From Flavobacteriales bacterium (lineage in GTDB: Bacteria > Bacteroidota > Bacteroidia > UBA10329), in contig JAIPBM010000032.1 in assembly GCA_021739695.1 (NCBI GenBank), positions 1 to 50,777 of the forward strand: a stretch of DNA of 50,777 nucleotides, written 5' to 3'. The notes below the pieces were generated by a model. That model was not told where the DNA came from, searched no databases, and saw nothing but the letters and a program-made list of their open reading frames with translations. This document shows positions 1-50,777 of the stretch, in pieces; positions within the stretch are counted from its first letter, which is position 1; each line of letters starts with the position of its first letter. The position numbers and the translations under genes are program-made.

Positions 1-165
1 GAATAACGAATCGGGAATCAGGTCAGCGGAGGTCAGCCTGGTTTTGACCACAGGAGCCAAAATATCGACATCCCACTGGGCTTGAGAAAGGTCTTCCTTG
101 CATCCCGAAAAGATGGTCAAGCCAATAATTACACAGAGAAAAACGGCAGAAAATAAACTCTTCAT
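1..165 (-). CDS. Lipoprotein, N-terminal fragment cut by window edge
   Basis: Reading from the ATG at 163-165 toward the window start gives 55 codons without a stop. The product begins MKSLFSAVFLCVIIGLTIFSGC, split here as MKSLFSAVFLCV / IIGLTIFSGC: a short basic n-region, a hydrophobic core and a lipobox ending at Cys22. This is a signal peptidase II leader, so the mature protein should be lipid-anchored, probably in the outer membrane as is common in Bacteroidota. After the Cys comes a polar stretch (KEDLSQAQWDVDILAPVVK). The 'WDVDILAPV' style is seen in Bacteroidota lipoproteins of unknown function. The C-terminus lies outside the window. A competing frame over the same bases lacks these features and was discarded. 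Confidence 0.75.
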   Translation of the reverse strand, partial: MKSLFSAVFLCVIIGLTIFSGCKEDLSQAQWDVDILAPVVKTRLTSADLIPDSLF

Positions 166-280
166 CAGCTATGTCCAAAAGTAAAAAATAACGCGGCTTC
201 GGCCGATTCAATTCCTGCGAGAGGAATTTGTGAGAATCTGGGTTGTGCTTACAGAACTACTAAGGTTGGTGATTGATTTG

Positions 281-1564
281 TTAATACCCGTACTTGGTTT
301 TCCAAAGTTCTTTTAGCCGTTTGCGGTCAGCAAGTTCGCGGGCGTTGTTCTGTGGTTCGTAGAGTCTGCTTCCAGCGATTTCGGACGGCAAGTACTCAAG
401 ATTCACGAAGTTGTTTTCGTGATCATGAGCATAGTCGTAATCCTTCCCGTATCCAATTTGTTTCATCAATTTGGTAGGAGCATTGCGCAAATGCAACGGA
501 ACATTCAGGTCTCCAGATTCGGCCACCAGTTGTTTAGCGGTTTTTATTGCCTTGTAGGTTGCGTTGCTTTTTGGAGAATTCGCGAGGTAAATAGCTGTCT
601 GCGATAAGATTATTTCTGCTTCCGGATAACCAATAACGTTAATGGCCTGAAAGCATCCATTGGCCAGCACGAGAGCAGTAGGATTTGCAGCGCCAATGTC
701 CTCAGACGCCAATATAAGCATACGTCTTGCAATGAATTTCGGGTCTTCTCCTCCAGCAATCATTCTCGCCAACCAGTAAACGGATGCGTTCGGGTCGCTG
801 CCACGCATTGATTTAATGAACGCTGAGACCACATCGTAATGATTTTCTCCTTCCTTGTCGTACTTGGACATGGTGTTTTGAAGACATTCTGTGGCAAAAG
901 CATTGGTAATCGAGACGGTTTTATTCGAATTGGAGTTGACAATCAATTCAAGATTGTTCAGCAATTTTCTGGCATCGCCTCCTGAAAACCGCAGCATCGC
1001 CTCGCTTTCAGCAATCTTTATTTTTTTGTTCGTAGAGCTTTCCATTTCGAGACGCCCTTTTTCCATCAGTGTCTCGAGATCAGAGCGTTCTAGCGATTTG
1101 AGAATGTAAACTTGGCACCGGGACAATAGTGCTGAAATCACTTCGAAAGACGGATTTTCGGTAGTTGCACCTATCAATGTCACCAAGCCCTTTTCCACAG
1201 CACCAAGTAGCGAATCTTGCTGCGATTTGCTGAACCTATGAATCTCATCGATAAATAGAATGGGCTTGCCATTTTGCGAAAACATTCCCTGATTCTTTGC
1301 CTTGTCAATCACTTCACGCACATCCTTTACACCAGAGTTGATGGCGCTGAGGTTGAAGAACGGCCGATTCATTGTGGCCGAAATGATATTGGCCAAAGTT
1401 GTTTTTCCAGTTCCTGGAGGTCCCCAAAGAATCATCGAAGGGATTTGACCAGAACCGATGGCCGTTCTCAATACCGAGTTTTTACCCACCAAATGTGCTT
1501 GCCCAACATACTCGTCTAAAGTAGCGGGCCTTAAACGCTCGGCTAACGGTGATTCAAGACTCAT
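281..1564 (-). CDS. rarA: Replication-associated recombination protein A (AAA+ ATPase)
   Basis: RarA/MgsA is a clamp-loader-like AAA+ ATPase that acts at stalled replication forks; family members interact with SSB. The 427-aa product starts MSLESPLAERLRP and has Walker A GPPGTGKT at about 48-55, Walker B LFIDEIH at about 103-109 and a sensor segment GATTENPSF near 132-140. The C-terminal half has the typical RarA helical/tetramerisation region (GGEDPKFIARRM, ASEDIGAANP). An upstream in-frame start would add 91 very Lys/Arg-rich residues that are the antisense of the neighbouring TPR gene, so I chose the ATG at 1562-1564, which gives the usual family length. It follows the upstream TPR gene by 22 bp and is probably the last gene of that minus-strand operon. 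Recognition is secure; the operon link is inference. Confidence 0.95.
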   Translation of the reverse strand: MSLESPLAERLRPATLDEYVGQAHLVGKNSVLRTAIGSGQIPSMILWGPPGTGKTTLANIISATMNRPFFNLSAINSGVKDVREVIDKAKNQGMFSQNGKPILFIDEIHRFSKSQQDSLLGAVEKGLVTLIGATTENPSFEVISALLSRCQVYILKSLERSDLETLMEKGRLEMESSTNKKIKIAESEAMLRFSGGDARKLLNNLELIVNSNSNKTVSITNAFATECLQNTMSKYDKEGENHYDVVSAFIKSMRGSDPNASVYWLARMIAGGEDPKFIARRMLILASEDIGAANPTALVLANGCFQAINVIGYPEAEIILSQTAIYLANSPKSNATYKAIKTAKQLVAESGDLNVPLHLRNAPTKLMKQIGYGKDYDYAHDHENNFVNLEYLPSEIAGSRLYEPQNNARELADRKRLKELWKTKYGY

Positions 1565-1586
1565 GTGAGCTTCAGTAATGTTGTGC

Positions 1587-2525
1587 TTATTTCTCCTCGG
1601 AATCTGATTCCGATTCTTTAGCAGGCTTTTTAGCTTTCTTTTCCTTCGGCTCTTTTTCCGCCTCTTCAGGTTGTGATTCCTGCTCTTCTTCCACGCAATG
1701 AACGTCTGCAAGTGTTTTTGCCTCTTTGCTTCCCAGTTCTGCCGCTGCTGCAAGATCCTTGCATGCCGTTTTTGGTTTGCCAGATTCAATCTTTGCTTTT
1801 GCCCTATGAAGGAAAGCATCCGAAAACTGAGGGTCAAGTTTTATTGCTTTGCTGAAATCTTTGACAGCATCCTTGTCGTTTCCCTGCAGCAGAAGGATTT
1901 GACCTCGATCATCGTGATATGTGGCTGTGTTTTCACTCAATTCAATGGCTTTAGTGAAATCTGAGATTGCGCCAGCAGTATCTGTCAAAGCAAGTTTTGT
2001 CCATGCTCGGTGGTTGTACGCTTCGTGGAATTCGGGAACCATACTGATGGCCTGATCATAATCTGGTAAAGCCAATTCGTGCTGGTTATTGAGGCTTCTT
2101 GCGTGTGCCCGACTTTCATATGCATTCGGATAGTCGGGTTTCAGTTCAATTACTTTACTGAAATCTGCAATTGCTCTCCGAAGATCTTTTCTCTCTACGT
2201 AGCAGAAACCGCGGTAATTGTACGCCTTTATCAACGTTGGATCCAGCTCCAGCGCTTTGTCAAAATCAATGATGGCGTTCATATAATCGGCAAGTCGCAT
2301 GTAAGTTGAACCGCGCATGATGTACGCTTCGAAATAGTCTGGTTTCAACTCCAACGCTTTATTGAAGAAACCGAGCGCCTTCTCATCTTCACCTCTGTTA
2401 GTGTGAAGCAGACCTTGAATAAAATTGTCCTTAGATGTTTGACAGTTTGCGTTGAAATGGCCAAGGAAAACCAACCCAATTGCTAGAAGGATGAAGTAGG
2501 AAAAGGGCTTCTTGGTGAGCGCCAT
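1587..2525 (-). CDS. Secreted TPR-repeat protein with charged C-terminal tail
   Basis: 312 aa. It has an N-terminal signal peptide (MALTKKPFSYFILLAIGLVF, probably cleaved near NANCQ), then about six or seven tetratricopeptide repeats of the type A-x-x-x-Y/F-x-x-A-I-x-L-x-P. The last 40 residues are almost only Glu, Lys, Ser and Pro (an acidic/basic tail after VHCVEEEQ). TPRs are protein-interaction scaffolds; no enzymatic motif is visible. It is third-generation in a run of four TPR genes, 5 bp downstream of the previous one and 22 bp upstream of rarA. An envelope or periplasmic location is likely from the leader. The partner is unknown. Confidence 0.88.
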   Translation of the reverse strand: MALTKKPFSYFILLAIGLVFLGHFNANCQTSKDNFIQGLLHTNRGEDEKALGFFNKALELKPDYFEAYIMRGSTYMRLADYMNAIIDFDKALELDPTLIKAYNYRGFCYVERKDLRRAIADFSKVIELKPDYPNAYESRAHARSLNNQHELALPDYDQAISMVPEFHEAYNHRAWTKLALTDTAGAISDFTKAIELSENTATYHDDRGQILLLQGNDKDAVKDFSKAIKLDPQFSDAFLHRAKAKIESGKPKTACKDLAAAAELGSKEAKTLADVHCVEEEQESQPEEAEKEPKEKKAKKPAKESESDSEEK

Positions 2526-2530
2526 ATCTA

Positions 2531-3082
2531 TTAATTCTGAAGTGCTAAGAGTGCTTCTTTCGCTCGCATCACACCATTTTCGTAAGCTCTAGCCAGATCC
2601 TGAATTCCCTTTTCATTGTTGTGCAATTGCAGGTAAGTAATTCCTCGGTTGAAAAACGCCTTGCCATCAGATGGATTCACGTCTAGCGCACGCGTGAAAT
2701 CATCAATCGCTCCTTGATGGTTTTTCAATTGCAGCTTCACAACTCCTCTGTTTGTGTACAGTTCACAATCTTCATTGTTCAATTGAATCGCACGATCCAG
2801 GTCTTCAATTGCTTTTTCAAACGAACCAAGAATTGTTGCTATTTGTGCTCGATTGAATAACGCGTCTTCGTGATTGGGATTGATGTCCAACGCGGCCGTG
2901 AAATCGGAATATGCAGCACTTATTTCGTTAGCGAAAAAATAGGCTAAACCTCTGTTATAAAGAATATCAGAGTTGTTGGCATCAAGCTTCAACGCCTCCG
3001 AATAGTCATTTGCCGCGCCATCGAAGTCTTTGGATTCAAACTTCAGATCACCATCGGTAATAAACTGTTCGGCACTTTTCAT
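2531..3082 (-). CDS. TPR-repeat protein, probably cytoplasmic
   Basis: 183 aa, built almost wholly of TPR motifs (for example GAANDYSEALKLDANNSDIL and AIDDFTRALDVNPSDGKAFF). It has no signal peptide, unlike its three neighbours. A TTG two codons upstream is also open, but the ATG at 3080-3082 gives a clean start and leaves a 7-bp gap to the stop of the upstream TPR gene. The 5-bp gap to the next gene supports co-transcription. Either it works in the cytoplasm, or it is a paralogue that lost its leader. No catalytic domain is visible and its partner is unknown. Confidence 0.85.
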   Translation of the reverse strand: MKSAEQFITDGDLKFESKDFDGAANDYSEALKLDANNSDILYNRGLAYFFANEISAAYSDFTAALDINPNHEDALFNRAQIATILGSFEKAIEDLDRAIQLNNEDCELYTNRGVVKLQLKNHQGAIDDFTRALDVNPSDGKAFFNRGITYLQLHNNEKGIQDLARAYENGVMRAKEALLALQN

Positions 3083-3089
3083 GTTCAAA

Positions 3090-3806
3090 TTATTGGTTAC
3101 AGCGCGACTGAATGTAATCGTTCGCTTCGGCTTGTCCCATTTCGCCTGCCAAATACCAGTCTATACAGGCTCCTGCATTATCGCCTACCAGGCTTTTGCA
3201 TACGCCTCTGTTCATGTATGCAGAGCCATATTCAGCATCTATTAGAATCGCTTTGTTAAAATCGTCAATGGCACCATAGTAGTCCTTTAGTTCACGCTTG
3301 GCGAAACCACGATTATGAAGTGCGGTTTTGTTTTTCTCATTAATGTTAATGGCATAGTTGTACGATTTCATCGCTTCTATGTAGTCTGCCGGTTGTTGAA
3401 AGAAATATGCATCGCCCATCCGCACGTATGCCAGTTCGTTCTTTGGGTCTAATTCAATAGCCTTCTTGCAGTCTTCAATGGCACTTTTGTAGTCTTTCAT
3501 GTCTACGTAAATCGCACTTCGCAGAGCGTATGCGGCACTATTCGCCTCATCCAATTGAATGACCTTATTAAAATCCTGAATGGCTAGAATTCCTTTTCCT
3601 GAACCGTATTTCGCCTCGCCACGTTTTAGTAGGTAAGTGGTGTTTTCTTTATCTCCAGCAATGGCTTTGTTGAATGCGTCTATTGCTTCAGCATAATTTT
3701 TAGATTCCAACTGTGTAAGCCCAGTTTTAAAAGACTCTTCGGCTGTTTGAGAATAGGTAAGTGTGCAAACGAGGGCAAAACTGATGACAAGTACGAGTTG
3801 CTTCAT
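3090..3806 (-). CDS. Secreted TPR-repeat protein
   Basis: 238 aa from the ATG at 3804-3806. It starts with a signal peptide (MKQLVLVISFALVCTLTYSQ) and then has about six TPRs; the last ends with a Cys pair context (GACIDWYLAGEMGQAEA and a terminal SRCNQ). An upstream TTG would add 12 residues ahead of the leader and spoil the signal peptide, so it was rejected. The C-terminal 'GDNAGACIDWYLAGEMG' block is shared in form with the next gene (GDINGACDDILKAQKLG), which supports recent duplication. Likely periplasmic or outer-membrane-associated scaffold. Confidence 0.87.
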   Translation of the reverse strand: MKQLVLVISFALVCTLTYSQTAEESFKTGLTQLESKNYAEAIDAFNKAIAGDKENTTYLLKRGEAKYGSGKGILAIQDFNKVIQLDEANSAAYALRSAIYVDMKDYKSAIEDCKKAIELDPKNELAYVRMGDAYFFQQPADYIEAMKSYNYAININEKNKTALHNRGFAKRELKDYYGAIDDFNKAILIDAEYGSAYMNRGVCKSLVGDNAGACIDWYLAGEMGQAEANDYIQSRCNQ

Positions 3807-3885
3807 GAATAAATTGGCTTTTGAGCGGCCAAAAATACTCAACTGAATAAATGAACTGGAGTTTTTTTAAGCCGAATAGTTCAGC

Positions 3886-4491
3886 TTAATGTTCACAATA
3901 TTCAGAATATGACGCCATCGCTACCATATAACCCAGTTTTTGAGCTTTTAGAATATCATCGCAAGCACCGTTGATGTCGCCTTTCAAGAATTTGATCTCA
4001 CCTCGTAGAGTATACGTTTTTGCGTAAGCAGGGTCGAGTTTGGCAGCCGTGTCAAGGTCTTTGATGGCTGCGTTGTAGTTCTTCACTTCCTTGAGCGCTA
4101 AACCTCTGCCCAAGTACGAATCCTTGTCGCTTGGATTCAATTCAATGGCAGTTGTGTAATCAGTGATGGCTCCACTGAAATCATTCAATTTTCTTTTAGC
4201 TCGACCTCGATTGGCATAAGCATCGCTATAATCACCTTTTAGAGCAATAGCGATATTGTAATCTTTCAATGCACCGTAGTAATCGTCCAATTCATCTTTC
4301 ACATATCCTCGATAGTTGAAAGCCTTAATGTATCTTGGGTCAAGTTCAATGGCCTTGTTCAGGTCGTTAAGCGCCCCTCTAAAATCTTGGGTTTTGGCTT
4401 TGGTTTCGGCTTTACGATAATATTCCTGCGCTGTTTGGGCTTGACCAAACACGCAAGAGAAAGTAATCAACAGAGTGAACAAATACCGCAC
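3886..4491 (-). CDS. Secreted TPR-repeat protein (GTG start)
   Basis: 201 aa. It starts at a GTG (rc of 4489-4491) giving a signal peptide MRYLFTLLITFSCVFGQAQT, then four to five TPRs (ALNDLNKAIELDPRYIKAFN and similar). No ATG lies upstream in frame, so the GTG is the best start. It is the first gene of the TPR-rarA run, 79 bp ahead of the next. The C-terminus (CDDILKAQKLGYMVAMASYS) matches the paralogue downstream. Role beyond protein-protein scaffolding cannot be told from sequence. Confidence 0.85.
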   Translation of the reverse strand: MRYLFTLLITFSCVFGQAQTAQEYYRKAETKAKTQDFRGALNDLNKAIELDPRYIKAFNYRGYVKDELDDYYGALKDYNIAIALKGDYSDAYANRGRAKRKLNDFSGAITDYTTAIELNPSDKDSYLGRGLALKEVKNYNAAIKDLDTAAKLDPAYAKTYTLRGEIKFLKGDINGACDDILKAQKLGYMVAMASYSEYCEH

Positions 4492-4507
4492 AGCGGTAAA
4501 AGTATTA

Positions 4508-4537
4508 CAAATTCGAATCCAAGCATTTTGTCAGCAA
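4508..4537 (-). promoter_or_regulatory. Possible promoter of the TPR-rarA operon
   Basis: On the minus strand a TTG (rc of 4535-4537) lies 19 bp before CGAATTTG (rc of 4508-4515). The latter matches the Bacteroidota -7 consensus TAnnTTTG at all but the first two positions. The start codon at 4491 follows closely, so the leader would be very short. Weak evidence from one site. Confidence 0.25.
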
Positions 4538-4640
4538 TGGATTCGCTACACGTTTTTCCGAATTCTTAAAGTTCAGTGTTCTACGGAATAGGAAATTGGA
4601 GCTTGACTAATGCAAACTGATCGGCACTACTCAATCGAGA

Positions 4641-5447
4641 TCATTCGTTTTTTGATAGTTTGACCTTTACCCAAAATCTGATGGGGTCAGCGTATTTGTT
4701 GTAGGAAGTTGAGTTACGCATGGCCATTCCAGCGGCAGTGCTTCCTGTTGGGCTGTTCATACCGTAAGGGTCAGAAGAGTTTGTCCTTCCCATCGCCCTA
4801 TCGCCTGCAGTAACTCCCTGGTTTGCCTGTGTCACATCTGCTTGAGAAAGTGCACGGTCATTCTGAGGAAACTCATATCCACCAGTTTCAAAGCCAACAG
4901 AAATCACGTCTTCTTGTGCTGTGAAAAGCTCAACAGGTATAATGGCGCGATAGACCAATGAACGCGTGCTGTCAAAACTCAATGAAACCGTAATTCCTTT
5001 CGTTTCTACCTTATTGAAAATAGGAGTGGTAACGTCACCCAATTTTACATATCCGTCAGTCGGGATCATTTGATCAAGTCTTTCTCTGCCAAGCAGTATG
5101 CTTTGGTCGTAATCGTTGCCATATTCTTCCAATTCTGAAACCGGAACTTTATCTGAATAGACCGGAAATTGAATTTCATTCTTCTGTTTGTTCTTCGCGG
5201 TTCCGTCAATGAAAAGTCGCAGTCCAGTTGTAAGGATTTTTTGGATTGTGAGTTGGTCCATCACATCAAAAGAGACGTAAAGATTCTTTTCATCGTTCTC
5301 AATATTGTATCTGATTTTCGAATCGGCATGGTAAAAGCGAAAAGCAGAAGACTTGGTTTGTGGTTTCTTCCAATTGCTTTCGTAAAGTTTATTCGAACAA
5401 CCGAAGGAAATGATTGCGATTAAAAGAAGGATGATCGTGTTTCTCAT
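4641..5447 (-). CDS. Outer-membrane-type lipoprotein of unknown function
   Basis: 268 aa from the ATG at 5445-5447. Leader MRNTIILLLIAIISFGC gives a lipobox with Cys17. The middle part (about 45-200) looks like a beta-rich module: alternating hydrophobic strands such as IRYNIENDEKNLYVSFDVMD, 'LFIDGTAKNKQKNEIQFPV' and SVGFETGGYEFPQND. A low-complexity Ala/Gly/Asn/Ser-rich stretch (about 205-250) comes before a final strand with WVKVKLSK. This layout resembles a carbohydrate-binding or DOMON-like beta-sandwich, but I do not recognise a family. Alone between the TPR run and the VWA gene; relation to either is unclear. Confidence 0.75.
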   Translation of the reverse strand: MRNTIILLLIAIISFGCSNKLYESNWKKPQTKSSAFRFYHADSKIRYNIENDEKNLYVSFDVMDQLTIQKILTTGLRLFIDGTAKNKQKNEIQFPVYSDKVPVSELEEYGNDYDQSILLGRERLDQMIPTDGYVKLGDVTTPIFNKVETKGITVSLSFDSTRSLVYRAIIPVELFTAQEDVISVGFETGGYEFPQNDRALSQADVTQANQGVTAGDRAMGRTNSSDPYGMNSPTGSTAAGMAMRNSTSYNKYADPIRFWVKVKLSKNE

Positions 5448-5499
5448 GTTGCTGCAAAGGTTCAAATTTCATCGGATTCTTTGCCGTTTTACAGAAACA

Positions 5500-5526
5500 G
5501 GAAAGACTGCCCGAAAGCAGCCTTCC
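5500..5526 (-). terminator. Probable intrinsic terminator of the VWA gene
   Basis: Just after the stop of the VWA gene, the minus strand has GGAAGGCTGC - TTTCGG - GCAGTCTTTCC, a stem of 9-10 pairs with one bulge, followed by a moderately U-rich stretch (TGTTTCTGT). It separates this gene from the lipoprotein downstream. Confidence 0.5.
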
Positions 5527-5548
5527 CATCACCCAACCAAACAACTCT

Positions 5549-7834
5549 TTATTCCATTACCATCGCCAACTCTGCAAGTCGAATGAATTCAGCCCGTCTG
5601 CCGTCTTCATCACTTCCTTTGCTTTTTTCGGCCATGTCAATGACTCTTTGGATTTGCCCTAACCGTTGGGCTTTTTCCAGTTCTTTGTCCAATAGGATCA
5701 TTCCGAACTGAGCAAGCGCAGCTGAAAACCGCATATTGACTGAACTTGAGTCAAGTTCGGCACTTTGGTTTGCCAACGGTTTGATCAAAAGTTTACTCAC
5801 GTCTCCATCAGGTTTTTTGTATCGCAGTTTGACGGTCAATAGCTCATCGTCATTTCCAGCTGCAAGCACGGGCTTAGCAAGTTGGTATTTCAGCGTGTCG
5901 ACCAATGGACGGCCATCGGGTAGAATGCTTCCTGCAGGAATCACTTCGTAGAGGGCTGTCACCGTATGACCAGCACCCAATTCGCCAGCATCTTTCCGGT
6001 CATCGTTGAAGTCTTCTGCTGCCAAACGTCTGTTCTCATATCCGATAAGTCGATATGCCAACACATTCCCAGGATTGAACTCAACTTGGATCTTTACATC
6101 CTTGGCAATGGCGAAAAGCGTTCCCCAGAATTCCTGCACCAATACTTTTTGAGCTTCTTGAAGATTGTCGATGTAGGCAAAGTTGCCGTTGCCTTTATCG
6201 GCCAGTTTCTCCATTTTCTGATCTTGAAAATTTCCGGTCCCAAATCCTAGAACCGTAAGAAATACACCAGATTCTCTCTTTTTCTCAATCAGTTTTTCCA
6301 ATCCTTCATCCGAAGAAACGCCCACGTTGAAATCGCCATCTGTACAAAGGATCACGCGGTTGTTTCCTTTCTTGATGAATTCCTTTTCGGCAATAGAGTA
6401 AGCAAGTTCGATGCCTGCACCGCCTGCAGTAGAACCTCCTGAACTCAACCTATCAATAGCCTCAAGCAGCTGCTGTTTCTTGTCGCCTGAAGTTGAAGGT
6501 AGCACCAGCCCAGCAGCACCAGCATAGACCACAATCGAAATCTTGTCGGTTTCCTCCAACTCCTTCACAAGAAGTCGCAGTGATTGCTTCAGAAGGGGAA
6601 GTTTATCTTGGTCTGACATGGAGCCTGACACATCAATCAGAAAAATCAAGTTGTTCTTCGGACGTTCTTCCATTTGAAGTTCTTTACCCTGCAAACCGAT
6701 GTGCACCAACTTATTTGCCGAATTCCAAGGACAGTCAGCTACTTCTGTTATAATGTTGAAAGGGTCTTCACCTTCAGGTTGAGGATAGTCGTATTTGAAG
6801 TAGTTGATCATTTCCTCAATTCTCACAACTTCCACGGGAGGTAATGAGCCCATATTCAAGCTTCTTCGGATCTGGCTGTATGAAGCCGCATCCACATCAA
6901 TAGAGAAAGTCGAAAGTGGTTCTGCAAATACATTTTTGAATGATTGTTGCCTGTACAGATCATAGCCTGCGGTAAGTCCTTCTGGCTTCAGATGTTTCTT
7001 TTTCCTACTTGAATTATCCTCGCGGGCAGAAATAATTCTTAGATCTCGGAATCCAGCGCTAGTTGTAATAGAGACAACTCCACCATTGGCATCACCAAAT
7101 TGTGCTGGAATTCCGCTTGTCAGCACCTGAACTTGTTCATAAGCCGCTTGTGGAAGCGATGAGCTTCCGCGGACTTTCACGCCATCGATGTAAGTGCTGG
7201 TTGAGCCATCGCGTGAACCTCGGATTAAACCGATTGAACCGTCATTGTTTTGCACTCCAGCAACCGTAGTTACTACGGATGCTGCTCCACGACCTGCCAT
7301 CTTCTGGATGTTTGATCCAGAGACAATGGAATTCTTGGAGTTTCTTCGTGATGAGCTAGAAGTGTTGTCACCTGAAAGGAGGTTTCCACCACCATGTCTG
7401 TAAGGAAACAGACCATTGCTAGTTACGGTCATTGCAGAGCCACCATCTTTTTCTATCAGCGGAACCATATAGTTGACAATCTGAACTTCGTCCAGTTTGA
7501 TGCCAGTCTGCAGATGGAAGTCTACCGAAATGTTCTGTTCGGCTTTTACGATAACTGATTGCTTCTCTTCAGCTTGAAAACCAACGCTTGATACTCTTAA
7601 GTTGTAAGGACCAGGCTGAAGTCCACGTATCTTGTACAGGCCGTCAAAATCGGTCGCCATGCCAGCTATTTGTTGACCGGATTGAAGAACTAATACACTC
7701 GCGAAAGGTATTGGTTCACCCTTTTCGTCTGTAACGATTCCGTAAATCCCTCCAGTTCCTATTTGGGCCAACGCCAATGATGTTATCATCAAGTGGCTGA
7801 TAATGCCGAGTAATATTTGAATGAGCTTTTTCAT
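5549..7834 (-). CDS. Secreted VWA protein with CarboxypepD-reg and TonB-plug-like domains
   Basis: 761 aa. Order: signal peptide (1-24, ending ALAQ); carboxypeptidase-D-regulatory beta-sandwich (about 27-112, with GIVTDEKGEPIPFASV and a DFDGLYKI motif); a TonB-receptor plug-like segment (about 118-260, with PLIEKDGGS, MAGRGAASVVTTVAGVQ, STSTYIDGVKVRGSS and GIPAQFGDANGGVVSITT); a YfbK-type VWF N-terminal region (about 288-390, SIDVDAASYSQIRRSLNMG); a von Willebrand A domain (about 394-560) with the MIDAS motif DVSGSMS at 401-407 and TDGDFNVG near 498; and a C-terminal beta-rich region. No outer-membrane barrel follows the plug, so this is not a TonB receptor. VWA domains bind metal and partner proteins. 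The product is probably exported, as an adhesion or assembly factor. It shares leader style with the genes at 7954 and 20075. Confidence 0.88.
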   Translation of the reverse strand: MKKLIQILLGIISHLMITSLALAQIGTGGIYGIVTDEKGEPIPFASVLVLQSGQQIAGMATDFDGLYKIRGLQPGPYNLRVSSVGFQAEEKQSVIVKAEQNISVDFHLQTGIKLDEVQIVNYMVPLIEKDGGSAMTVTSNGLFPYRHGGGNLLSGDNTSSSSRRNSKNSIVSGSNIQKMAGRGAASVVTTVAGVQNNDGSIGLIRGSRDGSTSTYIDGVKVRGSSSLPQAAYEQVQVLTSGIPAQFGDANGGVVSITTSAGFRDLRIISAREDNSSRKKKHLKPEGLTAGYDLYRQQSFKNVFAEPLSTFSIDVDAASYSQIRRSLNMGSLPPVEVVRIEEMINYFKYDYPQPEGEDPFNIITEVADCPWNSANKLVHIGLQGKELQMEERPKNNLIFLIDVSGSMSDQDKLPLLKQSLRLLVKELEETDKISIVVYAGAAGLVLPSTSGDKKQQLLEAIDRLSSGGSTAGGAGIELAYSIAEKEFIKKGNNRVILCTDGDFNVGVSSDEGLEKLIEKKRESGVFLTVLGFGTGNFQDQKMEKLADKGNGNFAYIDNLQEAQKVLVQEFWGTLFAIAKDVKIQVEFNPGNVLAYRLIGYENRRLAAEDFNDDRKDAGELGAGHTVTALYEVIPAGSILPDGRPLVDTLKYQLAKPVLAAGNDDELLTVKLRYKKPDGDVSKLLIKPLANQSAELDSSSVNMRFSAALAQFGMILLDKELEKAQRLGQIQRVIDMAEKSKGSDEDGRRAEFIRLAELAMVME

Positions 7835-7953
7835 GACTTATATTTTTTAGGGTTTGAGATGTGACCGTCCTGAGGAAGGCTTTTGCCGTCCGATGTTCAG
7901 GTCAGTTTCGAAAATGTTTTTTGGGGAAGATGAGGTCTTCCCAAGACCGAAGG

Positions 7954-8481
7954 TTATTTCTTGCTACGCCAACTCGTCAAGGCCAGGAAGCTTGTTGTAT
8001 CAACAGATACGATGGCACCGGAATGGTTTGCGGGTTCTTTTCCGTGAAATTCAGATGGAGGAACACAGCATTCACAGATACAACCAAAGCCGCATGGTTT
8101 GATGCAATAAGGGCGATAGGCTGAACAGATCACAGAACTGAGTTGAACGCCCCAGCGCATTTCAATTGGTGGTATGCTGACCTCGTTTCCATCAATTCGA
8201 ATATCTCGGATATACTTAGATGAGAACCCGACACTGGAAATCTTTAGGTCGTAAAGCCCTGATTCTACATTGCCCAGAATGAAATTTCCCTCAGCATCGG
8301 TGATGATGCCCGCTGAAATTTGCGAATTCTTCATCAACAGGATCGTGCATAATGGAATAGCCTCTTTCGATTCGCTGACCACGGTACCGAAAATGGCTCC
8401 AGCATGTACTTGAGCCAGCGTTGTGGAAGTAATCAGCAATTGACCAAGAACTCCCATTAAAATGTGTACTAGATTTTTCAT
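7954..8481 (-). CDS. Small secreted CarboxypepD-reg protein with Cys-rich segment
   Basis: 175 aa from the ATG at 8479-8481. Signal peptide MKNLVHILMGVLGQLLITST...LAQ is closely similar to that of the VWA protein. A carboxypeptidase-regulatory-like beta-sandwich (about 25-105; GTVVSESKEAIPLCTILLM, TDAEGNFILGNVESG, YDLKISSVGFSS) is followed by an unusual Cys-rich stretch (about 115-140; ICSAYRPYCIKPCGFGCICE then CC), with eight Cys in roughly 25 residues. A short polar tail ends the protein; no T9SS domain or plug is left. The upstream leader is homologous to that of the gene at 20075-21367. Probably a truncated paralogue whose plug position has become a Cys cluster; function unknown. Confidence 0.75.
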   Translation of the reverse strand: MKNLVHILMGVLGQLLITSTTLAQVHAGAIFGTVVSESKEAIPLCTILLMKNSQISAGIITDAEGNFILGNVESGLYDLKISSVGFSSKYIRDIRIDGNEVSIPPIEMRWGVQLSSVICSAYRPYCIKPCGFGCICECCVPPSEFHGKEPANHSGAIVSVDTTSFLALTSWRSKK

Positions 8482-8571
8482 GACTTTGAGTTTTAAGGGT
8501 TCATAAATCAGATGCGCGCCATCCATTCTATAAAGTTCCTCAAGTCAATCGCGATAATCAATTCATTGTAA
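8482..8571 (-). promoter_or_regulatory. Leader/promoter region shared with the gene at 20075-21367
   Basis: Two 14-bp words, AGATGCGCGCCATC (8510-8523) and TCAATTCATTGTAA (8558-8571), recur upstream of the paralogue at 21398-21411 and 21446-21459. The spacing is exactly the same (48 bp start to start) and the distance to the start codon is nearly the same. Shorter matches (TAAAGTTC, TTCAxGTCTA) lie between and beyond them. This argues for a conserved promoter or 5'UTR. The rest of the 386-bp gap up to the tetR gene holds the tetR promoter and otherwise nothing I can name. Confidence 0.6.
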
Positions 8572-8819
8572 AGCGATAAATTTCAAGTCTACGAGTACGG
8601 GTTTTAGTTTGGTTGACACTCATTTTGAACTAAAACAGGAATGCTAATAATCACCAATAAGCTCATATTTAAAACACAGGTGTTAATTACAGGTCCAAAC
8701 TGGCAATAAGCACCGTTTCCGTGATTGAGATTGCGTGTGTTGATTACGTTTCAAGCAAATAATCTTGTTTCACGGTTCCTGAAAAATCTCTCGATTTTCA
8801 AGATTCAATTTGAAATAAT

Positions 8820-8867
8820 TAGTACACTTGTACTATTATTGCAATCAATAATGGTTTTCTTGTACTA
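8820..8867 (+). promoter_or_regulatory. tetR promoter with palindromic operator
   Basis: A perfect inverted repeat TAGTACA-CT-TGTACTA occupies 8820-8835, and a third half-site TGTACTA (8861-8867) abuts the start codon. A -33-like TTG (8810-8812) and a -7-like TATTATTG (8834-8841) are 21 bp apart, so the palindrome sits between and partly on them. This is the expected place for autorepression by the TetR protein encoded next; binding is inferred, not shown. Confidence 0.55.
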
Positions 8868-9497
8868 ATGTCGGTTACTAAGGAGCGAATAATCACAACT
8901 GCTGTGGAGCTATTCAATGCGAAAGGCTTTGTAAGTGTGACCATGCGCGACCTTGCGAATGAGCTGGACATGAGTCTCGGAAATCTCACCTATCACTTCA
9001 AAAAGAAAGAGGAGTTGATGGAAGCCATTCACGACCGCATCATCGAAGAGCGGAATGTGATGCTCGATTCGGTGCAGATGATCCCTTCCATTGATAACAT
9101 TCACAGACAGATGGTGCCGTTGCTTCAATTGTATGAACGCTACCGATTTCTACAGCAGGACATTCTGGAAGTGAGTAGAGCCTATCCGCATTTGGCAGAG
9201 ATCATGCGTGGACAGTTCAAGAACCAGATCAGATATATCAAAGCCATCATCGATTACTCGGTTGGTTCTGGGAACATGAAGTCTGAAGCACGTTTGGGAC
9301 AATACCAGCAATTGGCTGAAACGGTGTGGATGATCATCACATTCTGGCTAGCGCAACGGGAATTGCGTGATCAAAAAGGAAATCTTTACAACCAAGCACG
9401 AAGCGCCATTTGGAATTTGACCATTCCTTTGTTGACCGAAAAAGGCCTCGCCAATTTCAATAAGATTGATTTTAACGAAGAAGTAATAGCGAATTGA
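8868..9497 (+). CDS. TetR-family transcriptional regulator of the acyl-CoA cluster
   Basis: 209 aa. The N-terminal 50 residues form a TetR helix-turn-helix (ERIITTAVELFNAKGFVSVT, MRDLANELDMSLGNLTYHFK, KKEELMEAI). The remaining 150 residues are helical and variable, as expected of the ligand-binding/dimerisation domain. TetR regulators of fatty-acid and branched-chain catabolism usually bind acyl-CoA. The stop codon lies one base before the carboxylase beta start, so it is co-transcribed with the pathway and probably controls it together with its own promoter. The effector is unknown; an acyl-CoA intermediate is a reasonable inference. Confidence 0.9.
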   Translation: MSVTKERIITTAVELFNAKGFVSVTMRDLANELDMSLGNLTYHFKKKEELMEAIHDRIIEERNVMLDSVQMIPSIDNIHRQMVPLLQLYERYRFLQQDILEVSRAYPHLAEIMRGQFKNQIRYIKAIIDYSVGSGNMKSEARLGQYQQLAETVWMIITFWLAQRELRDQKGNLYNQARSAIWNLTIPLLTEKGLANFNKIDFNEEVIAN

Positions 9498-9498
9498 A

Positions 9499-11097
9499 AT
9501 GCAGACAATTCAATCGAAAATAAACACGAACACACAGGTCTTTAAGGATAACCGAGAAGGCATGCTGAAGCTGCTAGAAAAGCTTGACGGCCATTTGGAA
9601 GAAAGCCGCTTTCAAGGACAGGAAAAGCACATCGCCAAGGCACGTTCGGAAGGAAAAATGCTGGCGCGGGAACGCCTTGATCTGGTTTTGGATCAAGACA
9701 GTCCATTCTTGGAATTGCTGCCCTTGGCAGGATTAGGCGGAAAAGGTTTCGGAACGGGCGGAACAACCGTTGGCGGCATCGGTATTGTGTGTGGTCGTTT
9801 GGTAATGATCGTGTCTAATGTTGGCACAAACAAAAGCGGTTCCATCGATTTTCCGACACTTCAGAAAGCAATGCGACTGAACGAAATCGCTGAGGAAAAC
9901 GAATTGCCAAGCATCAGTTTGGTGGAAAGTTCGGGAGCCAATCTTCCCGATCAGGCTAAGATATTCAACCTCGGAGGAACCAATTTCCGCGACATTACTA
10001 GACGTTCCAAGAAAGGAATTCCGTCCATTTCGGTCGTGTTCGGTAACTCCACCGCTGGTGGCGCTTACATTCCTGGAATGTCTGATTATTCGATTTTCGT
10101 GAAGGATCAGGCAAAGGTTTTCCTCGCTGGTCCGCCATTGGTCAAAATGGCCACGAACGAAGTGGTGGATGACGAAACGCTCGGAGGTGCCAAAATGCAC
10201 TCGACCATTTCGGGCGTTTCCGATTTTCTGGCGGAAGATGAATTGGATGGAATTCGAATTGCACGCGACCTGATCGCGACACTCAAACCCGCAAAAACGC
10301 ATTTCCAACCCGAAGGATTGGCCGATGAGCCTGTTTACGACAAGGAGGAATTGCTCGGAATTGTGCCGCCAGATGTCAAAATCCCATTCGACATTCGGGA
10401 TGTGATCGCCCGAACGGTTGATGGTTCAAAATTCACCGAATTCAAGCCAGATTATGGCGAAACGCTCATTTGCGGTTGGGCCAATATTCACGGTTATCCC
10501 GTTGGAATTATCGCCAATAATGGCGTGCTTTTCTCGGAAAGCGCTAACAAGGGAACGCACTTCATTCAGCTTTGCAATAAGAACGATGTGCCTTTGCTTT
10601 TCTTCCAGAATATCACTGGCTTTATGGTCGGAAAGGACTACGAACAGGGCGGCATCATCAAGCACGGAGCCAAGCTCATCAATGCCGTTTCCAACTCGGA
10701 AGTTCCGGCCATTACCATTATGATGGGCGCGAGTTACGGAGCCGGGAATTACGCCATGATGGGCCGCGCCTATCAACCGCGCTTTTTGTTCTCTTATCCG
10801 AATGCGCGCATAGCCGTCATGGGACCCGAACAGCTCGCAGGCGTGATGGAGATCATCCAGCGGCAGGCGGTTCAGAAAGCAGGTGGCGAATATGATGAAG
10901 TGCAAGGAAAAATGCTTCGCGATCACATGGTCAATGAAGCGGTGAAACAATCGGATGCATGGTACTCTTCCGGGCAGATATGGGATGATGGCGTTATCGA
11001 TCCGCGTGATACCAGAAACTATTTAGGAATGTGCTTGGCCATCGTGAACAACGCCCCGATCAAAGGCACTGATAGTTATGGGATTTTCAGAATGTAA
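9499..11097 (+). CDS. mccB: Acyl-CoA carboxylase carboxyltransferase (beta) subunit, methylcrotonyl-CoA type
   Basis: 532 aa, the usual length for the biotin-dependent carboxyltransferase subunit. It transfers CO2 from carboxybiotin to an acyl-CoA. The N-terminal half carries the acyl-CoA-binding crotonase-like fold (LVESSGANLPDQ, GNSTAGGAYIPGMSDYSIFV, ATNEVVDDETLGGAKMHS). The C-terminal half has the biotin-binding half (ITGFMVGKDYEQGGIIKHGA, MMGASYGAGNYAMMGRAYQP, NARIAVMGPEQLAGVMEII). The GASYGAGNYAMxGRAYxPRF signature fits the methylcrotonyl/geranyl-CoA carboxylase branch better than propionyl-CoA carboxylase. It forms the holoenzyme with the alpha subunit downstream. One base separates it from tetR, and a 146-bp repeat-filled spacer separates it from alpha. 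Substrate inferred from family and neighbours. Confidence 0.9.
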   Translation: MQTIQSKINTNTQVFKDNREGMLKLLEKLDGHLEESRFQGQEKHIAKARSEGKMLARERLDLVLDQDSPFLELLPLAGLGGKGFGTGGTTVGGIGIVCGRLVMIVSNVGTNKSGSIDFPTLQKAMRLNEIAEENELPSISLVESSGANLPDQAKIFNLGGTNFRDITRRSKKGIPSISVVFGNSTAGGAYIPGMSDYSIFVKDQAKVFLAGPPLVKMATNEVVDDETLGGAKMHSTISGVSDFLAEDELDGIRIARDLIATLKPAKTHFQPEGLADEPVYDKEELLGIVPPDVKIPFDIRDVIARTVDGSKFTEFKPDYGETLICGWANIHGYPVGIIANNGVLFSESANKGTHFIQLCNKNDVPLLFFQNITGFMVGKDYEQGGIIKHGAKLINAVSNSEVPAITIMMGASYGAGNYAMMGRAYQPRFLFSYPNARIAVMGPEQLAGVMEIIQRQAVQKAGGEYDEVQGKMLRDHMVNEAVKQSDAWYSSGQIWDDGVIDPRDTRNYLGMCLAIVNNAPIKGTDSYGIFRM

Positions 11098-11101
11098 AGA
11101 C

Positions 11102-11240
11102 ATGAAACCCGAAATTCTAAATACTCAAATCCGAAACAATAATATGTTTCAACAATCCGCGAATATCCGTGCGACTCGTGTCATCCGCATTCCAATGTCA
11201 TTCGCATATTACCCTCATTCGCTAATTCGCTAATCGTCAA
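11102..11240. repeat. Spacer made of dispersed repeat sequences
   Basis: The 146-bp gap between the two carboxylase genes is built of repeat fragments. GAAACCCGAAATTC...CTCAAATCCGAAAC (11104-11136) is the inverted form of a block at 14574-14613 (GTTTCGAATTTGAGAG...). TTCGCTAATTCGCTAATCG (near 11218-11236) recurs in inverted form after the dehydrogenase gene (around 17243-17272). No gene is visible. Confidence 0.55.
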
Positions 11241-11243
11241 CTG

Positions 11244-13244
11244 ATGAACTCAGTCAACTCCATAAACTCAATACTCATCGCCAACCGAGGCGAAATTGCC
11301 TCTCGCATCATTCGCACTTGCAAGAAAATGGGCATCCGAAGTGTGGCCATTTATTCTGATGCCGATAGCGGAACACCCTACACAAGAGAAGCCGATCAGG
11401 CCGTCCATATTGGCGGAAATGATCTCGCGACTTCCTACTTGGATCAGGACAAGATCATTGCAACGGCCAAAAAAGTTGGGGCAGATGCCATTCATCCTGG
11501 TTTTGGTTTCCTTTCGGAGAATGCTGGTTTTGCCCAAAAAGTGCAAGATGCAGGATTGATTTTCATCGGTCCGCGGCCGGAAGCAATTGACGCGATGGGT
11601 TCAAAATCCAAGGCGAAAGACATTATGCGCAAGCACGAAGTGCCAGTCATTCCTGGTTATCAAGGCGAAGACCAATCCTTAGAGCGACTTTCTGCTGAAG
11701 CCTTGAAAATCGGTTTCCCTGTTTTGCTGAAAGCTGCAGCTGGTGGTGGTGGAAAAGGCATGCGCATCGTGGAGGCCGAAAAGGAATTGAAAGCTTCCAT
11801 CGAAGGTGCTAAGCGCGAAGGACTTTCCAGTTTTGGGAACGATGAATTGATCATCGAAAAGTACTTCCCAACCTCACGGCATATTGAGTTCCAGATCTTT
11901 GGTGATAAGCACGGAAACGCCATTCACGTTTTGGAACGTGAGTGTTCCATCCAAAGGCGTTATCAGAAGATTATTGAGGAAAGTCCATCGCCAGCTTTGA
12001 GCGAAGAACTTCGCAATCAAATGGGCGAAGCAGCAGTTCGTGCGGCCAAGTCCTTGAAGTACGATAACGCTGGAACAGTCGAGTTCATCCTATCCGATAA
12101 GAACGAATTCTTCTTCTTGGAAGTGAATACACGCTTGCAAGTGGAGCATCCCGTAACGGAAGAGATCACGGGTCTCGACCTTGTGCAAATGCAGATTGAA
12201 GTGGCGGAAGGTCGTCCGCTTTCTGTGACGCAAGAAGACATTCAAGGAAACGGCTACGCCATCGAATGTCGCTTGTATGCAGAAGATGCCGACAATAATT
12301 TTATGCCTGCAACAGGAAAAATCCTCAAATGGCAAGTGCCAGAAATTGATGGTTTGCGGATTGAAACAGGTGTGGAAAGCGGCTCGGTCATTTCTACGCA
12401 TTACGACCCGATGATTGCGAAGCTGATCACGCACGGAAAGGATAGGGCCGAAGGTCAGCGGAAAATGAGTGCGGCTTTGGCTAACCTCAATTGCCTTGGT
12501 CTGACCACCAATCAGGATTTTCTGAAAGCCATTTTGGCGAATGCTGATTTCCAAGCTGGGAAGTACGACACGCATTTCTTGCAGAAGCAATTCAGTTATG
12601 AGAAGGCGCAATCGCAAGATGCAGTTGAATTGGCGGCACTTGCCGCTTCTGCATTTGATAAAGCGGAACGGGACAGCCAACGAACATTACTTCAGAACTT
12701 ACCAAGTGGCTGGAGGAACAACTTCTACCAGCCACAACAAGAGACTTTCTTGAATGGCGAAGAAGAGATATTAGTAAAATACCACGACACCAATTATACC
12801 ACCGTCATTGCGAGTGACGAAGGAGCGAAGCAATCTCCTTCAGATAACTACCAAGTTCACATTCAACAGGTTTCCGAAGACGAAATTCTTCTGGAATTGA
12901 ACGGCATTCAAGAACGTTTTACGGTTGTGAAAAGTGGAAACGACTATTTCGTGCAGCATGCGCAGAATGGAACGGTTAACCTGACGAGAAAGGAACGTTT
13001 CCCGCTGAAGGAAGCCGAGAAAGTAAAAGGCGGTTACATCAGTCCGATGCCTGGAAAGGTGATAAAAGTGCTGGTAGAACCCGGACAAGAGGTGAAAAGT
13101 GGAGACGGACTTTTGGTGCTACTTTCCATGAAAATGGAGAATACCATTTGTGCTGATGAAGACGGAACAGTAGAAGACGTTTACGTGAGCGTGGAAGAGG
13201 ACTTGGAAGCAGGTAAATTGCTGCTTAAAATGAAGGAACAATGA
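11244..13244 (+). CDS. mccA: Acyl-CoA carboxylase biotin carboxylase/BCCP (alpha) subunit
   Basis: 666 aa. Residues about 8-450 are biotin carboxylase: N-terminal SILIANRGEIASRIIRTCKK, ATP-grasp glycine loop KAAAGGGGKGMRIV, and NAIHVLERECSIQRRYQKII, LEVNTRLQVEHPVTEEITG. The last 70 residues are a biotinyl domain with SMKMEN; the biotinylated Lys is about K630, and Ser replaces the more common Ala before MKM. It carboxylates its own biotin with ATP and bicarbonate and hands it to the beta subunit. Residues about 520-532 (VIASDEGAKQSPS), in the linker between the two domains, are encoded by a dispersed palindromic repeat (see repeat entry). Its stop overlaps the next start (ATGA). Identification secure; exact substrate (methylcrotonyl-CoA) inferred. 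Confidence 0.93.
   Translation: MNSVNSINSILIANRGEIASRIIRTCKKMGIRSVAIYSDADSGTPYTREADQAVHIGGNDLATSYLDQDKIIATAKKVGADAIHPGFGFLSENAGFAQKVQDAGLIFIGPRPEAIDAMGSKSKAKDIMRKHEVPVIPGYQGEDQSLERLSAEALKIGFPVLLKAAAGGGGKGMRIVEAEKELKASIEGAKREGLSSFGNDELIIEKYFPTSRHIEFQIFGDKHGNAIHVLERECSIQRRYQKIIEESPSPALSEELRNQMGEAAVRAAKSLKYDNAGTVEFILSDKNEFFFLEVNTRLQVEHPVTEEITGLDLVQMQIEVAEGRPLSVTQEDIQGNGYAIECRLYAEDADNNFMPATGKILKWQVPEIDGLRIETGVESGSVISTHYDPMIAKLITHGKDRAEGQRKMSAALANLNCLGLTTNQDFLKAILANADFQAGKYDTHFLQKQFSYEKAQSQDAVELAALAASAFDKAERDSQRTLLQNLPSGWRNNFYQPQQETFLNGEEEILVKYHDTNYTTVIASDEGAKQSPSDNYQVHIQQVSEDEILLELNGIQERFTVVKSGNDYFVQHAQNGTVNLTRKERFPLKEAEKVKGGYISPMPGKVIKVLVEPGQEVKSGDGLLVLLSMKMENTICADEDGTVEDVYVSVEEDLEAGKLLLKMKEQ
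12803..12836 (+). repeat. Dispersed repeat half-copy inside mccA
   Basis: CGTCATTGCGAG (12803-12814) followed by GAGCGAAGCAATCT (12823-12836) matches the left arm of the inverted repeats at 14354-14429 and 23365-23492. Here it lies in frame in the carboxylase alpha linker. Only one arm is present, so it cannot form the full hairpin. Confidence 0.8.
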
Positions 13245-13489
13245 GTAATCTTCGGGTAAGATTGAAGTCCTTTCTTGGAACGCAGAGTTCGCCTACTTCT
13301 GTCGATGAAAACGAAAACTATTGGAAACTAGTTGGAAAAACAGGTGAAGTATTGGATAGTGAAGTTGGAGCCGACAAGGTTTTGGTTCAGTTTGACGATA
13401 ATTTGGATGATTTTGGATTAGAAAATCATAATGCAATAAAGAATAGTCTGATGATTAATAAATCGGATTTACAGTTTTTGACCGATTAG
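13241..13489 (+). CDS. Small conserved-looking protein in the carboxylase operon
   Basis: 82 aa, no signal peptide or membrane segment. The start overlaps the mccA stop by 4 bp, and its own stop lies 9 bp before the hydratase start, so it is translated as part of the operon. The middle is beta-rich with acidic turns (YWKLVGKTGEVLDSEVGADK, VLVQFDDNLDDFGLENH), a pattern like small SH3-like or OB-like barrels. I do not recognise a family. It could be an accessory factor for the carboxylase, or an unrelated passenger. Confidence 0.65.
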   Translation: MSNLRVRLKSFLGTQSSPTSVDENENYWKLVGKTGEVLDSEVGADKVLVQFDDNLDDFGLENHNAIKNSLMINKSDLQFLTD

Positions 13490-13498
13490 AAAAAGCCA

Positions 13499-14317
13499 AT
13501 GTTCAACCAAGAAGACCTCAATAAACTCAACGAATACACTTTCGCGTTTTTGGAAGTGGAGCATACCGATAATGTACTGACGATTACGCTTAATCGTCCA
13601 GAGAAGAAGAATGCCTTGCATCCTGTAACGGCCAACGAGTTGGCGTTTGCGCTGACCTACGCCAAGCAGAACAAAGACGTTTGGGCGGTGGTGATCAAGG
13701 CCAACGGAGATGTTTTTTGCGCTGGTGCCGATCTGCAAGCATTCATGACGGGTGGTGGAGAGACGAACACAACTGTTCCGAAAGCGGATGGAGAAATTTT
13801 GATTGGAGAGCTTTTCAATCAATTGCATAAACCCTGCATTGCGCAAGTGGAAGGTGATGCGTTTGCAGGTGCTTTCTTGCTATTAGCTGGCTGCACGCAG
13901 GTGGTTGCCGCATCGAATGTCAAGTTTGGATTGCCAGAAGTGAAACGCGGCCTATTCCCTTTTCAGGTAATGGCTTCGCTGCTACAAGTCATGCCAGAAC
14001 GGAAGGCGCTGGATTGGTGTATTCAAGGATATACGCTTGACGCTCAAAAAGCAGCGTATTGGGGATTGGTAACCCATATTGCGGAACCCGGAAAAGTGGC
14101 TGACACGGTTCAGCGAATGATTGATGTCATTCTTGATAATTCGCCTACGGCCATTCGCATGGGATTGGAAGCGTACCAGCACATCAGAAGTGTCGACACG
14201 AAAGCGCAACACAGCTACCTTCAAGGCATGCTGATGAAAACGGTTCAAACGAAGGATGCGCAGGAAGGCATTATGGCTTTCAGGGAGAAACGGGAACCTA
14301 AATGGAGTAATGAGTAG
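13499..14317 (+). CDS. Enoyl-CoA hydratase/isomerase (crotonase) family, possible methylglutaconyl-CoA hydratase
   Basis: 272 aa crotonase-fold protein. Visible motifs: LTITLNRPEKKNALHP at the N-terminus, the first oxyanion loop GDVFCAGADLQAF (about 68-80), the second glycine loop GDAFAGAFLLLAGCTQVVAA, and FGLPEVKRGLFPFQV. The Glu in LPEV corresponds to one of the two catalytic acids of crotonase. The other, normally in the GGGxEL stretch, is replaced by a hydrophobic residue (GAFLLL), so simple hydration chemistry may be altered. In a leucine-type pathway the step after the carboxylase is 3-methylglutaconyl-CoA hydration, and its position fits that. Substrate is inferred from context. Confidence 0.82.
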   Translation: MFNQEDLNKLNEYTFAFLEVEHTDNVLTITLNRPEKKNALHPVTANELAFALTYAKQNKDVWAVVIKANGDVFCAGADLQAFMTGGGETNTTVPKADGEILIGELFNQLHKPCIAQVEGDAFAGAFLLLAGCTQVVAASNVKFGLPEVKRGLFPFQVMASLLQVMPERKALDWCIQGYTLDAQKAAYWGLVTHIAEPGKVADTVQRMIDVILDNSPTAIRMGLEAYQHIRSVDTKAQHSYLQGMLMKTVQTKDAQEGIMAFREKREPKWSNE

Positions 14318-14353
14318 TGAGATGTCAGATATGAGATATCAGATATCAGAACG

Positions 14354-14429
14354 CGTCATTGCGAGGAACGAAGCAATCTCGTTTTTGCTGACAGATTGCC
14401 ACGCTCCGCAGGCTCCGCTCGCAATGACG
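14354..14429. repeat. Inverted dispersed repeat (CGTCATTGCGAG...CTCGCAATGACG)
   Basis: Left arm CGTCATTGCGAGGAACGAAG...CAATCT (14354-14379) and right arm AGATTGCC...GCTCGCAATGACG (14393-14429) are inverted copies of one motif with a short loop. The same family occurs at 23365-23492 and, as a half-copy, inside mccA. The 325-bp gap between the hydratase and BKACE genes holds this repeat, the structured repeat that follows it and a copy of the GTTTCGAATTT repeat, and no gene. Confidence 0.85.
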
Positions 14430-14440
14430 TGTGGAATTGT

Positions 14441-14516
14441 GATGAGGCCCGCGTTAGGGATTGGAGCAAGCTGCCGTGCAGCGCGGAAAGCCCGACCCGC
14501 AGGGGAACGCCCAAAT
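14441..14516 (+). repeat. Structured repeat, copy 1 (possible small RNA motif)
   Basis: A 76-bp block that recurs at 17494-17572 with one substitution (GATTGGAGC versus GATTGAAGC) and a 3-bp insertion. It can fold: GCGTT/AACGC outer pairing, GGG/CCC, an inner stem GCTGC-CGT-GCAGC, and CCC-GCA-GGG. The core 'GGGATTG(G/A)AGC ... GCGGAAAGCCC' recalls, from memory only, Flavo-1-like RNA motifs of Flavobacteria. No open frame in it looks coding. Confidence 0.7.
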
Positions 14517-14642
14517 GATAAAGCACTAAAAACGAAACGTAAGTTCAACGGAGTTAAATAAAGAAGCACGAAACGGTTTCGAATTTGAGAGTTTAGGATT
14601 TCGAATTTGAACCCAAAAACATTAATAACTGAAGAAATAGAT

Positions 14643-15503
14643 ATGAGTAAGAAAGTGATTATTTCAGCATCTCTGACGGGCGTTCTCGCCAACAGGAAGC
14701 AATGTCCGTACATTCCCTACACACCAGAAGAAATTGCCGAGGAAGGTCGCAGAGCGGTGGAAGCTGGGGCGAGTATTTTACACATCCACGCGCGGAATGA
14801 CGATGGCACGCCTGCGTACGATGTGGAGACCTATGCGCGTATTATGGAAGAGGTGAAAAAGCGCACGCCAGATGCTATCATCAACTTCAGCACGGGCGCT
14901 ATTCACATAACACGAGAGGAGCGAATTGCGCACATTGTGGCGCTGAAACCTGACATGGCAGCCCTGAATATGGGGAGTATGAATTATGGTATCTATTCTT
15001 CGAAAGCGAAGAAGTTTTACCATGATTTCGTGTTCCAGAATTCGTTTACGGACATTCAATTTTACTTGGAGAAAATGAATGAAGCGGGTACGCGTCCTGA
15101 GATGGAAGTGTTTGATAACGGCCACGTGAATAATGCGATGCCGTTTATTGATATGGACATTCTGAAAAAGCCGTACAACTTCAGTTTCGTGATGGGCGTT
15201 TTGGGCGGATTGCCGCACAGTACGGCCAATATTCTGCACCAAAGTAGAACGGTTCCTGAAGGTTCTGACTGGCAGGTGATTGGCATCGGTCGTCAGCAGT
15301 GGGCAAGTCTGGCCGCTGGAATTACGATCGGTGGGAACATTCGCGCTGGGTTGGAAGACAACTTCTATCTGCCAGAAGGCGAAATGGCGAAGAGCAATGG
15401 CGAATTGATCGCTGCAGCTGCACAACTCACCCGAATGATGGGGCGTGAGGTAGCAAGCATTGCTGAGGCGAGAGAGACCTTGGATATTCCTTTGAGGAGT
15501 TAG
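14643..15503 (+). CDS. BKACE family (beta-keto acid cleavage enzyme, DUF849)
   Basis: 286 aa from the ATG at 14643 (MSKKVIISASLTGVLANRKQ); a start 12 codons earlier is open but lies in repeat sequence. BKACE enzymes are Zn-dependent and exchange a beta-keto acid with acetyl-CoA to yield acetoacetate plus a new acyl-CoA. The type reaction is 3-keto-5-aminohexanoate cleavage. Visible: TPEEIAEEGRRAVEAGASIL, the Zn-binding HIHAR motif (about 48-52), INFSTGA, AALNMGSMNYG and EVFDNGHVNNA. Length fits the family. No kamA, kal or kdd lysine-fermentation genes are nearby, so the classical lysine role is unlikely. In this cluster it may act on a keto acid of the branched-chain route. Substrate unknown. 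Confidence 0.88.
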   Translation: MSKKVIISASLTGVLANRKQCPYIPYTPEEIAEEGRRAVEAGASILHIHARNDDGTPAYDVETYARIMEEVKKRTPDAIINFSTGAIHITREERIAHIVALKPDMAALNMGSMNYGIYSSKAKKFYHDFVFQNSFTDIQFYLEKMNEAGTRPEMEVFDNGHVNNAMPFIDMDILKKPYNFSFVMGVLGGLPHSTANILHQSRTVPEGSDWQVIGIGRQQWASLAAGITIGGNIRAGLEDNFYLPEGEMAKSNGELIAAAAQLTRMMGREVASIAEARETLDIPLRS

Positions 15504-15526
15504 GTATTAGGAGTTAGCGATTAGCG

Positions 15527-15982
15527 ATGAGAACACTGACAATTTTATCTTTTCTCGTTTTACCGTTTTTCTGCTTTTCGCAGAACAACAATCCCAACTA
15601 TGATGAGGCGTTGGCGAAGGAGTTGAATGCCGATGATTATGGCATGAAGAGCTACATTTTCGCGGTGCTGAAAACGGGCCCTGCCAAGATTGAAGATAAG
15701 GCCGTTCTCGACAGTTGTTTTGCAGGTCATTTCTCGAACATGGCAAAGTTGGCGGAAGAGAAGAAGTTAGTGGTTGCTGGTCCGTACGGGAAGAACGACA
15801 ACGACTACCGCGGGCTGTTCATTTTTGATGTGGCTTCGAAAGAAGAAGCACAAGAATTGATGAAAGGCGATCCGTCCATTTCAATGGGTGTTTTTGAAGT
15901 GGAAATGTACGATTGGTATGGTTCGGCAGCATTGCCTGTTTATTTGGAGAATCACGATAAGATTTGGAAGCAAAAGCCATGA
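15527..15982 (+). CDS. Secreted YciI-like protein
   Basis: 151 aa. Signal peptide MRTLTILSFLVLPFFCFSQ (cleavage after SQ), then a YCII-related ferredoxin-like domain: YIFAVLKTGPAKI, a spaced DSCFAGHFSNMAKLAEEKKL, VVAGPYGKNDNDYRGLFIFD, SKEEAQELMKGDPSISMGVF and EVEMYDWYGSAALP. YciI relatives are small dimeric proteins with a conserved His/Asp pair; here H48 in AGHFSNM and D in GPYGKND...RGLF fit that spacing. Enzymatic role is poorly known. It follows the BKACE gene by 23 bp, so co-transcription is likely; a periplasmic protein in an acyl-CoA cluster is odd. Confidence 0.8.
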   Translation: MRTLTILSFLVLPFFCFSQNNNPNYDEALAKELNADDYGMKSYIFAVLKTGPAKIEDKAVLDSCFAGHFSNMAKLAEEKKLVVAGPYGKNDNDYRGLFIFDVASKEEAQELMKGDPSISMGVFEVEMYDWYGSAALPVYLENHDKIWKQKP

Positions 15983-15990
15983 GAAAACTG

Positions 15991-16076
15991 AACCGCGGAG
16001 ACGCTAAGATGTCGCAAAGAGCGCTGAGAATTATGCTTTGCGAACTCTGCGAAAGAAACTTTGCGCCTTTGCGGTT
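15991..16076. repeat. Palindromic repeat (AACCGCGGAGACGC...GCGGTT)
   Basis: The spacer before the first dehydrogenase starts with AACCGCGGAGACGC (15991-16004) and ends with GCGCCTTTGCGGTT (16063-16076). It has further CGCAAAG/CTTTGCG and CGCTGAG/CTCTGCG pairs inside, so it can fold as a long imperfect hairpin. A related half (AACCGCTGAGACGCGGAG) lies at 19198-19215, just before the terminator. Confidence 0.7.
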
Positions 16077-16088
16077 AGAAAAAATGAT

Positions 16089-17240
16089 ATGAGCTATTTC
16101 ACCGAAGAACATAATCAGTTCCGCCAGTCGCTGCGCGATTTCTTGCAGAAGGAAGTCGTGCCGAATGTGGATGAATGGGAGAAGACTGGAAATCCGCCTC
16201 GTGAGATATGGAAGAAATTTGGAGATATGGGCTATTTCGGGCTGCGTTTTCCGGAGAAATATGGCGGACTGAACTTGGATTTCTTCTATGATGTCATTCT
16301 GCTGGAGGAGTTGGCGAAAGTTAATTCTGCTGGAACATCTGCTGCACTTGGAGCACATTCGTATCTGTCGTTGGCGCATTTGAACAACGAAGGTTCGGAA
16401 GAACAGAAACAACAATATCTGGTTCCTGGAATTGCAGGTGAACTATTCGGTTGTTTGGCCATTTCGGAGCCAGGCGGAGGTTCGGATGTGGCTTCTATGC
16501 GGACAACTGCTGTGAAGGATGGTGACGATTGGATCATCAACGGAAGCAAGACATTCATTACGAATGGTGTGCTAAGCGATTACCTCATCATTTCCGCCAA
16601 AACGGAACCTGAGTTGAAACAGGCTGGCATCAGCATGTTTGTCGTTGATCGGAACACGAAAGGATTATCGGCTACGAGATTGGATAAACTCGGATGGCGC
16701 GCTTCTGATACGGCTGAATTGGCCTTTGATGAAATGCGGGTTCCAGCCAGCGCTTTGCTCGGAGCGGAGAACCAAGGTTTCTACTACATCATGCAGCAGT
16801 TTGCGTTGGAGCGATTGATCATGGCAATTGGTGGTGTGGCTGGTTCGGAATATGCACTTCAATATGGTTTGGATTACATGCGAGAGCGCGAAGCTTTCGG
16901 AAGACCGTTGACGAAGTTCCAAGAATTACGTCATCGCGTAGCGCAGTTGGCTGCGGAGATTGAGATGCAAAAGCAATTCGTGTATTATCTCTGTGACCGT
17001 TTCACCAAAGGAGAATACATCGTGAAAGAAGCGGCCATGGCCAAGCTTTTAGCTACGCAGCTTTCCGATAAAGTGACCTTTGAAGTCGTGCAGTTTTTAG
17101 GCGGCTACGGCTATATGGAAGATTACCAAGCCTCAAGAATGTTCCGAGATAGCCGACTTGGACAGATTGGTGGCGGAACGAGTGAAATAATGAAGGAGAT
17201 CATTGCCAAAATGGCGATTGATGAGGTGAAGTATAGCTAA
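16089..17240 (+). CDS. Acyl-CoA dehydrogenase (isovaleryl/long-chain type active site)
   Basis: 383 aa from the ATG at 16089 (MSYFTEEHNQFRQSLRDF); an upstream in-frame start would run through the repeat. It should be an FAD flavoprotein making the 2,3-double bond in an acyl-CoA and passing electrons to ETF. Motifs: GCLAISEPGGGSDVASMRTT (about 121-140), KTFITNG, ALERLIMAIGG with Glu241, EREAFGRPLTKFQ, and GGYGYMEDYQASRMFRDSRL. At the usual medium-chain catalytic position the sequence is IGGGTSEI (no YEGT), while Glu in LERL is where isovaleryl-CoA and long-chain dehydrogenases hold their base. That fits an isovaleryl-CoA-like step feeding the carboxylase. Close paralogue of the next large gene. 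Substrate inferred. Confidence 0.9.
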   Translation: MSYFTEEHNQFRQSLRDFLQKEVVPNVDEWEKTGNPPREIWKKFGDMGYFGLRFPEKYGGLNLDFFYDVILLEELAKVNSAGTSAALGAHSYLSLAHLNNEGSEEQKQQYLVPGIAGELFGCLAISEPGGGSDVASMRTTAVKDGDDWIINGSKTFITNGVLSDYLIISAKTEPELKQAGISMFVVDRNTKGLSATRLDKLGWRASDTAELAFDEMRVPASALLGAENQGFYYIMQQFALERLIMAIGGVAGSEYALQYGLDYMREREAFGRPLTKFQELRHRVAQLAAEIEMQKQFVYYLCDRFTKGEYIVKEAAMAKLLATQLSDKVTFEVVQFLGGYGYMEDYQASRMFRDSRLGQIGGGTSEIMKEIIAKMAIDEVKYS

Positions 17241-17284
17241 TTAGTTGATTAGGAAATTAGCGGATTAGCGAATGTGTTTTGAAA

Positions 17285-17482
17285 ATGGATTTGATTGGTA
17301 AAATAACTTGGATTTCAATGTTCTTAACACCGCTGGTTACGGTTCCGGTTGTTTGGAAATTGACTGACTGGGCCAAGTGGAAAAGGGTAATTGTTGCGTT
17401 GCTTCTGGCAGTAGTAACCTCAATTATTCTATATCAAGTTAGTATGGAAATCATATTTAGAGATGGAATGGGACCAGGATGA
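17285..17482 (+). CDS. Small two-helix membrane protein
   Basis: 65 aa from the ATG at 17285 (MDLIGKITWISMFLTPLVTV...). Two hydrophobic segments (about 8-24 and 37-55) flank a polar, basic loop with KLTDWAKWKR, giving a hairpin membrane protein; the tail is short and acidic/Gly-rich (FRDGMGPG). It sits between the two dehydrogenases, ahead of a structured repeat. No family recognised. The good hydrophobic pattern favours a real gene, but short length keeps confidence moderate. Confidence 0.5.
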   Translation: MDLIGKITWISMFLTPLVTVPVVWKLTDWAKWKRVIVALLLAVVTSIILYQVSMEIIFRDGMGPG

Positions 17483-17493
17483 TGAAATAAAGT

Positions 17494-17572
17494 GATGAGG
17501 CCGCCCGCGTTAGGGATTGAAGCAAGCTGCCGTGCAGCGCGGAAAGCCCGACCCGCAGGGGAACGCCCAAAT
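17494..17572 (+). repeat. Structured repeat, copy 2
   Basis: Second copy of the element at 14441-14516, with a 3-bp insertion near its left end (GAGGCCGCCCGCG versus GAGGCCCGCG) and one substitution. All stems are kept: GCTGC-CGT-GCAGC, CCC-GCA-GGG and GCGTT/AACGC. It lies in the same orientation, 57 bp ahead of the dehydrogenase-SCP2 start. Confidence 0.75.
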
Positions 17573-17629
17573 AAAGAATGAACAAGTAGCAAGCTAATTG
17601 CTAAAACCTAATACCTAACAGCTTAAAAA

Positions 17630-19189
17630 ATGTTTACAGAAGAACACAAATTATTCAGACAGGGTTTACGGGATTTCCTTGACCGTGAGGTGATGCCGAA
17701 TATTGACCAATGGGAAGAGGAGCAGCGGATGCCGAAGGATCTTTGGCCGAAGTTCGGTGAGATGGGCTATTTCGGATTGAATTACTCGGAGAAATATGGC
17801 GGAATTGATGCCGATTTCATGTATTCGGTCATTTTTATGGAAGAGATTTCGAAGTGCGAGAGTGGAGGATTCATGATCTTGCCTGCGGTGCAGCAATACA
17901 TGTCGTCTCCGTATATCTACAAGCACGGTTCGGAGTTCTTGAAAGAGAAATATCTGACGAAAGTGATATCAGGCGAGTGGATCGCCTGTATCGGAATTTC
18001 GGAGCCTGGAGCCGGTTCTGATGTGGCGAACATTCAGACCAAAGCCATTAAAGATGGCGACCATTATGTGGTGAATGGTTCGAAGACCTTCATTACGAAT
18101 GGTGTTTATGGCGATTTCGTTGTGGCGGTTGTGAAAACCGATCCTGCCATGGGCGCGGCTGGTGTGAGTTTGCTCATCATCGATCTGAATTCGGAAGGAG
18201 TAACGCGCAACAAACTCAAGAAATTGGGTTGGCACGCATCCGATACAGCTGAGCTGCATTTCGATAACGTGAAAGTTCCTGTCGAGAACCTGATCGGAGA
18301 TGAAGGTCAGGGTTTCTATTACCTGATGGGCGGTTTGCAAACCGAACGTTTGGTTGGAGCAATCGCTGGTTTCGCTTCGTGCGAATGGGCTATTCAGTAC
18401 ACGCTTCAATACATGAGCGAGCGTCAGGCGTTCGGACGGTCCATCAACAAGTTCCAAGTGTTGCGTCACAGAATGGCGCAGTTGATCTCGGAAGTGGAGG
18501 CAAGCAAGCAGTTCGTTTACCATTGCTGCCGAATGCATGATGCGGGCGAATACATCGTGAAAGAGTGTTCGATGGCAAAACTATTGACCAGCGAATTGGC
18601 CGAAAAAGTGATGACGCAATGCCTCCAGAGCTTTGGTGGCTACGGCTTCATGGAAGAATACAAGATGGCGCGTGCCTATCGCGATTGCCGTGTGGGAACC
18701 ATCGGTGGAGGTTCGAGCGAGATCATGCGCGAGATTATTGCCAAAATGGTCATAGACGATACTTCGTATCAACGCGCTGGATCAGTATCTTCAGCGCCCA
18801 CTTCGACAGGCTCAGCGCAAGCAAAGGCAAAGCCAGTTGAGGCTAAAAAGACAGAAACTAATCCTAATACAAACGATAAAAAACCAGTCATGAGTTTTGA
18901 AGCAATTGAGAGTGCAATTAAAGAGAAAGCAGCAGCAGCTAAGCCGCTAGGAAACACCTTGAAGTTCAACTTCGGTGAGCAGAATGTAATGTTGAACGGA
19001 ACGGGAGACAGCAACGTGGTAACCACCAACGATGCTACTGAAGCTCAGTGTACCGTTGATGTTGCAATGGAAGACCTAACAGCCATGCTGAAAGGCGAAT
19101 TGAACCCAATGAACGCTTTCATGAGCGGAAAGATCAAGGTGAAAGGCGACATGAGCGTGGCCATGAAGCTTGGAACCATTATGGGGTAA
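17630..19189 (+). CDS. Acyl-CoA dehydrogenase fused to SCP2 sterol-carrier domain
   Basis: 519 aa in two parts. Residues 1-380 are an acyl-CoA dehydrogenase close to the previous one (ACIGISEPGAGSDVANIQTK, QTERLVGAIAG with Glu239, SERQAFGRSINKFQ, GGYGFMEEYKMARAYRDCRV, IGGGSSEIMREI). Residues 421-519 are an SCP2 lipid-binding domain (GNTLKFNFGEQNVMLNGTGD, CTVDVAMEDLTAMLKGELNP, MNAFMSGKIKVKGDMSVAMK). A 40-residue Ala/Ser/Thr/Lys linker joins them and partly derives from a dispersed repeat (18801-18815). SCP2 domains hold acyl-CoA or lipid and could deliver substrate to the active site. The ATG at codon 421 could also act as an internal start for a free SCP2. Last gene of the cluster, followed by a terminator. 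Confidence 0.9.
   Translation: MFTEEHKLFRQGLRDFLDREVMPNIDQWEEEQRMPKDLWPKFGEMGYFGLNYSEKYGGIDADFMYSVIFMEEISKCESGGFMILPAVQQYMSSPYIYKHGSEFLKEKYLTKVISGEWIACIGISEPGAGSDVANIQTKAIKDGDHYVVNGSKTFITNGVYGDFVVAVVKTDPAMGAAGVSLLIIDLNSEGVTRNKLKKLGWHASDTAELHFDNVKVPVENLIGDEGQGFYYLMGGLQTERLVGAIAGFASCEWAIQYTLQYMSERQAFGRSINKFQVLRHRMAQLISEVEASKQFVYHCCRMHDAGEYIVKECSMAKLLTSELAEKVMTQCLQSFGGYGFMEEYKMARAYRDCRVGTIGGGSSEIMREIIAKMVIDDTSYQRAGSVSSAPTSTGSAQAKAKPVEAKKTETNPNTNDKKPVMSFEAIESAIKEKAAAAKPLGNTLKFNFGEQNVMLNGTGDSNVVTTNDATEAQCTVDVAMEDLTAMLKGELNPMNAFMSGKIKVKGDMSVAMKLGTIMG
18801..18815 (+). repeat. Repeat core in the dehydrogenase-SCP2 linker
   Basis: CTTCGACAGGCTCAG matches the core of the intergenic element at 24453-24466 (CTGAGCCTGTCGAA on the plus strand, opposite orientation). 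It codes for part of the linker residues SAPTSTGSAQA (about 388-398). The match is only 14 bp, so coincidence is possible but this word is a common intergenic repeat core. Confidence 0.55.
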
Positions 19190-19221
19190 TTGTTCTAACC
19201 GCTGAGACGCGGAGTAAAAGC

Positions 19222-19258
19222 AAAGGGCGCGAAGATTATTCTTCGCGCCCTTTTGTTT
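19222..19258. terminator. Strong bidirectional terminator
   Basis: Perfect 14-bp stem AAAGGGCGCGAAGA (19222-19235), loop TTAT, TCTTCGCGCCCTTT (19240-19253), then TTTTGTTT on the plus strand. On the minus strand the same stem is followed by TTTGCTTTT. It lies between two convergent genes and serves both. Confidence 0.92.
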
Positions 19259-19268
19259 GATTCAGTTT

Positions 19269-19970
19269 CTATTTAGCCACCACAAACCGCTCTGTCAGAA
19301 GTTTGTCTTTCAACTGCACCGAAGCGAAATACACGCCATTACTCAATCCATCTAAGGGAATGGAAAGTCTGCTCAACGGAAGTTGTTTCTGTTCTAGAAC
19401 AATTCTTCCGCTGCTGTCCAAGATCCTTAGGCTCAGTGGCTCTTCTTTCAGATTCAAAAGATCGAGCGTTATTTGAGATGAAGCTGGGTTTGGGTAGAGG
19501 CCGAAATTTGAGATCACAGGTTCTTTTGGTAACTCAGTTGTAATTCGGCTTCCATAAATCGTTTCTACCCCGAACCCACAGCTGATGATACGGTAGTCAA
19601 CAGAAGCTTCCACTACAACTTCAGGTAATTCAACTCCCCCCTTCATCACTAGGTCAACTGTCTTTTCTTCGTCTTCCGCAATTTCAATATCCATGCTCTC
19701 GGCTAGTTCATATCCCACATAAGACACTTTCAATTTGTAGGTCCCAATCTTTTCTAAACAGAACTTATAACGTCCATCAAAATCGCTTACAACTCCTCCA
19801 ATTTGCTTTTCACCTTCGAACAGCACAACGTTAGCCAGAATCATCGGATCACTGGTCAGTTTATCGGTGATTGTACCACGAATGGTGGTGAAGCCGTCTT
19901 GCGCTGAACATGAGGATGAAACCAGCATTAGCCAGAACGAAATGGACAGAATATGAATGGAACTTTTCAT
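19269..19970 (-). CDS. T9SS-secreted CarboxypepD-reg protein
   Basis: 233 aa from the ATG at 19968-19970. Signal peptide MKSSIHILSISFWLMLVSSS, cleaved near CSAQ. A carboxypeptidase-regulatory-like beta-sandwich follows (about 28-110; IRGTITDKLTSDPMILANVV, VSDFDGRYKFCLEKIGTYKL, KVSYVGYELAE). Next is a short link with VEASVDYRIISCGFGVETIY, then a type A T9SS C-terminal domain (about 160-233; NFGLYPNPASSQITLDLL, RILDSSGRIVLEQKQL, GLSNGVYFASVQLKDK). It should cross the outer membrane by type IX secretion and become surface-bound or released. The last 60 residues are almost identical to those of the next gene. A possible lipobox (SSSC) is atypical, so type I cleavage is preferred. Confidence 0.85.
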   Translation of the reverse strand: MKSSIHILSISFWLMLVSSSCSAQDGFTTIRGTITDKLTSDPMILANVVLFEGEKQIGGVVSDFDGRYKFCLEKIGTYKLKVSYVGYELAESMDIEIAEDEEKTVDLVMKGGVELPEVVVEASVDYRIISCGFGVETIYGSRITTELPKEPVISNFGLYPNPASSQITLDLLNLKEEPLSLRILDSSGRIVLEQKQLPLSRLSIPLDGLSNGVYFASVQLKDKLLTERFVVAK

Positions 19971-20023
19971 GATTTGCTTAACCAATTTAGCAACTATCTA
20001 TTGTACATCAACTCGATTTGGTC

Positions 20024-20059
20024 AATTGCGGGAGTTGGCAATTGCCAATTCCCGCAATT
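20024..20059. terminator. 36-nt near-perfect palindrome, possible terminator
   Basis: AATTGCGGGAGTTGGCAA (20024-20041) pairs with TTGCCAATTCCCGCAATT (20042-20059) with one mismatch and no loop. A T-run (20057-20063) follows on the plus strand, the strand without an adjacent gene. On the minus strand it sits 15 bp after the stop of the downstream-coded T9SS gene but lacks a U-tract. It may be a repeat rather than a terminator. Confidence 0.5.
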
Positions 20060-20074
20060 TTTTGGACATCGACT

Positions 20075-21367
20075 TTATCTTGCCACCACAAATCGCTCTG
20101 TCAGAAATTTGTCTTTCAACTGCACCGAAGCGAAATACACGCCATCACTCAATCCATCTAACGCAATGGAAAGTCTGCTCAACGGAAGCTGTTTCTGTTC
20201 TAGCACAATTCTTCCGCTGCTGTCCAAGATCCTAAGGCTCAGTGGCTCTTCTTTCAGATCATGCAGTTCGAGATTGATGAGCGAACTGGCAGGGTTTGGG
20301 AAAATGGAAACAGATGGTTCAACCTCCAGCAGTTTTGGTTTTTCAGCTTCCAGAGAATCCTCCAGAACCATTGTTGTAACCCTACGGCAACAGGAATTAC
20401 CTCGACCGCAAATGTTTAGAATGTCTCTTCCAGTAACCGTCTTTTTACAGCAACTACCATCTTTTTCAATCAATGGGCAGCAAAAGGCCTCCACAACTAT
20501 TTCGCTAAGAAGAATGCCTGGCTGCAGCTTAAAATCGGCAGACGATATTTTGCTCGACTTAATATTGATTTGATGCTGCTCGCTAGTATATCCGACAGAA
20601 GAAACTTTAAGGTCGTATGTTCCAGGATTTAGGTCAACAATCTTGTAGCCACCATCGAAGTCTGTTGCTGCCCCTGAAATCACCTTTCCATCTTTAAGTA
20701 CGGCAACATTTGTGAATGGTAGCGGCTCACCTGATTCTTTGTCTCGAATTACTCCAATCAGTTGTCCCTTCAAATCCCGACCAGCGTGAGAAATAAAAAG
20801 ATCATAGTCACCTTGCGGAATATTCAGCAAATCATATTGTCCCGACAACCGTGACGTTTTGTTTGGGTTGAATTCGCCAGACAATCTCAAAACCACTTTG
20901 GCGTTGGGAATGGGAACATCAGTTTCTGAATTTCGAAGCACCCCAGCAATGATGTCAATCCTGCCATCAGAAACGAACGAGTTTGGTTTTACCCGATTTT
21001 GCTGAATTCTACCCAAACCTCTGGATGAAATCAGAGGAAATGGTAGCGTAATGTCAGACAAAGACCCAGATACGGAAATGACTTTGGAGAACTCAACAAA
21101 TGCCACGTAGCCTTCTCCCATTGCCGAGACGTGAAGTTTTCCACCAGATAAGTTTTGAATACAGAATAAGCCATCTTTTCCGGTAGTTAGTTCTACAAGG
21201 GTTTCGTAGTCTTGAATCAAGTCTTTGCTGCCATTCAGCGATTCTCCAGCATCAAATTGAAACTGGGTTTTCCCGTATTCAGAACTAGACGCGAACTGTG
21301 CCAAGGTGATAGTGGTCATAAACAGTTGATTGATGACGCTTAGTAAAACGAGTAGAGTTTTTTTCAT
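20075..21367 (-). CDS. T9SS-secreted protein with two CarboxypepD-like modules and Cys-rich plug remnant
   Basis: 430 aa. Signal peptide MKKTLLVLLSVINQLFMTTI...LAQ. A first beta-rich region is followed by two tandem carboxypeptidase-regulatory-like units (about 135-200, IIAGVLRNSETDVPIPNAKV; about 205-290, LIGVIRDKESGEPLPFTNVA, DFDGGYKIVDLNPGTYDLKV). A stretch parallel to the TonB plug of the VWA protein follows (PLIEKDG, TVTGRDILNICGRG, VTTMVLED), but the plug body is missing and about eight Cys occur in it (FCCPLIEKDGSCCKKTV, GRGNSCCRR). A T9SS type A domain ends the protein (SIFPNPASSLINLELHDL...). Its leader DNA matches that of the gene at 7954. Surface protein of unknown role. Confidence 0.83.
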   Translation of the reverse strand: MKKTLLVLLSVINQLFMTTITLAQFASSSEYGKTQFQFDAGESLNGSKDLIQDYETLVELTTGKDGLFCIQNLSGGKLHVSAMGEGYVAFVEFSKVISVSGSLSDITLPFPLISSRGLGRIQQNRVKPNSFVSDGRIDIIAGVLRNSETDVPIPNAKVVLRLSGEFNPNKTSRLSGQYDLLNIPQGDYDLFISHAGRDLKGQLIGVIRDKESGEPLPFTNVAVLKDGKVISGAATDFDGGYKIVDLNPGTYDLKVSSVGYTSEQHQINIKSSKISSADFKLQPGILLSEIVVEAFCCPLIEKDGSCCKKTVTGRDILNICGRGNSCCRRVTTMVLEDSLEAEKPKLLEVEPSVSIFPNPASSLINLELHDLKEEPLSLRILDSSGRIVLEQKQLPLSRLSIALDGLSDGVYFASVQLKDKFLTERFVVAR

Positions 21368-21459
21368 GATTTCTAATTTTTAAAGGGTTAGTAAAACAGA
21401 TGCGCGCCATCTTTCCCTTAAAGTTCGTCATGTAAAAAACCTTTGTCAATTCATTGTAA
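21368..21459 (-). promoter_or_regulatory. Leader/promoter region shared with the gene at 7954-8481
   Basis: Carries AGATGCGCGCCATC (21398-21411) and TCAATTCATTGTAA (21446-21459) in the same order and spacing as at 8510-8571, plus TAAAGTTC between them. The remainder of the 273-bp gap to the AidB-like gene shows only small hairpins (for example GAACTC-TTTT-GAGTTC near 21600). Confidence 0.6.
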
Positions 21460-21640
21460 TGGCATAAGTTTCATGTCTAAGGGCCGCACCTTGAACTGCA
21501 GTCCATGGTGGTTTGTACTTGAATGATGTGGATGTAAATTACCAAGGAGGCCATTTGGTAAAACGGCTCAATTATTACAGTTCTAAGCGCTGTAATGAGA
21601 ACTCTTTTGAGTTCGAAACGATGCTAAAACGTAAACGGTT

Positions 21641-23329
21641 CTACGACTTTATCGCCTCTTTCTTCACGAACCCCAAAACCTCAGCTTCTTTCAGCGAAGC
21701 ATCGTTCAGTTTGAATGTGAGCCAGTAGTTGAGGGTTTGTGTGTATTCCTCTTTCTCGGGATTCAATCGGAGGAAATCCAACCAAAGCAGCGCGATGGTC
21801 AATTCAGCCAAATAGAAGGCCACATCGCGTGAGTAAGCCACCATGTCTTCGGCAGATTTCACGCTGGAAACAAAGCCAAGGAATGTGTTCAGCTTGGCGG
21901 CAACTTTAGCGTGGGAATCTTTCAGCGAAGCTGGATATTCCTGCTTCATCAGCTCTTTGGAATAAATGGCAAAAGCATTCAGTCCGTTCTCTTTTTCTGC
22001 AGCGCGAAGCATGTCCAATGAAAGCACGTTGGTCGTTCCTTCCCAAATGCTGAGTACCTGCGCATCGCGCAACATGGATGGAATACCGCTGTCTTCCAAG
22101 TAGCCCAGACCACCGAACATTTCCACGTATTCCGAAGCTGATTTGATGGCCTGTTTGGCTGTGTACAATTTGGCAACGGGTGTTAGGAGACGCAATAATG
22201 ATTGCTCCGTTTCTGAAGCCATGTTGCATTCTTCCTTGCCCAATAAGCGCGTAAGGAAAAGTGCCAATATCAAGTTCGATTGGTAGGTGATCTCCAGCTT
22301 CTTCAAGCTCTTTTCGTACAACACATGCTGGCCTATTTTGCTTCCGAATGCTTCGCGCATTTCTGCATAGGCTTTCGGCAACGAATATGCCCTGCGCATG
22401 TAGGAAGTGGCACTGATGGTGTTGTAGATCCGCGTGATATTGAACAGCGTGGCAATGGTTTTCACGCCTTTGCCTTTTTCGCCCACCAAACGCGCTTTGG
22501 CGCCTGTCAGTTCCAACTGCGCTGTTGGCAATGCTTTGGTGCCGAGTTTGTCTTTCAGTGCTTCCACTTCAATGCCATTTAGCTTTCCGTCTGCTTTTCT
22601 AATGGGCAGGTAGAACACTGACAGTGGCGCGCGTTTTCCGTTCTCTGGTTGTTCGGTAGAAGCAAGCGTAAAGGCCATATCAGCCGTAATGGCCGAAGTG
22701 AACCATTTGTGTCCCTTCAATTCAAAATGCTCGCCATCTGGGTAGGCGAAGGTCATGGAGCGCGACACATCCGAACCACCGGTTCTTTCTGTCATCCATT
22801 GCCCACTCGTTTTGAATCTCTTTGGATCGCGCGATGTCAATCCTTCAAAGGCTTCGCCTTTCAGAAATGCATCTCCGTGCGTTTCTATCAAGCGCGCTGC
22901 TCCGTCTGTCATCGCCAACGGACAGGTATAAATAGCCGAAGAAGCGGTGTACATGTACAGTTTCACGAACTGATACAAGCGCGAATATTCCTTTTGCTCG
23001 CGTTCGTATCCAATGGCAACCAAGCCATCTTCCGCAGCCACCCGTTCCAGTTGTTTCCAACCGTCCGAGACCTTGATCTCATCTACACGGTTTCCCCAAG
23101 CATCAAACTGTGTGAGTGTTGGTTCGTTCACTTCCGCATCGCGCGCCCACACCAGAAAATCACGCCCCACTCTTCCTCCGAAACGCTTAAGGTCGGGTTT
23201 GATCTCTGCCAATGTTTGTGCTGGCATATACGTTTCCAGGTAATCGTTCAGGAAGGTGTCGTCATCAAATTCGTTTCCGAGTTGCGGTATCTGCTGAATG
23301 AAATCGGAATAGGGCGTGTGCTTCTTCAT
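21641..23329 (-). CDS. AidB-like acyl-CoA dehydrogenase family protein
   Basis: 562 aa, longer than a standard dehydrogenase because of an N-terminal extension (about 1-170; FGGRVGRDFLVWARDAEVNE, GWKQLERVAAEDGLVAIGYE) like that of the AidB family. The core has the AidB-type flavin segment GQWMTERTGGSDVSRSMTFA (about 177-196), a beta domain (FELKGHKWFTSAITADMAFT), ARLVGEKGKGVKTIATLFNI and EMFGGLGYLEDSGIPSMLRD, ending with IWEGTTNVLSLDMLRAAE. AidB binds FAD and DNA in E. coli; relatives are generic acyl-CoA dehydrogenases. It is divergent from the reductase gene and separated from the T9SS genes. Biological substrate unknown; a link to acyl-CoA catabolism is plausible from the region. Confidence 0.88.
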   Translation of the reverse strand: MKKHTPYSDFIQQIPQLGNEFDDDTFLNDYLETYMPAQTLAEIKPDLKRFGGRVGRDFLVWARDAEVNEPTLTQFDAWGNRVDEIKVSDGWKQLERVAAEDGLVAIGYEREQKEYSRLYQFVKLYMYTASSAIYTCPLAMTDGAARLIETHGDAFLKGEAFEGLTSRDPKRFKTSGQWMTERTGGSDVSRSMTFAYPDGEHFELKGHKWFTSAITADMAFTLASTEQPENGKRAPLSVFYLPIRKADGKLNGIEVEALKDKLGTKALPTAQLELTGAKARLVGEKGKGVKTIATLFNITRIYNTISATSYMRRAYSLPKAYAEMREAFGSKIGQHVLYEKSLKKLEITYQSNLILALFLTRLLGKEECNMASETEQSLLRLLTPVAKLYTAKQAIKSASEYVEMFGGLGYLEDSGIPSMLRDAQVLSIWEGTTNVLSLDMLRAAEKENGLNAFAIYSKELMKQEYPASLKDSHAKVAAKLNTFLGFVSSVKSAEDMVAYSRDVAFYLAELTIALLWLDFLRLNPEKEEYTQTLNYWLTFKLNDASLKEAEVLGFVKKEAIKS

Positions 23330-23364
23330 TGGCTGCGAATTGTGCGACTAAGTTAAGGGTCTAG

Positions 23365-23492
23365 CGTCATTGCGAAGGAAGAATGACTGAAGCAATCTCT
23401 TTTGGATTATCTCGTTCCTCGATGTGTTCCCTTCGGTCGGTTGGTACTAACTTGATGGAGATTGCCACGCTCGTGCCTCGCTCGCAATGACG
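23365..23492. repeat. Inverted dispersed repeat, wide loop
   Basis: CGTCATTGCGAAGG...GAAGCAATCTC (23365-23399) and GAGATTGCCACGC...GCTCGCAATGACG (23458-23492) are opposed arms of the family seen at 14354 and in mccA, with 58 bp between them. The 316-bp gap between the AidB-like and reductase genes holds this and the next repeat; no gene seen. Confidence 0.8.
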
Positions 23493-23564
23493 CGCGTATT
23501 TAATGACGTGCTCGAATTATGTCAAGGCATCCTTTCAATTGAAAAGCTATGTTCGGCAATAAAT

Positions 23565-23632
23565 CCTCCGACCTTCCGCTGGTCGGCCACCTCCTTTAAA
23601 AGGGGGTGCCGAGGAACGATACGGGGGATTAA
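23565..23632. repeat. Dispersed repeat (TCCTCCGACC...GGGGGATT)
   Basis: ATCCTCCGACCTTCCGCTGG, CCACCTCCTTTAAAAGGGGG and TGCCGAGGAACGA...GGGGGATT form a mosaic that recurs in opposite orientation at 27868-27966. It has nested short palindromes such as CCTTTAAAAGG and lies 14 bp ahead of the reductase start. Confidence 0.75.
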
Positions 23633-23645
23633 AAGAAGAAATGCT

Positions 23646-24407
23646 ATGATTGAATTCCTTACATCCCATTTCGAACTGTTTGTCTGGGCATGGATCGCCT
23701 TGGCGTGTGGCGTTTTCGTGCTGCTTCAATTTGTAACCGCGCCATTCGGTCGGCATAGTAAAACGAGCTGGGGACCGATGATCAAGAACAAATTCGGGTG
23801 GTTGCTGATGGAAGCACCCTCCTTTCTGCTCATTCTTCTATCGCTGTTGATGGGTTCGAAGGTCAATTCGGTTACGTGGATCATTGGCGGATTGTGGCTG
23901 ATGCATTACCTCAACCGCAGCTTCATTTTTCCATTTCGGATAAAGAGTGGAAACAAATTGATGCCGATATCGATTGTCTTTTCGGCCATATTCTTCAATC
24001 TCTTCAATGCTGGTTTCAATGGATTCTACTTGGCCGAAATGAGTTCGTATACCGAAGCGTGGTTTTCGAGTTGGCAGTTCATGATAGGATTGCCGCTGTT
24101 TCTGCTCGGTTTCGGCATCAACCTGTGGGCAGACGAAAAACTGATGAAGCTGCGCAAGCCGGGCGAAACCGCTTACGTCATTCCGCGTGGCGGACTGTTC
24201 AATTACATAAGTGCGCCCAATCTTTTTGGCGAGATCATTGAATGGACCGGTTTTGCCATTCTTGCTTGGAACCTGCCTGCGGCTTCCTTCGCCATTTGGA
24301 CCTTCGCCAACCTCGTTCCGAGAGCCAAGGATCACCATCAGTTCTACCTCGACAATTTCCCCGATTACCCTAAGGACAGGAAGCGGGTGATTCCGTTTGT
24401 GTATTGA
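23646..24407 (+). CDS. 3-oxo-5-alpha-steroid 4-dehydrogenase (SRD5A)-like membrane enzyme
   Basis: 253 aa from the ATG at 23646 (MIEFLTSHFELFVWAWIALA); a longer frame upstream runs into repeat sequence. About six or seven hydrophobic helices. The C-terminal half carries the family signature: FGINLWADEKLMKLRKPGET, AYVIPRGGLFNYISAPNLFG, EIIEWTGFAILAW and a C-terminal LVPRAKDHHQFYLDNFPDYP. In eukaryotes these NADPH-dependent enzymes reduce a 4,5-double bond in 3-oxo steroids or the related bond in lipid intermediates. The natural bacterial substrate is uncertain (sterol-like, polyprenol or other enone). Length matches SRD5A1/DET2. It stands alone between repeats. Confidence 0.88.
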   Translation: MIEFLTSHFELFVWAWIALACGVFVLLQFVTAPFGRHSKTSWGPMIKNKFGWLLMEAPSFLLILLSLLMGSKVNSVTWIIGGLWLMHYLNRSFIFPFRIKSGNKLMPISIVFSAIFFNLFNAGFNGFYLAEMSSYTEAWFSSWQFMIGLPLFLLGFGINLWADEKLMKLRKPGETAYVIPRGGLFNYISAPNLFGEIIEWTGFAILAWNLPAASFAIWTFANLVPRAKDHHQFYLDNFPDYPKDRKRVIPFVY

Positions 24408-24410
24408 TGA

Positions 24411-24508
24411 GTTCAAAGTTCAAAGTGTAAGGTTCCAAGTTCAAAGTTTACCCTGAGCCTGTCGAACGGGTGGCGCAACTTTGAACCTTACACTTTGAAC
24501 TTGGAACT
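24411..24508. repeat. Palindromic repeat with 20-bp perfect arms
   Basis: AAGTTCAAAGTGTAAGGTTC (24416-24435) and its exact complement GAACCTTACACTTTGAACTT (24483-24502) flank a centre with CCCTGAGCCTGTCGAACGGG (24451-24470). It follows the reductase stop by 3 bp and may act as its terminator. Confidence 0.85.
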
Positions 24509-24547
24509 ACACCGCTTGTTTCACATCCTATAAGTTTTAGCTCGAAA

Positions 24548-24621
24548 GCCCAGTTTGAAGCACGTTTCGGACAATAGCCCCAAACAGCTGGGCGTTAAAG
24601 CCGCAAGACCATTACCCGAAA
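24548..24621 (+). other. Candidate structured 5' leader (pseudoknot-like pairing)
   Basis: Two 6-bp complementary pairs interleave: GCCCAG (24548-24553) with CTGGGC (24588-24593), and TTTCGG (24565-24570) with CCGAAA (24616-24621). The order 1-2-1'-2' is that of an H-type pseudoknot, ending 27 bp before the next start. Pairs this short can arise by chance; I do not recognise a riboswitch class. Confidence 0.25.
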
Positions 24622-24648
24622 TCTTCTTGTTCAACTAACTCCTTTGCT

Positions 24649-27600
24649 ATGAAAATCAAGGCGCTTTTCCGTACACCCGAAACGCAGACCACCCCGTCCG
24701 CTTTAGGCGGACACCCCTCCTTACGAAGGAGGGGAGCTGGCACCCTGATCCGATGTTTACTCAAAGCTCCAATCCTCCCCCTCGAGAGGGGGAGTACCGC
24801 GCAGCGGGGAGGGGGTCAAACGCTGCAAAGGGGCTTGATTCTTCTTGCGCTTTTACTTTCATGCAGCACCTACGCCCAAACCATCAGCGTAGATGCCGAT
24901 GCTTTGCGCGATTACAACGCGGGCTTGGAGCACGTGCAAAAGAAGAAGTATGCCGCAGCACAACAGCGTTTCAATAAGGCGCTGGAAGATGGCACCAAGC
25001 TTTCGAGCATTGAGCGCGAGAATGCCGAATACTACCGCGCGCTCTGCGGACTGGAACTGTTCAATGAGGATGGCGATGTGCTGATGGAGCGCTTCGTGAG
25101 TGAGCATCCGGAGCATGCCAAGGTGGAGATGGCCTACTACCATTTGGGGCGCTATGCCTTCAGCAAGAAGAAGTACAGCAAGGTCATCAAGTGGTTCGCG
25201 AAGGCCGATGCCTCCAAGCTGTCAAAGGCAGAGCAGGAGGAGTTCCATTTCAAGTTGGGTTACGCGCATTTTCAGGCTAACGACCACAGCAAGGCCTTGC
25301 ACGAATTTGAGTTGGTGGACGAGGACATTGAGGGGCCGTACTACGCGCCCATTACCTACTACACGGCCTATATCTTGTTCTTAAATGGGGCTTATGACGC
25401 AGCCTATGAGCGGTTTTCGCTGCTAGAAGGCGATGCCACTTTTGGGAAGATCGTGCCGCTGTATGTGCTGCAGATCCTACAGGCGCAGGGAAAGGACGAG
25501 GAGGTGGTGGCCTACGGGGAGCGGTTGATGGGGAAGGATTTCAACGATTTCAGCAAGGGAAACCTTCACAAGATGATTGGCGATGCCTACTACCAGATGG
25601 GCGAATTCTCGATGGCGGTTCCCTATTTGGAAGAGGCATACACGAAGCTGAATTGGGACCGCGAGGAGGTGTATCGTTTGGCTTATGCGAGCTACAAGGC
25701 AGGGAAGTTTGAGAAGGCTGCGATGTACTTTGAGCAGTGCAGCAAGGAGAAGGACCCGATGGCGCAAATGGCCTATTACCAGATGGCGGATGCCTACCTG
25801 CAATCGGGCGACAGGATGGCGGCACGCAATGCTTTCAAGCTAGCTTCCGACCTCGATTTTGACAAGGAATTGCAGGAAACGGCCATCTTCAATTATGCGA
25901 AGCTTTCCTTCGAACTGAGCTACGACCCGAACGGGGAGGCGATTGCGGCTTTCGAGAAATACGTGGACGAACACATGGGCAGCGAACGGGCAGACGAAGC
26001 ACAGGAACTCATCCTGAAAGTACATCTGAGTACCCAGAATTTTGAAGGTGCCTTGGCTACGCTCGATAAGATCAAGAAGAAGACTTCGGAGCATCGCATG
26101 ATCTATCAGCAGACTGCGTTGAAACGCGGCATTGAACTGTTCAATGACGGGAATTATGAACGTTCCATTCGCTTTTTTGAGATGGCTTCCGAAACCACAG
26201 ACGACCGTTTGGCTGCTGCCGAAGCGATGTTCTGGCAAGCGGAGGCGCATGCCAATCTGAGGCAGTTCGATCAGGCTATTGATCTGTACGAGCGTCATGT
26301 GGCCGCCCCATCTTCCGACAAGACGAAGGTTTACGACTTGGCACATTACGGGCTCGGATACGCACAGATGGCGAAGAAACGGGAGACGGAGGCGATCAAC
26401 GCCTTCATCGGATTCCTGAGCTTGGAGCACCACGACAATGCGCGCATCAATGATGCTTACCTGCGCATGGGCGATTGCTACTACGTGCAGAAGAACACGG
26501 GCAAGGCCATTGCCTATTACAACAAGGCCATCGACATGCGCGGTGCGGAGGCGGATTATGCGCTCTTCCAAGTGGCGATGTGCCACGGATTTCAGGGTAA
26601 ATCGAGTTCGAAGATCAGCAAGCTGAAGTCGCTGATTTCGGGTTATCCGAACTCAGAATTTGTGGTCGATGCCAAGTATGAGATAGGGGAGACCTACTTC
26701 TTTTCGGGTGATGCAGATGATGCCGTGGCGTGGTTTGACCGCGTGATCAATGAGAATCCGAAGTCGCAGTACGTCAGCCGCAGCATGCTGAACAAGGGAC
26801 TTATCCTTTACAATAAGAACGATGACGAACACGCCTTGCCGCTTTTCAAGCGCGTGGCCACCGATTTCCCTGGAACATCGGAAGCGACCGAAGCCCTGCA
26901 AAAGGTGCAGAAGATCTATGTGGAGAATGGACAGGTGAAGGTGTTCGAGGAGTTTTTGGCCAAGAACAGTTTTCCAGATGCGAGCAAAGGTTCCTTGGAT
27001 ACCTCCTATTTCGAGGCGGCACAGCTCATGTTCCAACGCGGTGAATACATCAATGCCACGCAGGAATTCGGGAAATACTTGGGTAAGTTCCCGAATGGCT
27101 ATTTCGCCATGGATGCGCATTTCTACAAGGCCGAAGCGGAGCTGCAATTGAAGAAATACCCAGAGGCCTTGAAGGATTTCAATTATGTGTTGGAGTATTC
27201 CAAAACGAGCTACACCGAACGGGCACTGGTCTCGGCTGCTCAGATACACATGTACCAGGGCGAGACGAAGGAGGCGCAGGCGAAGTATGCGCTGCTGGAG
27301 GAAATTGCGGAGCGTTCAGAGAACAAACTCGAAGCACGCGTTGGACTGATGCACACGCATTTCGAGCTGAAGGAATTCGGTCAGGCGGATGAATACACCA
27401 GCAAGGTGTTGAAATCGGATAGGGTGGAGGCCAACACCAAAGGCGAAGCGCGCTTGATCGCTGCGAAATGCGCCCTCGGCATGGGAAATGACGAACTGGC
27501 CTTGGACAAATTCCACGAAACGGTGGCCAATTCTCCGAATGCCTTTGGGGCAGAAGCGATGTTCCATATCGCGCAGATCCAGTTCAAGAACGGCAACTAC

Positions 27601-27834
27601 GCCAAGAGCAAGGAAACCGTGTTCGAGATCGTCAACCGCTTTGCGAATTACACGGATTGGGTCGGGAAGTCCTTCCTGCTTCTTGCCGACAATTACATGA
27701 AGGAGGACGACCTATTCCAAGCCAAACTCACGCTTCAGAATGTGGTGGAGAACTACTCAGGAGAGATCAAGAAAGAGGCAGAAGCGAAGATGCGGCAGGT
27801 AGAGAAGTTTGAGGCATTTAGTAAAGCGGAATAA
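24649..27834 (+). CDS. Large TPR-repeat protein (1061 aa) with repeat-invaded leader
   Basis: A very long helical-repeat protein: from about residue 80 to the C-terminus it is nearly continuous TPR-like motifs (for example AAQQRFNKALEDGTKL, YAAAAQ-type alternations, HFQANDHSKALHEFELVDED, AYYQMADAYLQSGDRMAARN, KYPEALKDFNYVLEYSKTSY). The hydrophobic core of a signal peptide, RGLILLALLLSCSTYAQ, lies at residues 61-77, not at the start. Between the ATG (MKIKALFRTPETQ) and that core lies about 42 residues coded by dispersed repeats, giving a very long n-region. A start at the internal TTG before ILLALLL would give a leader without basic residues. It is followed 156 bp later by an outer-membrane beta-barrel gene and is probably periplasmic. 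Such pairs are seen in Bacteroidota; function unknown. Confidence 0.85.
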   Translation: MKIKALFRTPETQTTPSALGGHPSLRRRGAGTLIRCLLKAPILPLERGSTAQRGGGQTLQRGLILLALLLSCSTYAQTISVDADALRDYNAGLEHVQKKKYAAAQQRFNKALEDGTKLSSIERENAEYYRALCGLELFNEDGDVLMERFVSEHPEHAKVEMAYYHLGRYAFSKKKYSKVIKWFAKADASKLSKAEQEEFHFKLGYAHFQANDHSKALHEFELVDEDIEGPYYAPITYYTAYILFLNGAYDAAYERFSLLEGDATFGKIVPLYVLQILQAQGKDEEVVAYGERLMGKDFNDFSKGNLHKMIGDAYYQMGEFSMAVPYLEEAYTKLNWDREEVYRLAYASYKAGKFEKAAMYFEQCSKEKDPMAQMAYYQMADAYLQSGDRMAARNAFKLASDLDFDKELQETAIFNYAKLSFELSYDPNGEAIAAFEKYVDEHMGSERADEAQELILKVHLSTQNFEGALATLDKIKKKTSEHRMIYQQTALKRGIELFNDGNYERSIRFFEMASETTDDRLAAAEAMFWQAEAHANLRQFDQAIDLYERHVAAPSSDKTKVYDLAHYGLGYAQMAKKRETEAINAFIGFLSLEHHDNARINDAYLRMGDCYYVQKNTGKAIAYYNKAIDMRGAEADYALFQVAMCHGFQGKSSSKISKLKSLISGYPNSEFVVDAKYEIGETYFFSGDADDAVAWFDRVINENPKSQYVSRSMLNKGLILYNKNDDEHALPLFKRVATDFPGTSEATEALQKVQKIYVENGQVKVFEEFLAKNSFPDASKGSLDTSYFEAAQLMFQRGEYINATQEFGKYLGKFPNGYFAMDAHFYKAEAELQLKKYPEALKDFNYVLEYSKTSYTERALVSAAQIHMYQGETKEAQAKYALLEEIAERSENKLEARVGLMHTHFELKEFGQADEYTSKVLKSDRVEANTKGEARLIAAKCALGMGNDELALDKFHETVANSPNAFGAEAMFHIAQIQFKNGNYAKSKETVFEIVNRFANYTDWVGKSFLLLADNYMKEDDLFQAKLTLQNVVENYSGEIKKEAEAKMRQVEKFEAFSKAE
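24690..24816. repeat. Dispersed repeats inside the start of the TPR gene
   Basis: Two blocks: ACCCCGTCCGCTTTAGGCGG followed by ACACCCCTCCTTACGAAGGA (24690-24740), and CTCCAATCCTCCCCCTCGAG followed by AGGGGGAGTACCGCGCAGCG (24767-24816). Both hold palindromes (CCGCTTTAGGCGG; CCTCCTTACGAAGGAGG; CCCCCTCGAGAGGGGG) and match the style of intergenic repeats at 23565 and 27868. They keep the reading frame open. Confidence 0.75.
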
Positions 27835-27867
27835 TCAAGAATTGGAAATGAAAACTAGAAATCCCCC

Positions 27868-27966
27868 GCCTCGTTCCTCGGCACCCCCTTTGAAAGGGGG
27901 ACTGAACCCCGTCCTCCTTGTAAAGGATGTGGCTGAACCGCGCAAGCGGTGAAGTCGGAGGATTTT
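27868..27966. repeat. Dispersed repeat, inverted relative to 23565-23632
   Basis: CCCCCGCCTCGTTCCTCGGC, ACCCCCTTTGAAAGGGGG and AAGTCGGAGGATTT (27952-27966) are complements of words in the repeat at 23565-23632. The element fills most of the spacer between the TPR and beta-barrel genes, and includes the hairpin ACCGCGCAAGCGGT. Confidence 0.75.
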
Positions 27967-27990
27967 GTAATCAACCTAAAACCAACAACC

Positions 27991-29649
27991 ATGAAAACCC
28001 TAAAACTGAGTGTGATCTTAATGCTCGCTTCGCTGATTATTCAAGCGCAAGAAGGCGAGAAATTACCAGACAGTCTGAAGTTCACGGTACGGAAAGACTA
28101 CCGCCCGACCACGCGCGATGCACAGAAATTGAGCGAGCAGCCGGTGTTGGAAAATGAATCAACAGCTGTTCCAGAAATGGACTATGAGGTACTGCCCAAA
28201 GAACCGAACCTCGATATGACAATGGAGCCCTTGAAGGCCGTCAATCTTGGGAAGGAGCCGCTACCGAAACTCTACAACGGCTACCTAAAACTCGGTTTCG
28301 GGAATTACACCATGCCCTATGCAGAGGCTTCGTTTTCCAGTCTTCGGAACAAGAAATACCAAGCAGGAGGTTTTGCGCGGTACCATGCTTCATTCGCCAA
28401 GTTGGACGGAAAACCATTCGGATTTACCGATGCAGGGGTTTCCGCTTTTGGGAAGTACTTCATGAAGATGCACGTGTTGTCGGCAGACATCGAATACGAC
28501 CTCGATCAGAACTACTTCTATGGCTATGATGCCTCTGAATTTCAGTTTCCGAAGAAGGATATTCAGCAACTTTTCCATCATGTGAAAGGAACGGTGGCCT
28601 TGCGAACCCAGCAGGGTAAACAGCCCAAGATCTTCGATTTCGCGGAGGTTTCTTACAGCCACACGCTCGACCGTTTTCAAAGTCAGGAAGGAAGGGCCAA
28701 TCTGAACGGTGGCGTGGTCATTCCGATCAAGAAAAGTCAGGTGAACGTGCGCTCTGGTTTGGATGTGTACCACAATCAATCGCCTATTGGCATTGACGAT
28801 AATGTGATCTTCGGTCTGGAAAGCAAGTTCATGCATAAGCGCGAACGCTGGGGAGTTGACGCTGGTTTCGGGCTTTTTGTGGACGGTAGAAATACCAAGG
28901 TCACACCCATTCTAGCACCCATCCTCAACTTCCATTATTTCCTAGCTCAGGACATGGTTCGGTTCTATGTGAACGCATCGGGTGAGGTAGAGCGCAACGG
29001 TTTGCGCAGCATTTCAGAGATCAATCCCTACGCCCAGACCAACATTCTTCGTCAGAATAGCTACGAACGCCTGAACGTGGTCGGTGGATTCAAGGGAAAC
29101 ATCTTCAAAATTCTCGGTTTTGATGTGAATGTGGCCGAGATCATCACGCAGAACCAACTCTTCTTCGTCAATGATACTTCGGATGGAACGGGCATGCGCT
29201 TCTTGCCCGAATATCACGACACACGGATCACGCGCTTCCGAGGTTCGCTCAGTTACAGCATGAGCGAGAAGTTGTTCGTGCAAGCTACTGCTCAATATCG
29301 CTTGTTCCATTTCGAGAACGACAGCATCAAGGCGTGGCACGAGGCTCCGTTCACCTTCAATTTCGCTGGGAACTACAACGTGAACGATAAGTTCATTTTC
29401 AAGGCTTCCATCACCGCTGCTGGAACTCGCTTAGCAAAAGGTTATGCAACAGACAGCCTCGGCACACATGTTGAACCCATCAAAATGGGCGGTTATGCTG
29501 ATGTGAGCATCGGGGCTGAATACCGTTACAAGCAGTGGATCGGGGCTTTCGTGGACCTGAGAAACATTGCTGCCATGCGCTACGAGATATGGAATCAATA
29601 CACGGTGCAGCGTTTCAGCTTCATTGCCGGAGTTCACTTCACGTTTTGA
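27991..29649 (+). CDS. Outer-membrane beta-barrel protein paired with the large TPR protein
   Basis: 552 aa from the ATG at 27991, which gives a signal peptide MKTLKLSVILMLASLIIQAQ; an upstream GTG lies in repeat sequence. After a polar N-terminal segment (about 25-95, with Pro/Glu) the rest is a run of amphipathic strands with aromatic ends (GYLKLGFGNYTMPYAEASFS, GGFARYHASFAK, LFVQATAQYRLFHFEND, FNFAGNYNVNDKFIFKASIT) and closes with RFSFIAGVHFTF. A C-terminal Phe and strand pattern are typical of BamA-inserted barrels. There is no plug domain, so it is not a classical TonB receptor. It may anchor or work with the TPR protein upstream; cargo unknown. Confidence 0.83.
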   Translation: MKTLKLSVILMLASLIIQAQEGEKLPDSLKFTVRKDYRPTTRDAQKLSEQPVLENESTAVPEMDYEVLPKEPNLDMTMEPLKAVNLGKEPLPKLYNGYLKLGFGNYTMPYAEASFSSLRNKKYQAGGFARYHASFAKLDGKPFGFTDAGVSAFGKYFMKMHVLSADIEYDLDQNYFYGYDASEFQFPKKDIQQLFHHVKGTVALRTQQGKQPKIFDFAEVSYSHTLDRFQSQEGRANLNGGVVIPIKKSQVNVRSGLDVYHNQSPIGIDDNVIFGLESKFMHKRERWGVDAGFGLFVDGRNTKVTPILAPILNFHYFLAQDMVRFYVNASGEVERNGLRSISEINPYAQTNILRQNSYERLNVVGGFKGNIFKILGFDVNVAEIITQNQLFFVNDTSDGTGMRFLPEYHDTRITRFRGSLSYSMSEKLFVQATAQYRLFHFENDSIKAWHEAPFTFNFAGNYNVNDKFIFKASITAAGTRLAKGYATDSLGTHVEPIKMGGYADVSIGAEYRYKQWIGAFVDLRNIAAMRYEIWNQYTVQRFSFIAGVHFTF

Positions 29650-29653
29650 GTAA

Positions 29654-29673
29654 GGGCGTATGGCCATACGCCC
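29654..29673. repeat. Perfect 20-nt palindrome after the barrel gene
   Basis: GGGCGTATGG/CCATACGCCC has no mismatch and no loop, starts four bases after the stop, and is flanked by A-rich DNA. It could end transcription of the barrel gene or be another dispersed repeat; no U-tract follows it. Confidence 0.6.
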
Positions 29674-29683
29674 CTACAAAATG

Positions 29684-29715
29684 AAAAAGGGCGTCACGAC
29701 TAAGTCGGACGCCCT
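29684..29715 (-). terminator. Intrinsic terminator of the YceI gene
   Basis: On the minus strand AGGGCGTC - CGAC - TTA - GTCG - T - GACGCCCT forms a 12-bp stem with one bulge, followed directly by TTTTTCATTTTG. It lies 22 bp after the yceI-like stop codon. Confidence 0.85.
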
Positions 29716-29736
29716 CTCTCATACACCAAAAGCTAC

Positions 29737-30360
29737 TTATCCAGCAACTTTCAATTCGATTTGAAGTTCGATGTCGTTCGAAAGAACCGCATCTTTCATT
29801 GGACTATCCCAAGCCACGTCATATTTCTTACGGTCAAATACCAAGGTACCAGTAACGGTTCCGTCTGCAACAACCACATTGGTTACGGTTTCTGCGTTCG
29901 TTTTGCCACGAAGCGTCAGGTTTCCGTTCACAGAACCATCTTCATTAGTTCCAGTCACTTCAAAAGTAGCAGTTGGATTTTCTTCAATTGCGAAGAAATC
30001 ACCTGAAGAAAGATGGCCTACCAGCATTTCTCTCGTTCCTTGTGCGCTTCCAGGTGCAGCATAATTATCATCCAATGGCGTGATGCTGCTCATGTCAACT
30101 ACGAAGCTTCCGGCAGTTACTTTATCGCCTTCCAAGGTTAAAGATCCTTCTTGAAGATTGATGGTTCCATTATGCGCTTTGATGCCGATCATTTTTCCCA
30201 CCCAATTCACTGTACTGGTCGCGGGGTCAATCGTTTTGGTGACGGATTCTACAGTTGTTACTGGTGCTGTCTCAGCAACTGGTTCTTGTGTTCCTCCACA
30301 GCTGGCAAGAAAAAGACTTGTTGATGCGGCAATTGTCAATAGTAAATGTGTTTTTTTCAT
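29737..30360 (-). CDS. YceI-family lipoprotein (lipocalin-like)
   Basis: 207 aa. Leader MKKTHLLLTIAASTSLFLAS with lipobox LASC (Cys21), then a short Thr/Val/Glu-rich linker and a YceI lipocalin-like barrel (about 45-205): STVNWVGKMIGIKAHNGTIN, SLTLEGDKVTAGSFVVDMSS, HLSSGDFFAIEENPTATFEV, LTLRGKTNAETV, FDRKKYDVAWDSPMKDAVLS. YceI proteins bind long isoprenoids or amphiphiles in a hydrophobic pocket in the periplasm. This one would be membrane-tethered. It has its own promoter-like box and terminator, so it is a single-gene unit. Identification strong; ligand unknown. Confidence 0.93.
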   Translation of the reverse strand: MKKTHLLLTIAASTSLFLASCGGTQEPVAETAPVTTVESVTKTIDPATSTVNWVGKMIGIKAHNGTINLQEGSLTLEGDKVTAGSFVVDMSSITPLDDNYAAPGSAQGTREMLVGHLSSGDFFAIEENPTATFEVTGTNEDGSVNGNLTLRGKTNAETVTNVVVADGTVTGTLVFDRKKYDVAWDSPMKDAVLSNDIELQIELKVAG

Positions 30361-30384
30361 AATAATTGTTGATTGATTTGGTTA

Positions 30385-30392
30385 CAAATGTA
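30385..30392 (-). promoter_or_regulatory. -7 promoter box of the YceI gene
   Basis: The minus strand reads TACATTTG, an exact match to TAnnTTTG, 24 bp upstream of the start codon. The nearest TTG upstream (in TATTGACC) is 26 bp away, more than the usual spacing, so the -33 element is unsure. Confidence 0.45.
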
Positions 30393-30539
30393 CTTATTGA
30401 TGTTTAAACATTGAAGGTCAATAAAGGTTCAATCGCAATTGAAAAAAAATCTGATACTGATGAATCTTATGCGTTCAACAGACAACTGTCATGTTTGTAG
30501 AACGGTTCATGTGTCATCTTGCAGCGTAATTGCTGCTAC

Positions 30540-31232
30540 ATGAGAAGGATCGGATTGTTGTTTATCATTGGTTTCCTGAACGCAGGATTTATTGTGGCTC
30601 AGACAGTGCCGGAACTGAAGCAGTTGGCATACAAGGGGAATGAACGCGCTCAATACAATTTGGGCTTAGCCTTTTACAACGGAGTTGGATTGGAACAGAA
30701 CACAGATAGCGCCATCTACTGGTTTTCGAAGTCGGCAGAAGCAGGTGTTGCATTTGCCCAATACAATCTTGGTTTGCTCTATCAGCAGGGATTAGGTATC
30801 CCACGCAACCAGTCGGAGGCAGAAAAATGGTATCTGATGGCAGCACACCAAGATGTTTCGGATGCACAGTTTGCACTCGGGATGATGTATTACGGCAGCG
30901 ATTGTGAAGGAGCGAGTTGCGGTAATTCGGTCATGTGGTTCTCGCTAGCGGCCTTGCAAAACCATCATGATGCGCAGAACATGTTAGGCAACATGTTTAT
31001 GGCTGGCGAAGGTGTTACCGTAAATTACCAAGAAGCGTTGAAATGGTACCGAATGGCTGCCAAAGCAGGCCATCCAGAAGCGGAGTTCAATCTTGGTTGG
31101 ATGTATTATTACGCTCGTGGGGTGACAAAAAACAACAGCCTTGCCGTTATGTGGATGCAGCGTGCTGCGGAACACGGAAATCTGAAAGCGAAAGAATTCA
31201 TCCAGGTCAATCGACTGGAACGTTTTCTGTGA
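30540..31232 (+). CDS. Secreted Sel1-repeat protein
   Basis: 230 aa from the ATG at 30540; a TTG seven codons upstream is less likely. Signal peptide MRRIGLLFIIGFLNAGFIVA (cleaved after Q). About five Sel1-like repeats, each with the form A-x-x-N-L-G-x-x-Y-x-x-G-x-G (NERAQYNLGLAFYNGVGLEQ; AFAQYNLGLLYQQGLGIPRN; PEAEFNLGWMYYYARGVTKN). One repeat is shorter and holds a Cys pair (YGSDCEGASCGNSV). Sel1 repeats are protein-binding solenoids often found in signalling or envelope stress. The stop codon touches that of the convergent desaturase. Partner unknown. Confidence 0.88.
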   Translation: MRRIGLLFIIGFLNAGFIVAQTVPELKQLAYKGNERAQYNLGLAFYNGVGLEQNTDSAIYWFSKSAEAGVAFAQYNLGLLYQQGLGIPRNQSEAEKWYLMAAHQDVSDAQFALGMMYYGSDCEGASCGNSVMWFSLAALQNHHDAQNMLGNMFMAGEGVTVNYQEALKWYRMAAKAGHPEAEFNLGWMYYYARGVTKNNSLAVMWMQRAAEHGNLKAKEFIQVNRLERFL

Positions 31233-32192
31233 TCATTGAATGGCACCTAGCGCCACCTTTGCTTCTGGATCAATGGAAACATCACTGACCCAATCCTGTG
31301 TTTCTACCTGTGGCGGAAGTTGGACTGGATTTCCTAAGTAATCCAAGCGTTTTCCTGGGTAAATACACGATTTCCACAAATAAAGGAACAGCGATTTTTG
31401 ATCGAGATTCGGATGAACGTATGGCCTCACCAAACGCTCGTGATATTCAGGATATAAGCTCCAATGTACACCCATGTACATGTGATGAATGCCGTGAAAT
31501 CCGTTGTTGAACGCCATCCAATTGAAGAGCTTTCCTGTAAATGAACGTGAGTGATTGTATGGATGCGTTTCATCGCAACCATCGTGTTGCCAGTAGTTGG
31601 TGCCAAAAATGCCCCAAAGCGAATACATGTTGGGGATGAAAATCAAGAATAACATCCGTTGCCAATCAACGATAAGCGCCACTACTTTAATTGTCCCAAC
31701 CAAGATTGCCTCTTTCTTGTATTGTGACGACCAACCCGGTTTCACATCCTTCATTCGCTGAACGAATGCCTTCTCAGATTTCATGATGTCTCTAGCAAGA
31801 AGGAAGAAGAACAACAGTTGGTTCAGGAAATTCCATTTGAAGCGCGCACGTGTTGTGCGAGCAGCATCTTTTGGTGTTTGAAGATGCTGATGATGACTCA
31901 AGTTATGCCCAGGAACGTAACCACTTACAGGATTTCCTTTCACTGCCGATAGCAGGAATTGAAAAGCTTTATTCCAAGCCATGCTTCGGAAAATGGGCAC
32001 ATGAATGGTGTTGTGTATGATGGTGGCAATGAAGAATTGCCAGTTGCAATGCACCAATACGAGAATTAATTTGCCAAACCATCCGAATTGAGCCCACAGA
32101 TACCAACTTACGGGATAGAAGACGCCATAAGCCACCACCGTGCCTATCGTTCGGTAATCTTCTTTGTAGCGAATGAGACTTGCTTGGCTCAT
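31233..32192 (-). CDS. Membrane fatty-acid desaturase family protein
   Basis: 319 aa from the ATG at 32190-32192 (MSQASLIRYKEDYRTIGTVV); another ATG seven codons earlier is possible. Hydrophobic segments near 17-45, 45-62, 165-195. Histidine clusters that ligate the di-iron centre: HNTIH (60-64), GHNLSHHQH (95-103), and GFHGIHH (231-237) with GVHW after it; an extra WQHDG lies near 203. These match the HX3-4H, HX2-3HH and HX2-3HH boxes of FADS-like enzymes, which use O2 and an electron donor to insert double bonds or hydroxyls into lipids. Regioselectivity cannot be read from sequence. Converges on the Sel1 gene with no spacer. Confidence 0.85.
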   Translation of the reverse strand: MSQASLIRYKEDYRTIGTVVAYGVFYPVSWYLWAQFGWFGKLILVLVHCNWQFFIATIIHNTIHVPIFRSMAWNKAFQFLLSAVKGNPVSGYVPGHNLSHHQHLQTPKDAARTTRARFKWNFLNQLLFFFLLARDIMKSEKAFVQRMKDVKPGWSSQYKKEAILVGTIKVVALIVDWQRMLFLIFIPNMYSLWGIFGTNYWQHDGCDETHPYNHSRSFTGKLFNWMAFNNGFHGIHHMYMGVHWSLYPEYHERLVRPYVHPNLDQKSLFLYLWKSCIYPGKRLDYLGNPVQLPPQVETQDWVSDVSIDPEAKVALGAIQ

Positions 32193-32377
32193 AGCACAAA
32201 AATAGAATTCCATTAGACATTTCGAACGGATGGTTAAGCCACGCTAAACTCTAAAATGTTATGACCTGTTCTTCGCTTAATGAAGTCATTTAGAGGAAAA
32301 GAATGGTAGCTAATTACATCTGCTGATTCAGATGATTATTAGTCTTGGCAGAACAGCGATGATGTTCTAAAGCACGG

Positions 32378-33337
32378 TTAAAGGTTTGCAAAAATGCTAT
32401 CTAACGTTGAAATATCTGAGTGAAGAAAGTAATCAACCTCTTCCTTTATTTCTTTTGATGCAGGGCCATAAATGTCCTTGATGAATAGAACGCAGTTCTT
32501 AAAATCTTCAGGCTGCTTAAAGTCAAGTTTATGATTGTTGTGAAACCTGGCTATTTCCACGTAGGTCGAGGCAAATTCATCGTCAAGATAATCAGATAAA
32601 GTCCTAGGGCATAGCAGAATGTATTTATTTTCTTTACTATTACTTCGTATAAATCGATGAGGGTAGTCCATGTCATAAATGGAGTGTTGACCCGACAACG
32701 AAGTATTGTCTTGCAGATATTGTGCGTCCTGAATGCGTTGTGTAATTTGGAATAGGTCGGTTCTAGATTTTCTCGCCAGATAAATCATAGTTCTGAGGTC
32801 AATCAAATCTCCTTTCAAATCGATGTAGAACGAATTGAACATTGGATCTGTTAAGTATAGGTTGTGATAATTTTTATTTTTAACCAGAATTAAAGAAATG
32901 TAGTGACCGATTTTAGAGGAGGGAATTCCTATTGAAAAGCCATGAGGAACAACGCTTTCTGACATGAACTCTCGGATTAGCGAAGCGTTGAAATTCGAAC
33001 TACCTCCACAATAAACCGTGAGGCTGTCTTTTGAAAAAAGTTGATACCACTTTTCAGCTGACCATTTCGGATGTTTGCCTGATGGATCGACATTGTGTAG
33101 AGCAACATCTGATGAACCATTTAATGCATCGCGGTATGCGAATCCTGTAAGACAAAATAGGCTATCTTTCAATGAATTACATCTCGTCAGACTGTCTAAT
33201 ATTTCTTGCTTTTTCGATTCCCAACTTCGCAACTGCTTTTGTTCCTGCGGACGTTCACAAGAAATGAGTATCAGTATAGTTACGAATGGTATGAGAACAT
33301 ATGAAGTCAAAGTTGATTCCTGGCGAAGATTGATCAT
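32378..33337 (-). CDS. Lipoprotein with possible transglutaminase-like Cys-His-Asp triad
   Basis: 319 aa. Leader (LIPFVTILILISC) gives a lipobox with Cys27. The central part holds YCGGSSNFNASLIREFM (Cys110), IGHYISLILVKN (His145) and LYLTDPMFNS (Asp164). The order and spacing Cys-His-Asp, with Cys at the start of a helix and His and Asp on following strands, recall the transglutaminase/papain-like fold. I do not recognise a specific family. The C-terminal half (RTMIYLARKSRTDLFQITQR onward) is helical and of unknown role. It lies between the desaturase and the recombinase region and has no obvious operon partner. Confidence 0.7.
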   Translation of the reverse strand: MINLRQESTLTSYVLIPFVTILILISCERPQEQKQLRSWESKKQEILDSLTRCNSLKDSLFCLTGFAYRDALNGSSDVALHNVDPSGKHPKWSAEKWYQLFSKDSLTVYCGGSSNFNASLIREFMSESVVPHGFSIGIPSSKIGHYISLILVKNKNYHNLYLTDPMFNSFYIDLKGDLIDLRTMIYLARKSRTDLFQITQRIQDAQYLQDNTSLSGQHSIYDMDYPHRFIRSNSKENKYILLCPRTLSDYLDDEFASTYVEIARFHNNHKLDFKQPEDFKNCVLFIKDIYGPASKEIKEEVDYFLHSDISTLDSIFANL

Positions 33338-33609
33338 AAAATATACCGTTGTTTTTCAGGTAATGGAATTCGTGATAAGAAAGTTACTTTCCGATACAGA
33401 AATTTGGGCATACTGATTTCCAGCTAATTACGGTTCTAAGGTACAAATAGGGTACAGAATCCATACGTGATTTGAGCACAAATTTAACTATCGCTGCTCG
33501 CTTTTTGAGAGCAAAATATTTTGGCATCTAAAATACAGACTGACAATTGTGATCCTCTCAGAATTGTAACTGGCTATAGCAGCCCCAACGGGACAAATGT
33601 CGAGCCTTT

Positions 33610-35187
33610 TCAAGGATTTTGAATTGTCAGTAATTGGTTCAGAAATGTAATTGGTTCCACTCCGGTTGGCTCCACCCAACCGGACACTTCCAATTTTTCA
33701 GGGAGTGTCCGGTTTTTTGTTTCGCTGAAACCCGCGTCAATACTGAGACACAGCGCGAGGGCCTCGTTGATTTTAGTGGTTCGACATTTATTTCCGTCAA
33801 ATTCGATCATTTCAGGAAATATCGAACCAAGCAGTTTAACCTTGGCCAATGAATCTGCATTTCCATAGAAATCTCCAAGACCAGAGATTACGCTTACAGC
33901 CTTCTTTAATAAGGCGGATTTTTCAGCACTGTCACCCTGCGAAGAAGAAAGCTCTTCGAGTGCATTGCGCATCAGTTCGGAGAACCTGTTTTTCATTTCC
34001 GTAAAGTCGTTTGAAGTGATTACACCGTCAGCCAAATTATCCTGCAATCGTTCAATACGCTCATTTTGCTTAGCGATGGTTGCTTTCAATTGTACAGCTT
34101 TGGATTTGCGCTCCAGTTCATTTCCGTTAAGTAATCGCTTAACAAGTTCCTGATGAAGCACCGCATTCGGTTTGGAAAATGTCATGCCGTTCAGCACCTC
34201 CTTTACCGTGTCATTTGCGCGCTCAGCCCTGTAACGCTCGGTACCGCAGTGATTGCAATGATAGTACGCATGACGATTACCATTTCGGGAGCGTGAACGG
34301 CTTCCGGTTAATTTTCCTTTGCAGCTGGAACAGCGTAGAATTCCTCGCAAGGGCAATACTTCATCGCGTACCGCAACCGCGATGCGCTTTTTCGGAGCGT
34401 GACCTTTTAAAACTTGCTGCACCTTGAAGAACAGCTGTTCACTTACGATTCCTTCGTGCATACCTTCTATCAACTGATAAGGCTCATCCTCCAAGGCTGG
34501 AACCTCGATCTTCCCCATGTACATGGGGTTCTTGAGCATTTCTGAGAACCTACTTTTCTTGATAGGAACACCGTTGGTATTTAGGTATTCCCGAGCAATG
34601 GGTTGCGTGATCCCTTTGGAGACCATTTCGAAGGCCGTACGGATATGTGGAGCATGCTGGTTAGGTACGATAATAGGTCGATTGTTCTCATCACGGGTGT
34701 TACGATAACCGTACGGAGCCATGCGGCACCATCGACCCGCTTTTAGAGCCGCGCGGATACCACCTCGAATTTTGATGGATCTTCTGTCATTGTCAATCTC
34801 CGGGATGACCAAAAACATGGCTAAAATTGCCTTGTTCTCAGGTATGGTAGGGTCAATTGGCTGTTCAATGGCATGTGGAATAATTCCGAGCCTTTTTAAA
34901 CGATCAATCATCGTATAGGCATCCAAGATGTTTCGGGAGAACCGGTCCCAAGTTGTAAATAGAAGGACGTCAATTGCGCCCTTACTTTTCTTGACGTGAT
35001 TAAGAAAAGTGTTGAAGGCTGGTCGTTCAAAATTCTTTGCCGAATGATCCTCTTTAAACGTGTAAACGATTTCTATATCGTTGCGAAGGCAGTAGTTCTC
35101 AAGTGCTTCAGATTGCACACCGAGGCTGAATCCTTTTGCTTGTTCGTCACTGGATACCCGCGACATCAATGCTGCTCGCTTTCTCAT
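33610..35187 (-). CDS. Large serine recombinase
   Basis: 525 aa. N-terminal resolvase/invertase domain: MRKRAALMSRVSSDEQAKGF with catalytic Ser12 in RVS, then DVLLFTTWDRFSRNILDAYT and PENKAILAMFLVIPEIDNDR. Next is a recombinase domain (GIRAALKAGRWCRMAPYGYR, SRFSEMLKNPMYMGKIEVPA), a zinc-ribbon (LRCSSCKGKLTG then HCNHCGTERYRAE; two CxxC), and a long coiled-coil region (LKATIAKQNERIERLQDNLA). It should catalyse site-specific integration or excision of the surrounding element. The last 25 residues (SGWVEPTGVEPITF...) are coded by a palindromic, tRNA-like sequence and may not belong to the ancestral protein. Overlaps a small gene upstream. Confidence 0.93.
   Translation of the reverse strand: MRKRAALMSRVSSDEQAKGFSLGVQSEALENYCLRNDIEIVYTFKEDHSAKNFERPAFNTFLNHVKKSKGAIDVLLFTTWDRFSRNILDAYTMIDRLKRLGIIPHAIEQPIDPTIPENKAILAMFLVIPEIDNDRRSIKIRGGIRAALKAGRWCRMAPYGYRNTRDENNRPIIVPNQHAPHIRTAFEMVSKGITQPIAREYLNTNGVPIKKSRFSEMLKNPMYMGKIEVPALEDEPYQLIEGMHEGIVSEQLFFKVQQVLKGHAPKKRIAVAVRDEVLPLRGILRCSSCKGKLTGSRSRSRNGNRHAYYHCNHCGTERYRAERANDTVKEVLNGMTFSKPNAVLHQELVKRLLNGNELERKSKAVQLKATIAKQNERIERLQDNLADGVITSNDFTEMKNRFSELMRNALEELSSSQGDSAEKSALLKKAVSVISGLGDFYGNADSLAKVKLLGSIFPEMIEFDGNKCRTTKINEALALCLSIDAGFSETKNRTLPEKLEVSGWVEPTGVEPITFLNQLLTIQNP
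33648..33718. other. Palindromic, tRNA/tmRNA 3'-end-like sequence at the recombinase 3' end
   Basis: On the plus strand, ATTGG-TTCCACT-CCGGT (33650-33666) can form a T-arm-like hairpin and is followed by TGGCTCC and ACC. This resembles the 3' end of a tRNA or tmRNA, with no matching 5' half nearby. CCGGTTGG/CCAACCGG (33662-33669, 33676-33683) and an 11-bp stem AACCGGACACT/AGTGTCCGGTT (33678-33688, 33704-33714) with a T-run after it overlap this. It may be an attachment site, an intrinsic terminator on the plus strand, or both. Confidence 0.4.
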
Positions 35188-35323
35188 ATTCTTGTCGTTT
35201 AAGTTCGTTTACAATGATGGTTGCCAATTCCAGATGGAATTCCAGCACCATTTTCAATTCTTCATCTGTGTATTTCTTCCCTTTCGGATCAATTAACTTT
35301 CTACATTCTTTTAAGGTTAGCAT
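35147..35323 (-). CDS. Small helical protein upstream of and overlapping the recombinase
   Basis: 58 aa from the ATG at 35321-35323 (MLTLKECRKLIDPKGKKYTD then EELKMVLEFHLELATIIVNE). It overlaps the recombinase start by 41 bp in another frame. Its heptad-like hydrophobic pattern and KKYTDEEL turn suggest two or three helices. Small genes in this position are common ahead of Bacteroidota serine recombinases, as I recall. It may be a recombination directionality or regulatory factor; that is inference. No signal or membrane segment. Confidence 0.6.
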   Translation of the reverse strand: MLTLKECRKLIDPKGKKYTDEELKMVLEFHLELATIIVNELKRQEYEKASSIDVAGIQ

Positions 35324-35401
35324 TATCGATTACGATGCATCTTGCTCTGTTTTTCCAGTAGCCAGATACGTGTATCAATAGGTCTGATGTGTTCAGTACC
35401 G

Positions 35402-36361
35402 TCATTTAAGTTTTACTTTTCGTGTATTCTCACAGTAGACCACCTTTCCGTGTTGGGTCTTGACGGTAATGTCTTGATATCCTTTTTTCAAAATCATTTC
35501 GAGAAGGCGAGTTTCCCGTTCAACCTTTTGCATTTTTTTGATTTCCATAAGATCCATCTCATGATTCTGGTCAAATCGGATTATCACCGAACTCAATTCA
35601 TCCTCGCGAAGTGCCTGAAGTACATTGGCTTCTGTATCCGAAACAAGCATTAGTTTACTGTGGAGTATCTCCATCTCGGATAGCGTAAGTACCTCGGCTA
35701 AAACCTCCGTAAGACTGATGCTTACATAAGAGCTTGTAAAGACCCGTTCTGTTTCCTCTTTACCGTATAAACCGTCTACAAGCATAAGTGGATTGAAAAT
35801 GATTCCCTTCCCAGAATGATCCATCAGAAAGGAGATGGGGGTCTGCAAGGTCAGTGAGAACATGACTAAGGTTTCAAATCGATTACCGCTTCTTACACCC
35901 GCTGGCATCTGCGCCAGAAGCTGCTCTTTAATTCCAGGCTGCGCCAAGTATTCGCGGATTCTCTCAGGGTTCTTGCCGTCCTCCAATTTAAGTATGGCTT
36001 GAAAGAGAAATTCTAGATTCATTACGTCCTCCAATTCCTCTGAACTACCGCCTAACATATCATCTCGGAGCGATTTTATTGCCTTTAAGGGAAAATTGAA
36101 GGCTCGCATTTTCTCTATCAATTTGATCCAAGCAAACTCAGTAATGGAAAACCAATGCATCTTATTTGCGATATGTTCAGACATCAGAAGGTCATTCCGC
36201 TTCCAATCCGCCATAATCTTTGGATGAATACCAGTATCAGTTGCCCGATATGGCTTCTCACTTAGTCGCATCAAAATCTCACCAATGTTCGCGTCCGAGT
36301 CTTTTAACCGCTCCGTGATAGATTTCCAAGTGTAAATATCGATGTCGCTCCTGTTCTTCAT
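35402..36361 (-). CDS. MerR-like DNA-binding protein of the recombinase element
   Basis: 319 aa. The N-terminal 110 residues look like a MerR-type winged helix: YRATDTGIHPKIMADWKRND (about 38-57) as the wing/HTH, then SITEFAWIKLIEKMRAFNFP and LKAIKSLRDDML as the helix-turn pair and dimerisation helix. The rest is helical with a hydrophobic core (FETLVMFSLTLQTPISFLMD, VSISLTEVLAEVLTLSEMEI) and a basic C-terminal strand region with ITVKTQHGKVVYCENTRKVK. I do not recognise a named family. It is on the same strand as the small gene and recombinase, so it probably regulates the element. It diverges from the zinc-ribbon gene. Confidence 0.65.
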   Translation of the reverse strand: MKNRSDIDIYTWKSITERLKDSDANIGEILMRLSEKPYRATDTGIHPKIMADWKRNDLLMSEHIANKMHWFSITEFAWIKLIEKMRAFNFPLKAIKSLRDDMLGGSSEELEDVMNLEFLFQAILKLEDGKNPERIREYLAQPGIKEQLLAQMPAGVRSGNRFETLVMFSLTLQTPISFLMDHSGKGIIFNPLMLVDGLYGKEETERVFTSSYVSISLTEVLAEVLTLSEMEILHSKLMLVSDTEANVLQALREDELSSVIIRFDQNHEMDLMEIKKMQKVERETRLLEMILKKGYQDITVKTQHGKVVYCENTRKVKLK

Positions 36362-36393
36362 CTAGTTGTGTTATTACTTTAAGGTAAAATTAT

Positions 36394-36401
36394 TAAATTT
36401 G
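36394..36401 (+). promoter_or_regulatory. -7 promoter box of the zinc-ribbon gene
   Basis: TAAATTTG matches TAnnTTTG exactly, 18 bp ahead of the start codon. A TTG at 36366-36368 is 25 bp upstream, somewhat far. The spacer between the divergent genes is only 58 bp, so the minus-strand promoter must overlap it. Confidence 0.4.
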
Positions 36402-36419
36402 TTTAAAATTACACCCAAA

Positions 36420-36824
36420 ATGAAAACCAACTTATCACATTGGCGACCTGCCCAAAGAGGATTCTCAAAAATCTGCCCAGTAGACGGAGCAGAGTTCATT
36501 GGTAGAAAGAACAAGGTTTTTTGCTCAATCGCCTGTAAAAACCGACACCACAATGATGCGAACGCGGAACTAAGGGCTCACGAAAGAGAGCTCAGCAGCA
36601 TCCTCATTAAAAATGAACGAGTTCTGCGTGAACTGATGCGAGACCACGCAACCGAAGGGGCCAAACAAGTAACTAGCGAAATGCTGGATCTTATTGGCTT
36701 CGATCAGAAAGGACCATTCATAGCAATACAGTCAGGCGATGGTACTAGGTGGTTTCAAGTAGGGGCGTTCGTTTATCGCTATCTCCCTGATAAACAAACC
36801 TACCTAGTTCAAAGATTAAACTAA
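36420..36824 (+). CDS. Small zinc-ribbon-like protein
   Basis: 134 aa from the ATG at 36420 (MKTNLSHWRPAQRGFSKICP). A treble-clef-like motif CPVDGAEFIGRKNKVFCSIA followed by CKNRHHND: three Cys plus two His in 30 residues. The position that is normally Cys in CPxC is Asp here, so zinc may be held by three Cys and a His. A charged helix (ELRAHERELSSILIKNERVL) and a beta-rich tail (FIAIQSGDGTRWFQVGAFVY) follow. This looks like a small regulator or nucleic-acid-binding protein of mobile elements; function unknown. Confidence 0.65.
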   Translation: MKTNLSHWRPAQRGFSKICPVDGAEFIGRKNKVFCSIACKNRHHNDANAELRAHERELSSILIKNERVLRELMRDHATEGAKQVTSEMLDLIGFDQKGPFIAIQSGDGTRWFQVGAFVYRYLPDKQTYLVQRLN

Positions 36825-36844
36825 CCCCCAGATCACAAACCAAA

Positions 36845-37060
36845 ATGGAATACACCATCATTACCCCAATGGAAATGACAATAGCCGCAGCAGCTGCGGC
36901 CACCGCAACCACCGCAACCACCGCGCGGAGCGGCTCTGGTTTCCTATGGTTACTTGTGGCCGTACTTATCATAGCAATTATCGTCTGTGCGGTGATGGCG
37001 ACACATGAATATGACAAGAGCCAATTCGCGAAGAATCAGGATTCACCAGACGCAGCCTGA
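36845..37060 (+). CDS. Small single-pass membrane protein, Ala/Thr-rich
   Basis: 71 aa, 20 bp after the zinc-ribbon gene. The N-terminal third is low complexity (Ala and Thr runs, from GCC/GCA/ACC triplets at about 36883-36930). Then come RSGSG, one strong transmembrane helix (FLWLLVAVLIIAIIVCAVMA) and a polar tail (THEYDKSQFAKNQDSPDAA). A competing minus-strand frame covers the same bases but has worse start context. Function unknown. Confidence 0.5.
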   Translation: MEYTIITPMEMTIAAAAAATATTATTARSGSGFLWLLVAVLIIAIIVCAVMATHEYDKSQFAKNQDSPDAA

Positions 37061-37282
37061 CCATGCGTTCACCGTAGGATTTATGGTCAGCCACCACGAA
37101 CCATCTTTTGGTGATTTGTTCTCACGGGTGTGGTCGTATCAGTTTAAAATCGTTTTATAAACCTTTTCAAGCGAATTAAATTGATTCAACAACTTTTCTT
37201 GAATTGAAGCTAATTTACGGTATGCTATTGCCGCAAGCAATCTGCATTGTTAAATTCACCTCCGAAACCTATTTCCCGGACC

Positions 37283-40066
37283 GTGACCAACCCCAACCAA
37301 AATCCAGAGCAGCTTGCGCGCGACCGCATCGATGAAATGCTGCGGTGCGCTGGGTGGGTTGTGCAGTCCAAAAAGCAGGTGAATCTTGCAGCTGGTCTGG
37401 GCGTGGTGGTTCGTGAATATCAGACGGATGTCGGCCCTGTTGATTATGCCCTTTTCGTAGACCGTAAAGCAGTTGGTGTAATCGAAGCAAAGAAAGAAGA
37501 TGAAGGCCATAGAATGACCACAGTTGAGGAGCAATCGACTGGATATGCTAAGGCGAAATTGAAATACCTGAATAACGAGCCGCTACCCTTTGTGTACGAA
37601 AGTACGGGAGTGCTCACGCGGTTTACTGACTACCGTGACCCGAAGCCGAGAGCCCGAAGAGTTTTCAGTTTCCATAGGCCCGAAACCATGGCCGAATGGC
37701 TCCGGCAGGAAAAGACACTTCGTGGGCGTCTGTTGGACATGCCAGCTCTGGACACCACGGGGCTGCGCCCTGCTCAAATAGATGCGATTACCAATCTCGA
37801 AAAGTCGTTTAAGGACAATCGTCCGAAGGCGCTGATTCAGATGGCAACCGGAGCAGGAAAGACCTTCACAGCATCCACGTTCGTCTATCGCTTGCTGAAA
37901 CATGCCAACGCCAAGCGTGTGTTGTTCCTGGTGGATACACGCAACTTAGGTGAACAGGCCGAACAGGAGTTCATGAAGTACCAGCCTACGGACGATAACC
38001 GCAAGTTCACGGAACTCTATAATGTGCAGCGATTGAGTTCAAGCTACATCGCTTCGGATAGTCAGGTCTGCATCAGTACTATTCAACGTCTCTATTCCAT
38101 TCTGCAAGGAGAGGAATTGGATGAAAGTGCGGAGAATGAGAATCCGAATGAGAGCTCGTGGATGCAGCAGCAAGTGGACGATAAGCAGCCCGCCCCAGTG
38201 GCGTACAATGAGAAAGTGCCGATTGAGCAATTCGATTTCATCATCATTGATGAATGCCACCGCAGCATTTACAATCTTTGGAAACAAGTGTTGGATTATT
38301 TCGATGCTTCGCTCATCGGCCTGACGGCTACTCCAGACAAACGCACCTTCGGTTTCTTCAACGAGAATGTGGTGAGCGAATACACCTATGAGCAGTCGGT
38401 TACGGATGGCGTGAATGTGCCTTTCGATACCTACATCATCGAAACAGATATTTCGCAGAATGGAGCGGTGGTGCAAGCTGGTTGGTATGTGGATAGACGC
38501 GATAAGCTTTCGCGTAGCAAACGCTGGCAGCGGGAAGATGAGGACACGGCTTACAAGAAGAACGACCTCGACAAGGTTGTTGTCAACGTGAGTCAGATCC
38601 GAAACATCATCAAGGAATACCGAAGAGCGCTGATGCAGGAAATCTATCCCGAACGGATTGACAGCAACGGAGAATATGAAGTGCCGAAGACGCTGATTTT
38701 CGCGAAGACGGACAGCCATGCGGATGACATCATCAAAATCGTGCGGGAAGAATTCAACGAAGGCAACGACTTCTGCAAGAAGGTGACCTACAAGGCAGAT
38801 GAAGACCCGAAATCCGTACTGAACCGCTTCCGTACGACTTACTATCCGCGCATTGTGGTTACGGTGGATATGATTGCCACGGGCACGGATGTGAAACCGC
38901 TGGAAGTGTTGCTTTTTATGCGGGACGTAAAGAGCCTTGGCTACTTCGAACAGATGAAGGGACGCGGCACACGGTCTATCCATGCGGACGACCTGCAACG
39001 CGTGTCCGAATCGGCTGCGGCCAAAACCCATTTTGTGATTGTGGATGCGGTTGGTGCCACTAAAAGCAAGAAGACCGACAGTCGCCCGTTGGAGCGCAAA
39101 CGCACGGTGCCTATGAAAGACCTTCTTGGTGCCGTCACCATGGGTGTGGTAGAAGAAGACCTCTTCCTATCCTTGGCCAATAGGCTTATCCGTTTGGATA
39201 GACAGCTGACCGAAAAAGAGCAGGTTAAATTGGTGGAAGTTTCTGGTGGAAAGAACCTGAAGCAGGTGACCAAGGAACTATTGAATGCCTTTGATCCCGA
39301 TGCCATTGAAACACGGAAACAAGAACTGGTGCAGAAAGGTGAAACAGCAACTTACGATGAGGCGCAGCAACAACTGGCCCGCGAAGCGGCATCTTCCTTC
39401 AATGGGATTTTGAACGAGTATATCGAGAAGGTGCGCATCCAGCACGAACAGATTATTGACCACGTTAATATCGACACGGTTACGCGTAGCGAATGGGACA
39501 AAAGTGCCACCGAACGGGCGCAAGGACTAGTAAAGGGTTTTGAAGAATATTTGGCCGCCCACAAGGACGAAATCCAGGCGCTCAGCATTTTCTACGACCA
39601 GCCTTACCAGCGTAGAACAATTACCTACAAGATGATACGCGAGGTGTTTGAACTCCTACAGACCGACCGACCGCTGTTGGCGCCCTTCCATGTGTGGGAT
39701 GCCTACGTGCAACTGGAAGAGGTGAAAAGCAAACGGCCGGAGAATGAACTTACCGCATTGGTTTCACTCATCCGCAGAGTGTGCGGCATTGATGGCAAGT
39801 TGAAAGGCTTTGACAGCACCATTGATGAGAACTTCCGCAACTGGATATTCAAACAGAATGCGGGGCAGCACAATCGCTTCTCAGAAGAACAGATGGATTG
39901 GCTACGGATGCTGAAAGACCATGTGGTAAACAGCTTTCATATAGATGTGGAAGATCTCGACTACACGCCCTTTGATGCCAAGGGCGGCCGTGGCCGCATG
40001 TGGCAATTGTTTGGCGAGGATATGAACGGCATTATTGAAGAATTGAACGAAGTTTTGGTGGCGTAA
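37283..40066 (+). CDS. hsdR: Type I restriction enzyme R subunit
   Basis: 927 aa from a GTG at 37283 (MTNPNQNPEQLARDRIDEML); a TTG 12 codons upstream is less typical for the family. The N-terminal PD-(D/E)xK nuclease has D54 in PVDYALF and E68-A-K70 in VIEAK. The SF2 motor has Walker A ATGAGKT (188-194), DECH (323-326), LTATPDKRTFGFF and a C-terminal helicase half (VTVDMIATGTDVKPLEVLLF, YFEQMKGRGTRS). A C-terminal domain follows (SIFYDQPYQRRTITYKMIRE, MWQLFGEDMNGIIEELNEVL). It translocates and cleaves DNA with the M and S subunits encoded 3-5 kb downstream. The separation of hsdR from hsdS/M by three cargo genes is the notable feature. First gene of the operon. Confidence 0.95.
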   Translation: MTNPNQNPEQLARDRIDEMLRCAGWVVQSKKQVNLAAGLGVVVREYQTDVGPVDYALFVDRKAVGVIEAKKEDEGHRMTTVEEQSTGYAKAKLKYLNNEPLPFVYESTGVLTRFTDYRDPKPRARRVFSFHRPETMAEWLRQEKTLRGRLLDMPALDTTGLRPAQIDAITNLEKSFKDNRPKALIQMATGAGKTFTASTFVYRLLKHANAKRVLFLVDTRNLGEQAEQEFMKYQPTDDNRKFTELYNVQRLSSSYIASDSQVCISTIQRLYSILQGEELDESAENENPNESSWMQQQVDDKQPAPVAYNEKVPIEQFDFIIIDECHRSIYNLWKQVLDYFDASLIGLTATPDKRTFGFFNENVVSEYTYEQSVTDGVNVPFDTYIIETDISQNGAVVQAGWYVDRRDKLSRSKRWQREDEDTAYKKNDLDKVVVNVSQIRNIIKEYRRALMQEIYPERIDSNGEYEVPKTLIFAKTDSHADDIIKIVREEFNEGNDFCKKVTYKADEDPKSVLNRFRTTYYPRIVVTVDMIATGTDVKPLEVLLFMRDVKSLGYFEQMKGRGTRSIHADDLQRVSESAAAKTHFVIVDAVGATKSKKTDSRPLERKRTVPMKDLLGAVTMGVVEEDLFLSLANRLIRLDRQLTEKEQVKLVEVSGGKNLKQVTKELLNAFDPDAIETRKQELVQKGETATYDEAQQQLAREAASSFNGILNEYIEKVRIQHEQIIDHVNIDTVTRSEWDKSATERAQGLVKGFEEYLAAHKDEIQALSIFYDQPYQRRTITYKMIREVFELLQTDRPLLAPFHVWDAYVQLEEVKSKRPENELTALVSLIRRVCGIDGKLKGFDSTIDENFRNWIFKQNAGQHNRFSEEQMDWLRMLKDHVVNSFHIDVEDLDYTPFDAKGGRGRMWQLFGEDMNGIIEELNEVLVA

Positions 40067-40092
40067 ATAGATTACGATGTAATTCAGGAACT

Positions 40093-41226
40093 ATGGGAAA
40101 GGAATTAAAAGTATCGCAGCAAACCCTGATGGAACATTCTGGGGTAAAGTTGCAGGTACTGCAACATTACATGGGAGCCTACTTAAGCATATTGTCTAAC
40201 GCGTCTTTCATTACTGATATAAGATTGTATGATTTCTTCAGCGGTCCAGGTATCTATGAAGATGGAGGAAACGGAAGTCCAGTAATCTTTTTGAATGAGA
40301 TTAACCAAGCAATTGAACGCGTAGTCAATAATCGAAGAGGAGACACTACGTTTCATTGCGTTTTTAACGACCTGAACAGTGAAAAAGTTGACGCGCTTAG
40401 AGACAATATCGAAACGAAAAGATTGAGTACTCACGATTCAGTTACCATTCAATATTCTTCTGAAGACTACAGAGATTTGGTTGAAAAAGTAGCTCTTGAA
40501 TTTTCCGACCTACGTTCGTCTCGCGGATTTGCATTCATAGACCCTTACGGGTATAAGGAGATTAGATTAAAGGATATTCAGTCTTTACTAAAAGGTGGCA
40601 AAAGCGAAGTTTTGCTGTTCCTTCCTACTCAGTTCATGTATCGATTCGCTAAAAACGAAACCCCAGAGAGCTTGAAATCTTTCTTGTCGGAAGTCCTTGA
40701 CATTGATTCTTTAGATAGCAGTTCTACTGGAATGGACTTTATCAATGCCGTAAAGGATGGATTTCGTAGCAAACTTGGAAGTGACCATTATGTAGATAGC
40801 TTCGTGATTTCCAGAGAAAAAAATCAGTTTTTCTGTCTGTTCTTCTTTACGAGTAATATGCTTGGCTTTGAAAAAATGCTGGATGCGAAGTGGAAAGTAG
40901 ACAAGGAAGAAGGACGTGGGTGGCAGTTTAATGGCGGTTTCAACCTATTTAGTGTTGCAGAAAACTCGGCAAATACCTCTAGGCTGACTGATCTTTTGGA
41001 GACATTCTTATCGGAAAGACAAAGGAGCAATGCGGAGCTTTATGAGTTTACCTTACGTAATGGCTATTTGCCAAAACATGCAGCGGATATTCTTAAGGAT
41101 ATGCAAATATCAGGTAAGGTTAAGTCAGAACAACTTGATGGTCGCCCAGCACGTAAGGGGGCCTTCTATTTGAATTATCAAGATTGGGACAAGAACCCGT
41201 CCAAAATAATCGTCCAGAAAAACTAA
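40093..41226 (+). CDS. tcmP: Three-Cys-motif partner protein TcmP
   Basis: 377 aa. The N-terminal half looks like a class I methyltransferase-like fold: [20 protein letters not shown] (44-63, motif I-like), [20 protein letters not shown] (motif II-like acidic), and [20 protein letters not shown] (145-164, with DPYGY). The C-terminal 90 residues are a winged-helix-like module ([37 protein letters not shown]). The TcmP family is defined by its genetic link to three-Cys-motif proteins such as the one just downstream; its biochemistry is not settled. It follows hsdR by 26 bp and the next gene starts 5 bp after it. It looks more AT-rich than hsdR by eye. Confidence 0.85.
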
Positions 41227-41231
41227 ACGTT

Positions 41232-41978
41232 ATGGCACAATCAAGCATAGAATGGACTGAGATGACTTGGAACCCGACTACGGGTTGCGATAAAGTCTCA
41301 CAGGGCTGCAAATTCTGCTATGCAGAAGTAATGAGTAAGCGATTGCAAGCCATGGGAGTTGAGAAATACAAAGACAACTTCAAAGTGCGTATTCATGAAA
41401 AGGAACTGGAAACGCCTTACACGTGGAAGAAATCGAAGGTCGTATTCGTTAATTCCATGAGTGATTTGTTTCACAAAGACGTGCCTATTGAATTCATTCA
41501 GCGAGTGTTTAAGGTGATGAAAGAGAACCCACAACACGTCTTTCAGGTGCTCACTAAACGTGCAGACCTTTTACGCTATTACGATAGCGAAGGCTGGTTA
41601 GATTGGAGTCATAACATCTGGATGGGTGTTTCGGTGGAAAACAGCAAAGTGACTGACAGGATTGACCTTCTAAGACAAACCAAAGCCAGAACCAAGTTCC
41701 TCTCGTGCGAACCGCTTATTGGGGCATTGCCCAACATGAATCTTCAAGGCATTGATTGGGTCATTGTAGGTGGCGAAAGCGGAAGAAAACCGCGCCCGAT
41801 GAAAGAAGAATGGGTGTTAGATATAAAGGACCAGTGCAAATCTGCTAACGTGGCATTCTTCTTCAAGCAATGGGGAGGAACGAATAAGAAAGCCAACGGT
41901 AGAGAATTGGAGGGACGACACTGGGATGAAATGCCAGCCATCAACGAGTATTTAGGCACAGACAATCGTCTGCTCTGA
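41232..41978 (+). CDS. Three-Cys-motif protein, phage Gp37/Gp68 (DUF5131) type
   Basis: 248 aa from the ATG at 41232 ([20 protein letters not shown]). Cys19-x6-Cys26-x2-Cys29 ([15 protein letters not shown]) gives the three-Cys motif, which resembles a radical-SAM [4Fe-4S]-binding loop though spacing differs from CxxxCxxC. Other conserved blocks: [77 protein letters not shown] and AFFFKQWGG. This is the phage Gp37/Gp68 family, often next to TcmP. Chemistry unproven; a radical-type modification of DNA or RNA is a guess. Lies between tcmP (5 bp) and the AlbA_2 gene (35 bp). Confidence 0.87.
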
Positions 41979-42013
41979 AGCTTTCATTTTCACGTGTCTA
42001 CTTTAGCGTCCAA

Positions 42014-43429
42014 ATGACCCAAGAGGAACTACAACAGCTGATTGCACAAGGTGAAGGATACTTCACCGAGTTCAAGCGTAGGTTGAATTCTGATTTCAAA
42101 AAAGAGATCGTGTCGTTTGCCAATGCCAGTGGCGGCAAGGTTTTGCTTGGGGTTAATGATGACGGTACGATTCCGGGAATAAATGCAGATAACGACCTGC
42201 GTTCTCAGATACAAACCGCTGCGCAGAGTTGCGATCCACCCGTAAGAATTGACCTTGAGTTGAATGGAAATGTGCTGATCGTGCATGTTCCAGAAGGAGA
42301 TCGAAAGCCTTACAGAACCACCGAAGGTTTTTATCTACGTGTTGGGCCGAATGCACAGAAAATGACCACGGAGCAGATTCGTGATTTCATGGAATCGGAA
42401 GGGCGCATCAGGTTTGATGAGGTAGTTAGAAAGGACGTGGATTACCGAAGCACCGTTTCCGAACGGTTGATTGATCGTTTTCTGGCCATGTCGGGCATTA
42501 AGAACGCTTTTCAAAACCGTGAGCACATTCTTCATAGTCTTGGGGTAGTCAAGTCCATTGACAACAAGACCTATTTCAATAATGCGGGTATTCTCTTTTT
42601 TACCGAGCGTCCCGGCTTCATACATCCGCAGGCAACAATCACCTGCGTGTCGTTTGCTGGATCGGAAAAGGTGGATATTCTTGACCGAAAGGATTTTGAT
42701 CAGGATCTGATAACGTCCGTTGAATCTGCCATGGCATTCATGAAACGGCATTTGAATGTGGCTGCCGAGATCAAAGGATTGCAACGGACAGATAAGTTGG
42801 AATTGCCCGAAGTGGCATTGCGCGAAGCATTGGTAAATGCCGTAGCGCATCGCAGTTACTTAGAGGCAGGAGCACGCGTGATGGTGGAGGTTTTTGCGGA
42901 CAAGGTGGTTATTTCGAGCCCAGGCGGATTACCCAAGGGACTGCAATGGAAAGACTTTGGCAAGTATAGCATGGCGCGCAATCCGCTGCTGGCCGACCTG
43001 TTTCTCCGTGTCAAACTCATTGAGCGCTTGGGCACGGGCGTCAACCGTATTAAAGCGGCACTAAAGACAGCCGAATTGCCCGAAGCCGACTTTCATGCCG
43101 ATGGTTTCTTTGCCGTTACCATGCTCCGAACAAATGGTGGTGCAATAGGTGGTACAATAGGTGGTACAATAGGTGGTACAATAGGTGGTACAATGGGTGG
43201 TCAATTAGGTGGTCCAATGGGTGGTCCAATCCAAACACCCGAACTTACAGAGGCTCAAAGAAATGTGCTGAATATGTTGGCAGAAGCACCACAACGCTCA
43301 CTGCGGAACACTGCAAAAGAACTAGGTATCAACTTATCTGCGCTTGTAAAACACATTGATGCATTGAAAGAAAAAGGCGCCATAGAACGCGTTGGCGGCA
43401 CACGCGGCCATTGGAAAGTGAAGCAATGA
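42014..43429 (+). CDS. AlbA_2 (Schlafen-like) DNA-binding protein with GHKL-type domain and wHTH
   Basis: 471 aa. AlbA_2 domain at about 8-118 (EGYFTEFKRRLNSDFKKEIV, SFANASGGKVLLGVNDDGTI, GFYLRVGPNAQKMT); a helical middle; a HATPase_c_4/GHKL-like part at about 265-340 with the N-box E271-A-L-V-N275 and VVISSPGGLPKG, IERLGTGVNRI; a Gly-rich tandem repeat (375-409, IGGT units); and a C-terminal winged helix (VLNMLAEAPQRSLRNTAKEL). Such proteins are frequent in type I restriction operons, where they may act as regulators or as extra effectors. The ATGA overlap with hsdS shows tight coupling. The 12-bp repeat could alter linker length. Confidence 0.9.
   Translation: MTQEELQQLIAQGEGYFTEFKRRLNSDFKKEIVSFANASGGKVLLGVNDDGTIPGINADNDLRSQIQTAAQSCDPPVRIDLELNGNVLIVHVPEGDRKPYRTTEGFYLRVGPNAQKMTTEQIRDFMESEGRIRFDEVVRKDVDYRSTVSERLIDRFLAMSGIKNAFQNREHILHSLGVVKSIDNKTYFNNAGILFFTERPGFIHPQATITCVSFAGSEKVDILDRKDFDQDLITSVESAMAFMKRHLNVAAEIKGLQRTDKLELPEVALREALVNAVAHRSYLEAGARVMVEVFADKVVISSPGGLPKGLQWKDFGKYSMARNPLLADLFLRVKLIERLGTGVNRIKAALKTAELPEADFHADGFFAVTMLRTNGGAIGGTIGGTIGGTIGGTMGGQLGGPMGGPIQTPELTEAQRNVLNMLAEAPQRSLRNTAKELGINLSALVKHIDALKEKGAIERVGGTRGHWKVKQ
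43133..43228 (+). repeat. In-frame 12-bp tandem repeat
   Basis: Eight units of a 12-bp motif, four of them exact ATAGGTGGTACA (43145-43192), flanked by degenerate ones (AATGGTGGTGCA, ATGGGTGGTCAA, TTAGGTGGTCCA, ATGGGTGGTCCA). They encode IGGT-like tetrapeptides in the linker before the winged helix. Unit length is a multiple of three, so copy-number change keeps the frame. Confidence 0.95.
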
Positions 43430-44952
43430 GAGAAGATTGGGTTGAGGTTGAAATCAAAGATGTTGGAACCGTTATAGCAGGTGGAACACCGAAAACGGCT
43501 ATACCTGAATACTGGGGAGATGATTTTAGTTGGATTAGCCCATCCGATTTGACGGGTTATACAAACACCTATATATCGAAAGGGAAAAAGAGCATATCCA
43601 AGCTTGGACTTGCAAAATCCTCGGCAAGACTTATACCCAAGGGCTCTGTTTTGTTTTCTTGCAGGGCTCCTATCGGATATGTGGCCATAGCCCATAATGA
43701 GTTGACCACAAACCAAGGATTTAAAAGTCTAGCTCCCAGAGAAGTGGTTATAAGCGAATTCGTTTACCACTATTTTAAATCAATCAAATGGTTAGCTGAA
43801 AAAAATGCTGGAGGGACTACGTTTAAAGAAATCTCAACCAGCTCATTTTCTGCGTTACCGTTTCCACTCCCACCCCTCCCCGAGCAGCGCGCCATAGTTT
43901 CCAAGATAGAGCAGTTGTTTAGCGAGTTGGACAACGGCATAGCCAACCTCAAAACCGCACAGCATCAACTGAAGGTGTATCGGCAAGCGGTGCTCAAACA
44001 GGCGTTTGAGGGAGAGTTGACCAAGGAGTGGCGGGCCAAGCAGAACGACCTTCCTACTGCGGATGAATTACTGAAACAGATAAAGGAAGAACGCGAAGCG
44101 CATTACCAAAAGCAGTTGGTCGATTGGAAAGAAGCCGTAAAGGATTGGGAGAAGAACAGTGAGAAAGGGAAGAAGCCGAGTAAGCCGAAGCAGCTAAAGA
44201 AACCATCCTCAGATGATTTACCTGATCAACCATTTGACTTACCTACTTCTTGGTTGTGGTCTGATTTGTATGAATTAACCTCGAAAGTTTCGGATGGTCC
44301 ATTTGGCTCACACCTCAAAGGAGAGGATTACATTGATGCAGGAATTAGAGTCGTTCGATTAGAGAACATCAAATCACTCATGTTCGATGATTCTAAAAGG
44401 TCGTTTGTTAATCAAGCGAAGTATGAGTCTATTTCACAGCACACGGTCTATCCTGGTGAGATTATCTTCTCAACTTTCATTGCCGATGAGACTAAGGTGG
44501 TCATTCTTCCTGAGGTCTTTGATTTCGCAATCAACAAGGCTGACTGCGTCCAAATCAAACCTTGGAGTCTAGTTTCTAACAGGTTTCTCCAGTACTATTT
44601 GGCTTCAAGTATCAGCTACTCATTGCTTGTTAATCAAGTGCATGGAGCTACAAGGCCAAGAGTTAATACCACCCAACTGAAGCTGCTTTTTGTTCCAATG
44701 TGCAGCACAATTGAACAACACCAGATCGTCCAAGAAATAGAAAGTCGCCTATCGGTGTGCGATAAACTGGAGGAAAGCATAACCCAAAGCCTGCTAAAGG
44801 CAGAAGCATTGCGGCAGAGCATCCTTAAAAAGGCATTTGAAGGTCGGCTGCTAACAGAAGTAGAACTGGCCGCCTGCAAAAAAGAAAAGGATTGGGAGCC
44901 TGCTGGGGTGCTTTTGGGGAGGGTTAAACAAGAAAAAGCCAAAAAGAAATGA
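43426..44952 (+). CDS. hsdS: Type I restriction-modification specificity subunit
   Basis: 508 aa from the ATG at 43426 (MREDWVEVEIKDVGTVIAGG), which overlaps the preceding stop as ATGA. It has two target-recognition domains and two conserved helical spacers: TRD1 about 1-150; CR1 about 150-240 (LPEQRAIVSKIEQLFSELDN, VYRQAVLKQAFEGELTKEWR); TRD2 about 265-430 (SKVSDGPFGSHLKGEDYIDA, GATRPRVNTTQLKLLFVPMC); CR2 to the end (QIVQEIESRLSVCDKLEESI, LRQSILKKAFEGRLLTEVEL). It sets which DNA sequence the complex reads. Its stop overlaps the hsdM start (ATGA). TRD sequence specificity cannot be read here. Confidence 0.94.
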   Translation: MREDWVEVEIKDVGTVIAGGTPKTAIPEYWGDDFSWISPSDLTGYTNTYISKGKKSISKLGLAKSSARLIPKGSVLFSCRAPIGYVAIAHNELTTNQGFKSLAPREVVISEFVYHYFKSIKWLAEKNAGGTTFKEISTSSFSALPFPLPPLPEQRAIVSKIEQLFSELDNGIANLKTAQHQLKVYRQAVLKQAFEGELTKEWRAKQNDLPTADELLKQIKEEREAHYQKQLVDWKEAVKDWEKNSEKGKKPSKPKQLKKPSSDDLPDQPFDLPTSWLWSDLYELTSKVSDGPFGSHLKGEDYIDAGIRVVRLENIKSLMFDDSKRSFVNQAKYESISQHTVYPGEIIFSTFIADETKVVILPEVFDFAINKADCVQIKPWSLVSNRFLQYYLASSISYSLLVNQVHGATRPRVNTTQLKLLFVPMCSTIEQHQIVQEIESRLSVCDKLEESITQSLLKAEALRQSILKKAFEGRLLTEVELAACKKEKDWEPAGVLLGRVKQEKAKKK

Positions 44953-46424
44953 CCGAATCATCCATCATATCAAAAGTCTGGAACTTTGCTGGCGTACTGC
45001 GTGACGATGGCGTTGGCTATGGCGATTACTTGGAGCAGATTACCTTTCTGCTCTTCCTCAAAATGGCCGATGAGTTCAGCAAGCCACCTTACAACCGCGA
45101 AACCAACGTGCCCAAAGAATTCAATTGGGATAGCCTCACAGGCAAGCGTGGTGCCGAGTTGGAGTTGCAATATACCACCTTGCTTCGTGAGTTGGGTCAG
45201 GCATCGGGCACCTTGGGGCAGATATACACCAAGGCACAGAACAAGATTCAAGACCCTGCCAAGCTGCTCAAGATCATTGATATGATCGATCGCGAGCAAT
45301 GGAGCATGATGGGTGCCGACCTCAAAGGCAAGATCTATGAAGGGCTATTAGAGAAGAATGCCGAAGACACCAAGAGTGGTGCGGGGCAATACTTCACGCC
45401 CCGTGCGCTTATCCGCGCCATGGTGGAATGTGTGCGTCCCAAACCTTTAAAAAGCATTGCCGACCCTGCCTGTGGAACGGGTGGTTTCTTCCTTGCGGCC
45501 TACGACCATATTGTAGACAACAACCGATTGGATAAAGAGGAGAAGGCTTTTCTGAAGAACAAGACCTTCTATGGCAACGAGATCGTAGCCAGCACCCGCA
45601 GAATGTGTCTGATGAACATGTTCTTGCACAACATTGGCGAAATAGATGGTTCCTCATTCATTTCGCCTGTCGATGCCCTCATTTCAGATGAAGGAACGCG
45701 CTTTGATTACGTCTTGGCCAATCCGCCTTTCGGTAAGAAAAGCAGCCTCACCATCACCAACGAAGAAGGCGAGCAGGAAAAGCAAGACCTGAGCTACAAT
45801 CGTCAGGATTTTTGGGCCACTACAAGCAACAAGCAGTTGAACTTTCTGCAACACATCCGCACCATGCTCACCGCCCATGGCGAGGCCGCTGTCGTATTAC
45901 CAGATAACGTGCTGTTTGAAGGTGGAGCAGGTGAAACCGTCCGCAAGGAACTGCTCAAAACCACGGAACTGCATACTATTCTCCGTTTGCCCACGGGTAT
46001 TTTCTACGCCAATGGCGTAAAGGCCAATGTGCTTTTCTTCGACAATAAACCTGCTTCCAAAGAACCTTGGACAAAGGAAGTTTGGGTGTTTGATTATCGC
46101 ACGAATGTGCATCATACACTCAAAAAGAAACCGCTTCAGCTCGAAGACCTTCGGGAGTTCATCACGCTTTACAATCCTGAGAATCGCAACAAGCGCAAGG
46201 AAACCTACAGCGCAGACAATGAGGAAGGCCGTTGGCGCAAGTTCTCTTATTCCGACATCATCGCCCGCGATAAGACCAACCTTGACATCTTCTGGCTAAA
46301 GGATAAGAGCTTGGCTGACCTTGATAACCTTCCAGACCCAGATGTATTGGCCAACGAGATCATTGAGAACATCGAAGCTGGTTTGGAGAGCTTTAGAGAG
46401 GTTGCTGGGATTGTTGGGGAGTGA
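44949..46424 (+). CDS. hsdM: Type I restriction-modification DNA methyltransferase subunit
   Basis: 491 aa. N-terminal helical HsdM_N (GVGYGDYLEQITFLLFLKMA), then an N6-adenine methyltransferase: AGQYFTPRALIRAMVECVRP, SAM-binding ADPACGTGGFFLAAYDHI (171-188) and catalytic ANPPFG (257-262), the (D/N)PPY/F motif. It methylates adenine at the HsdS target and forms M2S1, or R2M2S1 with HsdR. It is the last gene of the operon. No hairpin terminator was noted right after it. Recognition is secure. Confidence 0.96.
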   Translation: MTESSIISKVWNFAGVLRDDGVGYGDYLEQITFLLFLKMADEFSKPPYNRETNVPKEFNWDSLTGKRGAELELQYTTLLRELGQASGTLGQIYTKAQNKIQDPAKLLKIIDMIDREQWSMMGADLKGKIYEGLLEKNAEDTKSGAGQYFTPRALIRAMVECVRPKPLKSIADPACGTGGFFLAAYDHIVDNNRLDKEEKAFLKNKTFYGNEIVASTRRMCLMNMFLHNIGEIDGSSFISPVDALISDEGTRFDYVLANPPFGKKSSLTITNEEGEQEKQDLSYNRQDFWATTSNKQLNFLQHIRTMLTAHGEAAVVLPDNVLFEGGAGETVRKELLKTTELHTILRLPTGIFYANGVKANVLFFDNKPASKEPWTKEVWVFDYRTNVHHTLKKKPLQLEDLREFITLYNPENRNKRKETYSADNEEGRWRKFSYSDIIARDKTNLDIFWLKDKSLADLDNLPDPDVLANEIIENIEAGLESFREVAGIVGE

Positions 46425-46529
46425 GACGGAAAAGACGCAGGAGTTAAAGCCCTATTTTCATAGCCTTATATCGTTTTGTGCAAGGCTAAAAATGGACATT
46501 TGCACGCAGCGACATAAGTTGCCTTTTAG

Positions 46530-47300
46530 ATGATAAGAGTACTCCTACCGCTGGCAATAGCTTCTCTTATGATCTCGAGTTGTGGGTCAAAAAAGATTGC
46601 CGTATTACGAGAGGGTGAACCTGAAATCACAGGGGACACGGTAGTGCTGTTTGATCAACAGCGAAATCGAAAAATTCCTGTAGCAATTTATCATCCAAAT
46701 GAATCGGTCAAAACAAACGACCATAAGGTTATTGTTTTCAGCCATGGCTACGGTAGAAATCTAGGTGGAGATTATCTGGCTTATACCTACCTGACGGAGT
46801 TTTTAGCCTCGAAAGGCTACTTGGTAGTAAGTGTTCAGCACGAATTACAGACTGATAGTCTGATGCCTTTGCAGGGGAATCCTCAGGAAGTTAGACGGCC
46901 ATTTTGGGATCGTGGTGTAGAAAACATACTGTTCGTGATTAATCATCTCAAAAACAAGTTTGAAGGCCACGATAATATTGTCCTTATGGGCCATTCGAAC
47001 GGAGCAGATATGACGGCATTGTTTCCACAGAAATACCCCGGTATCGTGGAAACGATCATTACCCTAGACAATCGAAGAATGCCATTGCCCAGAATGGAAG
47101 GTTTACGAGTATTCTCCATTCGGTCATCCGACCAACCAGCAGATTCTGGAGTGCTTCCTACAGCAGAAGAAATGCAACAATTCCGAATAACACTAGTGAA
47201 ATTGGAAAGCACCATACATGATCACATGGATGACCATGCAAACGCAAATGAGAGAAGACAAATACAAAAACTAGTACTATCATTTTTAGAAGCCCACTGA
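46530..47300 (+). CDS. Alpha/beta-hydrolase lipoprotein
   Basis: 256 aa. Leader MIRVLLPLAIASLMISSC with Cys18 as lipidation site. Alpha/beta-hydrolase features: KVIVFSHGYGRNLGGDYLAY (oxyanion HG), a nucleophile elbow GHSNG with Ser156, Asp180 in TLDNRRMP, and a late His (H230 or H232 in TIHDHMDDH). It resembles dienelactone-hydrolase- or PAF-acetylhydrolase-type enzymes acting on esters or peptides in the envelope. It is 105 bp after hsdM on the same strand but likely independent. Substrate unknown. Confidence 0.82.
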   Translation: MIRVLLPLAIASLMISSCGSKKIAVLREGEPEITGDTVVLFDQQRNRKIPVAIYHPNESVKTNDHKVIVFSHGYGRNLGGDYLAYTYLTEFLASKGYLVVSVQHELQTDSLMPLQGNPQEVRRPFWDRGVENILFVINHLKNKFEGHDNIVLMGHSNGADMTALFPQKYPGIVETIITLDNRRMPLPRMEGLRVFSIRSSDQPADSGVLPTAEEMQQFRITLVKLESTIHDHMDDHANANERRQIQKLVLSFLEAH

Positions 47301-47351
47301 ACTAATACCCTACCACCGCACCAACGTGAAAGCCACCGACAATTTGAAGAT

Positions 47352-47758
47352 CTGATAAAGTATCAAATCGAAAATAATATTTCACCGAATGAGTTTAAAG
47401 AACTGCTCGTAAAGTCGACACTCGGAGAAAGAAAGCCTGTAGATGACTTTGAGAGAATCAAGGCAATGGTTGAAAATGCCGACCTTATTATTACCGCAAG
47501 ACATGCGCACAGATTAGTTGGCGTTGCAAGGTCTGTTACTGATTTTGCTTACAGTACTTACCTTTCTGACCTTGCGGTAGATTATGAATATCAAAAACAA
47601 GGTGACGGTAAAGAGTTGATACGATTGACCAAAAAGAAACGCCCACAGCAACGATCATTCTATTGGCGGCACCAAAAGCAGTTAATTATTATCCTCATAT
47701 CGGAATGACCAAACACCATGAGTGCTTTTTATTGACGGATGAGAATCACCTCAAATGA
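47352..47758 (+). pseudogene. Frameshifted GNAT acetyltransferase
   Basis: In one frame the DNA codes LIKYQIENNISPNEFKELLV, then RSVTDFAYSTYLSDLAVDYE and [14 protein letters not shown]. In another frame directly after the A-rich stretch near 47630 it codes [40 protein letters not shown] and a stop. Together these make one GNAT domain, so a 1-nt loss near 47630-47640 breaks it. There is also no ATG at the expected N-terminus, and GDGKE replaces the usual GIGKE in the acetyl-CoA loop. Its stop overlaps the start of the intact GNAT gene by 4 bp. A homopolymer sequencing error could explain the shift, but not the missing start. Confidence 0.8.
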
Positions 47759-48195
47759 TTAACGTTGAAGTAAACCCAGATCTGACCTTGATCCGATGGG
47801 ATAGCGTTTCAGAACTTTTTCAATTGGTCAATTGGGGAATGAGATCTCAATATGAGGTTGAAAACTCATTCAGGAAAAGTTCGGTCACTTGTTTCGTAAA
47901 GAAGGGGAATCAAATTATTGGATTTGGCCGAACGGTCGATGACGGAAAATACTACGCGTTACTTGTAGATATCGTGGTTCACCCAGATTATCAATTTCAG
48001 GGAATTGGCAGGACAATTGTAAATGAATTGCAAAGCAGGTTACTGGGATATGATTTCGTTACGCTCACTGCTGCCCCCGATAAGGAAGCGTTTTATCAAA
48101 AATTAGGTTGGAAAAAGCAAAACTCCGCGTTTATCTTCCCTAAGGACGAAAGGCAAATTATTGATCACTGTGAATACAATTGCAGGAAACAATGA
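47755..48195 (+). CDS. GNAT-family N-acetyltransferase
   Basis: 146 aa. A complete GNAT fold: N-terminal strand ([20 protein letters not shown]), middle [20 protein letters not shown], motif A with [20 protein letters not shown] (acetyl-CoA pyrophosphate loop Q-G-I-G-R), [20 protein letters not shown]. It transfers an acetyl group to an amine on a small molecule or protein. The start overlaps the stop of the broken GNAT upstream, so they were once a translationally coupled pair. Same strand as the hydrolase. Substrate unknown. Confidence 0.92.
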
Positions 48196-48280
48196 CAATA
48201 CAAAGTGGTGAAGAGGGTATAAGAATGAAGACATAACTGCTTCATTCTGGGACCTATTCGTTCTTATGAACCAAGGAATT

Positions 48281-48973
48281 TCAAATGCTGATTTTACCTA
48301 CAGCGTGCAGTGCTCCATCGCTATAAAAGTTCAGATGAATGACTGACCCTTGAATGGTTCCATCGGCAGTCATGTAAGACCCAATGTTCGTAATGGGATC
48401 CATGGTCACGGTTCCAGCGCTACAATTCAGATTCAGAACCACTTGATAGGTTGTAAGTCCATCTACCACCAACTGTCCTTCGTTATTGTAGCTACAGTCG
48501 ATTGAGCGATTTTGTAGGTTTCCGTTTATCTGATAGGTAATCTGACCATTCTGATGGTCTTTGAAATCGTATGCGCAGTTAGGCGCATATCTAAGTTGAA
48601 TGCTTTTCGATTGTGGTAGGTTATTCTCGTTTGCAACCGACACGGTTAAGTTGCAATCATAACTTGCTGGCGCGACACCGAATTGGTTGAATTGGATATT
48701 AAATGTTCCACTCTGATTGGAAGCAATCACAATTTCTCCACCATACTGAAATGAAGAATTATCGCACGATAGATTTGCTACAAAATCCATTGCAGTAGCA
48801 GACATCACAGAGACTTCAAGTGTTTTCGTGTCACTATGCTCAAAAACCACAGTATCGGGTGCAGTAAAGTTGAATTCCGTGGTTTGAGGTGGGTCACTTT
48901 CTTTTGTGCATGATTGCATCCCAATCAAGTTCAAGCATACTCCAAGCAATGCAAACAGTCGGTTCATCGTCAT
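48281..48973 (-). CDS. Lipoprotein with beta-sandwich-like domains
   Basis: 230 aa. Leader (NRLFALLGVCLNLIGMQSC) gives a lipobox with Cys near 22; an ATG two codons in could be the start. The middle (about 40-130) looks Ig-like (TVVFEHSDTKTLEVSVMSAT, CDNSSFQYGGEIVIASNQSG, TFNIQFNQFG, YDCNLTVSVANENNLPQSKS). The C-terminal half has a repeat-like strand set with Cys (YDFKDHQNGQITYQINGNLQ, CSYNNEGQLVVDGLTTYQVV). Six or more Cys could pair in the periplasm or outside. No family recognised. Confidence 0.75.
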   Translation of the reverse strand: MTMNRLFALLGVCLNLIGMQSCTKESDPPQTTEFNFTAPDTVVFEHSDTKTLEVSVMSATAMDFVANLSCDNSSFQYGGEIVIASNQSGTFNIQFNQFGVAPASYDCNLTVSVANENNLPQSKSIQLRYAPNCAYDFKDHQNGQITYQINGNLQNRSIDCSYNNEGQLVVDGLTTYQVVLNLNCSAGTVTMDPITNIGSYMTADGTIQGSVIHLNFYSDGALHAVGKISI

Positions 48974-49057
48974 TTTAGTTCGTGTGTTTCGTTCAACAAA
49001 TGCTTTGCAAGGTGGTTTTTCAGTTCTTTGTAGTAAGAATAGGTAAATGTCACCTCA

Positions 49058-49330
49058 TTACCGCTTTATCAACTTCATCCTGACAAGCGTTTCATCAGCT
49101 GCCTGCAATTGGAGAAATTAGCATACAGCTGCCATATTCGTATGCATTTCAATCCGGTTAACCGAGAAAAACGCTTGAGAGAGAACAACACGACCAAGGG
49201 CATCAATTACTTGCAACGAAAGCTGCTCAAAGGTATCATCTAGTTTGATCGTGACATTCCCGTCTGTCGGTTTTGGATAGACCGAAACAATGCTCTTATT
49301 TCCTGAACCTTCAGATGGATTTACCGATTT
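49058..49330 (-). pseudogene. Remnant of a T9SS C-terminal sorting domain
   Basis: The minus-strand frame reads SVYPKPTDGNVTIKLDD, LSLQVIDALGRVVLSQAFFS, VNRIEMHTNMAA, then an in-frame TAA (rc of 49118-49120), then FLQLQAADETLVRMKLIKR and a final stop. Intact domains have MAAGVYFLQLQ at this point, so the GVY codons have decayed into a stop. Another stop (rc of 49331-49333) closes the frame just upstream and no secreted-protein body is present. The remainder of the 415-bp gap from 48974 to 49388 shows nothing else I can name. Confidence 0.85.
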
Positions 49331-49388
49331 TCATATGAAGCTTGCATCCAGATATGTACTATGATTTAGTTCAGAGTGTTTAACCTTC

Positions 49389-50408
49389 TTATTTTATCCA
49401 TTTCCTAAACTCCCCCATTACTTCTTCCCAATGCCCTTTTTCGTGGTTGGTTCTTCCATCATCAAACAGTTCAAAAAAATTATGCTCTAAACCGAGGTGT
49501 CTTCTCAGCGTTAAGTTGTCCTTGCCTTTTTCAATAAAAAATAGAGGTACAATGTCGCATAGACCTGAAGTTCTATCTTCTGTTCCGTAAGCCAAATAAA
49601 TTGGGATATCCAATGTCAACCAATCATCATAGAAAGTCTCAGAAAATGTTTTCCATGATAGTAAACTTGGGTTGTTTTCTAACGAGTCGGTATTATTGAC
49701 TTGCTTATAAAACTCATAATTGTCATTCATTAAAGAATCTGCCTCTTCCCAAGTTATTTTTCCTAAGTGCGCATCCAATCTTGCTTCACGTATGTATTGG
49801 TCTATTCTACCAAAAGGGTTTGCCGCAAAAAGACCCAGATGAGTAACATCTTTATTTTGCACTGCAATTTTCGTTGCAATTTTGGTGCCTTGAGAATGGC
49901 CTGCTACGACCAGTTTTTCGCTCGTTACCCAATCCTGCTTTTTCAAAAAACTCAAAACAAAGTTTGCTCGTCTGACATAATTCTCCAAATAGTCTGCTTC
50001 CATATATTCATTCAGAAACTCATTCGGCTTTTCCTGACTTGATACGTACTGGTATCTATTATCTAAATGTTCCTTTTTCGCCAAAACAGGTGTTTTGGGC
50101 ATTGAAATAATTACCAAATGGAAATCTTCCGAAATTTTGCCATAGTTGAAGTTTGAAACACCTCCACCAGAAAAATAATATCCATAATTTTCAATTTCAA
50201 AAAATAAGGGTATCGGCAGAGAACCTTGACACCATAAGAAAATGGGTTTCTTTTGGGTTAAAACAGTATCAACAACGATAAAATCAATCGTGTCACTCTG
50301 TTCCTCAAGTGAAAATAAAATCGCTTTTCTTTGAATGATAGTCCCGGACTGGCTGAAACTAAAGCTGCTCCAAACGAGCATAGCTGTCATAAGTGCTATT
50401 TTTTTCAT
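49389..50408 (-). CDS. Secreted alpha/beta-hydrolase
   Basis: 339 aa. Signal peptide MKKIALMTAMLVWSSFSFSQ. Hydrolase features: nucleophile elbow GHSQG with Ser172, Asp278 in YGTEDRTS, His309 in LGLEHNFF, in the canonical order. A central insertion (about 205-260, helical: IREARLDAHLGKITWEEADS) may form a lid over the active site. Likely periplasmic or released esterase/peptidase. It is on its own, 230 bp away from the next gene; that upstream spacer holds nothing recognisable. Confidence 0.87.
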   Translation of the reverse strand: MKKIALMTAMLVWSSFSFSQSGTIIQRKAILFSLEEQSDTIDFIVVDTVLTQKKPIFLWCQGSLPIPLFFEIENYGYYFSGGGVSNFNYGKISEDFHLVIISMPKTPVLAKKEHLDNRYQYVSSQEKPNEFLNEYMEADYLENYVRRANFVLSFLKKQDWVTSEKLVVAGHSQGTKIATKIAVQNKDVTHLGLFAANPFGRIDQYIREARLDAHLGKITWEEADSLMNDNYEFYKQVNNTDSLENNPSLLSWKTFSETFYDDWLTLDIPIYLAYGTEDRTSGLCDIVPLFFIEKGKDNLTLRRHLGLEHNFFELFDDGRTNHEKGHWEEVMGEFRKWIK

Positions 50409-50638
50409 TCTAATTAAGATGACATCTTACAGCTACAAAAAATAGCGTTTTAGCTGCTTTATTTCAACTTTTCTCAGCACAAACTCACCAACAGGACAGC
50501 CGCGGACAAGTAAACCAAAATCCACTAACTGATATAACTATTGTTTCAAGTCAAAGCGCCAAAGTAGAAAAGCGTACTGCTCACTTTCTGTGACGATCAG
50601 GAGTTGACGGTCTTTCAATTCATCTTGAGGATGCTATA

Positions 50639-50777
50639 CTACCTCCACCACCTCAGCGGGTTCAACTTTTTGATGACCGATGCTTCAGGGTCGCCACTCG
50701 GGCCGAAGGACATCATCACCATGCTGATCTCGTTGTCGATGCTTACTTTTTTGACTTCGGGTTTCTTGTATTTCTTT
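50639..50777 (-). CDS. C-terminal fragment of an unknown protein (cut by window edge)
   Basis: The minus strand has 45 open codons ending at a TAG (rc of 50639-50641): KKYKKPEVKKVSIDNEISMV, MMSFGPSGDPEASVIKKLNP, LRWWR. The basic N-terminal part followed by a hydrophobic strand and a WW-containing tail looks coding, and the frame runs off the window. The start and most of the protein are outside. Family not recognised. Confidence 0.6.
   Translation of the reverse strand, partial: KKYKKPEVKKVSIDNEISMVMMSFGPSGDPEASVIKKLNPLRWWR

Follow-up and report, generated by a model that had tools for sequence, protein, structure and literature searches.

The Flavo-1 family (RF01705; Weinberg et al. 2010, PMC2864571) is filed as a small RNA of Bacteroidota; it is abundant and has been without an assigned function since 2010. 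It is listed among abundant sRNA families with the function field blank (PMC9029176), and the available passages of the open-access literature naming Flavo-1 propose no mechanism. In F. psychrophilum, Flavo-1 matches occur in either orientation, without distinction, relative to transcribed regions; many are not transcribed, and some coincide with 5' transcribed regions (PMC9723704). Other comparable systems are the REP/RAYT palindromes, which are small, folded, dispersed and intergenic simple hairpins (PMC3733652, PMC6006769), the CUP elements of IncN plasmids, upstream elements that recur in the leading region and are described as binding sites of the ArdK repressor (PMC6289460), and the Frpo/ssi sites of conjugative plasmids, which serve as single-stranded promoters or initiation sites (PMC11541004).

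The window analysed here (50,777 nt) is contig C32 of a 4.24-Mb draft genome of a Flavobacteriales bacterium, 98% complete and hereafter called the host genome.

Two copies within an acyl-CoA gene cluster

An earlier note had reported a near-identical pair of elements of 76 and 79 nt (14441-14516 and 17494-17572) separated by one substitution and a 3-bp indel, and the pair was found exactly so: the copies differ by a G/A substitution (GATTGGAGC versus GATTGAAGC) and a GCC indel, and their shared identity runs two bases beyond the 5' edge first given (GTGATGAGGCC...). Compared as 77-nt stretches they are 95% identical at a spacing of 3,056 nt, a likeness which, judged from the two sequences, cannot be chance. 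Both lie on the + strand, sense to the surrounding genes as had been noted, in a leucine/acyl-CoA catabolism cluster with carboxylase subunits, enoyl-CoA hydratase, a beta-keto acid cleavage enzyme (BKACE) and two acyl-CoA dehydrogenases, all on the + strand, in the order enoyl-CoA hydratase, copy 1, BKACE and, further on, acyl-CoA dehydrogenase, copy 2, acyl-CoA dehydrogenase. A genome-wide count, proposed with the original observation, returned two copies of the exact window-type core, both in the window; from the two model lists we counted about 35 Flavo-1-type and window-type elements in the host genome. Scores below refer to R1, a covariance model made from copy 1 (W1), copy 2 (W2) and the copies of two relatives (G001 and G008), with its structure given by hand.

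13499..14317, + strand: enoyl-CoA hydratase/isomerase gene, upstream of copy 1 (PF00378, E 7.5e-46)
14345..14430, no strand assigned: palindromic repeat CGTCATTGCGAG...CGCAATGACG, unrelated, immediately upstream of copy 1 (fold z -3.3)
14439..14516, + strand: copy 1 (W1), probable short-hairpin Flavo-1 relative in the enoyl-CoA hydratase/BKACE gap (R1 102.2 bits at 14445-14516)
14451..14455, + strand: 5' arm of outer stem P1 in copy 1, GCGTT, pairing with AACGC at 14506-14510 (double changes at 5/5 pairs, 81 copies)
14457..14493, + strand: inner stem P2 in copy 1, comprising GGG, A.G mismatch, TT/AA, GRA/GGA internal loop, GC/GC, AA bulge and GCTGC-CGT-GCAGC hairpin (covariation)
14496..14504, + strand: hairpin P3 in copy 1, CCC-GCA-GGG (third pair C-G/G-C/A-T/T-A)
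14506..14510, + strand: 3' arm of P1 in copy 1, AACGC, followed by CCAAAT (covariation)
14643..15503, + strand: BKACE gene, downstream of copy 1 (PF05853, E 4.7e-96)
16089..17240, + strand: acyl-CoA dehydrogenase gene, upstream of copy 2 (PF00441/PF02771)
17492..17572, + strand: copy 2 (W2), in the gap flanked by a small ORF and the gene of the second acyl-CoA dehydrogenase (R1 102.6 bits at 17501-17572)
17507..17566, + strand: P1-P2-P3 three-way junction of copy 2 (minimum-energy structure with DNA parameters equals the covariation structure)
17630..19189, + strand: acyl-CoA dehydrogenase plus SCP2 gene, downstream of copy 2 (PF00441/PF02036)

The order of the CGTCATTGCGAG...CGCAATGACG palindrome followed by the element is repeated in G008, and in relatives the W1 and W2 gaps are occupied by other palindromic repeats. 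An 8-bp AAATAAAG repeat flanking copy 2 was not accepted as a target duplication, since CCCAAA is the usual end of the element.

Compensated three-way junction and kinship with Flavo-1

The fold is a three-way junction, larger than Rfam's Flavo-1 model, in which outer stem P1 encloses inner stem P2 (with a GNA/GNA internal loop and an A.G mismatch) and second hairpin P3; neither P1 nor P3 is part of the Rfam model. The stems proposed in the earlier note (GCGTT/AACGC, GCTGC/GCAGC and CCC/GGG) all exist, but where a single CCC/GGG had been named covariation supports two, GGG/CCC and a separate CCC-GCA-GGG hairpin. Covariation, the absence of which that note had taken to speak against the element, is strong: among 81 Bacteroidia copies 98.4% of cells were paired, double changes occurred at 13 of 20 pairs, and doubly changed cells numbered 108, compared with 27 after shuffling and no more than 20 after sliding. 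Compensatory changes included GGG/CCC to AGG/CCU and UU/AA to UG/CA in P2 and U-A to G-C in P1, and in the G008 copy P3 is lengthened to CCAGCC-TGA-GGCTGG. Among the exact matches listed for the window-type hairpin, the stem is GCTGC/GCAGC or GCTAC/GTAGC and never mixed. Sets of plasmid and phage relatives covary independently (24 versus 3.6 and 28 versus 5.7 in the controls); these sets were aligned to the model, a procedure that favours its structure and for which the controls allow only partly. A Microcystis phage carries a window-type hairpin with compensated stems.

The mismatch is A.G in 69 of the 81 copies and swapped to G.A in 10, and GNA stands on both sides of the loop in 77; these swaps and this retention indicate that one strand matters, and since the purine mismatches are present on one strand only, a duplex or cruciform is not likely to be the functional form. 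Folding with DNA parameters returned the covariation structure exactly for each of the two window copies but not for the complementary strand; over 122 copies the folded strand was favoured over its complement with DNA parameters (p 1e-16) and barely so with RNA parameters (p 0.075), a preference in folding energy that is modest and parameter-dependent. RNA folding energy gave the fold of the two copies no support (z +0.5 and -0.3) and was set aside as uninformative, as was a choice of strand by G.U versus A.C asymmetry (13 versus 5, too few).

The resemblance to Flavo-1 suggested in the earlier note failed Rfam's own test and was borne out by another route. The window had no match at the Rfam gathering threshold (42 bits for Flavo-1), and Flavo-1 was absent at E<=10 from a search of the 401- and 301-bp stretches around the copies. 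R1, however, matched 26 places in the host genome, and 20 of the 24 beyond W1 and W2, with E values reaching about 1e-8, are places also found with RF01705 (29 matches at E<=10, 24 above the cut-off); since R1 matches fall mostly at Flavo-1 places, the window copies are related to that family. R1 marked about 90 places across the genus, one member of which (G007) had zero elements with either model, and within the class it had matches in 107 of 295 genomes; the window-type hairpin pattern occurred in 17 of 395 genomes, from 9 families, and its reversed control in 0. Aligned to Flavo-1 copies (alignment A3), the window copies contain the core inner stem with its A.G mismatch and a GNA/GNA internal loop flanked by GC pairs, and they share the dispersed intergenic habit and reciprocal places in the host genome. 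In contrast, they lack the second GNA/GNA loop of Flavo-1 and its long, A/T-rich apical hairpin, in place of which stand an AA bulge and GCTGC-CGT-GCAGC, and they score below Rfam detection. Despite failing the formal test, they thus very probably belong to an extended Flavo-1 family, as a subtype with a short hairpin.

Placement on chromosomes, plasmids and phages

With genes called across the genus by a simple hexamer gene finder trained on the host genome, 73 of 75 copies lay outside genes. The 64 classified copies occupied 35 tandem, 27 divergent and 2 convergent gaps, as against 39, 15.7 and 8.9 expected from gap length, so that copies are intergenic, avoid convergent gaps and are enriched in divergent ones. 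Tandem-gap copies had no gene-strand bias (20 sense, 15 antisense) and lay a median of 16 nt from the upstream stop codon and about 80 nt before the next start. No replication-strand bias was found in the complete genome G196, where 10 of 20 copies were on the lagging-strand template (GC skew, strands assigned by hand).

The gap of copy 1 is filled in G001 and G008, making the site common to three species, and is empty in G003, G004, G006 and G007. Its core is about 90–93% identical between species, compared with 54–60% at four-fold sites of BKACE and with flanks that cannot be aligned; by this sequence comparison, W1 is far more conserved than synonymous sites, which gene conversion or re-insertion could also explain. 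At other sites most orthologous copies are hardly more conserved than copies that are unrelated, and retention of the W1 type is therefore not general; W1 retention is the sole direct functional evidence from the chromosomal copies. Copy 2 was found only in the host genome, the same gap being without the element in G001, G004, G006 and G008; as it is missing from these four relatives and carries the extra 5' bases of copy 1, it is probably a recent local copy.

Matching started from the 3' half of the element led to plasmids and phages, with full or near-full elements on plasmids of Moraxella, E. coli, Klebsiella, Shewanella, Bacteroides and Phocaeicola as well as on phages. One E. coli plasmid element matched 1,485 plasmid records (1,330 typed conjugative), and E. 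coli had 216 plasmid and 0 chromosomal places, counts which mix close and distant relatives, the plasmid matches being often partial (60–80% identity) and several plasmids scoring weakly. Neighbouring genes encode antirestriction proteins, SSB, RadC, DUF932, ParB-like proteins and methyltransferases, a set typical of leading regions. At 15 of 15 plasmid loci the majority of genes are antisense to the element (126 antisense versus 31 sense genes), and extra copies within one locus are co-oriented. In pKP18-2138-2, laid out as relaxase, T4CP, oriT gap, stb and leading region, the folded strand of all three elements is the transferred strand, its direction being read here and elsewhere from gene order and not from a mapped oriT. 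The same holds for a Moraxella and an Acinetobacter locus (L288 and L305), and the weak element of IncN pEcNDM1 is sense to its neighbours, yet on the transferred strand. Shewanella pS18501 was left out of this evidence, its oriT side being unassignable.

Among phages, microvirus carriers include a 6.4-kb contig (capsid PF02305) and further records, seven of which were analysed, and an inovirus has a related element. Five of the microvirus elements are on the coding (virion) strand and three on the opposite one, and a virion-strand rule, broken in 3 of 8, was given up. On four phage contigs the element directly follows a large phage gene, in antisense; the gene is terminase-like by inspection, with no Pfam match.

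Functional readings

The RNA framing of the earlier note was not established. A structured RNA, either an sRNA or part of an untranslated region in line with Rfam's classification of Flavo-1, and in this case within the acyl-CoA cluster mRNA, would fit the strong covariation, the strand-specific non-canonical pairs and the sense orientation of both window copies, as well as the listing of Flavo-1 among abundant sRNA families (PMC9029176) and the coincidence of some of its F. psychrophilum matches with 5' transcribed regions (PMC9723704). The same study, however, describes those matches as a sense/antisense mixture with many untranscribed; 27 of the 64 classified chromosomal copies are in divergent gaps, tandem ones are 20 sense against 15 antisense, and with the plasmid relatives opposite most genes a plasmid mRNA would mostly contain the complement, so that we regard RNA as unlikely. 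A transcription-related DNA element, insulator or terminator-like, acting beside promoters as double-stranded or extruded DNA would suit the closeness of tandem copies to the upstream stop, the enrichment in divergent gaps and the antisense position behind the large phage gene, but it is highly improbable: the element has no U-run, convergent gaps are avoided as they would not be by terminators, and duplex DNA leaves the strand-specific A.G mismatch unexplained.

A REP/MITE-like dispersed repeat without host function is a possibility that we take more seriously, if still doubtfully. Such a repeat would be non-autonomous, its transposase would recognise the folded single strand so that only foldable copies spread and the structure is thereby conserved, and the window pair would reflect one recent copying event. 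The scatter of copies through the host genome, the restriction of copy 2 to that genome, the empty W1 gaps of four relatives, the intergenic habit with few copies in convergent gaps, and the filling of the same gaps by other palindromic repeats agree with this. Against it, no Y1/RAYT transposase was found in the 98% complete host genome, copy number was uncorrelated with Y1_Tnp over 59 genomes (rho 0.00), and mobilisation by RAYT was rejected; no target duplication is convincing, the fixed plasmid orientation and the retention of W1 over three species are unexpected for inert repeats, and the three-way junction differs from the simple hairpin of REP/RAYT palindromes (PMC3733652, PMC6006769). 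Integron attC was considered and dropped, its terminal boxes being of opposite polarity.

With modest confidence we rank a single-stranded-DNA site ahead of both a functionless mobile repeat and RNA; confidence is modest because microvirus elements occur on either strand and no protein partner turned up. That the Flavo-1-type element acts as such a site is a tentative proposal, and so is the whole explanation that joins it to the short-hairpin subtype, the single-stranded fold, protein binding and the descent of the chromosomal copies. The element would be a roughly 70–150-nt intergenic unit whose + strand folds as the three-way junction, with P2 capped by a variable hairpin, and its functional form would be the folded single DNA strand. 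When exposed, this strand may be bound by a widely conserved DNA-handling protein of the primosome, primase or RNA polymerase type, and would then act as a putative site of single-strand initiation or a single-strand promoter, comparable to Frpo/ssi. In plasmid transfer the recipient would receive the folded strand; chromosomal copies would be scattered descendants that remain constrained to the fold, and copy 2 most likely a copy of copy 1 plus about 10 nt of its 5' flank.

Like Frpo/ssi (PMC11541004), the plasmid relatives lie between leading-region genes, in several copies and on the transferred strand where the layout is readable, a feature that concerns these relatives and has no bearing on the chromosomal copies of the window. 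Unlike those sites, the conserved core is without recognisable -10/-35 boxes and the short window-type hairpin is G+C-rich. CUP elements are similarly repeated in the leading region, but the classic IncN plasmid R46 had no significant R1 match, the weak CUP-like matches in locus L296 were discounted, and identity with CUP was not retained. More broadly, and still more tentatively, Flavo-1 might be the chromosomal face of a wider family of folded single-stranded-DNA sites that serve, in several bacterial groups, conjugative plasmids and certain phages while their DNA is single-stranded, with the window copies as a short-hairpin subtype kept in the chromosome. The element may also resemble the AAGCGG primosome site. 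Linking Flavo-1 to a larger fold, to a subtype undetected by Rfam and to positions on the transferred strand of gammaproteobacterial conjugative plasmids makes its function directly testable, and suggests that RNA catalogues may include some entries that are structured single-stranded DNA.

Palindromic and inverted repeats near the acyl-CoA copies

Immediately 5' of copy 1, the first of the two short-hairpin Flavo-1 relatives in the acyl-CoA cluster, lies a palindromic repeat (14345-14430, CGTCATTGCGAG...CGCAATGACG) with a strong fold (z -3.3), and the related genome G008 carries both a palindrome of this type and a copy 1-type repeat, in unchanged order. A further inverted repeat was observed at 15989-16080 (ACCGCGGAGACGC...CTTTGCGGTT); repeats of this kind occupy the ECH-BKACE gap (copy 1's site) in a second relative, G006, and fill the dehydrogenase gap (copy 2's site) in both G006 and G008.

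Other repeats in the window

An intergenic repeat of 101 nt (8491-8591 and 21379-21479, 76% identity) is probably a 5' region common to secreted-protein genes. Two adjacent genes share an internal 225-nt repeat (19270-19494 and 20076-20300, 88%), corresponding to similar C-terminal sorting-like ends, and a GGTGGT-type 12-nt tandem repeat lies within an open frame at 43118-43225.

Placement of the element in other genomes

On four phage contigs (L308, L309, L311, L313), the three-way-junction element sits immediately after a large phage gene's stop codon and is antisense to that gene, which was terminase-like by inspection and had no Pfam hit. In two species (L165 versus L213), the element has opposite orientations in apparently the same intergenic gap, suggesting independent insertion or inversion. 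In the complete genome G196, at C1 10-6212 and 3142855-3149056 (L317), elements matching R1, the covariance model derived from both copies and their G001 and G008 counterparts, border in inverted orientation a duplicated 6.1-kb unit, which contains tRNA-Ile and tRNA-Ala and probably represents rRNA operons.
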